Source: Lewinellaceae bacterium
Lineage (GTDB): Bacteria; Bacteroidota; Bacteroidia; Chitinophagales; Saprospiraceae
Length of the DNA stretch: 35,664 nucleotides
Assembly: GCA_947476195.1 (NCBI GenBank)
Contig: CANJPT010000041.1
Coordinates: 1-35,664, forward strand
Reading direction: 5' to 3'
Shown: positions 1 to 35,664 of the stretch, in pieces
How positions within the stretch are numbered: the stretch's first letter is position 1
Layout: each line of letters begins with the position of its first letter
Made by a program: the position numbers and the translations under genes
The notes under the pieces: model-generated
Seen by the model: the letters and a program-made list of their open reading frames with translations, nothing else
What the model was told of the DNA's origin: nothing
Databases searched by the model: none

Positions 1-149
1 CCATTAAGGTATGAATTGGGGAGGCAAATTTTTTCTTTATCAAGGCGTGAGAAGGGCGCAATGCGGGACATTTTAACCGACGAACAACGCAGAGAAAGGA
101 AAAATTAGACCGCCATATTCACACCTTAATGGCCGGACGCGGCACTAGC
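1..149. repeat. Palindromic repeat element E, left-end partial copy
   Basis: Bases 1-133 match 35532-35664 with a single mismatch (T at 106, C at 35637), in the same orientation. The element has inverted ends: 117-149 is the reverse complement of 35515-35547 with 31 of 33 bases matching, and 1-16 pairs with 117-132. A full element would be about 166 bp; here its first 17 bases are missing. An inner stem (roughly 27-40 with 91-106) extends the palindrome, so much of it could fold as one long hairpin. It encodes no transposase. An 18-codon reading frame at 129-185 (MAGRGTSFPK...) arises by chance from the inverted repeat. It looks like a MITE or structured repeat at which the assembly broke. 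Confidence 0.8.
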
Positions 150-521
150 TTCCCCAAACCCTGCAAGTTTACAGGGAGCTTTTGATCTTCCCGAATTATC
201 CAGCCGGGCGCTTCTTAGCACAGCGACGGAGACCATGGGAAGATTAGAGGATAAAGCGTTTTAAATAACTTTGCACGACGGTCAGGAATTAGTTGTGGAT
301 ACCGCGGGGACAAAAATATGGTTAAAAGCTACGCTTCTTTAAATTAAGCCGGCAATTTCAGCACACCAAAATACATTTCGAGCGACCTTTGTGTAAAAGT
401 GAACATCTTACTTTTAGGCCTGTTTAGACGAAAGGCTATTTTAAATAACCCATTCACCATTCACCCTTACAGAGCACTTAGCTTCGGTAAATGCAATGTA
501 AGCTAACATATCAACAAAATT
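150..521. other. Non-coding leader region upstream of sodA
   Basis: No credible gene is seen here. There is a small hairpin (CCCTG/CAGGG, 159-176). A perfect TAnnTTTG box (TAACTTTG) lies at 266-273, but without an upstream TTTG and 250 bases from the gene. The better promoter candidate at 388-416 is listed separately. A doubled word (CATTCAC) at about 451-465 is the first of the many short iterated words found in spacers of this window. The segment 186-300 could be remains of a gene, but I recognise nothing in it. Confidence 0.4.
388..416 (+). promoter_or_regulatory. Candidate Bacteroidota promoter for sodA
   Basis: TTTG at 388-391, a 17-nt spacer and TACTTTTA at 409-416 resemble the TTTG / TAnnTTTG pair of Bacteroidota. 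The spacer is a little short and the last base of the second box is off. Transcription would start near 423, about 100 nt before sodA. Confidence 0.3.
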
Positions 522-1124
522 ATGGCATTCACGCTACCAGCACTCCCTTACGCCTTCAATGCGCTCGAACCCCATGTAGATGCGCGCACCATGGAGATCC
601 ACCACACTAAACACCACGCTGCCTATGTCAACAACCTCAACGCAGCACTTCAAGACACCGAGCACGAAGGCAAAAGCCTCGAAGATCTCTTTGCCATCAT
701 AAGCCAACTCCCACCGGCCGTACGCAACAATGGCGGCGGCCACTGGAACCACAGCATGTTCTGGGAAATTATGGCACCCAATGCAGGCGGTGAACCTACT
801 GACGCGCTTGCGGCCCAGATCAATAAAAATTTTGGCTCGCTGGACGAGATGAAAAAACTGTTTGCACAAGCAGGAGCTACGCGCTTCGGCTCAGGTTGGG
901 CTTGGCTCTGCAAGGATGAAAACGGCGAACTTTTCATCACTTCCACCCCCAACCAGGACAATCCCCTCATGGACTTAGCCGACAAAAAAGGCCAGCCGAT
1001 CCTCGGCCTTGACGTTTGGGAGCACGCCTACTACCTGCACTACCAAAATCGCCGCCCGGACTATATCAGTGCCTGGTGGAATGTAGTAAATTGGGCGGAG
1101 GTTGCACGCCGATTTGGCAAATAA
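522..1124 (+). CDS. sodA: Superoxide dismutase, Mn-type of the Fe/Mn family
   Basis: Converts superoxide to hydrogen peroxide and oxygen in the cytoplasm; no signal peptide is present. The 200 residues match the usual family length. The four metal ligands are visible: His27 (MEIHHTKHH), His77 (HWNHSMFW), Asp164 and His168 ([11 protein letters not shown]). Second-shell residues point to manganese or cambialistic use: GGGHWNHS around the second ligand, and Gln145 in NQDNPLM, where iron enzymes carry their Gln at the other site. The NRRPDYI dimer motif is intact. The ATG at 522 gives the family's normal N-terminus, before [14 protein letters not shown]. The gene stands alone, with a long hairpin right behind it. 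The call is firm; metal preference is inferred from residues. Confidence 0.97.
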
Positions 1125-1137
1125 TGTAAATAAATCT

Positions 1138-1200
1138 GGTCAATGTGAATAATGTGGTCAATTTGAGCGACCCACATTGACCACATTATTAACATTGACC
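1138..1200. terminator. Long intergenic hairpin behind sodA built from an iterated word
   Basis: Arms 1138-1162 and 1176-1200 are 25 bases each and pair with one mismatch around a 13-nt loop. The arms are made of the word ATTGACCACATT and variants of it; the word recurs at 5795-5820. There is no clear U-tract, so it may block read-through or stabilise the sodA mRNA without being a classical terminator. The next gene starts 17 bases later. Confidence 0.6.
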
Positions 1201-1217
1201 ACATTAATAAATTACTC

Positions 1218-1724
1218 ATGACGCTCCGCGAATTATTTGACTATCTCAGCGCCAATCCGCTTGTGGTAGCTGCCTATTTTTCACTCCTTTTGTTCACGGC
1301 TATTCTGGCCGGGTTAATGGGCAAAGGAGAAGGCCACCTAAGCCCCTGGAAATACCTGTATGCTACCATCGTGTATCTGGTCTGCGTACCTGGCATTTTT
1401 GCGGCTGCATTGGCGGTCTACCTTTTTCTTTTTGAGCAGGGCGGGAGTATTTTTAATGTTAATTTGCTCACCCAAGTATTGCCAGTGGCAGCAATGCTGA
1501 TAACCTTAAACGTTATTCGGCGTAATGTTGAGTTTGGGTATATTCCAGGATTTGGACGACTCACAGATCTGATTATGACCATCTTTACGATGTTTTTATT
1601 AATGTATCTGCTCAACCGATTGCACCTAATAGCCTGGGTATATGTGCCGGTACAATGGCTTATCCTGATCGTCGTGGGTTTCTTGCTCGTGGTGCGTTTT
1701 GGCCTTAAACGCTTGACCTCGTGA
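1218..1724 (+). CDS. Small integral membrane protein, four helices
   Basis: I do not recognise a named family. The 168 residues contain about four to five hydrophobic segments (roughly 15-34, 48-70, 84-100, 118-135 and 140-162), so it is an inner-membrane protein without a cleaved signal. Short charged loops (GKGEGHLSPWKY, NVIRRNVEFGY) separate them. Its stop overlaps the GTG start of lptC in GTGA, which suggests translational coupling and a shared message with lptC and the CBS/CorC gene. A role in the envelope is a guess from this context only. The hairpin at 1138-1200 separates it from sodA, and no promoter could be seen in the 17 bases between, so the operon promoter is either inside the hairpin region or is that of sodA. 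Confidence 0.85.
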   Translation: MTLRELFDYLSANPLVVAAYFSLLLFTAILAGLMGKGEGHLSPWKYLYATIVYLVCVPGIFAAALAVYLFLFEQGGSIFNVNLLTQVLPVAAMLITLNVIRRNVEFGYIPGFGRLTDLIMTIFTMFLLMYLLNRLHLIAWVYVPVQWLILIVVGFLLVVRFGLKRLTS

Positions 1725-2275
1725 TCCTTAGAATAAGTTTTTGGTTTTTGGTTTGTGGGGTCCTTGCCTGTTCGGATCCCATCAAGGAAACACGCCAGGT
1801 TTTTACCCAGGATGATGTGGCTGTTGAAGTCGGGCAAGAAGTAGAAATACTCTACTCCGACAGTGCTATTGTACGGGTTCGGGTGACCGGGCCGGTGCTA
1901 CATAATTATTCGGGGCGTGAAAAACCCCACCAGGAATTTCCGGAGGGTATAAAAATGGAATTTCTGATGCCCGACCTTTCCGTACGCAGTGTTTTAACTG
2001 CAAATAGGGCCACCCGATATCAGGAAGAGGGAAGAATAGTGGCTAAAGACAGCGTCGTGCTAACGACAATAAAACAGGAAAAGCTTGAGACAGAGGAACT
2101 GATATGGGACGAAAAAACTGCCAAGATCCGTACCGATAAGTTTGTGAAAGTGACCCAACCCGGCGAGATTATCTATGGTTTTGGACTGGAGGCTAATCAG
2201 GATTTTTCTTATTGGAAAATTCTGGTGCCAAAAGGCAAAATTAAAGTGGAACAGCTCAATGAGGTGATAAAATAA
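1721..2275 (+). CDS. lptC: LPS export protein LptC, lipoprotein form
   Basis: LptC bridges the inner-membrane LptBFG transporter and periplasmic LptA in lipopolysaccharide export. The N-terminus (MILRISFWFLVCGVLAC) is a short lipoprotein signal with lipobox VLAC and lipidated Cys17; many Bacteroidota LptC proteins have this form, while enterobacterial LptC has a membrane helix. From about residue 35 on, the sequence has the repetitive beta pattern of the LptC/OstA fold, including IVRVRVTGPVLHNYSG, the 'G(I)KMEFL' strand, and a closing strand pair. The length of 184 is normal. Its GTG start overlaps the upstream stop, and the CBS/CorC gene begins 4 bases downstream, an arrangement known for lptC in Bacteroidota. 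Confidence 0.85.
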   Translation: MILRISFWFLVCGVLACSDPIKETRQVFTQDDVAVEVGQEVEILYSDSAIVRVRVTGPVLHNYSGREKPHQEFPEGIKMEFLMPDLSVRSVLTANRATRYQEEGRIVAKDSVVLTTIKQEKLETEELIWDEKTAKIRTDKFVKVTQPGEIIYGFGLEANQDFSYWKILVPKGKIKVEQLNEVIK

Positions 2276-2279
2276 CCCT

Positions 2280-3275
2280 ATGGACATCTCTCTTTCAAAA
2301 CGACTCTTAGGTTGGACTTCTGCTTTGCGAATTGGAAGCCATACCTTTCCGGCGACCCTGCTATTAACCGCTTTGGCTATAGGGGCTACCTGGACTTTAT
2401 TGCCCTTTTTTAGTGCTGTTTTGGGCTCTGGCTACTTAGCCGTGGCTTTTGTGGTGATCTTGCTTTTTGGGGTCTTGTTGTTGTTTAAGCGTTTGATCTT
2501 CAAGAGTATTTACAAAAATGCACACCTGGATGGCGAAGCAGCCTTACTTGAATACCTCGTGCAGCAAAACCATACAGGCCTACCTGGTGAGGAGGAGGTA
2601 GAAATGGAACTGCTGGAAAATGCTCTCCACCTCAAACAAGTACGCGCGCATGATTGCATGGCTCCCCGACCTGAAATTATACACATTGACGTCGGTGCTT
2701 CTGTGGCCGAATTACGCGAACTATTTATAGACAGTAGCCTCTCCCGCATTCTGGTTACAGAAGGAGGTGATGTAGATAAGGTACTCGGATACGTCCATGT
2801 GCAGCAACTATTTTCCCATCCGGCGGATATTCAGGGGATTGTGATGCCCATTACTTTTGTGCCGGAAAGTATTCAAGCCAATGACCTGCTCAGCAAATTC
2901 ATCAAAAATCGCACGAATATTGCCTGTGTAGTGGATGAATACGGGGGAGTCGCCGGCTTGGTAAGTCTGGAGGATGCACTTGAACAACTCTTCGGGAAAA
3001 TTGATGACGAGCATGACGATGAGGAATTTATAGAAGCACAAGTGACAGAAAATGAGTTCATCTTTTCCGGCCGGCTTGACATTCAATATCTAAACGAGCA
3101 ATACCCCGTACTTAAGTTGCCTACCGGCGACTATAACACGCTTTCCGGCTATCTCGTTACCGCCACCCAAACGATTCCCGAGCAAGGCTTAAGACTCGAA
3201 CTCGAAGGCAAAATCTTTGTCCTGGAATTGGTTAGCAACCGAAAAATTGAGACGATACGAGTTGTTTTAGTTTAA
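2280..3275 (+). CDS. CBS-pair / CorC_HlyC 'hemolysin' family protein with short membrane part
   Basis: Proteins of this type (CorC/TlyC/GldE) are thought to act in divalent-cation transport or its control; 'hemolysin' is a historical name. Order of parts: two hydrophobic helices at about 25-43 and 51-70, a tandem CBS pair at about 125-238 with the signature VVDEYGGVAGLVSLEDALE (217-235), an acidic linker (IDDEHDDEEF), and a CorC_HlyC domain at about 255-330. The family usually has a full DUF21/CNNM membrane domain of three to four helices and is 410-440 residues long. This protein has 331, so the membrane domain is reduced. The upstream gene ends 4 bases before the ATG, so no missing N-terminus is hidden there. 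It is the last gene of the operon and meets the Crp gene tail to tail. Confidence 0.85.
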   Translation: MDISLSKRLLGWTSALRIGSHTFPATLLLTALAIGATWTLLPFFSAVLGSGYLAVAFVVILLFGVLLLFKRLIFKSIYKNAHLDGEAALLEYLVQQNHTGLPGEEEVEMELLENALHLKQVRAHDCMAPRPEIIHIDVGASVAELRELFIDSSLSRILVTEGGDVDKVLGYVHVQQLFSHPADIQGIVMPITFVPESIQANDLLSKFIKNRTNIACVVDEYGGVAGLVSLEDALEQLFGKIDDEHDDEEFIEAQVTENEFIFSGRLDIQYLNEQYPVLKLPTGDYNTLSGYLVTATQTIPEQGLRLELEGKIFVLELVSNRKIETIRVVLV

Positions 3276-3306
3276 AGAGCCGAGCTTTGCCACCACTTGA
3301 AACTTG

Positions 3307-3342
3307 TAAAAAAACGAAAGGCCTCCCACGGTAAGGAAGCCT
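3307..3342 (-). terminator. Rho-independent terminator of the Crp/Fnr gene
   Basis: Read on the minus strand, AGGCTTCC (3342-3335) pairs with GGAGGCCT (3326-3319), followed by TTTCGTTTTTTT. The same GGCTTCC...GGAGGC core with a T-run recurs at 7249-7286. It lies between two convergent genes and may also stop the plus-strand operon. Confidence 0.65.
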
Positions 3343-3393
3343 CTACGTATTCAAAATTGCAGCAAATTTCCGAACAAGCTCTTCGTGTATTTA

Positions 3394-4074
3394 TCAGGCG
3401 AGTTTGTCCACATCTCGGATCAGGATGGTGTTTCGATTAAAATAAATAAGGTTGGAGCGTTTTAGCTCGTTAAAGACGGCAGTGACTGTTTGGCGGCTGG
3501 TACCTGTTAAGCTTGCAATTTCTTGTTGGGTAAGATGATGCTTTACAAGTGTTTCGAACCCTACGCGGCGGCCTTCGCGGGTGGCCGTCTGTAGCAAAAA
3601 GGCAATGATCCGTTCGCGTGCATCTTTGACCACAAGGTTGGCGAGACGTTCCTCAATCCGCTGAAGGCGTTGAGAAAAATGTTGCATACAAGCGAACATA
3701 AGTCGCTGATTATCCTGCATAATTGCTTTAAAATCAACCAAATTGATAAGAAGGTAATCAGCTCCTTCGTTAAGGCTTTGGGCAAATTCGCTGCGCACCA
3801 CTTCGCCAGTAAGGGCCAAGTCGCCGAAAAGTGCTCCCGGAGAAATCAATTCTTTGATAGACTCCCGACCTTCTCCTGAAAATGTACCTGTTTTGATCCG
3901 GCCATGTACTAAAAAGTAAAGGTGTTCTGCCTTTTCATCGGGTACAAATAAGAAATGGTAGCGTGGCGCGGAGCGGTATTGAGTAAGGTCAGCAAGTTGT
4001 GCCAGTTCCAGTTCGTTGAATGAAATGAACATGGGCAATTTTTTGAGGAAATCAATTTTTGCATTCTTGTCCAT
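3394..4074 (-). CDS. Crp/Fnr-family transcriptional regulator
   Basis: A DNA-binding regulator with an N-terminal cyclic-nucleotide-binding-like barrel (about 15-125), a dimer helix (about 126-160) and a C-terminal winged helix. The HTH is clear: LTQQEIASLTGTSRQTVTAV, residues 181-200. In the ligand pocket, FGDLAL replaces the FGELAL of cAMP-binding Crp, but Arg94-Ser95 are kept, so the ligand is uncertain. There is no Fnr-type cysteine cluster at the N-terminus, so it does not look like an iron-sulfur oxygen sensor. The length of 226 is normal. It stands alone, with a promoter box at 4114-4121 and a terminator at 3307-3342. Targets cannot be told from the sequence. Confidence 0.93.
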   Translation of the reverse strand: MDKNAKIDFLKKLPMFISFNELELAQLADLTQYRSAPRYHFLFVPDEKAEHLYFLVHGRIKTGTFSGEGRESIKELISPGALFGDLALTGEVVRSEFAQSLNEGADYLLINLVDFKAIMQDNQRLMFACMQHFSQRLQRIEERLANLVVKDARERIIAFLLQTATREGRRVGFETLVKHHLTQQEIASLTGTSRQTVTAVFNELKRSNLIYFNRNTILIRDVDKLA

Positions 4075-4113
4075 GTACAGCAGATTTTATCTTGTTTAAT
4101 GTTTTTGACAGGA

Positions 4114-4121
4114 CAAATGTA
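4114..4121 (-). promoter_or_regulatory. -7 box of the Crp/Fnr gene
   Basis: On the minus strand this is TACATTTG, a perfect TAnnTTTG, about 40 bases before the ATG at 4074. The upstream -33 region is T-rich (TTTT) and not an exact TTTG. Confidence 0.5.
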
Positions 4122-4261
4122 GGCGGGTAATTGATTTTTTAAAAGGACATATTTAAGGCTTTGTCGGAAAAATAAATTTAATAAAATTATTTTAATATAT
4201 TGATTATTAGTGTTTTAAAACACAAAATTAGCATGAAAAATCCTGCATTCTTTTGGAGGTA

Positions 4262-4396
4262 ATGCCACAGGCCGTTTTACACCCAACCCCCCGGGTCAAC
4301 GAACTCAATGGTACCCTCTACACCCTCGTCGTGGGAGTGTACAGATATCAGTGTCAAAGCTTGGCACAGATTTATGAACAATCTCGAAGTGATTGA
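4262..4396 (+). pseudogene. Possible gene remnant, 44 codons
   Basis: A short frame begins MPQAVLHPTPRVNELNG, and the following TLYTLVVGVYRYQ resembles the first strand of caspase-like (peptidase C14) domains, which often begin with 'ALVVGVxxY'. It stops after 44 codons, right before the inverted repeat at 4402 and repeat copy A. GGAGGT sits one base before the ATG, too close for a normal ribosome site. It could be chance. The caspase resemblance rests on about ten residues only. Confidence 0.2.
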
Positions 4397-4437
4397 TATT
4401 AAACCTCATAGTTTTGTTAAACCTATGAGGTTAGGGT

Positions 4438-4529
4438 CATACTACTGGACATTTTTGTTTTGCCCCCAGACCTATAAGGTTTCCAAAAACCTTATAGGTC
4501 TCGATTTTAGAAAATGTCCAGTAGTGTGG
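4438..4529. repeat. 92-bp double-palindrome repeat, copy A
   Basis: Outer inverted ends (CTACTGGACATTTT / AAAATGTCCAGTAG) enclose a second perfect palindrome, AGACCTATAAGGTTT / AAACCTTATAGGTCT. It is nearly identical to copies at 9773-9864 and 34109-34200 and to a truncated one at 35447-35509. It holds no coding sequence. It lies 100 bases behind the stop of the minus-strand gene at 4629. No flanking duplication is visible at this copy. Confidence 0.85.
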
Positions 4530-4628
4530 TTGGATTCTTTCGCTTAAGGGAACACCAATGCGGCAGGACATTTGTCATCGGGACCCTCAATGACTCTCAA
4601 TAACCATTAAATGACCCTCAATAACAAA

Positions 4629-5525
4629 TTACAACAATGGTCGTTTAGTCAAAGCATCCTGAATAACCTTCCAAACCTGCTCCCGCTCAACACCTTCCAA
4701 TATCAGGCGAGGTGCACGGACATATTCGGTGCCCAGTCCAGTAGCGACTTCGGCCAGTTTGATGTATTGTACCAGTTTAGGGTGAATGTCCAATTCCAAC
4801 AAAGGCAGGAACCAATGGTACAGTTTACGCGCTTCTTCAAAGCGCCCCGCTTTAGCGTGTTGGTAGATTGCTACCGTTTCCCTTGGAAATGCATCCACCA
4901 GGCCTGCTACCCAGCCATGCGCGCCAAGCATGAGGCTTTCCAACGCCAGAGTATCCACGCCACAGAGAATTTTATAACGGTCACCGAAACGATTGAGCAT
5001 TCGGGTTACATTACTCACATCGCGGGTGCTTTCTTTGACAGCTTGTATGGTAGGCCAATCCACCATGGAATCGAACATTTCGAGTGTAACCAGTATCTTA
5101 TAATCCACCGGATTGTTATAGATCATAATAGGCAGGGAAGTTGCTTCAGCCACAGCCCTGAAATAAGCCAAGGTTTCGCGATCATCTGCTTTATAACGCA
5201 TGGGTGGCAGGAGCATAAGTCCGCTTGCACCACAGCTTTGAGCTTCTCTGGCTGCGGCTTCTGCTGCGCGGGTAGTCTGCTCGGCGATGTTCATGATTAC
5301 GGGTACCCTACTGGCTGATTTATCGACGGTGAAGCGCACGAGTTCGTACTTCTCTTCATTTAGCAGACTGCTGGCTTCGCCGAGGGTTCCGCCCAAAACG
5401 AGGCCTTGTGCACCAGCCGCGATCTGGGCCTCCATATTTTTTTCGAACATTTCGAAGTCAACAGAATCAGAAGCCGTGAAGGGGGTAGTTAGGGCGGGAT
5501 ATACGCCTTGCCATAGGGTTTGCAT
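4629..5525 (-). CDS. DapA/NanA-superfamily lyase (dihydrodipicolinate synthase family)
   Basis: A class I (Schiff-base) aldolase of the DHDPS/N-acetylneuraminate lyase superfamily, in the cytoplasm. It is a TIM barrel of 298 residues, the usual length. Visible motifs are GTLGEASS (46-53, pyruvate-carboxylate loop), Tyr136 in YNNP, and the Schiff-base Lys164 in AVKESTRD. The loop GAHGWVAGLVDAFP (201-214) differs from the GG-GxIS signature of true dihydrodipicolinate synthase, so lysine biosynthesis is unlikely. Such proteins include hydroxyproline-pathway deaminases and keto-sugar-acid aldolases, but no proline racemase or sugar genes lie nearby to decide. It diverges from the carboxynorspermidine-dehydrogenase-like gene across 299 bases. 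Family sure, substrate unknown. Confidence 0.9.
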   Translation of the reverse strand: MQTLWQGVYPALTTPFTASDSVDFEMFEKNMEAQIAAGAQGLVLGGTLGEASSLLNEEKYELVRFTVDKSASRVPVIMNIAEQTTRAAEAAAREAQSCGASGLMLLPPMRYKADDRETLAYFRAVAEATSLPIMIYNNPVDYKILVTLEMFDSMVDWPTIQAVKESTRDVSNVTRMLNRFGDRYKILCGVDTLALESLMLGAHGWVAGLVDAFPRETVAIYQHAKAGRFEEARKLYHWFLPLLELDIHPKLVQYIKLAEVATGLGTEYVRAPRLILEGVEREQVWKVIQDALTKRPLL

Positions 5526-5770
5526 CGTGGTAAATAATTTTATGTGCCCGAGACCGTAGTCATGGTTAATTTATACTTGCTCTTTTGCGCCAATACGGAT
5601 TAATTTTTTGGCTTGAATGCACCACATAGCGCTTTCAAAATGAATTGTTTTCGCACAAAATACCGACATCCAATTTTAACCATTGATACAGCCCCGACAC
5701 TTATATCAAATTAACATAACAGTATTCAGCGCGAAGATATCAAAGACTGCAAAAAAGTCGACCTTCTCCT

Positions 5771-5778
5771 TACTTTTG
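5771..5778 (+). promoter_or_regulatory. -7 box for the carboxynorspermidine-dehydrogenase-like gene
   Basis: TACTTTTG is a perfect TAnnTTTG; transcription would begin near 5785, leaving a 40-nt leader. No TTTG is found 19-21 bases upstream. The leader contains the iterated word CACATT (5793-5817: TTACCACATTCATCACATTG and so on), related to the word in the 1138-1200 hairpin. Confidence 0.4.
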
Positions 5779-5824
5779 CCCCTTCATAATTTACCACATT
5801 CATCACATTGACCACATTCACATC

Positions 5825-7033
5825 ATGTCTAAAGTCCTGATTATCGGCGCAGGCGGCGTAGGTCGCGTAGTTGCCTACAAATGTGCCCAGCACCCCGATG
5901 TGTTTGGCGAAATCATGCTCGCTTCTCGCACTAAATCAAAATGCGATACGATTGCAGATGCCATCCATGCGGCTTATGGAGGTAAAAAAATTGAAACTGC
6001 CCGGGTAGATGCCGATAATGTTGCAGAAACGGTAGCACTCATTCAGGCGTTCAAACCAGACCTGCTGATCAATGTCGCGCTACCATACCAGGACCTGCCG
6101 CTTATGGATGCCTGCCTGGAAACCGGCACGAATTACATGGATACGGCCAACTATGAACCCAAAGACGAGGCCAAATTCGAGTATTCCTGGCAGTGGGCTT
6201 ACCAGGATCGTTTTCGCGAAAAAGGTATCATGGCACTCCTTGGATGCGGTTTTGATCCGGGCGTTACATCCGTGTTCACCGCCTATGCCGCCAAGCATTA
6301 CTTCGATGAAATTCATGAACTCGACATCATAGACGCGAACGCAGGCGACCACGGCAAGGCATTCGCCACCAACTTCAACCCAGAGATCAACATCCGGGAA
6401 GTGACCCAGCGCGGCAAATACTGGCAGGACGGACAGTGGATTGAGACCGAACCGCACGAAATCTGGAAGGATATTGATTACCCGGAGATTGGCCCCAAGC
6501 GTTCGTACCTGATCTATCACGAGGAACTCGAAAGCCTGGTAAAAAACTTTCCGACGTTACGTCGTGCACGGTTCTGGATGACTTTTGGCCAAGAATACCT
6601 GACGCACCTGCGCGTGATTCAAAACATTGGCATGGCTGGTATCGCTCCGATCAGGTTTAACGGCATGGATATCATTCCGCTTGAATTTTTGAAAGCAGTG
6701 CTTCCTGCACCGGAAGATCTGGGCGAGAATTATACCGGCTTCACGAGCATTGGCTGCCGTATCAAGGGGATAAAAGACGGGAAAGAACGCACCTATTATG
6801 TCTGGAACAATTGCTCTCACGTAGCCGCGTATAAGGAGACCGGTACGCAGGCGGTTAGCTACACCACAGGTGTACCAGCCATGATCGGTGCACGCATGAT
6901 CCTGGAAGGAAAATGGGCAGGCAAAGGTGTGTTTAACGTAGAAAACATGAATCCGGATTCATTCATGGAACGCCTCAATGCTGACGGACTTCCCTGGCAT
7001 GAAAAAGTAGATATTGAACTTGGAATGGATTAA
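5825..7033 (+). CDS. Carboxynorspermidine dehydrogenase-like protein (saccharopine dehydrogenase family)
   Basis: It probably reduces the Schiff base of aspartate semialdehyde and a diamine with NADPH, giving carboxy(nor)spermidine, the alternative route to spermidine-type polyamines used by many Bacteroidota. The Rossmann nucleotide loop GAGGVGR is at residues 8-14, followed by the characteristic INVALPYQDLPLMDACLETG segment, TNYMDTANYEP, and the GCGFDPGVTSVF motif. The length of 402 matches carboxynorspermidine dehydrogenases; true saccharopine dehydrogenases differ. The partner decarboxylase (NspC-like) is not in the window. It is followed by a strong terminator at 7090-7128. Saccharopine-type activity remains possible but is less likely. 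Confidence 0.85.
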   Translation: MSKVLIIGAGGVGRVVAYKCAQHPDVFGEIMLASRTKSKCDTIADAIHAAYGGKKIETARVDADNVAETVALIQAFKPDLLINVALPYQDLPLMDACLETGTNYMDTANYEPKDEAKFEYSWQWAYQDRFREKGIMALLGCGFDPGVTSVFTAYAAKHYFDEIHELDIIDANAGDHGKAFATNFNPEINIREVTQRGKYWQDGQWIETEPHEIWKDIDYPEIGPKRSYLIYHEELESLVKNFPTLRRARFWMTFGQEYLTHLRVIQNIGMAGIAPIRFNGMDIIPLEFLKAVLPAPEDLGENYTGFTSIGCRIKGIKDGKERTYYVWNNCSHVAAYKETGTQAVSYTTGVPAMIGARMILEGKWAGKGVFNVENMNPDSFMERLNADGLPWHEKVDIELGMD

Positions 7034-7089
7034 AGGAGATAGAAGAAATGTGCCAACCAAAGGTTCAGCACGCATTGGTTTTTTTACAG

Positions 7090-7128
7090 GGTCAAAAAGG
7101 GTGTTTTTTGCCCTTTTTGACCTTTTTT
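7090..7128 (+). terminator. Strong rho-independent terminator
   Basis: GGTCAAAAAGGG (7090-7101) pairs perfectly with CCCTTTTTGACC (7111-7122), followed by a T-run. It closes the gene ending at 7033. Confidence 0.85.
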
Positions 7129-7161
7129 ACTCACAGCGCTAATGCGGTCCTTTAAACTGAT

Positions 7162-7212
7162 AAAAAAGCCTCCAAAAGCGCTTAGGTATGCTTCTAAAGG
7201 TTTGGCTTTTTC
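7162..7212. terminator. Possible bidirectional terminator
   Basis: AAAAAAGCCTCC at 7162-7173 faces GGTTTGGCTTTTT at 7200-7212, with AGC/GCT pairs inside. A-run on one side and T-run on the other allow termination from both strands. Pairing is imperfect. Confidence 0.45.
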
Positions 7213-7248
7213 TTGCTCTGGTTTTCAGGTTTTACATACAATTTGGGC

Positions 7249-7286
7249 AAAAAAAGCGGCCTCCAAACTTTTGCATGGAAGCCGCT
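7249..7286 (-). terminator. Terminator of the DinB/AT-hook fusion gene
   Basis: On the minus strand AGCGGCTTCC (7286-7277) pairs with GGAGGCCGCT (7264-7255) around a 12-nt loop, followed by a T-run (7255-7249). The core is the same as in the 3307-3342 terminator. Confidence 0.75.
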
Positions 7287-7323
7287 GACTGATATTTGAT
7301 TTTGATGTATTTTTCTGGCGCAC

Positions 7324-8787
7324 CTATTTCTTTTTTCCTGCCCTGGCCGCACGGGCTTTTTCCATTACTTCAGCACGGGAAAGTTTCGGTGCGTTTGGAT
7401 CCTTTTTAGGCTTAGCTGGTTCGCCTTTGGCAGCACGGTTCGCTGCTGCTGCTGCACGGGCTTTTTCCATCACTTCAGCACGGGAAAGTTTTGGCATATT
7501 GGCCTTAGCTAATTTTTCTGCTGCGACCTCTTCGGCACTACGACGTACCCGTGTAGATTTTTCTGGCTCAATTTTTTTAGGTGCGTTAGCCGCTTTGGCA
7601 GCACGGTTCGCTGCTGCTGCCGCACGTGCTTTTTCCATCACTTCTGCACGAGATAGCTTCGGTTCAGCGGCTTTGGCTGCTTTGGCTGCGGCCACCGCAG
7701 GATTTGGCTTACGGCCTGGTTTGCCTTTTTCAGCAGCAATCTTAGGTATGGCAGCTGACGAACGATCAGATTTTAATTTCGCTGATACAGCCTTTTTCTC
7801 CGTAGCAGCAGCTTTAGCTTGTTCCTTCATTTCTGCACGAGCTAATTTCGATGCTGCGACTTTAGCAGCTTTGGCGACTTTAGCAGCAGCTATTTCAGGA
7901 TTTGGTTTGCGGCCTGGTTTGCCTTTTTCTGTTTTAGCAGCAGCCTCGGCTTTGGCAGTAGCTAAAGCCGGATTTGGCTTACGACCCCGTTTGGCGGGTA
8001 CAAGTTCTGCAGCTATAGCGGCAGGTTTTATGCCAGGCTTGCGGCCGCGCTTTTTAGGAGCATCTGATATAGAGGCTGTTTTTTCAGCTGGTTTGGATGC
8101 TTTTTCAGCAGCGCGGCGAGCTTGTTGTGCCGCCTTTATTTTACCCTTGTGATCTTCGCTCATCACCCGTTTCGGGGTGGTCGGTGTTTCTGAAGCTTTA
8201 TCGATCGACTTAACTGCTTTTGCCGCCTTCGTCTTTGTAGCTTCGGCTACTTTCTCTATGTTTCCTTCAGCCACCATTGTGAGGTGTGCGAGATGATGCT
8301 TGCAATGCCATGCATAAAGTGCAATGGCTTCGCGTAGCGTAACCGTGCGCTTATTGGCAGGGTGGTAATAACCGAGGTCAAGGTCATCCTCAGAAAGCGA
8401 CATGAGGAAATTTACCCAGCGTACGTGGAGCGCAGATAGAAGTTTGAGCGAAGTTTTAGGCGAGCCATATTTCGCATCATCCGTTTCGGCCCATAGGGTT
8501 TCTTCGTAAGGCTTGATGATTGGGGCTGTTTCAGTAGCGGCAAGTTTGAAGCGGATATAGGCGTTCATATTGCTATCCGCAAGGTGGTTAATCACTTGGC
8601 GGGCAGTCCAACCTCCTGCGCGATAAGACCTTTCAAGCGCACCGTCCCGGAGTTTTTTAATTACTTTTTTTAGGTCTTTCGGCAAACGGGCAATCGTCTT
8701 TATGTGCTTTCGGGTATCTTCAATGGAATAGCTTTTGCCGTATTCAAATTTCCCAATAGGGAAACGGCGATCGGTAATTTCTTTCAT
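7324..8787 (-). CDS. DinB/YfiT-like domain fused to an AT-hook, histone-H1-like tail
   Basis: Residues 1-175 look like a DinB/YfiT-type four-helix metal-binding domain. The conserved surroundings are GGWTARQVINHLADS with His68, and LYAWHCKHHLAHL with His161 and His165, the three usual metal ligands. This N-terminal part resembles bacillithiol-transferase/YfiT proteins. Residues 180-487 are a Lys/Ala/Pro-rich tail: four AT-hook-like cores (RGRKP at 247-251 and 267-271, PGRKP at 291-295 and 357-361) and three copies of PKLSRAEVMEKARA (about 376, 432 and 467) plus a weaker copy at 314. Such tails bind AT-rich DNA or compact nucleoids. The normal domain is about 170 residues and stands alone; the fusion is unusual. 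The reading frame is open throughout and ends in a proper terminator. The AlkA-like gene lies 96 bases upstream on the same strand. A DNA-located role is inference. Confidence 0.85.
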   Translation of the reverse strand: MKEITDRRFPIGKFEYGKSYSIEDTRKHIKTIARLPKDLKKVIKKLRDGALERSYRAGGWTARQVINHLADSNMNAYIRFKLAATETAPIIKPYEETLWAETDDAKYGSPKTSLKLLSALHVRWVNFLMSLSEDDLDLGYYHPANKRTVTLREAIALYAWHCKHHLAHLTMVAEGNIEKVAEATKTKAAKAVKSIDKASETPTTPKRVMSEDHKGKIKAAQQARRAAEKASKPAEKTASISDAPKKRGRKPGIKPAAIAAELVPAKRGRKPNPALATAKAEAAAKTEKGKPGRKPNPEIAAAKVAKAAKVAASKLARAEMKEQAKAAATEKKAVSAKLKSDRSSAAIPKIAAEKGKPGRKPNPAVAAAKAAKAAEPKLSRAEVMEKARAAAAANRAAKAANAPKKIEPEKSTRVRRSAEEVAAEKLAKANMPKLSRAEVMEKARAAAAANRAAKGEPAKPKKDPNAPKLSRAEVMEKARAARAGKKK

Positions 8788-8883
8788 AAAGTTTAAAATT
8801 GTGTTGTGCTGCTGATTTATCGATAAAGCAATAATAACTATTAAAAGTCAATAATTATTGCCAAAAAAATTGAATTGTTTAAT

Positions 8884-9492
8884 TCAACGATCTTTCCAAC
8901 GCCAAAGATATTGACAGGCAATGGTACGCCACGGTTTCCAAGGCTCTGACAGTTCAGTCATTCTTATCTTTAATAAGCGCGGATTTAGTTCTTCTATTGT
9001 AAAAAGCCGTTGCATGGCTTGTTGGATTCCGAGGTCATCTACCGGGAAAATATCGGGCCTGGACAGCGTAAACATTAACAGCATTTGTACAGTCCATTTT
9101 CCTACGCCTTTTATTTGGGTTAGGAAGCTTATAATTTCTTCGTCTCGCATAGAATCCCAATCAATATTTTGCAAATCATTGTCTATGTCGAATTTTGCTA
9201 CATTTTGAAGATATTCAGCTTTTTGACCAGACAGCCCAACGCTTCGCAATGTATCAGATTCAATAGCCACAACATAACGGGGGTGCGGATAGTTGTCTGG
9301 GAATAGAGAAATGAATCGTTTAAAAATTACATCTGCTACTTTAACACTCAACTGTTGAGATACAATCGACGATAATAAATCGTAGTAAACCCTGCCAGAA
9401 GGAATCAATTCTGGCACTTCTATTGCAGTTAATAATGGTCGTATTGTTGCCTCTTTATTTAAATGTGCTATCGCAGCTTCCGAATTCATCAT
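8884..9492 (-). CDS. DNA-3-methyladenine glycosylase II-like (AlkA, HhH-GPD) protein
   Basis: It removes alkylated bases from DNA, opening base-excision repair. The helix-hairpin-helix is LTQIKGVGKWTVQMLLMF (124-141). The catalytic aspartate is in FPVDDLGIQQ, most likely Asp153 by analogy with AlkA Asp238. The C-terminal motif PWKPWRTIACQYLW matches AlkA's WKPWRSYALLHIW closely. At 202 residues it lacks the AlkA N-terminal extra domain, like the short forms in yeast and many bacteria. The start could be either of two adjacent ATGs at 9492 or 9489. It lies upstream of, and on the same strand as, the DinB/AT-hook fusion; co-transcription is possible but no promoter was recognised for either. 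Confidence 0.92.
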   Translation of the reverse strand: MMNSEAAIAHLNKEATIRPLLTAIEVPELIPSGRVYYDLLSSIVSQQLSVKVADVIFKRFISLFPDNYPHPRYVVAIESDTLRSVGLSGQKAEYLQNVAKFDIDNDLQNIDWDSMRDEEIISFLTQIKGVGKWTVQMLLMFTLSRPDIFPVDDLGIQQAMQRLFTIEELNPRLLKIRMTELSEPWKPWRTIACQYLWRWKDR

Positions 9493-9919
9493 GTAAAGTA
9501 AATCAATTTATTTCAAATATCAATAATTTACTCATCGATACTGCTTGTATGCTATTTACATGGAACTAATCTATAGTATCTGATTGCCTCAAAAGCCATT
9601 TTATTTCTTAATAATTCTATTTTTTTTTCTTCATTCAGTTCAACAAGGGCGAGTATAATGATTTTAATCAGTAAGTACAGTGATTTGAATTCGCCGACAA
9701 TTTTTTATGTTTTTTACAAAAAAAAGACAATTTTTAGCGTGTGTCTGCTGACAAAATAACGAGTCATCAGCCCATACTACTGGACATTTTTGTTTTGTCC
9801 CCAGACCTATAAGGTTTTTGAAAACCTTATAGGTCTCGATTTTAGAAAATGTCCGGTAGTGTGGTCATCAGCTTTGTTTTCCATTCCTTTTTCATTGAAC
9901 AAGCTCTAAATCAACGATA
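9493..9919. other. AT-rich spacer with repeat copy B
   Basis: No gene is seen. The stretch 9540-9760 is very AT-rich with A- and T-runs (a run of A/T at 9715-9735). Repeat copy B follows at 9773-9864. A promoter for the glycosylase gene is expected near 9500-9560, but no TAnnTTTG box stands out. Confidence 0.5.
9773..9864. repeat. 92-bp double-palindrome repeat, copy B
   Basis: Same structure and orientation as copy A, with a few changes: GTCCCC for GCCCCC, and GTCCGG for GTCCAG in the right arm, which breaks one outer pair. It is flanked by the direct repeat GTCATCAGC (9763-9771 and 9864-9872), which could be an 8-9 bp target duplication; the exact element ends are uncertain by one base. 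It sits 55 bases behind the minus-strand gene ending at 9920. Confidence 0.85.
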
Positions 9920-10606
9920 TTACCCACCAGTCTTCCTAAACATACTCCAATCTTTTTTTGCAGGCCCCAATGCCTGCCACAAAACTTCTTCCGGTGGTGG
10001 AGCTTCCAATAAAATACGCTCGCCCGTGGCAGGGTTGTCAAACGCGAGCCGCCAGGCGTGTAGGTGGATACTTCGGTCTGGATTGCTACGGCGCGCGCCG
10101 TACTTTACATCACCTTTGATGGGGCATTTGATGGCTGCAAGTTGTGCGCGGATCTGGTGGTGGCGTCCCGTAACCAATTGAATATGAAGCAAATGGTAGT
10201 GTTTGCTGCTTTCAAGTAATTGATAACGAAGTTCAGCGCGCTCAGTACCAGCTTGCTCCTCGTCAAATGCGGTAGAAGTGTTTTTTGCCTGATTTTTTTT
10301 CAAATAGTGGATCAGGGTTCCCTCTGGTGTGGGTGGCATATTTTGCACCATAGCCAGGTAATCTTTCTGGACCGTTCGGGCCTGGAACTGTGCAGAAAAT
10401 AGCACCATAGCTTCTTGCGTTTTGGCAAAAAGAACCAATCCGCTTACGGGACGGTCAACACGGTGAACCAGGTGGAGCGGATGTCCGCAATACTTTTCAG
10501 CTATGTCGAGCAGGGAATCATCACCAGTTTTATCCGGCTGGGAAGTCAGTCCTGATGGTTTATTAATGACCAGGAATGCGGGATTTTCGTGTAAAATATT
10601 TAGCAT
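9920..10606 (-). CDS. RluA-family pseudouridine synthase
   Basis: Isomerises uridine to pseudouridine in rRNA or tRNA. The catalytic loop is HRVDRPVSGLVLFAKT, with the catalytic Asp in HRxDRxxSG; further motifs are INKPSGL near the start and LVTGRHHQIRAQLA (the GRxHQIR motif) in the C-terminal half. It has no S4 RNA-binding domain, as in the TruC/RluA-type short forms. The start chosen is the ATG at 10606 (MLNILHENPAFLVINKPSG, 228 residues); an upstream in-frame start would add 17 residues (MCARLNSGWPRG...) that do not fit the family. It is the last gene of the minus-strand cluster beginning at 13264. The exact RNA target is unknown. Confidence 0.93.
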   Translation of the reverse strand: MLNILHENPAFLVINKPSGLTSQPDKTGDDSLLDIAEKYCGHPLHLVHRVDRPVSGLVLFAKTQEAMVLFSAQFQARTVQKDYLAMVQNMPPTPEGTLIHYLKKNQAKNTSTAFDEEQAGTERAELRYQLLESSKHYHLLHIQLVTGRHHQIRAQLAAIKCPIKGDVKYGARRSNPDRSIHLHAWRLAFDNPATGERILLEAPPPEEVLWQALGPAKKDWSMFRKTGG

Positions 10607-10715
10607 GAGTTTGGGCTTTGAACCACGGGGCCAGCCTGAATTTAGGCGGGCACACAAAGTATAACAAAATTTGGTGTAGTTGGGTGTATGACCACGCTAA
10701 TTGACAATTAAACCA

Positions 10716-11459
10716 TTAGTCCGCGGCCTTCAGTTTTTCCGGAAAAGCCCTCATAATCAAGGTCCTCGCAAGGACTAAGTTTGGATTGAATACTACCAAA
10801 TTACCGCAATCCAGTCGTTCTTCGATCATACCTAACTCGGTACATCCTAGTACAATTGCTTGGACGCCAAGGTTTTTTAGCATTTTAATCGCGGAATTCA
10901 ACAAGTCAACTGGTTTTTGCGGCACATTGGTAGAAGCAGCCTTTATGCGATGAATGGCTTCCTGAACCAGTGCTTCATGCTGTTCAAAATCAAGTAAAAC
11001 AGGAATAAGGCCTGCCTGCTCCAATTGGTTCTGATAGATTCTGGTTTTATAAGTGCCCGAGGTGGAGAGCAATCCTACCCGTTGTATGTTGGCAGGATGT
11101 GATCGAATCGCATGAACCGTCGCATTGATCATATTGACGATCTCTACTTTTGAATCATTTGCATTCAAAATAGCCAAAATGGGGTCAAATATTTCCGATG
11201 CATGGGCCGTGTTGCAAACAATTCCAATGTGTTTGGAGCCTGCATTTTCGAGCATTAAAATAATTCTGGCGAGTGCAGGCGCGGGGTTTTCGATGGACCG
11301 GCCGTGCAAAAAGGAGGTCCTGTCAGCTATTTCATTGGGCATAGAAGCCAACAACACTGGCAAGTGCTCCTGATCTATGGTAGCGATCGTATTCTCCAAA
11401 ATTTTCTTATAAAGGTCAATACCCGCCATGGGACCTATGCCACCTACTATACCTATCAT
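10716..11459 (-). CDS. Aspartate/glutamate racemase family protein
   Basis: It interconverts L- and D-aspartate, or L- and D-glutamate, without cofactor by a two-cysteine mechanism. Both cysteines are present: Cys82 in GIVCNTAHA and Cys206 in VLGCTELGM. The N-terminus MIGIVGGIGPMAG is the substrate-binding loop of the RacX/YgeA-type subfamily. The length of 247 is typical. It follows the LysE-type exporter gene by 43 bases and precedes the pseudouridine synthase by 109. The neighbourhood (ATP-grasp ligase, amino-acid exporter, racemase) suggests a role with a D-amino acid or a non-standard amino acid. Cell-wall D-Glu supply by MurI is a separate family and less likely. Confidence 0.93.
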   Translation of the reverse strand: MIGIVGGIGPMAGIDLYKKILENTIATIDQEHLPVLLASMPNEIADRTSFLHGRSIENPAPALARIILMLENAGSKHIGIVCNTAHASEIFDPILAILNANDSKVEIVNMINATVHAIRSHPANIQRVGLLSTSGTYKTRIYQNQLEQAGLIPVLLDFEQHEALVQEAIHRIKAASTNVPQKPVDLLNSAIKMLKNLGVQAIVLGCTELGMIEERLDCGNLVVFNPNLVLARTLIMRAFPEKLKAAD

Positions 11460-11502
11460 ATTTTATGGAGAGATGAATTGATAGTGTAAAACATTCTTGT
11501 GG

Positions 11503-12174
11503 TCACTCAAATTCCTCTTGGTGATTATGTAATACTTCAACGGTGTCTTTTTTTTTAAAAATCTTCCAGATCTGTATCAACGCTGTGACCGAGAAAATAC
11601 TGCCGATAATAAAATTGATTGCCTCCTGACTGGCGTCTAATTTTTCAACGGCTAATTTGCCGCCAAAAATAAAAATACAGTGTGCTGCAAATGTACCTAT
11701 GCCGATACCCAGCAGGTATCCGTTATAAAAGCCTTTTTTGTTTTGCAAGATACCCTTGGTATGTAACACGGAACTCCAGCCCAGCCAGAACGGGATGGCC
11801 GCAGGACTTAGGGCGCGCATACTCAGGCCCAGCAAAAAACGATGCATGGTATTGGACAACATAACATTTTTGGCCCCATGGTTGCCTAATGCAGCCCTAA
11901 AACTCGCAATAGCCAGGACAATCACGATCAATACCGTTACCCATTCTAATATTTTAAAGATCCGTTCATTCTTTTGTATCCAACCCAGCGCTACCAGTAA
12001 TAGTCGCACATAGATCACCTCTGCTACAATGCTTCCAATAGAGAAATTAATAGCAGGCCGTATGCCCTCTGTGATGCTTAGCTGCATCGCCGAAAGCCCG
12101 ATGGTGCCAATGACTATCGAACCAAAAAAGCTGATAGACATCCCGGAATAGAAAATCCTGAAAATACTTTTCAT
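11503..12174 (-). CDS. LysE/RhtB-type amino-acid exporter
   Basis: An inner-membrane exporter for amino acids or derivatives. Five to six hydrophobic segments lie at about 12-32, 42-64, 74-95, 112-137, 150-172 and 186-205. The first helix region FFGSIVIGTIGLSAMQLSI has the Gly-rich pattern of the LysE fold, and PAAIPFWLGWSS (124-135) fits its conserved middle loop. The start is the ATG at 12174 (MKSIFRIFYSG, 223 residues); a longer frame would run back into the upstream gene and carry a polar, unlikely N-terminus. It begins 7 bases behind the ATP-grasp gene, a strong sign of one operon. Substrate unknown; the neighbours hint that it exports the ligase product. Confidence 0.85.
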   Translation of the reverse strand: MKSIFRIFYSGMSISFFGSIVIGTIGLSAMQLSITEGIRPAINFSIGSIVAEVIYVRLLLVALGWIQKNERIFKILEWVTVLIVIVLAIASFRAALGNHGAKNVMLSNTMHRFLLGLSMRALSPAAIPFWLGWSSVLHTKGILQNKKGFYNGYLLGIGIGTFAAHCIFIFGGKLAVEKLDASQEAINFIIGSIFSVTALIQIWKIFKKKDTVEVLHNHQEEFE

Positions 12175-12181
12175 GGAGTGT

Positions 12182-13264
12182 TCAATCGTATTTGTCCAAC
12201 AAATCGAGGTGTCTGTTGACAGCGAGGAGATATCGCAAGCCTTTCCAGAATGGCCAATAAGGGTGTCCGTGTGCATTGTTGTAACTACTCACCTCGTAGA
12301 GTAATTTCCAATGGCGAAGTATTTCCGCATAGGCCTGCCAAAGCCTCATGCCACAATGGTAAATATGGCTGGGCGAGGCACCAGCTCCGTTGTATTCCAG
12401 AATAGCAAAATTCTTTCCTTGTTTGAGGTCTGCGATTGAGGTACACTTGACATCATATCGCCCCCAGAAAAAGGCGCCGCTATGCAAACTAATCGTATCG
12501 AAAAATGCGGCCAATTCGGCATCTGCCTCATGCGATAGGTTGCGCAGACGTGCGCCCCGACTGCGATTGATTGCAAAAGAAAGGACGTAGCGTTCGCGGT
12601 CTGCAGGCACCCAATCGAGTTTTCCTTCGTGTTTGCGGCACATTTCTTCGGCACGTTTGCCGGCCTGAGGATGCTTAACAATGAGTTCCCGAAGGGTAGT
12701 CGTTCCGTCGCCCCATACTTCCAATGCCTCTCGGAGAATGATACCCGTGATCTGGCCTGTTTGTTTGGCTGGGTGTCGGACGTAGAAAACGCCCAACTCC
12801 ATAGGTGCATCTATCAGGTCTTGTACCACGTAATCCATCGGACAATACAGATGGTATTCGAGTAGTTGTGCTTCGGAATCAATTTTTCTAAAAAGCAGGC
12901 CTTTTCGCCCTACATCAGGCTTTACGATGAAGGGATATTGAAATCCTGCGTCGGAAACCCGTTTTTTTACGGCTTCAAAATCTTCGGGTGGCTTGACCAG
13001 AATGGTTCGTGGATAGACACCCTCCGGCATTTGCTTGTACACGTCGGTTTTGGTTTCTCCCTCGTATCCACCAAATGGAATGGTAGGGTTGGAAGGTGTG
13101 AAAAACCAAAAAGAACCTGCTCTCAATGAATACCAGGCCCAAATCGGGGCAAGCGGAGCATAAAGCACCGCTGAAGGCCAAAGCTCCCAATTGGTAAGTT
13201 TTTCAAAAAAGCTTGGTTTTTGATTAGGGGCAGGCAATTGAGATGCTGATTGTTGTTCCTCCAT
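12182..13264 (-). CDS. ATP-grasp ligase-like protein
   Basis: An ATP-dependent carboxylate-amine ligase fold. Visible ATP-grasp parts (numbering from the chosen start): FIVKPDVGRKG with Lys115, the VVQDLIDAPMELGVFYVR strand with Glu156, GRYDVK with metal ligand Asp271, and LEYNGAGASPSH with Glu290 and Asn292. The N-terminal 70 residues contain Trp-rich hydrophobic stretches (LWPSAVLYAPLAPIWAWYSL), which could contact the membrane. I know no assigned substrate for this type; D-Ala-D-Ala ligase is only a distant relative. The ATG at 13264 is preferred because the promoter's -7 box covers the in-frame TTG at 13291. It heads the cluster with the LysE exporter, racemase and pseudouridine synthase genes. 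Confidence 0.85.
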   Translation of the reverse strand: MEEQQSASQLPAPNQKPSFFEKLTNWELWPSAVLYAPLAPIWAWYSLRAGSFWFFTPSNPTIPFGGYEGETKTDVYKQMPEGVYPRTILVKPPEDFEAVKKRVSDAGFQYPFIVKPDVGRKGLLFRKIDSEAQLLEYHLYCPMDYVVQDLIDAPMELGVFYVRHPAKQTGQITGIILREALEVWGDGTTTLRELIVKHPQAGKRAEEMCRKHEGKLDWVPADRERYVLSFAINRSRGARLRNLSHEADAELAAFFDTISLHSGAFFWGRYDVKCTSIADLKQGKNFAILEYNGAGASPSHIYHCGMRLWQAYAEILRHWKLLYEVSSYNNAHGHPYWPFWKGLRYLLAVNRHLDLLDKYD

Positions 13265-13288
13265 TTTGCGTTGTCTAAAAAAAGTGGG

Positions 13289-13296
13289 CAAAAGTA
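13289..13296 (-). promoter_or_regulatory. -7 box of the ATP-grasp operon
   Basis: TACTTTTG on the minus strand, a perfect TAnnTTTG, with TGTTT 17 nt upstream. Transcription would start at about 13283, 20 bases before the ATG at 13264. This rules out the in-frame TTG at 13291 as start codon. Confidence 0.55.
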
Positions 13297-13363
13297 GGGT
13301 TTAGGCTTGGGAAAAACAGGCTTGGTGAAAATTTACCCATGCACTTATGCTATCATTGTCTAA

Positions 13364-13532
13364 GAGCTTATTCGGGAATTGGTTTTGAGCCGAAAGCGAG
13401 CCAATTTTATTTCAGGCAAGGCAAAATTTGCAGTCGTATGCAAGCAATCTGGCGTCCCGCTTGAATCGGGATAACGCTGGATAAAATAAAATTGGCTGGT
13501 TGCAGGCCAAAATCCAATTCCCTAACAAGCTC
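13364..13532. repeat. Long imperfect palindrome, 169 bp
   Basis: Arms of 49 bases (13364-13412 and 13484-13532) pair at about three quarters of positions. The best blocks are GAGCTT, GGGAATTGG and AGCCAATTTTATTT. The 71-base centre has a small hairpin CCCG/CGGG (near 13456-13470). The same outer word recurs at 31948-31970 and partly at 3370-3381. The inner order (A/T-rich arm, CAAGGC, then AACGC, A-rich arm) is shared with the terminal repeat element E. It is non-coding; it fills the gap between the ATP-grasp promoter and the end of the ABC-F gene at 13647, where nothing else is seen. Confidence 0.7.
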
Positions 13533-13646
13533 TACGGCCTTCGCACCATAGAGAAATCAAAGGCAGCCTGGAAGTACATCTGAAATTCTGCTTCCAAACA
13601 AGCGCTAAGTATTTGCGTTAAATTTTACAGGTTTTGTAAATTTATC

Positions 13647-15524
13647 TTACCCGCGTTCCGCCAATTCAAGCCAACGCATCTCCTTCACATCTAATGATTC
13701 TTGTAGTTTTCCCAATTCCGCAGAAAGTTTACCAGCTTCCTCAGCGCCTAAATCGACGGCATTGAATCGCTCCAAAATCTGTTTTTTACGGTTTTCCAGC
13801 GTGGCAACTTCTTTGTCGAGTTTTTTCATCTCGTTGCGCTCCGTGTTGGTAAGGGTTGAGGGTTGAATGTTTACGGTTGATTGTTGACCGTTGGCTGGCC
13901 CTGTGCTATTACTGACCGCATCAGCCGTCTGCCTTTCAATCCGTTTCCCCGCCCTATATTCTGCATAAGAACCATTGAAATCTTTAATCTGGCCATCACC
14001 TTCAAAAACGAAAAGGTGATCTACCAGTCGATCCATAAAATAGCGATCGTGCGTAACTACAACCAAGCAGCCCGGGTAATCTTCGAGAAAATCCTCCAAA
14101 ACCTGCAAGGTCAACACGTCCAGATCGTTAGTCGGCTCATCAAGAATGAGAAAATTAGGATTTTTCATCAATACCGTGAGCAGGTAGAGTCTTCGGCGTT
14201 CTCCGCCTGAAAGTTGACTCACGTAGACTTGTTGCTGCGAGCGGCTGAACAGAAAACGCTCCAACAATTGAGCTGCAGAAAGTTCCTTGCCCTTATCCAA
14301 GGGGATATAATCGGCAATGTCACGCACCGCATCGATTACGCGCCGGTCTTCTTTAAGGTTTAATCCTTCCTGACGATAGTGACCGAAAGTCACGGTGTCA
14401 CCAACCACCACCTTTCCAGTATCAGGCGATAACACCTGGGTAATCAGCTGCAGAAAAGTAGACTTGCCTGACCCGTTTTGGCCTACGATGCCTACACGCT
14501 CTTTGCGTTTGAATTTGTAAGAAAAGTGTTCGATCAGCTTCTTGTCGCCGAAGGACTTACTGATGTTGTGTAGCTCAACAATTTTGCCGCCCAACCAGGT
14601 TTCCTTGATCGAAAGACTCATCTCGTCTTTGACCTTTTTCAAGGAATCATTCACTTCTTTCCTATTAAAATAGGCGTCCACACGGGCCTTGGCTTTCGTG
14701 GTACGAGCCTGCGGCGATTTGCGTACCCAATCGAGTTCGTTTTTAAGGAGTTTATTCTGACGGTCGTAGGTGGTCGCTTCGTTTTCTTCCCGAAGGGCCT
14801 TTTTCTCCAGATAATCTGAGTACGAGCCTGAGTAACGGCGCAATTGGCCACCTTCCAACTCTATGATGCTATCACATACGTTTTCAAGAAAGTAGCGATC
14901 GTGCGTGACCATAAAAAGGGTAATGCCGGGCTGCTGTAGGTATTCTTCGAGCCATTCGATCATCTCCACATCCAGGTGGTTGGTTGGCTCATCGAGAATG
15001 AGGAAATCGGGTTCTTCCAGGATGATCTTGACCAAAGCAACCCGCTTCTGTTGTCCACCGGAGAGTGAGCTGACCTTCTGTTCGAAGTCTGTCATCCGAA
15101 AACGTGTGAGGGTTTCTTTTACTTTCGCTTCGAAGGTCCAGGCGTTTTGCTGATCCATCTCTGCAATGGCCTCCGTAAGTTCGTCAGAATTTTCGTGGTG
15201 GAGTAAGGCTTTTTCATAGCGCTGCACCACGCGTACCAACGGATTAGAAGGATCCAGTACGGCGCCTAAAACGTCGATACCTGCCGGAAAGATTGGCTCT
15301 TGGTCCAGCCAACCAATGTGGATGCCTTTGCGAATAATAATTTTCGCGTTTTCGCCTTCACTGCCCTCTTTCCCCGCAATGACCCGCATGAGCGTGCTTT
15401 TGCCCGTACCGTTTTTGGCAATGAGGCCGATTTTTTGCCCCTTGTCAATATGGAGGCTAATATTCTGAAAGAGCAGCTTCTCGCCGTAGCTCTTGGAGAC
15501 GTTATCTAGTGTTAGGAAATTCAA
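13647..15524 (-). CDS. uup: ABC-F family ATPase, Uup type
   Basis: A soluble double-ABC protein that acts on ribosomes (or, for Uup, in DNA/ribosome maintenance), not a transporter. Two nucleotide-binding domains are seen: Walker A AKNGTGKST (36-44) and GQNGSGKST in the second; signatures LSGGQQKR and LSGGERRR; Walker B LILDEPTNHLD and LILDEPTNDLD. The first Walker A has Ala where Gly is usual. The linker between the domains is present, and the C-terminus (about 560-625) is a Lys/Glu coiled coil, which favours Uup over EttA. Just before it is a low-complexity linker (about 538-560, GQQSTVNIQPSTLTN) encoded by DNA that looks like the iterated intergenic words. Length 625 is normal. Its promoter may be at 15632-15639. 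Confidence 0.93.
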   Translation of the reverse strand: MNFLTLDNVSKSYGEKLLFQNISLHIDKGQKIGLIAKNGTGKSTLMRVIAGKEGSEGENAKIIIRKGIHIGWLDQEPIFPAGIDVLGAVLDPSNPLVRVVQRYEKALLHHENSDELTEAIAEMDQQNAWTFEAKVKETLTRFRMTDFEQKVSSLSGGQQKRVALVKIILEEPDFLILDEPTNHLDVEMIEWLEEYLQQPGITLFMVTHDRYFLENVCDSIIELEGGQLRRYSGSYSDYLEKKALREENEATTYDRQNKLLKNELDWVRKSPQARTTKAKARVDAYFNRKEVNDSLKKVKDEMSLSIKETWLGGKIVELHNISKSFGDKKLIEHFSYKFKRKERVGIVGQNGSGKSTFLQLITQVLSPDTGKVVVGDTVTFGHYRQEGLNLKEDRRVIDAVRDIADYIPLDKGKELSAAQLLERFLFSRSQQQVYVSQLSGGERRRLYLLTVLMKNPNFLILDEPTNDLDVLTLQVLEDFLEDYPGCLVVVTHDRYFMDRLVDHLFVFEGDGQIKDFNGSYAEYRAGKRIERQTADAVSNSTGPANGQQSTVNIQPSTLTNTERNEMKKLDKEVATLENRKKQILERFNAVDLGAEEAGKLSAELGKLQESLDVKEMRWLELAERG

Positions 15525-15540
15525 TGGATGGATGTTGGAC

Positions 15541-15582
15541 GGTTTACGGTGGATGGTTTACGGTGGACGGTTTACGGTAGAA
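15541..15582. repeat. Three tandem 14-bp units upstream of the ABC-F gene
   Basis: GGTTTACGGTGGAT, GGTTTACGGTGGAC and GGTTTACGGTAGAA follow each other without gap, 17 bases before the start codon of the minus-strand ABC-F gene, and probably lie in its leader. A related word (GTTTACGGTTGATTG) occurs inside the gene at 13868-13882. Confidence 0.85.
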
Positions 15583-15631
15583 TAGTGGTTGCCAACACAC
15601 CTTTAGAAACCTGGATTGCCTCAAAGGCCGG

Positions 15632-15639
15632 CAAAGGTA
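15632..15639 (-). promoter_or_regulatory. -7 box, probably of the ABC-F gene
   Basis: TACCTTTG on the minus strand, a perfect TAnnTTTG, about 108 bases before the ATG at 15524. No TTTG is seen 20 bases upstream. The leader would contain the three 14-bp repeats. Confidence 0.35.
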
Positions 15640-15671
15640 GGCCTTTCGGGCCGTTTTTTGATTTCCGTTTT

Positions 15672-15761
15672 CCGATTACATGATTTCCGTTTTCCAGTGG
15701 GGTGATATCGCAGGGCATTTCGCGCTGCCCCCCCATCGGAAATCTCAATTCATGTAATCGG
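15672..15761. repeat. Imperfect intergenic hairpin between recX and the ABC-F gene
   Basis: Arms 15672-15702 and 15731-15761 pair as CCGATTACATGA...TTTCCG... with a 4-base bulge, and an inner stem GGGCA/TGCCC lies in the loop. The word GATTACATGATTT is shared with the perfect hairpin at 21581-21638. A 68-codon frame across it (15572-15778) is a by-product of the palindrome, not a gene. Confidence 0.6.
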
Positions 15762-15774
15762 CAATCAATGGCCT

Positions 15775-16236
15775 TCACAAAAACCTAAACACCAACTCCA
15801 TCTCAAATCCTGCCCGGATCAGCGAAGCAGCCGTTTTTTCGCGGGCATTATCGTCATTGGCATATTGCTCGCGTTTTTTATCGAGGAGCTTTTGGATCAG
15901 GATTTCATATTCGTCCTGATCTATGGACTCAAGGGCCTGACTTACCAGTGTGGGACGGATACCCCTCATTTTAAGTTCCAGACGAATGCGCACTCGTCCC
16001 CAGTGGTTGTAGCGGAATTTACCCCCGGCAAAGGCCATTGCAAACCGTTCTTCGTTAAAAAATTTGTCCGTTTGAAGTACCTGATAGATCTGTTCCGCAT
16101 CGACGTTTGAAAGCTCAAAGGATGCCAGTTTGCTGCGCACTTCCTTGGGGCAGCGTTCTCGGTATGCGCAAAAACGCTCCATTTTTTGGAGGGCTTCGTC
16201 AGGAGTAAGGGGCTTTTGTTTTTGAAATTTGGACAT
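15775..16236 (-). CDS. recX: Regulatory protein RecX
   Basis: RecX binds RecA filaments and modulates recombination and SOS signalling. The 153 residues are built of repeated three-helix modules: ALQKMERFCAYRERCPKEVRSKL (note the YRERCPKEVR motif of the family), then DKFFNEERFAMAFAGGKFRYNHWGRVRIRLELKMRGI (the FNEERFA...W G..RI...L...GI core), and a last module ending REKTAASLIRAGFEMELVFRFL. Length and motif order are typical for Bacteroidota RecX. recA is not in this window. It lies between the DUF1801 gene and the ABC-F gene on the same strand, separated from the latter by hairpin and repeat sequence, so it is probably a unit of its own. Confidence 0.93.
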   Translation of the reverse strand: MSKFQKQKPLTPDEALQKMERFCAYRERCPKEVRSKLASFELSNVDAEQIYQVLQTDKFFNEERFAMAFAGGKFRYNHWGRVRIRLELKMRGIRPTLVSQALESIDQDEYEILIQKLLDKKREQYANDDNAREKTAASLIRAGFEMELVFRFL

Positions 16237-16309
16237 TGACTGACTGAACTGGATCCTTTAATTTGGCAGGAGGGATGGGACAAGGACTTTTAGGTTTAAA
16301 ATCCCTGTC

Positions 16310-16672
16310 TCATCCGTGGCCCATGATCTTATCCACCCTGAATTGTACCATCCTGGCAATCAAATCCAAAGGCATCGGCGAATCTATTGGAAACTGCACC
16401 GAACCTTTTCCGGATTTGTACGGAGCGAGGGCTTCTTTGAATTCCAAATGCCCGCTTGGGGTGGCGTAAAAGCCAATATGGTTTTTGAAGGCGGCAAAAT
16501 GCACCAGATTTTTACCGTTGAGCATGAAGGTGGGCATGGCGTATTTGATGGCTTCTTTGGCGTCTGGTGCAATATTTTGAATGGTTTCGCGGACTTGCTC
16601 CAAAAGCGCCCGTATCTCTTTGGGGAAAGTAGCGATGTATGCGTCAATATTTTGAAACTGGCTGGTAGTCAT
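16310..16672 (-). CDS. DUF1801 (YdhG/YyaM-like) small protein
   Basis: A small soluble single-domain protein; homologues in Bacillus have been linked to intracellular iron, but the general function is not settled. Recognisable parts are the N-terminal IDAYIATFPKEIRALLEQVRETI, the PDAKEAIKYAMPTFMLNGK segment and HFAAFKNHIGFYATP, all classic DUF1801 features. The start chosen is the ATG at 16672 (MTTSQFQNIDAYIA, 120 residues); the longer frame from 16759 adds 29 hydrophobic residues that are not part of the family. It lies 73 bases upstream of recX on the same strand. Confidence 0.9.
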   Translation of the reverse strand: MTTSQFQNIDAYIATFPKEIRALLEQVRETIQNIAPDAKEAIKYAMPTFMLNGKNLVHFAAFKNHIGFYATPSGHLEFKEALAPYKSGKGSVQFPIDSPMPLDLIARMVQFRVDKIMGHG

Positions 16673-16751
16673 AATTATCTCAATGTAAGGATTTGCATTG
16701 AAAATAAGTCTTTCGTTTTCTTTTACAAACAATCCCAAGCTTATCAACCCC

Positions 16752-16789
16752 TTGGACATTGGAAATTCCTTGTTGGATATTGGACATTC
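16752..16789. repeat. Iterated-word tract in front of the DUF1801 gene
   Basis: TTGGACATTGGAAATTCC is followed by TTGTTGGATATTGGACATTC: the word TTGGACATT returns with small changes. The tract ends exactly at the stop codon of the SDR gene (16790). It is one of several such spacers in this window, each with its own word. Confidence 0.6.
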
Positions 16790-17500
16790 TCAAAGATCCC
16801 CCAACATGGGCCGTAACAACAACTCTTCCACCACTGCCGAATCACTCATATCATAACAACCCCAAATTGCCTTTGCCACATCTTCTGATTGCATGAGCCG
16901 TTCATAAGGCAGGTCAACGCCTGCCCAAGAATCTGACCAAGCGGCACCTAATATGATTGAAGTGACCTTCAAACCTTTAGGCTTCATTTCTTCCCGCAGG
17001 ACTTTAGAAAAACCAAGTAGCGCAAATTTACTGATGCTATATGAACCGCCATTTGGATAGGCCATAAAACTGGCAATGCTGCACATATTGAAAACATGCC
17101 CGCGGCCCTGCGGGATCATGATGGGCAACAATACTCGGGTAAGGTGATAGGCGCTATATAGGTTGGTCTCCAGTTGCATTTCAAGCACACCTTCCGTCTC
17201 TTCAGAAATTTTTCCGGGTAGAAAGACCCCGGCGTTATTGATGAGTACATCCAGTTGGGGCCAGGTGTTGCAGACGAATGAACCAAACGCGAGGACATCC
17301 GGCTTTTTTCGCACGTCAACGGGCATGGTATATAATTTTTGGCCGGGGAATTGTGCCGCCCAATCGCGTTGCATCGTATTCAAATCCGCTTCTGTACGGG
17401 CACAAACACAAAGGTCGAAGCCATTTCGGGCGAATATTTCGGCAATAGCACGTCCAAGTCCTTTGGTCGCGCCGGTTATGACAGCTGTTTTGTTTCGCAT
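16790..17500 (-). CDS. Short-chain dehydrogenase/reductase
   Basis: An NAD(P)-dependent oxidoreductase with a classical SDR Rossmann fold. Motifs: TGATKGLG (9-16, cofactor loop), CARTE after strand two, NNAG (88-91), Ser141 or Ser144 in CSIAS, and the catalytic YSISK with Tyr154 and Lys158. The ILGAAWSDSW segment replaces the usual PG motif. The length of 236 is that of the classical type (FabG or sepiapterin-reductase-like). Arg34 after strand two suggests NADPH. It is divergent from the acyltransferase gene, and the two promoters overlap within 17514-17546. The substrate cannot be told. Confidence 0.92.
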   Translation of the reverse strand: MRNKTAVITGATKGLGRAIAEIFARNGFDLCVCARTEADLNTMQRDWAAQFPGQKLYTMPVDVRKKPDVLAFGSFVCNTWPQLDVLINNAGVFLPGKISEETEGVLEMQLETNLYSAYHLTRVLLPIMIPQGRGHVFNMCSIASFMAYPNGGSYSISKFALLGFSKVLREEMKPKGLKVTSIILGAAWSDSWAGVDLPYERLMQSEDVAKAIWGCYDMSDSAVVEELLLRPMLGDL

Positions 17501-17513
17501 GTTATGTGTGATA

Positions 17514-17546
17514 TTTGAAGCAAATATAAGATACCTACTACCTTAG
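17514..17546 (+). promoter_or_regulatory. Promoter of the acyltransferase gene
   Basis: TTTG at 17514-17517, a 21-nt spacer and TACCTTAG at 17539-17546. Transcription would start near 17553, 11 bases before the ATG at 17564, so the in-frame GTG at 17546 is not the start codon. Confidence 0.45.
17521..17528 (-). promoter_or_regulatory. -7 box of the SDR gene
   Basis: TATATTTG on the minus strand, a perfect TAnnTTTG, 21 bases before the ATG at 17500. It lies inside the spacer of the plus-strand promoter, so polymerase on one would block the other. Confidence 0.5.
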
Positions 17547-17563
17547 TGCCTGACCTTTTAACT

Positions 17564-18709
17564 ATGAGCGAACAATTAACGACCGTCGACCTTACCAATA
17601 CTACGCTTCCTATTTCACCGGAGGGTGGATTTATCAAATCTGCCGGCCTTTCGCCCTGGCCAGACCGCCTGCGCAATCTTGCGACAGTCATGGTTATTGG
17701 AATCCATGTAGCAGCACCAGTTGCCCATGGTGATGGCCAGGATTTTAATGGTTCCTGGTGGTGGGCTGGCAATTTTTGGAATTCTTTGACACGCCCCGCA
17801 GTCCCTTTATTTGTAATGCTGAGCGGCTATCTGTTGCTGGGTAAGGACTATCCGTTGCCCGATTTTTTGAAACGACGATTCTCGAGGGTGGTGATCCCGG
17901 CTATTTTCTGGATGCTCATTTATTCCTTTTACAATTATATGGCCAATGGTAGTCCTTCCAGTATCGGAGCTGCATTGAAAGGCATCTTCACCGGTCCGGT
18001 GCATTACCACTTGTGGTTTATCTACCTTATCATAGGCTTATATCTGGTGTATCCAATCATACGTCCCTGGGCGCGCACGGCTTCGAATCAGGACTATTTG
18101 TACTTCTTCGTAATGTGGTCTATAGGTACCTGGATCTACAAGGCCCTGGCAGTATTCGGCCAAATGACCATCGGCATCTATTTCGAGTTGTTTACAAACA
18201 ACTGTGGCTACTTTGTGATGGGATATTTTCTGGGAACAAGGGTAACGCTGAATGATGTACGAGGAATAATGAACGAGGAACAGGGGCTACCGTCCGCCGT
18301 CCGCGTTCATCATTATACACCCTGGTTGTTGATCGCAGTAGGCACCGCAGGAACCATGATTTCCTCCTACGTGGTCAATGCCTTTTTCTGGAATGGCCAC
18401 ACGAATGTTTATTTCTATGATTACCTGACACCCAATGTGATTGTTTCAGCAATCGGATGGTTCTTACTAGCCAGAATGCTTTTTAATAGTAAACCGCTTT
18501 TAGATATTGAACGCGAGTTTTCGGCAGCCAGTTTTGGCATCTACTTCGCGCATGTGCTGGTTATGGATTACTGTGGAAAGCTGGGGTATTGGCACAGCAT
18601 GGCCCATCCCATTTACCTTGCTCCAATGCTTACGATCATGATCGCAAGTTTGACCTTTTTAGCTATTTCGCTGATAAGGGTGTTGCCGGGTGGGCAGCGG
18701 GTTACTTAA
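17564..18709 (+). CDS. Membrane acyltransferase of the acyltransferase-3 (OafA/WecH) family
   Basis: Transfers acyl groups (often acetyl) to exported sugars or glycans. About ten transmembrane helices run from residue 38 to the end. The family hallmark R-x10-H is present as Arg37...His48 (RNLATVMVIGIH), followed by RPAVPLFVMLSGYLLLGK and the FLKRRFSRVVIPAIFW segment, which are also typical. The first 33 residues are soluble. The 381 residues are the usual length of the stand-alone membrane domain; there is no SGNH domain. The ATG at 17564 is chosen over GTG 17546 because of the promoter. Its last 8 bases overlap the end of the M23 peptidase gene on the other strand. WecH-like O-acetylation is one possibility; the acceptor is unknown. 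Confidence 0.9.
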   Translation: MSEQLTTVDLTNTTLPISPEGGFIKSAGLSPWPDRLRNLATVMVIGIHVAAPVAHGDGQDFNGSWWWAGNFWNSLTRPAVPLFVMLSGYLLLGKDYPLPDFLKRRFSRVVIPAIFWMLIYSFYNYMANGSPSSIGAALKGIFTGPVHYHLWFIYLIIGLYLVYPIIRPWARTASNQDYLYFFVMWSIGTWIYKALAVFGQMTIGIYFELFTNNCGYFVMGYFLGTRVTLNDVRGIMNEEQGLPSAVRVHHYTPWLLIAVGTAGTMISSYVVNAFFWNGHTNVYFYDYLTPNVIVSAIGWFLLARMLFNSKPLLDIEREFSAASFGIYFAHVLVMDYCGKLGYWHSMAHPIYLAPMLTIMIASLTFLAISLIRVLPGGQRVT

Positions 18710-19649
18710 AATTAATATACAACGCCGGATCTACAGCCCGGCCTTTGTGCCAAAGTTCAAAGTGCATGTGCGGGCCGGAAGTGTTTTCGCCGGAGTTCCC
18801 AATAATGGCAATCGCTTCGCCAATTTTTACATTGTCGCCTTCCCGGCGAAGCAATACTGAATTGTGTTTGTAAATGGTAACAACGTTGTTGGGGTGCTGT
18901 ACCGCAATACTGTAACCAGTCTCTACCGTATAACCTGCAGAAATAACGGAGCCACTGGCAGCAGCTTTTACGGCAGTATTTTTTGGGGCTGCCACATCGA
19001 TTCCGAAGTGGACTTTTGACAAGTCAAATTTAGCCGTTATTTCACCGCTTACCGGAGGCATGAAGAACAGTTGTTCCAGTGGGATCTCGCTGGCAAGACG
19101 GGTAATGGGTGCACCTAATGCCTTGGGGTCTGCTGTAAAGGTCCCCGTAGCTACCGCAGAACGGAGTTTTTCATCTTCAGGGATCCGGTCTATATCTTTA
19201 GGCATCGTGTCTGCAGGGTTTTCCGGCTGGCTTTGTTTTTTGACCGCTTCTTCGGTCATGCTCTCCATGTTGCCCGTTAAAATATTTCTAATGTTCTCGT
19301 TGTATCGTCGGGTGGCTTCAATTTCATTCTCCATATTGGCAACTTTGCCGGTCAGTTCGGCAATTTCAGAATCACGCGTAAAGTCTCCATATCCAGGGAT
19401 ATAGCGCTTTAAAGGCGTCCAGATAATCAGCATCGTAACCAAAATAGCCGTGCCAACAATGAGCGTACTCACTCCGATGTACACAGCAAGCGGTGTAAGT
19501 TTCACGGAAGTAACCTCCTCAAATGTATCGTCGTTCATGATCACGAGCCGATACTTATCGCGCATTTTATCCATGAAACTCCGCTCAATGTCGCCTTGAC
19601 TGCGGAAGAAGCTGATGAATTGCTTTACAAAAGCGAAGAATTTTTGCAT
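18702..19649 (-). CDS. M23-family peptidoglycan metallopeptidase
   Basis: Probably an endopeptidase cutting peptide cross-links of peptidoglycan in the periplasm, anchored in the inner membrane. Layout: cytoplasmic N-terminus with basic patches (about 1-50), one helix at about 54-77, a coiled-coil-prone stretch (95-135), a Pro/Asp-rich linker, and a LytM/M23 domain at 195-315. The zinc and catalytic residues are intact: His214 and Asp218 (HFGID), His262 (IYKHN), and His294/His296 (GPHMHFE), so it is likely active, unlike EnvC-type activators. The length is typical for Bacteroidota. No promoter was recognised upstream of 19649. Confidence 0.93.
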   Translation of the reverse strand: MQKFFAFVKQFISFFRSQGDIERSFMDKMRDKYRLVIMNDDTFEEVTSVKLTPLAVYIGVSTLIVGTAILVTMLIIWTPLKRYIPGYGDFTRDSEIAELTGKVANMENEIEATRRYNENIRNILTGNMESMTEEAVKKQSQPENPADTMPKDIDRIPEDEKLRSAVATGTFTADPKALGAPITRLASEIPLEQLFFMPPVSGEITAKFDLSKVHFGIDVAAPKNTAVKAAASGSVISAGYTVETGYSIAVQHPNNVVTIYKHNSVLLRREGDNVKIGEAIAIIGNSGENTSGPHMHFELWHKGRAVDPALYINFK

Positions 19650-19875
19650 TCTGAGTGGTTTATTGGTGGATTGGGGGGAGGAGCGATGATTGGGTTATGG
19701 GGTGCAAAATTCGCAGAAAAAACTGAGGATTTTTGAGCATCTTTTGAATAGTTTGATTACCAGGTTGCGCTTTTGTTCGTTTTCACGTTTAAATTAAATC
19801 AAATGATGCAAAATACAAGCTATTTTAAGAATCTGAAAAGTGTGTTTTTAAGTAGGAACGAAAGTGTATAAAACC

Positions 19876-19989
19876 ATGATGCTCAGTCCGGATGGCCTGG
19901 TTCTCCTGAATAAAAATGTGTTTGATGCCACAAGATTCTGGGCGGCCTATGAAACAGGTAGTCTACTGGAAATTAGCTTGAAAAGATAA
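19876..19989 (+). CDS. Small hypothetical frame, 37 codons
   Basis: Two adjacent ATGs open a frame beginning MMLSPDGLVLLNKNVFDATR and ending ETGSLLEISLKR. Composition is protein-like and the only long spacer on this side of the M23 gene surrounds it. I do not recognise a family; no ribosome site or clear promoter stands before it. It may be the remnant of a longer gene. Confidence 0.2.
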   Translation: MMLSPDGLVLLNKNVFDATRFWAAYETGSLLEISLKR

Positions 19990-20066
19990 GCAGAACAACT
20001 TAAAAGTATTTTACCGGAGCAGGGTGAGACAAAGCGTATATTCGCATCTTAGTCAAAGCGCAAAAA

Positions 20067-20074
20067 TATCTTTG
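20067..20074 (+). promoter_or_regulatory. -7-like box upstream of the exported-protein/barrel pair
   Basis: TATCTTTG matches TAnnTTTG exactly, 110 bases before the ATG at 20185; no TTTG is present 19-21 bases upstream. TACTTTTA at 20142-20149 is an alternative. Confidence 0.25.
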
Positions 20075-20184
20075 TGGGGCTTTGGCGCATGAAAAGTGGG
20101 GGAACTTGAGTAATACAAGGTTAACTTCAGGTGTCATCCCCTACTTTTAAACTGGTACTACGGATGCCAAAAAATCTTTAAAAT

Positions 20185-20766
20185 ATGACACGCGCTCTTT
20201 TTTTGCTGATGTCCGGACTTTGTTGTCTCCTGATGTTCGGGAATTTTCAATGTGAACAACACTACTGTTCACTCGAGTTTGAACTCCGGAACTGGCATTC
20301 TGTCTGGCTCAACAACAGTGGGATTGAACCGATTACTTCCTCTGATCCAATACCGCGTTCGGCACTGGGTATTCGCCTCTCTGCAGCATTTTTAAATCCG
20401 GACAGTCTTTCTGTTTCCGAAAACGAAGCATGTTCCTGGCAGGCATTTCATCCCATCAGCCAACTTGAAATATTTGCTACAAATGGTTTTGACACGATAG
20501 CAAACGGAGATAATATCAGCAGCCGATTCCGACTAAGGGCGCTCAACGCTTATTCGTTTCAATACCTCACCTTGGAACAGGCTTTAGGGCCAGTAAACTT
20601 TTTTTACGCACCGGTTACTCCTGATTACGAGATCGATCTGGTAATGATAGAACCACCAAGTCAGTCTGGCGCCTACCAATTTTCGGTCAAGATCACGTAC
20701 GACAGTCTCTCCATGCCACCCAGTCCCGACACCTTTTTCACGCTCCCCACCGTTATATTGCAATGA
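20185..20766 (+). CDS. Exported hypothetical protein
   Basis: The N-terminus (MTRALFLLMSGLCCLLMFGN) is a signal peptide, perhaps a lipoprotein one, as Cys23 follows (FGNFQCEQ), though the box is not canonical. The mature part of about 170 residues is rich in Ser, Pro and aromatic residues with beta-strand spacing and includes the run ISQLEIFATNGFDTIANGDN. The pattern recalls Bacteroidota DUF5034-type proteins, which commonly occur as signal-bearing small proteins, but I cannot confirm it. Its stop overlaps the start of the barrel gene in ATGA, so the two are translated together and the products may work together at the outer membrane. Confidence 0.75.
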   Translation: MTRALFLLMSGLCCLLMFGNFQCEQHYCSLEFELRNWHSVWLNNSGIEPITSSDPIPRSALGIRLSAAFLNPDSLSVSENEACSWQAFHPISQLEIFATNGFDTIANGDNISSRFRLRALNAYSFQYLTLEQALGPVNFFYAPVTPDYEIDLVMIEPPSQSGAYQFSVKITYDSLSMPPSPDTFFTLPTVILQ

Positions 20767-21548
20767 AGATCACTTGGATCGCCTTCATGGCTGCAATGGC
20801 CATCACACCTGTTCTTATTGCGCAAAAAGACAGCGTCGCTACACATCCAACCTGGGCAGCAGGGATGTATGGAAGTATTTCAGTCGGTTATGGCCTTTTC
20901 TCTGACCCCTTCAGGAATGTGTCGGTGATGGGCGCCTCCTTGCCTGCAACCGGGTTGATTTATAGCATGGATGCCGGGATTGCTTTTCGAAATAAGTTTG
21001 GGCTACGTGCGGTCATAGGGCGTATTGCTGCCAGGAATATCAGACCGAATATCAAACGCGCACTGGAGGCAGCGAATCCGGGCTATGTTGCAACTTTCCT
21101 TTCTGCATCCGGGGTGAATAACAAGCTATCAAAGCATTATGCCATTGGTTTGTCCTATGCGATCCCTCGTAACCAATGGTGTTTTCAGCCGGAATTGCTG
21201 CTTGGTTCTACGACAGTTTCTCTTGAAACCACCTTTGTACAGCTCAAAGAATTGGGTACCCATCGGGCCTGCTTTTATAAAGTAAAATCTGATTTTCAGC
21301 ATTACAAAAGCCACACCTTAACGTTCGGTGGCAGAGCAGCCTGGTATGTTGGGCAGTACTGGGGTGTATTTGCAGATGCCTGGTTTTTAACGATTTGGAA
21401 CAATTTTCAGTATCAGGTTGAAAAAACTGATTTGTTGGAGCAAACCATGGATACGGAAAACGTTCAGATAAAAAACAGGGAGTTCGGCGCGACGGGAAAG
21501 CTGGGGATATTTCTTCAGATCGCGCGTTGGGAGGGGAATGGTTATTAG
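20763..21548 (+). CDS. Outer-membrane beta-barrel protein
   Basis: Starts with a signal peptide (MKITWIAFMAAMAITPVLIA, cleaved near AQ-KD). The rest has alternating hydrophobic/polar strands with Gly and aromatic residues: GMYGSISVGYGLFSD, SMDAGIAFRNKFGLRAVIGR, HYAIGLSYAIPRNQW and GGRAAWYVGQYWGVFADAWF, about eight strands in 261 residues. This fits a small barrel of the PorT/OmpW-like kind. Its start overlaps the stop of the preceding gene (ATGA). It is followed by a perfect hairpin at 21581-21638 and the convergent M49 gene. The function is unknown. Confidence 0.75.
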   Translation: MKITWIAFMAAMAITPVLIAQKDSVATHPTWAAGMYGSISVGYGLFSDPFRNVSVMGASLPATGLIYSMDAGIAFRNKFGLRAVIGRIAARNIRPNIKRALEAANPGYVATFLSASGVNNKLSKHYAIGLSYAIPRNQWCFQPELLLGSTTVSLETTFVQLKELGTHRACFYKVKSDFQHYKSHTLTFGGRAAWYVGQYWGVFADAWFLTIWNNFQYQVEKTDLLEQTMDTENVQIKNREFGATGKLGIFLQIARWEGNGY

Positions 21549-21580
21549 AACGAGCGCTTAGAGGCGTATTATTGATTTGC

Positions 21581-21638
21581 GATTACATGATTTACGATTT
21601 CAGGCACATACCCATCTGAAATCGTAAATCATGTAATC
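21581..21638. terminator. Perfect 23-bp hairpin between convergent genes
   Basis: Arms 21581-21603 and 21616-21638 pair without a mismatch around a 12-nt loop. The word GATTACATGATTTACG inside the arm is a variant of the one in the 15672-15761 hairpin. No T-run follows; it probably separates or protects the ends of the two convergent messages. Confidence 0.75.
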
Positions 21639-21652
21639 CTAAAACAAAAATA

Positions 21653-23698
21653 CTAATTCTTCACAGGCAAAAACGAATACTCTTTTCCAAAGCGCAGCAT
21701 TTGTTTTACAAAATCAAATTCGCGTTCTACGGTCACATCAATGATCTGGCCTTTGGCATCTTTTTGAGCCACTAATTTAGGCTGAACGAAGCCAGAATAA
21801 GCCTTGGACGGCAGCGTAGCAAAGCGTTTTTTCACTTCTGCACCTGTAGCTTTGTCTGTTTTCACGCCATAGGTTTCCACCAATGCTTCGGCAGCCTTGA
21901 AGTCGCCTTCTGACTTGATGCGCTGTATTTCTGCAAGCAATTGCCCAAAAAGCACGCGCAATTTGACATAGTCCCGGATGTCGTAAAAGGTTTTGCCATT
22001 GCGTACTTCTTTTACGATCACCTTGTCTGCCTTGCCTTTTTCAATGGCCCATGCAGCCACGAGTTGGCGGTTTCGCATGTGGTCTTCTTCAATGTTGGCA
22101 CCAGCAGGAAGACGGCGGAGCTGTGTAAGCATTCCGTTACGGATATACTGATCGAACTCAGCTTTGTATGCATTTGCATCAGGCATCAGCCCCCATTCGA
22201 TGAGTTTTGGGTCTGGCATGAAATACAAGGCCACAAGATCGGCCCGACCCTCTTCGAGCGTGCTGCCATATTGCTTGAGTGTAATATTTGGTTCGGCTAC
22301 CCCGGGGTTTAGTTTTCCGCTTGCATGGCCAATGACTTCGTGGAGCGCAGTGTGCATTTTACCGCAGGCCTCGCCATACTTTTTTGCAAAATCGATTTCT
22401 TCTGGATCATTGGCAAACTCCTGCAAGGCAAGGGCTCCGCCTACCTGGTTGTAAGCATTTTCGATGTTGTTAAGGCTGACCGATTTTGAGCCCAGCTCGC
22501 GAATCCAGTTCGAATTGGGAAGATTTACGCCGATAGGCGTATTGGGGGCACAGTCGCCACCTTCCATAGCCACATTGATCACCCGGTATGAAACACCCTT
22601 TACCTTTTTCTTTTTGTGTTCGGCAGCGATGGTAGAGTTGTCTTCAAAATACTGCGCGTTTTTGCTCACAATAGCCATTTTTCGAGTGGCTTCAGGGTCA
22701 TTGTATTGCACCATGGCCTCAAAGTCAGCTTTATAGCCCTTAGGATCGTGATAGACTTCGATGAAGCCATTGATCGCATCAATGGTACTTTTTTTGTCTT
22801 TTACCCATGCAATATTAAAATCGTCGAATGCTTTCACATCACCCGATTTGTAAAATGCCACGAGCAAGCCAAGGGCTTTTTGCTGTTGCTTATTTTCAGC
22901 AAATGGAATTGCTTTTTCCAGATTCTCAATGATCTTATCGATCGCCGGGCCATACATGCCACCTGATTTCCAGACCAATTCTTTAAGTATCCCATTCTCT
23001 TTTACTAATTTAGAATTGATGCCATACATGGGCGGGTTTTTGCCGGCAGCGTTAGCTTTATCCTGATAAAATTTATCCACCTCCGCAGCGGTCACACCCT
23101 CGTAAAAATTAACCGCTGAATTGAGCACTACATCGGGCCCTTCTTTACTGGTTCTTTTAGCAAACACTTTAGGGTCAAAAATGATGGGTATCAGCGTCTT
23201 CTGGATCTCCTCAAGCGGCATTGGCAGGGCAGCAGCCTCACAGCCTTTCAGCAGCAAAATGAAGTATTCTTTGGAACAGTCAGGCAGGATCTTCACCTCG
23301 TTATAATGGTGGTGAATACCATTGGAAAACCAAACACGCTTGGAATACACTTCAAAAGCTTTCCATTCAGCGGTCTTTTTATTGCCTTTGAAGGAGTTGT
23401 ATATGGCTTCAAGGGTTTTACGGACAGCGATGTTGTAGGCGCCATGCTGATCGTAAATAATGTCACGTCCGGCGAGGGTAGCCTCGCTGAGGTAGTAGAT
23501 AAAGGTCTTTTGCCGGACGGAAAGTTTTTCGAATCCAGGCAGGTCGTACCAAAGAATTTGAAGATCCGCAAAAGTGTCAAGCAAAACCTTGTCTGCAAGT
23601 GGAGCGGAGGGTAATGGGGTGGTGTTGGCGGTCTTTTTTACACTGCAGGAGATAGCAGCCAATATCAACAAGAGCGCAGGAAGGTGTGTTAATTTCAT
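21653..23698 (-). CDS. Dipeptidyl-peptidase III-like (M49) lipoprotein
   Basis: A zinc aminodipeptidase that removes dipeptides from peptide N-termini. The M49 zinc motif HEVIGH (453-458 from the chosen start) and the second motif EEGRAD (482-487) are intact. The start is the ATG at 23698, which gives the lipoprotein signal MKLTHLPALLLILAAISC with lipidated Cys18; the frame extends 20 residues further upstream, but those would spoil the signal. The 681 residues match the Bacteroidota form of DPP III. Lipidation places it at the cell envelope, so it probably feeds on periplasmic or external peptides. A promoter pair is seen at 23728-23759. It converges with the barrel gene. Confidence 0.95.
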   Translation of the reverse strand: MKLTHLPALLLILAAISCSVKKTANTTPLPSAPLADKVLLDTFADLQILWYDLPGFEKLSVRQKTFIYYLSEATLAGRDIIYDQHGAYNIAVRKTLEAIYNSFKGNKKTAEWKAFEVYSKRVWFSNGIHHHYNEVKILPDCSKEYFILLLKGCEAAALPMPLEEIQKTLIPIIFDPKVFAKRTSKEGPDVVLNSAVNFYEGVTAAEVDKFYQDKANAAGKNPPMYGINSKLVKENGILKELVWKSGGMYGPAIDKIIENLEKAIPFAENKQQQKALGLLVAFYKSGDVKAFDDFNIAWVKDKKSTIDAINGFIEVYHDPKGYKADFEAMVQYNDPEATRKMAIVSKNAQYFEDNSTIAAEHKKKKVKGVSYRVINVAMEGGDCAPNTPIGVNLPNSNWIRELGSKSVSLNNIENAYNQVGGALALQEFANDPEEIDFAKKYGEACGKMHTALHEVIGHASGKLNPGVAEPNITLKQYGSTLEEGRADLVALYFMPDPKLIEWGLMPDANAYKAEFDQYIRNGMLTQLRRLPAGANIEEDHMRNRQLVAAWAIEKGKADKVIVKEVRNGKTFYDIRDYVKLRVLFGQLLAEIQRIKSEGDFKAAEALVETYGVKTDKATGAEVKKRFATLPSKAYSGFVQPKLVAQKDAKGQIIDVTVEREFDFVKQMLRFGKEYSFLPVKN

Positions 23699-23727
23699 TG
23701 AATCAATGAATTGAAAGGACGAAATGT

Positions 23728-23759
23728 TTAAAGTAGTGTGTTTTTTCGATAGGCGCAAA
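23728..23759 (-). promoter_or_regulatory. Promoter of the M49 peptidase gene
   Basis: On the minus strand: TTTG (23759-23756), a 20-nt spacer and TACTTTAA (23735-23728). The -7 box matches TAnnTTT but not the last base. Start would be near 23722, about 24 bases before the ATG at 23698. Confidence 0.45.
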
Positions 23760-23887
23760 ATTACAACGCTTCAAAGCCAGCGCTCCATTGCCACTCCTGC
23801 CGATGCGCGTTACTTTCCATTGATTTGTCGGAAAAGCAACCGATGAAAGTTCTTGATACTTGGAAGACCAAACCTCCTGGATCACTG

Positions 23888-23931
23888 GCGTGGTCGAAGG
23901 TTGCGCGGTTAGCGCATCTTTTCGACCACGC
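23888..23931. terminator. Nested hairpin behind the T9SS pseudogene
   Basis: GCGTGGTCGAA (23888-23898) pairs perfectly with TTCGACCACGC (23921-23931), with an inner TGCGC/GCGCA stem. It stands 40 bases after the stop of the minus-strand remnant at 23971 and lacks a T-run. Confidence 0.55.
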
Positions 23932-23970
23932 ATTGTTAGTGCCATATTTATTCGAAGGCATCACGCAATG

Positions 23971-24858
23971 CTATCGCCCTGTCTTGACGACTTTTCCTGC
24001 TTTTGCCCTGCCTGTATTGCCCATGACATCCCAGAAGTATAACCCTGGCGGTAAAGCACCCGTGTCAATATCCGTGATGTCAAAGGCCAGATACTTTTCG
24101 CAGACGAGCCTGCCCATTTGGTCGTAAAGCCGAAACATCCCACCGCCCAGTTGCGGGTTACTGATGGTCAAGCGTTCCTGAAATGGGTTGGGTGAGATCA
24201 TTATCTGACTTTGCAGCATTGGATTGCAGGTTGTCGAAACTCCCAATTGCACCACCTGACAAAAAGTGTCTGCACTATACAGGTTGTTCACCACTAAACT
24301 AACATGGTAAGTTCCTTCTGAGGGGAAATTGTGCACTGGGCTGGTGTCTTGACTCACGTTGCCATCTCCAAAGGCCCAGTGCCACTGGGCAGGTTCATAG
24401 GACGACAAATCAGTAAAGGTCACTTCCAGCGGCGCGAGCGTGTCCTCCTATTCCCAGCGCCAGTTGCAGAGCGGATGGTTTTCGAAGCCGAGGGTACAGC
24501 AAGCCGAGCCGTCGAGCGGGCCGAGGTGGTAGTTGGGGTGGTTGGGGATAGAGTTGTCGTTATAGCTAGGCAGTAGGATGGCTCTTTGGTGTACCTGACA
24601 AGCAACACCTTTGCGATCAGGGTATTCGATGACATGGAGGAAGGGCGTACTGAATGCAGTACAGATGTATATTTTTCCATCCGGGCCAAGTTGAGCGACA
24701 CCGAAGGTGGTAGCAAAACTTACCTCGTATACATACCCATCCCATTCTGCCACAAGGGTTTTGGAGGCGGCAATGTCGGTGGCTTGGAGGTCGTATTGGA
24801 AGACGTAACTGGCATTGAGGGCATACAGGAAGCGAGAATTAGGTGGGATCGCGGGATT
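23971..24858 (-). pseudogene. 3' end of a beta-propeller - PKD - T9SS sorting-domain protein, with a nonsense codon
   Basis: From about 24858 downward one frame reads: a propeller-like end (NPAIPPNSRFLYALN, YVFQYDLQATDI, GPDGKIYI, HVIEYPDRKG, SYNDNSIPNHPNYHLGPLDG), then NHPLCNWRWE, a TAG stop (24450-24448), and straight on in the same frame EDTLAPLEVTFTDLS, a PKD domain (WHWAFGDGNVSQDTSP), and a type A T9SS C-terminal domain (ISPNPFQERLTISNP ... GLYFWDVMGNTGRAKAGKVV). The TAG is a single in-frame nonsense codon. The first part of the propeller is missing: the frame has no start or signal peptide and fuses out of frame with the protease remnant at about 24855-24865. Intact relatives would be secreted and surface-attached. 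Confidence 0.8.
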
Positions 24859-24860
24859 TC

Positions 24861-26426
24861 GTTGGCCAATACCAAGTGCGAGAGCGAGGGGAAATCTACA
24901 TTTGGTACATGACTTAACCCGGGAGGCAGTATTCCAGTGACCAAGAATTCCGGACTGGAGAAAGTATTTGGCAAACATGCGATATTATTGCACACTTCGA
25001 TTTCGAAAGTCACCACTTCGATCAAGCAAGGGGTTGATTGTTCGACTGAGGTGTTTACCTCTAAGGTTTCCAGAAGTTCGTTGGAGAGATCAACTTTGAC
25101 GTCGTCGGCAAACCAGAATGTCTCTAACCAACCAGGAAAAGTTCCATTCAATTTGCCACTTAAACACATAAAATTCCAGCAAACATCTGAGGTGTTTTGA
25201 AAAGGCAGGGTGTAAGTTTTGTATATTGGGTTCGTCGCTTCACTGGAGACAATAGATTCAAGAAATGTAGGACTATCAATGCCCGGGTTCGTGTAAATAT
25301 TTACATTGCTAATTGGGCTATTTTCTGTCAATTCTATCTTGATTTGTGGGTTGTACCCTGCTATAATGCAAGTGTTAGAAATCATTGCCTGCATGGTCAC
25401 TTGGCCTCTCATCCCGGGAAAAATGGGTTCACACAATGGAAACATTAGACCCTCAGATTTAGATATATTTTCTTGAAGCGAAGTATACAAGCGTATCCTT
25501 TTACAGCCATTGCCAGACTCAATATAAGTATTTCCACAACCAGCCTTATTGAAATTTGTTGGTGTAACTACAATTTTCACTTCAGTTGCATCGCATCGCC
25601 TTCCATCACATGTAGTAATGGTGTAGCAAAAGGTATAAACGCCTTGGGCAAGTCCGGTTATATTGAAAACGTTTCCTACGGGAAGTGGAATAAAAAGTCC
25701 ACTGTGACTTCCGCAATCTGGTTTGTAGGTAAGGGTTGCATTAGTTGGGAAGTCATTGGAGAGGAGCGTACTGAAGTCAAGTTGGATAGTCTGGTTTAGT
25801 TCTACAAAAAAATTGCCACCTTTCGAGGCGATGACCAAACAATCTGGATCACATTCGTCAGTTTTGTAACCCAGTTTACATAAAATAGATATTTCAGTTG
25901 GGGTCAAAATGCGCTGTACACCGTCCGTGCCATTGGGTATACTGGCATGCATGATATAATGATCTGTTCCGCAGGTCCGATCTAAATGGCTGAGTACTTG
26001 ATTGAATTTAGCGGGGTCTTGCGTGGGGTACTCGCTGTTCACGGGTGGGAGTTGGGCCACATCGAATTGTACATTGTTCGGACCACAATCTTGATCCCAA
26101 ATGATGTCGGGCATGCCAGGGAAATCTTCCACATTGAATTTGTAATCTGCACAGCAAAATCCACTGCCGCCCAGCGTCGAAAGAATCAAATAGTCGCCGG
26201 TAGGGTTTCGGAGGTTTAAGTCCCAAGGTGTGTAGAAGTTCGTGATTGGGTTTCCGAGGGGGAATGAAATTCGAGATGCGAAGCCCATGGTGTGAAGGGC
26301 TTCGTGCAAGATGGCTGTGTAGTAGTCAATCTCATTTAGGCCAATGTTCCCAGCAGGGCCGATGTAAAAATTTGTGATGTCAGTGTTTACTCGATAAAAG
26401 CATTTGGAAGTAGTGGCTACAAACAC
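24861..26426 (-). pseudogene. 5'-truncated secreted zinc metalloprotease remnant (leishmanolysin-like)
   Basis: The open frame begins without ATG (a GTG at 26426) and without signal peptide, right inside the catalytic domain: ILHEALHTMGF has the zinc motif HExxHxxG (His41, Glu42, His45). Position 11 of the motif is Ser, so a later His must be the third ligand, as in leishmanolysin (M8) proteins; LSHLD (His147) followed by the Met turn YIMHASI (Met159) fits. Beyond residue 200 come beta-sandwich and carbohydrate-module-like regions (CYTITTCDGRRCDATEVKIVV; WNFMCLSGKLNGTFPGWLETFWF) and a DUF11-like strand set. Sense ends near residue 522 (ANEIP), where the frame runs out of phase into the propeller remnant. 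Signal peptide and N-terminal part are absent, and the gene abuts the LpxD-like stop, so the start was lost by deletion. Confidence 0.75.
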
Positions 26427-26497
26427 GGTCTCTTTTTTATTAAATATGATGTTATATTATTATTCTTATTGGCACTAACACTTTGAATAGATGTGGA

Positions 26498-27445
26498 TCA
26501 AAGATCATTTTTAACCCCTTGATTCTTCAAAAAATCCGGCAATTGCCTCAATGCAGCCAATTCCCGATACTTGGTCCGTGCTTCGTCTGCAGGCACTCCA
26601 AAATAAGCTTTTCCGCCTTCCAGGTCTTTAGACACACCTGCCTTGGCGGACACCAATGCGCCCTTTCCAATATGGACGGCTTGTGCTACACCCACCTGAC
26701 CGTACATTACTACATTGTCCTCGATCACCGTTTTGCCGCCGATGCCGACTTGCCCGGCAAACAGGCAGTTTTTGCCGATTACCACTCCGTGGCCGACGTG
26801 GACCTGGCAGTCAAGTTTCGAGCCCTCACCGATGATAGTATCGCCACTCACGCCCTTGGCAATGGTACAGCCTGCGCCGATATCCACCTGATTTTCAATA
26901 ATCACCCGCCCGCCGCTGCGCCATTTTTTGAAGGAGCCATCCGGCCATTTTTTGAAATAGAAAGCATCAGGTCCGATGATGGCTCCAGGACCAATGATGC
27001 AATGCTCGCCAATGCTCGTATGTTCACCGATATAGGCGTTGGCCTGGATGTAGGAATGCGCCCCGATGCGCACATTAGCAGCGATGATCACGCCTGGCTC
27101 GATGATGGCCGTTGAATGTATCTCTGACCGTCTACTAATGCTTTCTGTGAGGGGTTCAAAAGGACGGTGTTCGCGCACAAGACTATCGTACACCTCAAAG
27201 GGGTTTTCGACTATCAGGATCGCTTTTCCGGGGGGACATTCAGCGGGTGCGTTGAGCAGCAGTATTGTAGCATCGCTGTCAAGTGTTTTTTGAAAATATT
27301 TTTTCACATCGGAAAATGCGACATCGCCTGGGCGGACTTTGTGTATCTCATTGATTCCGGTGGCGGAGAGCGTTTCATCCCCAATGAGTTGAGCATTGAA
27401 ACGCAGTGCGAGTTCGAGGACTGGAATAGGGCGTGGGAAGTCCAT
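26498..27445 (-). CDS. LpxD-like N-acyltransferase (UDP-3-O-acylglucosamine N-acyltransferase family)
   Basis: Canonical LpxD adds the N-linked hydroxy-acyl chain to UDP-3-O-acylglucosamine in lipid A synthesis. N-terminal LpxD domain at about 1-100, then a left-handed beta helix of hexapeptide repeats ([21 protein letters not shown] and following, about 105-285), and a C-terminal helix. The catalytic His is in [12 protein letters not shown] (His216/His219). Between coils, [19 protein letters not shown] (161-179) replaces the GFGFAxDxxG loop of standard LpxD, as in a Bacteroidota paralogue group; it may be a second copy with another substrate. Length 315 is slightly shorter than usual (about 340). 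The gene is immediately followed by the truncated protease remnant. Confidence 0.85.
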
Positions 27446-27646
27446 GGAGTTTATATTGTAGTTAGGTAAAAAGTATTCGGGTGAAAGTTACAAGTGAATC
27501 GCCCTGTTGCAGTGGGTGGCTACTGTACTTTCGGGGGCAAAATTCTAAAAAATTGCTGTGGAAATAGCCTTTGTAATTTTCCAATTGCCCGACGATACAA
27601 CCATACAAGGAGAAACCCCTACTTTCACCCCCCAAACCACCCAGTT

Positions 27647-29278
27647 ATGAGCATTCGTTTTCAACCATTACTCCTTTTTTTTGGCTTTTTCTTTTTTGCC
27701 CAAACTGGCGTCCATGCCCAAATGCAATCGCAATCGCCTCCGGCAGAAATGCGTGGCGCCTGGATTGCCACAGTGGCAAATATCGACTTTCCCTCGCGCC
27801 CCGGGCTTAGTTCTTTCCAGATCAAAGCAGAGTTTGATAGCCTGATGGATATCATGAAGGCGATGAATATGAATGCGGTATTCGTGCAAATTCGCCCCGC
27901 CGGGGATGCATTTTACAAATCGACCATCGTGCCAATGAGCAAATTTTTGGTCGGGCGACAAGGAGCGAGGTTAGACGACACGCTCTTCGACCCACTCGAA
28001 TACATGATCAAATCGGCGCACGACCATCGCATTGAATTTCATGCCTGGCTCAATCTGTACCGTGCCACCTTCGACCTCGATAGCGCGGCACTTGACCCGA
28101 TACACCCGTTGCGGTCCTTATCCGACCGCCGAAAGGCTGAGTGGTTTTTTCGCTATGGTAAAAAGTGGTATTTTAATCCAGCCAGCCCCTCTGTGCGGCA
28201 ATATCTGACCAATGTGGTGAAAGACATTGTATTACGGTATGATGTAGATGGCATCCATTTCGACGACTATTTTTATCCCTATAAGGAAAATGACCTTAGC
28301 CTCGATGATGCACTAAATGATTACAACGCATTCGCCTCTGGAGATCACAAATTTATCAACATCAACGATTGGAGACGCAACAACGTCAATATCTTTATAG
28401 AAGGCGTATCGAAAACCATCAAACAATATAAGCCCTATGTCAAGTTTGGAATCAGTCCATTCGGCGTTTGGCGCAATAAGGAGCGTGATCCCGTTAGAGG
28501 CTCTAACACCCGTGCAGGTATTACCAGCTACGACGACCTTTACGCCGATGTGCTGTTGTGGATGGAAAAAGGCTGGATCGATTACGTTGCTCCTCAAATC
28601 TATTGGAGCGTCGGGTTTCCTGCAGCAGACTATGAGATCTTGGTAGATTGGTGGAGCAAACACCTTTATGGTAAACAGCTCTATATCGGCCAGGCAGCCT
28701 ATAAGATCAATAATTCCACCAACGATCCAAACTGGCAAAAAGAGGAGGAAATCAGCAAACAGATCGCCATCAATCGCGCCAACCCGAATGTAAGTGGAAG
28801 TTTGTTTTTTTCGGTAAAACCGCTTCTGCGCAATCCGCTCGGTGTGCAGGATACGCTGATGAATGTCCTTTGGAAAAACACGGCACTGGTACCTCCCATG
28901 CCTTTACTTTCTAAAGCTACACCTGCAACGGCCACCATCTGCCGCGTGAAAGGCACCTCCAAAACAGTACAGCTTACCTGGAATCTATGCTCCTTACTTT
29001 CTGCCGATGAAATGCCTTTTTATTTCGCCCTCTACCGTTTCGATGGGGAGGGCGTCGGAAAATTAGACAATCCCCGCAACCTTTTGGGACTCACCCCTTT
29101 CTATGCGGACAAGTGGTATTTTGAAGACTATACAGCCATTGAAGGCGAGTACTACACGTATGTTATTGTGGGTTTCAACCGCGCCAATGTACGAGGCAAT
29201 AACAGTGATCCAACGTTTGTGAAAAAGACCAAAAATGGCGCAAAAAAGAAGCGAAAAATTTGGGGATATCTACTATAA
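27647..29278 (+). CDS. GHL10-type (DUF187) glycoside-hydrolase-like protein
   Basis: A secreted TIM-barrel glycosidase-like protein related to YngK; the substrate is unproven, with peptidoglycan suspected for relatives. The signal peptide MSIRFQPLLLFFGFFFFAQTGVHA is followed by PPAEMRGAWIATVANIDFPS, the hallmark start of the family, then NAVFVQIRPAGDAFY and the acidic barrel motif DVDGIHFDDYFYPY (199-212). The catalytic-domain end carries APQIYWSVGFPAADYEILVDWW. The last 110 residues look like a fibronectin-III-type beta domain. The start is the ATG at 27647; a frame 51 residues longer exists but has no signal-like N-terminus. The B12-radical SAM gene starts 2 bases after its stop. Confidence 0.9.
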   Translation: MSIRFQPLLLFFGFFFFAQTGVHAQMQSQSPPAEMRGAWIATVANIDFPSRPGLSSFQIKAEFDSLMDIMKAMNMNAVFVQIRPAGDAFYKSTIVPMSKFLVGRQGARLDDTLFDPLEYMIKSAHDHRIEFHAWLNLYRATFDLDSAALDPIHPLRSLSDRRKAEWFFRYGKKWYFNPASPSVRQYLTNVVKDIVLRYDVDGIHFDDYFYPYKENDLSLDDALNDYNAFASGDHKFININDWRRNNVNIFIEGVSKTIKQYKPYVKFGISPFGVWRNKERDPVRGSNTRAGITSYDDLYADVLLWMEKGWIDYVAPQIYWSVGFPAADYEILVDWWSKHLYGKQLYIGQAAYKINNSTNDPNWQKEEEISKQIAINRANPNVSGSLFFSVKPLLRNPLGVQDTLMNVLWKNTALVPPMPLLSKATPATATICRVKGTSKTVQLTWNLCSLLSADEMPFYFALYRFDGEGVGKLDNPRNLLGLTPFYADKWYFEDYTAIEGEYYTYVIVGFNRANVRGNNSDPTFVKKTKNGAKKKRKIWGYLL

Positions 29279-29280
29279 AT

Positions 29281-30966
29281 ATGAAGGTTCTCCTTACTAC
29301 ACTCAACGCAAAATATATACACACCAACCTTGCCATCCGCTTACTCTATGAGCTGAACCGGGAATGGCCGGGCTTGGAATGGCGTGAATTTACCATCAAT
29401 CAGGACCGGGAAGAGATCTCGCGTTTTTGTGCTGATTTTGAGGTCGTTGCATTCAGTTGTTACATCTGGAATATCACACAAACACTCGAGGTAGCCCGAA
29501 AAATAAAGACCCTCAAGCCATCTGTCAAGATCTTGCTTGGTGGCCCGGAGGTCAGTTACGACTGGCAGGATGTGATCGCCCGCCCAGAGGTTGATTTTAT
29601 AATCACAGGCGAAGGCGAAACACCTTTCAGGGAGTTTTTGTATGCCTGGCCTGAGATCAGACATCTGGCCAATCTTGTCAGCAAAACGGACGGCGGCGAA
29701 ATTCGTTATTTCTCCAATCCAGTCACCTTCGAGCTTGAAAATTACAGGCATATCCGCCCCTGGCAAAATGACCCGCATGAAGACCTTCGCAGCAAGGTTT
29801 TATACGTTGAAACCTCTCGCGGGTGTCCCTATAAATGTGAGTTCTGCCTGGCCAGCCTTGACAATAAGGTACGCTATCTGCCCGACGAACATATCAAACA
29901 AACCCTGCTTCACCTCATGGAGCATGGACGTGTGATCAAGTTTCTTGATCGTACGTTCAACATGAAGCGCGACTTTACCATTGATATTTTCACGTTCATT
30001 TTGGCCAATTACCGACCTGGAAATGTGTTCCAATTTGAGATCACCGCAGATATTTTGCATCCCGATATCATCCGGTTTATCCAGGAAAAGGTGCCTGTAG
30101 GGCTTTTTCGATTCGAAATCGGTATTCAAACCGTCAATCAGAAAGCCAACCTGGAGGTGAGTCGCAAGCAGAATTTCGACAAAACCAAAGCCATCATTCT
30201 CCAACTTTTTGATAAGGTTGAAATGCACCTCGACCTTATTGTCGGTCTTCCGCTGGAGCGTTGGGAGGATATTAAATTCAGTTTCGAAGAGGTGTTCAAA
30301 CTCTTCGCGCCTGAGCTACAAATGGGCTTTTTAAAATTCCTGAAAGGCACACCAGTCCGCGAAAAATACGAACAATACGGTTTTGTTTTTGACCCGGAAC
30401 CTCCGTATCAGATTATAGAAAGCAATTACCTCTCGAAGCTCGAACTCGCCCGTCTTGAGGTGGTCGAGCATGCACTGGAAATTTTCTGGAATAAGCCCCG
30501 AACACCCCGCACCCTGAAATACGTGACCGCCCGATACAGCATTTTTGATTTTATGCTTGGACTCGGCGAGTGCTTTGGCGAGCAGTATGATTATCACCAG
30601 TACAAGTTGGTTGATGTATATGAACGGATCCTGTTTTTTGTAAAAAGTGCGTATCAGGACGATCCAATCTTACCCGAACTGATCGAGATTGATTATTGCC
30701 TGTATCAAAAAAACCGACCCCGACCACTGTATCTGACAGAGCTCGGGGCCGATGAAAAGGCAGCGATGATCGTGGAATTTGAGTCAGGTTCCCGCAAAAT
30801 CGGACCAGGAAAAGCCAGGTTTTTAGCCCTGCCGCTCCGCTTTGACCTTGAAATTTTTGAGCAGGAAAACCGACTCGAAACGGGCGATTTCAAGCTGCTC
30901 ATTCGATACGATGGTACGAGTCGTGGACAAGCATTTGGCTATCCTCCGCTGGCGGAAGTATTTTGA
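29281..30966 (+). CDS. B12-binding radical SAM protein with DUF4080 tail
   Basis: Contains an N-terminal cobalamin-binding domain (about 1-130: MKVLLTTLNAKYIHTNLAIR ... VAFSCYIWN ... ILLGGPEVSY), a radical SAM domain with the cluster motif CPYKCEFC (Cys182, Cys186, Cys189) and a C-terminal DUF4080-like region (about 390-560). Relatives annotated this way have no settled substrate; radical methylation is the usual expectation for the B12 subgroup. The cobalamin domain shows no DxHxxG motif, so base-off His ligation is unlikely. Start is the ATG at 29281, 2 bases after the GHL10 stop; a frame 7 residues longer overlaps that gene. Co-expression with the GHL10 gene is strongly suggested. Confidence 0.9.
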   Translation: MKVLLTTLNAKYIHTNLAIRLLYELNREWPGLEWREFTINQDREEISRFCADFEVVAFSCYIWNITQTLEVARKIKTLKPSVKILLGGPEVSYDWQDVIARPEVDFIITGEGETPFREFLYAWPEIRHLANLVSKTDGGEIRYFSNPVTFELENYRHIRPWQNDPHEDLRSKVLYVETSRGCPYKCEFCLASLDNKVRYLPDEHIKQTLLHLMEHGRVIKFLDRTFNMKRDFTIDIFTFILANYRPGNVFQFEITADILHPDIIRFIQEKVPVGLFRFEIGIQTVNQKANLEVSRKQNFDKTKAIILQLFDKVEMHLDLIVGLPLERWEDIKFSFEEVFKLFAPELQMGFLKFLKGTPVREKYEQYGFVFDPEPPYQIIESNYLSKLELARLEVVEHALEIFWNKPRTPRTLKYVTARYSIFDFMLGLGECFGEQYDYHQYKLVDVYERILFFVKSAYQDDPILPELIEIDYCLYQKNRPRPLYLTELGADEKAAMIVEFESGSRKIGPGKARFLALPLRFDLEIFEQENRLETGDFKLLIRYDGTSRGQAFGYPPLAEVF

Positions 30967-30969
30967 CCC

Positions 30970-31806
30970 CTATGATCCCTTCCGCTTCGAACTCATGGGC
31001 ACGGGATATCGGCTCGCATAAGCCTTAGCCTTTGGTACGAGGGATTTTAAATTTTCACTGCGCCTGGAAGGGTCTGGGTGCGTACTGAGGAATACTGGCG
31101 GCCGGCTACCACCCGATTTGTTCATTCGCCCCCAGAATGGTGCGGCCTCATTAGGGTTGTAGCCAGCCATTGCCATCAGGTAAAGACCGATTTCGTCCGC
31201 TTCTGACTCATGCTTTCGGCTAAAGGGAAGCAAAACACCCAATTGGGTGCCCGCGCCTGCTGCTTGCAGGATGAGTTTACGTGTTTCTTCGGGTTTATTT
31301 GACATGGCGAGTCCGAGGTCGAGTGCGGTAAGGCCGAGTTGCGCCACCAATCCTTGGCTCACGCGCTCATTGCCGTGATTTGCCAAGGCGTGGGCAATCT
31401 CATGCCCCATGACTACGGCCAGGGCATCTTCATTTTGGCTCACTTTCAGGATTCCGGTATAGACCACTACTTTGCCTCCAGGCATGCAGAAGGCATTTAC
31501 CGTTGGGTCGTCCACGACATTAAATTCCCAGGCAAAGTCTTTGAGGTCATTCTGAAGCCCTTTTGCTTTAAAATACACTTCTGTAGCAGCTTTTAGGTCA
31601 TTGCCCACACGGCGCACGAGGTCAAGGTCTTTGCCTGAAGTCACGGGCTTGTTTTCAGTAAGAAATTGACGGTATTCTGCCAGGCTCATTTGGTTGAGCT
31701 GAGCATTCGGAATAAGATTCAGGGATTTTCGCCCTGTAAAAATTGTTTTTTGACAAGCAAAAACGGTTGTCAAAAGCCCAAGTATAAACAGGCTTTTCTT
31801 CCACAT
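30970..31806 (-). CDS. M48-family zinc metalloprotease, lipoprotein
   Basis: Related to the LoiP/BepA branch of outer-membrane quality-control proteases. The zinc motif HEIAHALANHG (His135, Glu136, His139 from the chosen start) is intact, with the third ligand in the KHESEADEIGL segment. Earlier, NAFCMPGGKVVVYTGIL is the strand next to the active site. The start is the ATG at 31806 (MWKKSLFILGLLTTVFAC, lipidated Cys18; 278 residues); upstream residues in the longer frame break the signal. It likely sits in the periplasm facing the outer membrane. It ends only 3 bases from the stop of the convergent radical SAM gene, with no terminator between them. Confidence 0.94.
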   Translation of the reverse strand: MWKKSLFILGLLTTVFACQKTIFTGRKSLNLIPNAQLNQMSLAEYRQFLTENKPVTSGKDLDLVRRVGNDLKAATEVYFKAKGLQNDLKDFAWEFNVVDDPTVNAFCMPGGKVVVYTGILKVSQNEDALAVVMGHEIAHALANHGNERVSQGLVAQLGLTALDLGLAMSNKPEETRKLILQAAGAGTQLGVLLPFSRKHESEADEIGLYLMAMAGYNPNEAAPFWGRMNKSGGSRPPVFLSTHPDPSRRSENLKSLVPKAKAYASRYPVPMSSKRKGS

Positions 31807-31947
31807 AAGCGTTGAGTTTTGATTTGCGGTAACCTGGAAAATCCTCCCAGGTGTATAATAGGTTAATCTTAACTGAAAGGACAAGAAACGACTTTTTACA
31901 CAGCTGTATTGAGCAATAAACGAAGAAAAAATCCAGGCGTCACTTAC

Positions 31948-31970
31948 AGCTTGTTCGGGAATTGGATTTT
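31948..31970. repeat. Solo arm of the long palindrome seen at 13364-13532
   Basis: The 23 bases match the inverse of the right arm of the 13364 element at 22 positions (shared core GGGAATTGGATTTT). No partner arm is near. A small perfect stem AGCACAA/TTGTGCT at 31994-32010 follows. This is the leader area of the DUF2911 gene; no clear promoter box was found. Confidence 0.6.
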
Positions 31971-32085
31971 AGTCTACCTATAACAACCTTTCTAGCACAA
32001 GCATTGTGCTGCGAGGTAGGAATATTTGATGAATTTAGCAACCATTTGGGGGAGGCTTTTGTTTTAGAAAAAAAAATTAATTACC

Positions 32086-32937
32086 ATGAAAAAACTCATT
32101 TCCCTAACAATTCTACTCGCAGTATTCGTTACTGCCAATGCCCAGATCAAAACCCCTGCACCTAGCCCTATAGGCAAATTCAGCCAAGAGGTAGGTCTCA
32201 TCAAAGTGGATGTGGAATACTCCCGTCCCAGTGCCAAGGGCCGTAAGATTTTTGGAGACCTTGTCCCATTCGGCCAATTGTGGCGTACGGGTGCAAATGC
32301 CAGCACTAAAATAACCGTTTCAGATGATGCAAAAGTAGGTGGAATGCCCTTGCCAAAAGGAACTTACGCGCTGTATACCATCCCGGGTGAAAAAGAGTGG
32401 ACTATAATTTTTTACAAAAATACCACCCTTTGGGGAGTACCGGAAACCAAGGATTTCAAAGAAGAAGATGTACAGGCACGTGTTACGGTTGCTTCACTTC
32501 CGGTTCGCGACTTTAGGGAAACATTAACCCTGGAAATCAATAATTTGCGTAACAATGGTGGTGATCTTGAGATCATTTGGGAAAACACCAAAGTACTTGT
32601 CCCAATCATGACTGATACGGACGGCAAAGTGATGAAGGCAATCGAAGCCACGATGGCTGGCCCAAGTGCAAGTGACTATAATGCTGCTGCTCGCTATTAC
32701 TATGAAGAGAAGAAAGACATGGCGCAGGCATTGGTGTGGGTGGACAAAGCCATCGAATTAGGAGGCGAAAAATACTGGATCCTTCGCCAAAAAGCGAATA
32801 TTCTGGCAGAGCTGGGTCGTTACAAGGATGCTATTATGGTGGCTGAAAAAAGTAGTGAACTGGCTAGAAAAGATTCCAACGAAGATTATCCCCGCATGAA
32901 CGACAAAAGCATTGCGGATTGGAGTAAGAAGAAGTAA
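32086..32937 (+). CDS. DUF2911 domain-containing exported protein
   Basis: Signal peptide MKKLISLTILLAVFVTANAQ, then a DUF2911 domain at about 25-170 (VDVEYSRPSAKGRKIFGDL, GQLWRTGANASTKITVSDDAKV, LPKGTYALYTIPGEKEWTIIFYK). This family is abundant in Bacteroidota and its function is unknown. Residues 195-283 look like TPR-type helical repeats (ARYYYEEKKDMAQALVWVDKA, ILAELGRYKDAIMVAEKSSEL). The length of 283 is usual. The gene stands alone, with a hairpin terminator at 32982-33021 and, just behind its stop, an iterated-word tract (32943-32977, TTTCAAGTTGGGAG and variants). Confidence 0.92.
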   Translation: MKKLISLTILLAVFVTANAQIKTPAPSPIGKFSQEVGLIKVDVEYSRPSAKGRKIFGDLVPFGQLWRTGANASTKITVSDDAKVGGMPLPKGTYALYTIPGEKEWTIIFYKNTTLWGVPETKDFKEEDVQARVTVASLPVRDFRETLTLEINNLRNNGGDLEIIWENTKVLVPIMTDTDGKVMKAIEATMAGPSASDYNAAARYYYEEKKDMAQALVWVDKAIELGGEKYWILRQKANILAELGRYKDAIMVAEKSSELARKDSNEDYPRMNDKSIADWSKKK

Positions 32938-32981
32938 TTAAGTTTCAAGTTGGGAGTTCCAAGTTGAAAGTTTCAAGAAGT

Positions 32982-33021
32982 GGCCGACAATGAAACATTT
33001 GGTTTTGTTGCCGGCCTTTTT
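32982..33021 (+). terminator. Rho-independent terminator of the DUF2911 gene
   Basis: GGCCGACAA (32982-32990) pairs with TTGTTGCCGGCC around a long loop, followed by TTTTTAG. Pairing is interrupted once. Confidence 0.65.
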
Positions 33022-33139
33022 AGTCTGTATACAGACATTCGGTGCTAGTACTGCGTTCTATTAAAACCAAAAGTCTTCAATTTTCGACCAGGATCTGTCT
33101 GAAAAATGATCCGTAAGACAGTTAATAGCTACTTTTCAA

Positions 33140-34003
33140 ATGTCAATAATTCGTATTTTCGCGGTCCTTCTTTTTCCCTTGGTTGCAGCGGCACAGTGCC
33201 CGCTCGATGGCTATATGAAAGGAAAGGGCGTGCTTGACCTGGCTCCATCGATCTCCTTCAATTCGGCCCGGAAATTTGAGGGGGCCAATGGAAAAATCTA
33301 CGATGAGGTCTATAAAGGCCAGATGTTCAGCCTGTTTGCGGAATACGGACTGACCGAAAAATTTGATCTGGTCGCGGTCGCAGCTGCAGTGTTCACGCCC
33401 ATACAAAGTGGATTGCAGGATGGCGGGCTATTTGCAAAATATCGCCCTGTTCAGGTCAAACTCGGTAAAGCTGGAAAACTCGGGGTGATCTTTGGAACCG
33501 GCGCAAGCTTTCCAATTGGAAACTACGAACCAACCGCTACCGGTGCCCTGGGACAAAATGCATTCACCGTACCGGCAAGGGTAATACTACAATGGGAAAG
33601 TCCCCTTGGGTTATTCCTTAATCTGACCGGGGGCTATCATTTCAGGATCGACGACTTGAAGGAAGCGGATATCGCTCTTGTTAGAAAGAAAAGACCTGAA
33701 TATGAACCGATTGAACCACAAGACTTTACCACTTTTTTAGTAAAGGTCGGTTTCCCTGCAAAACACTTTTATCTGGACGGCTGGGCAGAATGGCAGCACA
33801 CCAACGGTGGCGCGGATTATGTTCAGAATGTGCCGGATCTGCCGCAGGCTTACGGGATTTCCTATACTCAGGTGGGCGGCACCGCTTTTTACACCGACAA
33901 TGGGCGAAATGGATGCTACCTCAGTGGCGGATACATCCTCGGCGGTCGGAATACCAGCAGAATTCAACGGATCACGATCGGGATGGTATTTAAGATGGAG
34001 TGA
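33140..34003 (+). CDS. Outer-membrane beta-barrel (transporter-like) protein
   Basis: Signal peptide MSIIRIFAVLLFPLVAAAQ. The mature part of about 268 residues has regular beta strands with terminal aromatics: LAPSISFNSARKF, SLFAEYGLTEKFDLVAVAAAVFTP, GKLGVIFGTGASFPIG, ARVILQWESPLGLFLNLTGGYHF, FTTFLVKVGFPAKHFYLDGWAEWQ, and a closing strand ending in KME. This pattern fits a 10-12-stranded barrel as in Bacteroidota transporter-like proteins, with no plug domain. No partner gene is adjacent. The stop codon lies in the left arm of the hairpin at 34002-34094. I do not know the substrate. Confidence 0.75.
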   Translation: MSIIRIFAVLLFPLVAAAQCPLDGYMKGKGVLDLAPSISFNSARKFEGANGKIYDEVYKGQMFSLFAEYGLTEKFDLVAVAAAVFTPIQSGLQDGGLFAKYRPVQVKLGKAGKLGVIFGTGASFPIGNYEPTATGALGQNAFTVPARVILQWESPLGLFLNLTGGYHFRIDDLKEADIALVRKKRPEYEPIEPQDFTTFLVKVGFPAKHFYLDGWAEWQHTNGGADYVQNVPDLPQAYGISYTQVGGTAFYTDNGRNGCYLSGGYILGGRNTSRIQRITIGMVFKME

Positions 34004-34094
34004 GTGAGTGATTATAGGTGCCAGGGCTTGGAAGTCACTATGGTCTTCAGACCAATAACAAATATCAAGCCCTGGCACCTATAATCATTCACTC
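34002..34094. terminator. 29-bp hairpin overlapping the stop of the barrel gene
   Basis: Arms 34002-34030 and 34066-34094 pair at 28 of 29 positions, with a 35-nt loop containing a second small stem (GGTCTTCAGACC, a near-perfect palindrome at about 34042-34053). The left arm begins inside the stop codon. The outer arms consist of the word GAGTGA/TCACTC, which continues through the following bases up to the transglycosylase stop at 34221. Confidence 0.75.
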
Positions 34095-34108
34095 ATTGAG
34101 TCATTCAC

Positions 34109-34200
34109 CATACTACTGGACATTTTTGTTTTGCCCCCAGACCTATAAGGTTTCCAAAAACCTTATAGGTCTCGATTTTAGAAAATGTCCAGTAGTGTGG
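34109..34200. repeat. 92-bp double-palindrome repeat, copy C
   Basis: Identical in design and orientation to copy A. TCATTCAC stands on both sides (34101-34108 and 34201-34208), which looks like an 8-bp target duplication, but the surroundings are themselves an iterated TCATTCAC word, so this is not decisive. It ends 20 bases before the stop of the minus-strand transglycosylase gene. Confidence 0.85.
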
Positions 34201-34220
34201 TCATTCACTCACTCACTCAT

Positions 34221-35123
34221 TCACTTTGGTATCCGAATCTGGTAAGTTTTCCCCTCCTTATTAGTAAGTTTACTATCAATCAGCCAAGGGTTGTAGAGTT
34301 TTAGCATCCGGTAATTGGTGCCCTGTTCGCGGGCAAAATCGCCCCAATTGGCCACGGCGCCTTTCACTTCCACGGTTTTATATTCCGTCAGGGCAGGGTA
34401 GAGGTGTTCTTTTCCTATCGTATATTCGTACTCATCGGGGTGTTCCATGACTTCCTTAATGGCCACGATACGGAATGGATACCGCATGGTTTCATCGGCG
34501 GCAAGGTTGAGCTCGAAGAAGGTTTTAGCGCGTTGTTTGGCCATTTCTTCCATGATCCGACCGGGTCCGCCATTGTATGCGGCAGCAGCTAATGTCCAGG
34601 AGCCAAGGTGTTCCTTTTCCTTTAACATATATTTGCAGGCAGCATGGGTTGCTTTTTCAAGGTTGTAGCGCTCATCTACTTCTGTGTTCACCTCCAGTCC
34701 ATACCCCGCTGCGGCATCTTTCATAAATTGCCAGACCCCCCGGGCGCCGGCTGGTGAAAGGGCATTGGAAAGGGCACTCTCCGCCACGGCCAGGTATTTC
34801 AGATCGCTTGGTGCGCCTTCTTCTTTGATGATCGGTTCAATGATGGGGAATATGGCATTGGCACGCTGGATGGCCAGGATCGTTTGAGAATGGAAATAAA
34901 CATTGCGTAACAGTTCTGCATCCAGCCTTTGGCGCACATCCCAGTTATCCATCGGAAATTTTTCTCCACAGAGATCAAAGTCCTTGTCGAGGTTGACCGA
35001 ACGCACCCGCTGGTCAGGTTGATCTACTTCCTTTTTAAAGGATAAAACAAAAAACGCCAAAAAGCCGACGGCGAAGATGGTGTTGACAATCAAGAGAATA
35101 CGGGTGTGGCGTGGAATATTCAT
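34221..35123 (-). CDS. Lytic transglycosylase (SLT/MltD-like)
   Basis: Cleaves the glycan strands of peptidoglycan with formation of an anhydro end. One N-terminal membrane helix (about 8-28) anchors it. The SLT domain at about 90-205 has the catalytic Glu115 in AVAESALSNALSPAGARGVW, and AAYNGGPGRI (181-190) closes the active-site lobe. After it, about 100 residues (LNLAADETMRYPFRI ... NYRMLKLYNPWL) resemble the C-terminal part of MltD proteins, in which the LysM domains are absent here. The length of 300 is usual for this Bacteroidota form. It has a convincing promoter at 35186-35216. Copy C of the repeat lies right behind its stop. Confidence 0.93.
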   Translation of the reverse strand: MNIPRHTRILLIVNTIFAVGFLAFFVLSFKKEVDQPDQRVRSVNLDKDFDLCGEKFPMDNWDVRQRLDAELLRNVYFHSQTILAIQRANAIFPIIEPIIKEEGAPSDLKYLAVAESALSNALSPAGARGVWQFMKDAAAGYGLEVNTEVDERYNLEKATHAACKYMLKEKEHLGSWTLAAAAYNGGPGRIMEEMAKQRAKTFFELNLAADETMRYPFRIVAIKEVMEHPDEYEYTIGKEHLYPALTEYKTVEVKGAVANWGDFAREQGTNYRMLKLYNPWLIDSKLTNKEGKTYQIRIPK

Positions 35124-35446
35124 AATGTTGAAACGGTGTATTGCAGGTTATTCCTGAATTGTGCTGAAATAACCTGATGCTTTTACAAAGGTAGGCTTAA
35201 ACCACAGTATGAACAACCCACCCTGCCAAACAAAAAAGGCACAAGCGCAGCGTTGGTTTAATATCTGCCGGGAGGCATAGGATTTATTTTACCAGGATCG
35301 GCGGGTTGAACACCCTGTGAGGCGAAAATGGAAGGCTAAATCTGGCCTCCGAACGTTAAATCTCTTATAGATATTTGGCCGGTTGGTTTTTATTTAGATA
35401 TATTGCATTTGCTCCTGCTGCTTATGTGCGCCGGGATGTTTTTTAT
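35124..35446. other. Spacer upstream of the transglycosylase gene
   Basis: Apart from the promoter at 35186-35216 I see only AT-rich and mixed sequence, including a short stem at 35315-35350 (GGCGAAAATGG region) that I cannot interpret. No gene. Confidence 0.4.
35186..35216 (-). promoter_or_regulatory. Promoter of the transglycosylase gene
   Basis: On the minus strand: TTG (35216-35214), a 20-nt spacer and TACCTTTG (35193-35186), an exact match to the Bacteroidota consensus. The leader is about 60 nt. It is the best promoter in the window. Confidence 0.6.
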
Positions 35447-35509
35447 CATACTACTGGACATTTTTGTTTTGCCCCCAGACCTATAAGGTTTCCAAAAACC
35501 TTATAGGTC
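35447..35509. repeat. 92-bp repeat, copy D, truncated
   Basis: The first 63 bases of the repeat are present up to the end of the inner palindrome; the right arm is missing and element E begins 6 bases later, at 35515. The truncation point coincides with the inner stem end. Confidence 0.85.
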
Positions 35510-35514
35510 ACCCT

Positions 35515-35664
35515 GCTAGTGCCGCGCCCGGCCATTAAGGTATGAATTGGGGAGGCAAATTTTTTCTTTATCAAGGCGTGAGAAGGGCGCAATGCGGGAC
35601 ATTTTAACCGACGAACAACGCAGAGAAAGGAAAAATCAGACCGCCATATTCACACCTTAATGGC
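35515..35664. repeat. Palindromic repeat element E, right-end partial copy
   Basis: Left arm 35515-35547 (GCTAGTGCCGCGCCCGG and following) and the body to 35664. It continues the element whose other part begins the window; the last 16-17 bases lie beyond the end. It is the same orientation as the left copy, so the window is enclosed by direct copies. Confidence 0.8.

What the first reader, a model, noticed from the sequence alone, without database searches (positions are those of the whole stretch)
7324..8787. DinB/YfiT-like metal-binding domain fused to an AT-hook / histone-H1-like tail
Directly seen: residues 1-175 carry the three-His pattern (His68, His161, His165) of DinB/YfiT proteins; residues 180-487 carry four RGRKP/PGRKP cores and three to four copies of a PKLSRAEVMEKARA repeat in a Lys/Ala-rich tail. 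Stand-alone DinB-fold proteins are known as thiol-dependent or metal-dependent enzymes, and H1-like tails as nucleoid-binding; a single protein with both would be an enzyme held on AT-rich DNA. Inference: a chromatin-located detoxifying or damage-response enzyme. The next gene upstream on the strand is an AlkA-type alkylation-repair glycosylase, which makes a DNA-alkylation theme plausible. I know of no described protein of this layout.
Basis: partly seen in the sequence, partly recalled or inferred. Interest (0 to 1): 0.8.

Follow-up and report, generated by a model that had tools for sequence, protein, structure and literature searches.

The report
Detox enzyme with DNA-binding-like tail
A probable thiol-dependent detoxifying enzyme in one bacterial genus carries a long, repetitive, positively charged tail that may hold it on DNA, and its gene usually sits next to a DNA-alkylation repair gene; no DNA binding has been measured.

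Summary
ORF 7324-8787 (-) encodes 487 aa. Residues 8-173 are a complete YfiT/BstA-type bacillithiol transferase domain (NF009807, 207 bits, cut-off 160; PDB 1rxq, 1.3 A, TM 0.92) with His68/161/165 on YfiT His67/160/164. Residues ~175-487 are a basic Ala/Lys/Pro repeat tail.

It is not a one-off. Of 42 genus genomes, 35 have the domain: 34 with a tail in the same frame, one cut at a contig end. Two more show only tail at contig ends; five show neither. The 32 tailed domains put in a tree form one group (SH-aLRT 99). Relatives read outside the genus lack such a tail, apart from short Lys-rich tails in one other family.

An AlkA-type glycosylase gene lies directly upstream in 24 of 34 informative loci, but in 0 of 45 genomes of other genera for which both places were printed.

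'AT-hook' is too strong: no Pfam AT_hook match, no canonical GRP core in the window protein, no core at all in 9 of 32 tails. What is kept is a basic repeat tail under purifying selection.

Best reading: a bacillithiol transferase tethered to nucleic acid, probably nucleoid DNA, by an H1-like tail; a new variant of a known enzyme. DNA binding is inferred, not shown.

The parts
7324..8787 (-). Fusion gene: YfiT/BstA-type bacillithiol transferase domain plus basic repeat tail, 487 aa
   Evidence: ORF; domain and tail in one frame in 34 of 42 genus genomes (for the tails; for the census)
8269..8766 (-). Catalytic domain, residues 8-173 (DinB_2 fold, NF009807); metal-site His68, His161, His165
7327..8265 (-). 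Basic Ala/Lys/Pro tail, residues 175-487; net charge +49 over the last 314 residues
   Evidence: no Pfam family; no second place in the genome
7975..8046 (-). Two RGRKP cores (GRKP at residues 248-251 and 268-271)
   Evidence: positions; shuffle test; pLDDT mostly under 50 there
7705..7914 (-). Stretch with two PGRKP cores (GRKP at residues 292-295 and 358-361) and the degenerate repeat SKLARAEMKEQAKA (313-326)
   Evidence: positions
7348..7662 (-). Three exact copies of PKLSRAEVMEKARA (residues 376-389, 432-445, 467-480)
   Evidence: positions; helices 380-400, 436-453, 471-485 in the model
8884..9492 (-). AlkA-type DNA-3-methyladenine glycosylase (HhH-GPD), 96 bp upstream on the same strand; frequent neighbour in the genus
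   Evidence: adjacency in 24 of 34 informative loci

Best explanation
It is a metal-dependent bacillithiol S-transferase (BstA/YfiT type) that has gained a histone-H1-like, lysine/alanine-rich repeat tail. Shown by computation: the intact enzyme domain, the fusion in one frame across a genus, one group in the domain tree, a basic tail under purifying selection, the AlkA-type gene as frequent neighbour, and the bacillithiol-synthesis gene bshC in the genus. Inferred: the domain is active; the tail binds nucleic acid electrostatically, most likely nucleoid DNA, helped by RGRKP/RGPKP/RGRP-type hooks where present; the enzyme then conjugates bacillithiol to electrophiles close to DNA before they alkylate bases, while the neighbouring glycosylase removes lesions that still form.
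For: Domain: NF009807 over its curated cut-off; 1rxq TM 0.92, 1.3 A, 44% identity; H68, H161, H165 invariant in 51 sequences; domain pN/pS 0.04-0.14 in 11 orthologue pairs that I chose. Host chemistry: BshC (PF10079) over cut-off in 38 of 42 genus genomes, the window's included. Tail: positive net charge in all 30 genes (+10 to +90), in G391 and G414 (+69, +63) and in G419 and G423 (+62, +72); whole-tail pN/pS 0.17-0.58 in the same 11 pairs; RAE repeat units inside genes 0.16 at columns not fixed by my search pattern. The 32 tailed domains form one group, SH-aLRT 99. Tail search in its own genome finds only this gene. AlkA-type gene adjacent, same strand, in 24 of 34 informative loci, against 0 of 55 non-genus loci and 0 of 45 other-genus genomes. 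Precedents: ClbS inactivates a DNA-alkylating cyclopropane and binds DNA (PMC9854587 passages; 7mtl); gp94 (PMC11242194 passages).
Against: No binding or activity data. No AT_hook or histone profile matches. The canonical GRP core is in only 7 of 32 tails and not in the window's. One relative's tail hits Pfam RBR, 'RNA binding region' (L014, E 1.6e-5, 26.0 bits, cut-off 24), which points to RNA as much as DNA. The AlkA-type gene is not adjacent in 10 of 34 informative loci. Five of 42 genus genomes show neither domain nor tail, among them G395, rated 99% complete. Tail selection is weaker than domain selection. The ClbS match of the model is weak (E 0.46-0.60, about 15% identity). Natural substrates of YfiT/BstA enzymes are unknown (PMC10950700 passages), and a B. 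subtilis strain lacking all eight grew normally under stresses that hurt bacillithiol-less strains (PMC5815605 abstract).
Confidence: 0.55

Rival explanations
1. The tail binds RNA or ribosomes (or another polyanion), not chromosomal DNA: the enzyme is an RNA- or ribosome-associated thiol transferase.
For: Basic, disordered tails bind RNA as readily as DNA (general knowledge). Pfam RBR 'RNA binding region' matches the RGPKP tail of L014 over its cut-off. Only 7 of 32 tails hold a canonical GRP core.
Against: The frequent neighbour is a DNA glycosylase, not an RNA gene. 23 of 32 tails hold an AT-hook-like core. RBR appears in 1 of the 8 tailed proteins scanned with Pfam.
Confidence: 0.2
2. It is mainly an architectural nucleoid protein: the YfiT-type domain is a dimer core that makes the tails bivalent and bridges DNA; catalysis is secondary or lost.
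For: YfiT forms a dimer (PMC10950700 passages), so two tails per dimer are plausible. Tails are long (up to 447 aa) and very basic (+90 in G022). In phage gp94 a DinB-like domain without the metal residues is joined to a DNA-coating domain (PMC11242194 passages).
Against: The metal triad is invariant and the domain is under stronger purifying selection than the tail, which a mere dimer core would not need. Abundance and oligomeric state are unknown.
Confidence: 0.12
3. The tail is a near-neutral low-complexity expansion with no specific partner; the protein is an ordinary cytosolic bacillithiol transferase.
For: Tail length (130-447 aa among the tails not cut) and repeat type vary widely and look like products of tandem duplication. 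Tail selection is weaker than domain selection.
Against: A tail is present in all 34 genus genes that can be read past the domain. Net charge is positive in all 34. Whole-tail pN/pS 0.17-0.58 in 11 pairs.
Confidence: 0.1

Closest known systems
YfiT/BstA bacillithiol S-transferase (Bacillus subtilis YfiT, PDB 1rxq; S-transferase-like, formerly DinB/YfiT, superfamily)
   Same: Whole catalytic domain, 44% identity, TM 0.92, same three metal histidines; NF009807 over cut-off.
   Different: The eight B. subtilis enzymes are single-domain (PMC5815605 passages); this one has a ~310-residue basic repeat tail and often a glycosylase neighbour.
ClbS, colibactin self-resistance protein (PDB 7mtl, with dsDNA)
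   Same: DinB-type fold (TM on the target 0.57-0.67, but E 0.46-0.60); inactivates a DNA-alkylating electrophile and binds DNA (PMC9854587 passages).
   Different: About 15% identity; a cyclopropane hydrolase; its complex with DNA is of the small single protein (162-168 residues in 7mtl), without a long tail.
Mycobacteriophage Alexphander gp94
   Same: N-terminal DinB/YfiT-like fold joined to a C-terminal DNA-binding part that forms high-order complexes on dsDNA (PMC11242194 passages).
   Different: The C-terminus is a predicted MerR-type HTH; gp94 lacks the canonical metal-binding residues; a phage protein.
Mycothiol transferases with a second domain
   Same: DinB thiol-transfer domain plus another part; PMC5815605 (passages) suggests that the second domain sets the non-thiol substrate.
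   Different: There the second part is a Pfam domain; here it is a low-complexity basic tail with no Pfam match.
AT-hook-like and H1-like bacterial nucleoid proteins (Lsr2, H-NS, HupB type)
   Same: Basic Ala/Lys-rich tails or RGR-type cores.
   Different: There the motif belongs to a nucleoid protein; here it is on an enzyme. Lsr2/H-NS: search listing and start of abstract only (PMC4466236); HupB is recalled.

Membership tests
YfiT/BstA bacillithiol transferase (NF009807) | Score above the curated equivalog cut-off | tested here: met
   207.3 bits against 160
YfiT/BstA bacillithiol transferase (NF009807) | Three conserved metal-site histidines | tested here: met
   H68, H161, H165 align without gaps to 1rxq; invariant in 51 rows
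YfiT/BstA bacillithiol transferase (NF009807) | DinB-type four-helix fold | tested here: met
   domain blocks pLDDT 91-98 from residue 11 to 170; Foldseek 1rxq E 6e-16
YfiT/BstA bacillithiol transferase (NF009807) | Host makes bacillithiol | tested here: inconclusive
   BshC found in 38 of 42 genus genomes including the window's; BshA and BshB not searched; thiol not measured
YfiT/BstA bacillithiol transferase (NF009807) | Metal-dependent transfer of bacillithiol to electrophiles | not testable with these tools
   needs an enzyme assay
AT-hook proteins (PF02178) | Match to the AT_hook profile | tested here: not met
   no match in the window protein, its genome (E up to 10) or 7 relatives; HMMER filters can lose 13-position motifs
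AT-hook proteins (PF02178) | Canonical GRP core with basic flank (definition recalled) | tested here: not met
   0 in the window tail (its four cores are GRKP); GRP present in 7 of 32 tails
AT-hook proteins (PF02178) | Binding in the minor groove of AT-rich DNA | not testable with these tools
   needs a binding assay
Histone H1-like (Hc1-type) nucleoid proteins | Profile match | tested here: not met
   tail alone: 0 Pfam families at E up to 10
Histone H1-like (Hc1-type) nucleoid proteins | Basic, Lys/Ala-rich, disordered or helical repeats | tested here: met
   window tail 26% K+R, 28% A, charge +49; disordered and helical stretches
AlkA-type 3-methyladenine glycosylase (neighbour gene) | HhH-GPD domain and similarity to solved 3-methyladenine glycosylases | tested here: met
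   E 9.4e-16; 3s6i E 1.8e-28
AlkA-type 3-methyladenine glycosylase (neighbour gene) | Score above the NF007641 (DNA-3-methyladenine glycosylase 2) equivalog cut-off | tested here: not met
   40.7 bits against 229; hence 'AlkA-type' only

The most novel reading that the evidence does not exclude
A chromosome-tethered detoxifying enzyme in bacteria: a bacillithiol transferase held on the nucleoid by a fast-evolving repeat tail so that bacillithiol conjugation happens next to DNA, acting as a pre-damage shield in one locus with an AlkA-type glycosylase that repairs the damage that gets through. Its hooks and basic helices would place it in the groove where N3-alkyladenine, a typical AlkA substrate (recalled), forms.
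Probability: 0.4. Interest if true: 0.75.

Novelty: new variant of a known kind. Interest (0 to 1): 0.55.

Why it matters
Thiol transferases of this kind are usually thought of as soluble detoxifiers, and the natural substrates of YfiT/BstA enzymes are unknown (PMC10950700 and PMC5815605, passages). An enzyme of this group with a nucleic-acid-type tail and a base-excision-repair neighbour gives a concrete place (DNA) and a concrete class of threat (alkylating electrophiles) to test. If true it shows that bacteria can position detoxification on the chromosome. The tails are also a natural series of repeat variants (hook-rich, helix-rich, mixed) on one constant domain, useful for asking what a bacterial H1-like tail needs in order to bind DNA.

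Tried and rejected
One-off or assembly artefact: rejected; 34 of 42 genus genomes have domain and tail in one frame.

Fusions elsewhere in the phylum: of the frames that searches printed (both lists are cut), I fetched the seven longest outside the genus (G456, G664, G450, G514, G487, G645, G532) and the longest (G309). In all 8 the extra length lies upstream of the domain and 5-16 residues follow it, so they are not fusions of this kind. Matches that were not printed, and genomes not drawn, are not covered.

AT-hook family membership: tested and not met. Tail as a module shared with other genes: (own genome) found only this gene. One search (12 genus genomes, one relative's tail as query) found one weak match elsewhere (G011 C3, E 0.017), but in 3 of the 12 (G008, G012, G380) that query did not find even this gene's own tail, so other tail types could be missed.

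AlkA linkage as an ancient feature of YfiT-type genes: not supported; 0 of 55 non-genus loci (flanks up to 3 kb, shorter where the contig ends) and 0 of 45 other-genus genomes (nearest pair 10 kb apart). One search used only printed places: 122 of 240 other-genus domain genomes and 131 other-genus glycosylase places (list cut).

A conserved operator between the two genes: the palindrome after the glycosylase stop is not seen in five close relatives. Literature on a DinB domain with AT-hook, lysine-rich tail or nucleoid, or on bacillithiol in Saprospiraceae: no such fusion in the listings; two searches listed 0 papers.

Caveats on counts. The unit pN/pS values pool dependent pairs inside genes, and the first version was biased by my own search pattern, so I use the free-column version. 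The 11 orthologue pairs were chosen by me as near relatives. G391 and G414 failed a pattern and are missing, but are; G419, G420 and G423 came last and are in none of these. Two short single-domain loci (L087, L089) were left out of the tree, a quick search with SH-aLRT only. Nine of the 32 tails are cut: eight at contig ends and G418 by the stretch that I held, so their lengths and core counts are lower bounds.

Full report
What is there. The minus-strand ORF 7324-8787 encodes 487 residues. Residues 8-173 match NCBIfam NF009807, 'YfiT family bacillithiol transferase', at 207 bits against a curated cut-off of 160, Pfam DinB_2 at E 4.5e-20, and the crystal structure of B. subtilis YfiT, 1rxq, without gaps at E 5.1e-49. 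The predicted structure of the domain has ten-residue means of 91-98 pLDDT from residue 11 to 170 and matches 1rxq at 1.3 A, TM 0.92 on the target, 44% identity. His68, His161 and His165 fall on YfiT His67, His160 and His164, the conserved histidines reported in PMC5815605 (passages), and are invariant in an alignment of 51 sequences.

The tail. Residues from about 175 on are a Lys/Ala/Pro-rich tail with net charge +49 over 314 residues. It holds four GRKP cores; 2000 shuffles of the same residues give 0.08 AT-hook-like cores on average and never four. It also holds three exact copies and one degenerate copy of PKLSRAEVMEKARA. In the model the section with the first two cores is mostly under pLDDT 50 and the exact repeats are helices (ten-residue means up to 89). 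Pfam finds nothing in the tail alone at E up to 10, and the AT_hook model finds nothing in the window's genome. Searched with this tail, that genome shows only this gene. In 12 genus genomes searched with one relative's tail, one weak match (G011 C3, E 0.017) lies away from this gene; but in 3 of the 12 the query missed this gene's own tail, so the search does not exclude other tail types.

Distribution. The genus is represented by 42 genomes; its census was pieced together. The domain is in 35. In 34 a tail follows in the same open frame (read); in G420 the domain is cut by a contig end and a tail piece lies at another contig's end. In two (G013, G417) only tail is seen, at contig ends. In five (G014, G015, G395, G421, G422) neither is seen; G395 is rated 99% complete, so true loss is possible. 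No genus genome shows a second close copy without a tail; distant DinB-superfamily paralogues at 23-29% identity do occur. Outside the genus: of the 60 named loci, five carry tails (L031-L035, whose contig lengths equal those of genus members G023, G412, G399, G002 and G019). In 54 of the other 55 the frame ends 0-11 residues after the domain; in L080 it runs on for 197 residues that are not basic (7% K, 6% A). In a 398-genome family sample 268 have the domain; 28 of the 31 genus members listed have frames of 306-645 aa, while the 122 other-genus frames printed are 171-290 aa. In a 395-genome phylum sample 161 have the domain. The eight longest outside frames that I fetched are upstream read-through. 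In one other family (12 of 16 genomes with the domain) 5 of 12 end in short Lys-rich tails of 24-40 residues. In a maximum-likelihood tree of 99 domains the 32 tailed ones form one group, SH-aLRT 99.

What is conserved in the tail. Among 32 tails, 23 hold an AT-hook-like core (GRP, GRKP/GRRP or RGPKP), 18 hold the RAE helix repeat, none lacks both, and only 7 hold the canonical GRP, not including the window's. Nine of these tails are cut, so the counts are lower bounds. Net charge is positive in all 34 (30, two, two). Repeat type and number differ between lineages, as expected of tandem duplication, while the chemistry stays. Selection is visible: in 11 orthologue pairs that I chose, whole-tail pN/pS is 0.17-0.58 against 0.04-0.14 for the domain, and between RAE repeats inside genes the ratio is 0.16 at columns not fixed by my search pattern. 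The tail is constrained, less tightly than the enzyme.

The neighbour. The gene upstream on the same strand (8884-9492, 96 bases between) is an HhH-GPD glycosylase most like solved 3-methyladenine glycosylases; it is far below the NF007641 equivalog cut-off, so I call it AlkA-type. It lies directly upstream, same strand, with a gap of 60-916 bp coordinates, in 24 of 34 informative loci: 21, plus G419, G420 and G423 from the places. In 10 it is not there within about 1.0-1.5 kb (G002, G003, G004, G008, G011, G012, G019, G024, G399, G410). G403 is cut by its contig end. In G008 and G012 a close glycosylase (59%, 61% identity) lies elsewhere. Outside the genus the pairing was not found: 0 of 55 loci and 0 of 45 genomes for which both places were printed, the closest pair 10 kb apart. 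So the association is a feature of the tailed lineage, common there but not obligatory.

Chemistry. BshC, the last enzyme of bacillithiol synthesis (recalled), is over its cut-off in 38 of 42 genus genomes including the window's, so the domain probably has its co-substrate. YfiT/BstA enzymes conjugate bacillithiol to electrophiles in a metal-dependent way, and their natural substrates are unknown (PMC5815605 and PMC10950700, passages). A B. subtilis strain without all eight grew normally under stresses that hurt bacillithiol-less strains (PMC5815605 abstract), a warning against assuming a strong phenotype.

How it most likely works. Shown: intact enzyme domain, one group of fusions, constrained basic tail, frequent glycosylase neighbour. 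Inferred: the tail holds the enzyme on nucleic acid, probably the nucleoid, so that bacillithiol conjugation occurs next to DNA, with the glycosylase removing lesions that still form. Two precedents make this reasonable. ClbS, a DinB-fold enzyme that inactivates a DNA-alkylating cyclopropane, binds DNA (PMC9854587 passages; 7mtl is a weak match of the model, TM on target 0.57-0.67, E 0.46-0.60). Phage Alexphander gp94 joins a DinB/YfiT-like fold to a part that coats dsDNA (PMC11242194 passages), but lacks the metal residues. Against: one relative's tail hits an RNA-binding profile (L014), no profile for a DNA-binding tail matches, and no experiment exists.

Novelty. By every feature tested the domain belongs to a known family; the architecture is a new variant. 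Searches of the held papers listed no such fusion; only open-licence papers are held. PMC10693628 was read in passages only: two DinB-superfamily genes in mycobacteria are induced by genotoxic stress, which fits the theme but is no evidence for this protein.

Noticed in passing
L127, L128, L129, L131, L132 (after the domain): In another family of the same order, 5 of 12 YfiT-type proteins end in short Lys-rich tails of 24-40 residues (charge +6 to +12); their domains lie outside the window genus's group, so basic tails may have arisen twice.
   Followed up: partly
L014 protein, best stretch residues 244-265: The RGPKP-repeat tail of this relative matches Pfam PF17208 RBR ('RNA binding region') just over its cut-off, E 1.6e-5, three stretches.
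   Followed up: no
L080, 2913-4077: In this Desulfosporosinus MAG the YfiT-type frame runs on without a stop for 197 residues that look like an acetyltransferase by eye; L075 and L078 of the same genus stop 8-9 residues after the domain.
   Followed up: no
L156, upstream of the fusion gene (G009): The long gap to the glycosylase holds a simple repeat that reads QSNQSN in the frame upstream of the start; G007 (L159) has a shorter one.
   Followed up: no
window 8870-8887: Palindrome TTGAATTGTTTAATTCAA (6-base arms, 6-base loop) overlapping the glycosylase stop codon; not seen in five close relatives.
   Followed up: partly
window 7089-7122: Inverted repeat (GGTCAAAAAGGG / CCCTTTTTGACC) between the convergent fusion gene and the saccharopine-dehydrogenase-like gene, probably a terminator.
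   Followed up: no
window 1218-1724 (+), 12182-13291 (-), 20185-20766 (+), 20763-21548 (+), 24448-24978 (-), 24720-26426 (-), 33140-34003 (+): ORFs without any Pfam match at E 1e-5; not all need be genes.
   Followed up: no
tail repeats across the genus: Genes often end at contig ends inside the tail (8 of 32, also G013, G417 and G420), so the tandem repeats seem to break assemblies and the fusion may be under-annotated.
   Followed up: partly
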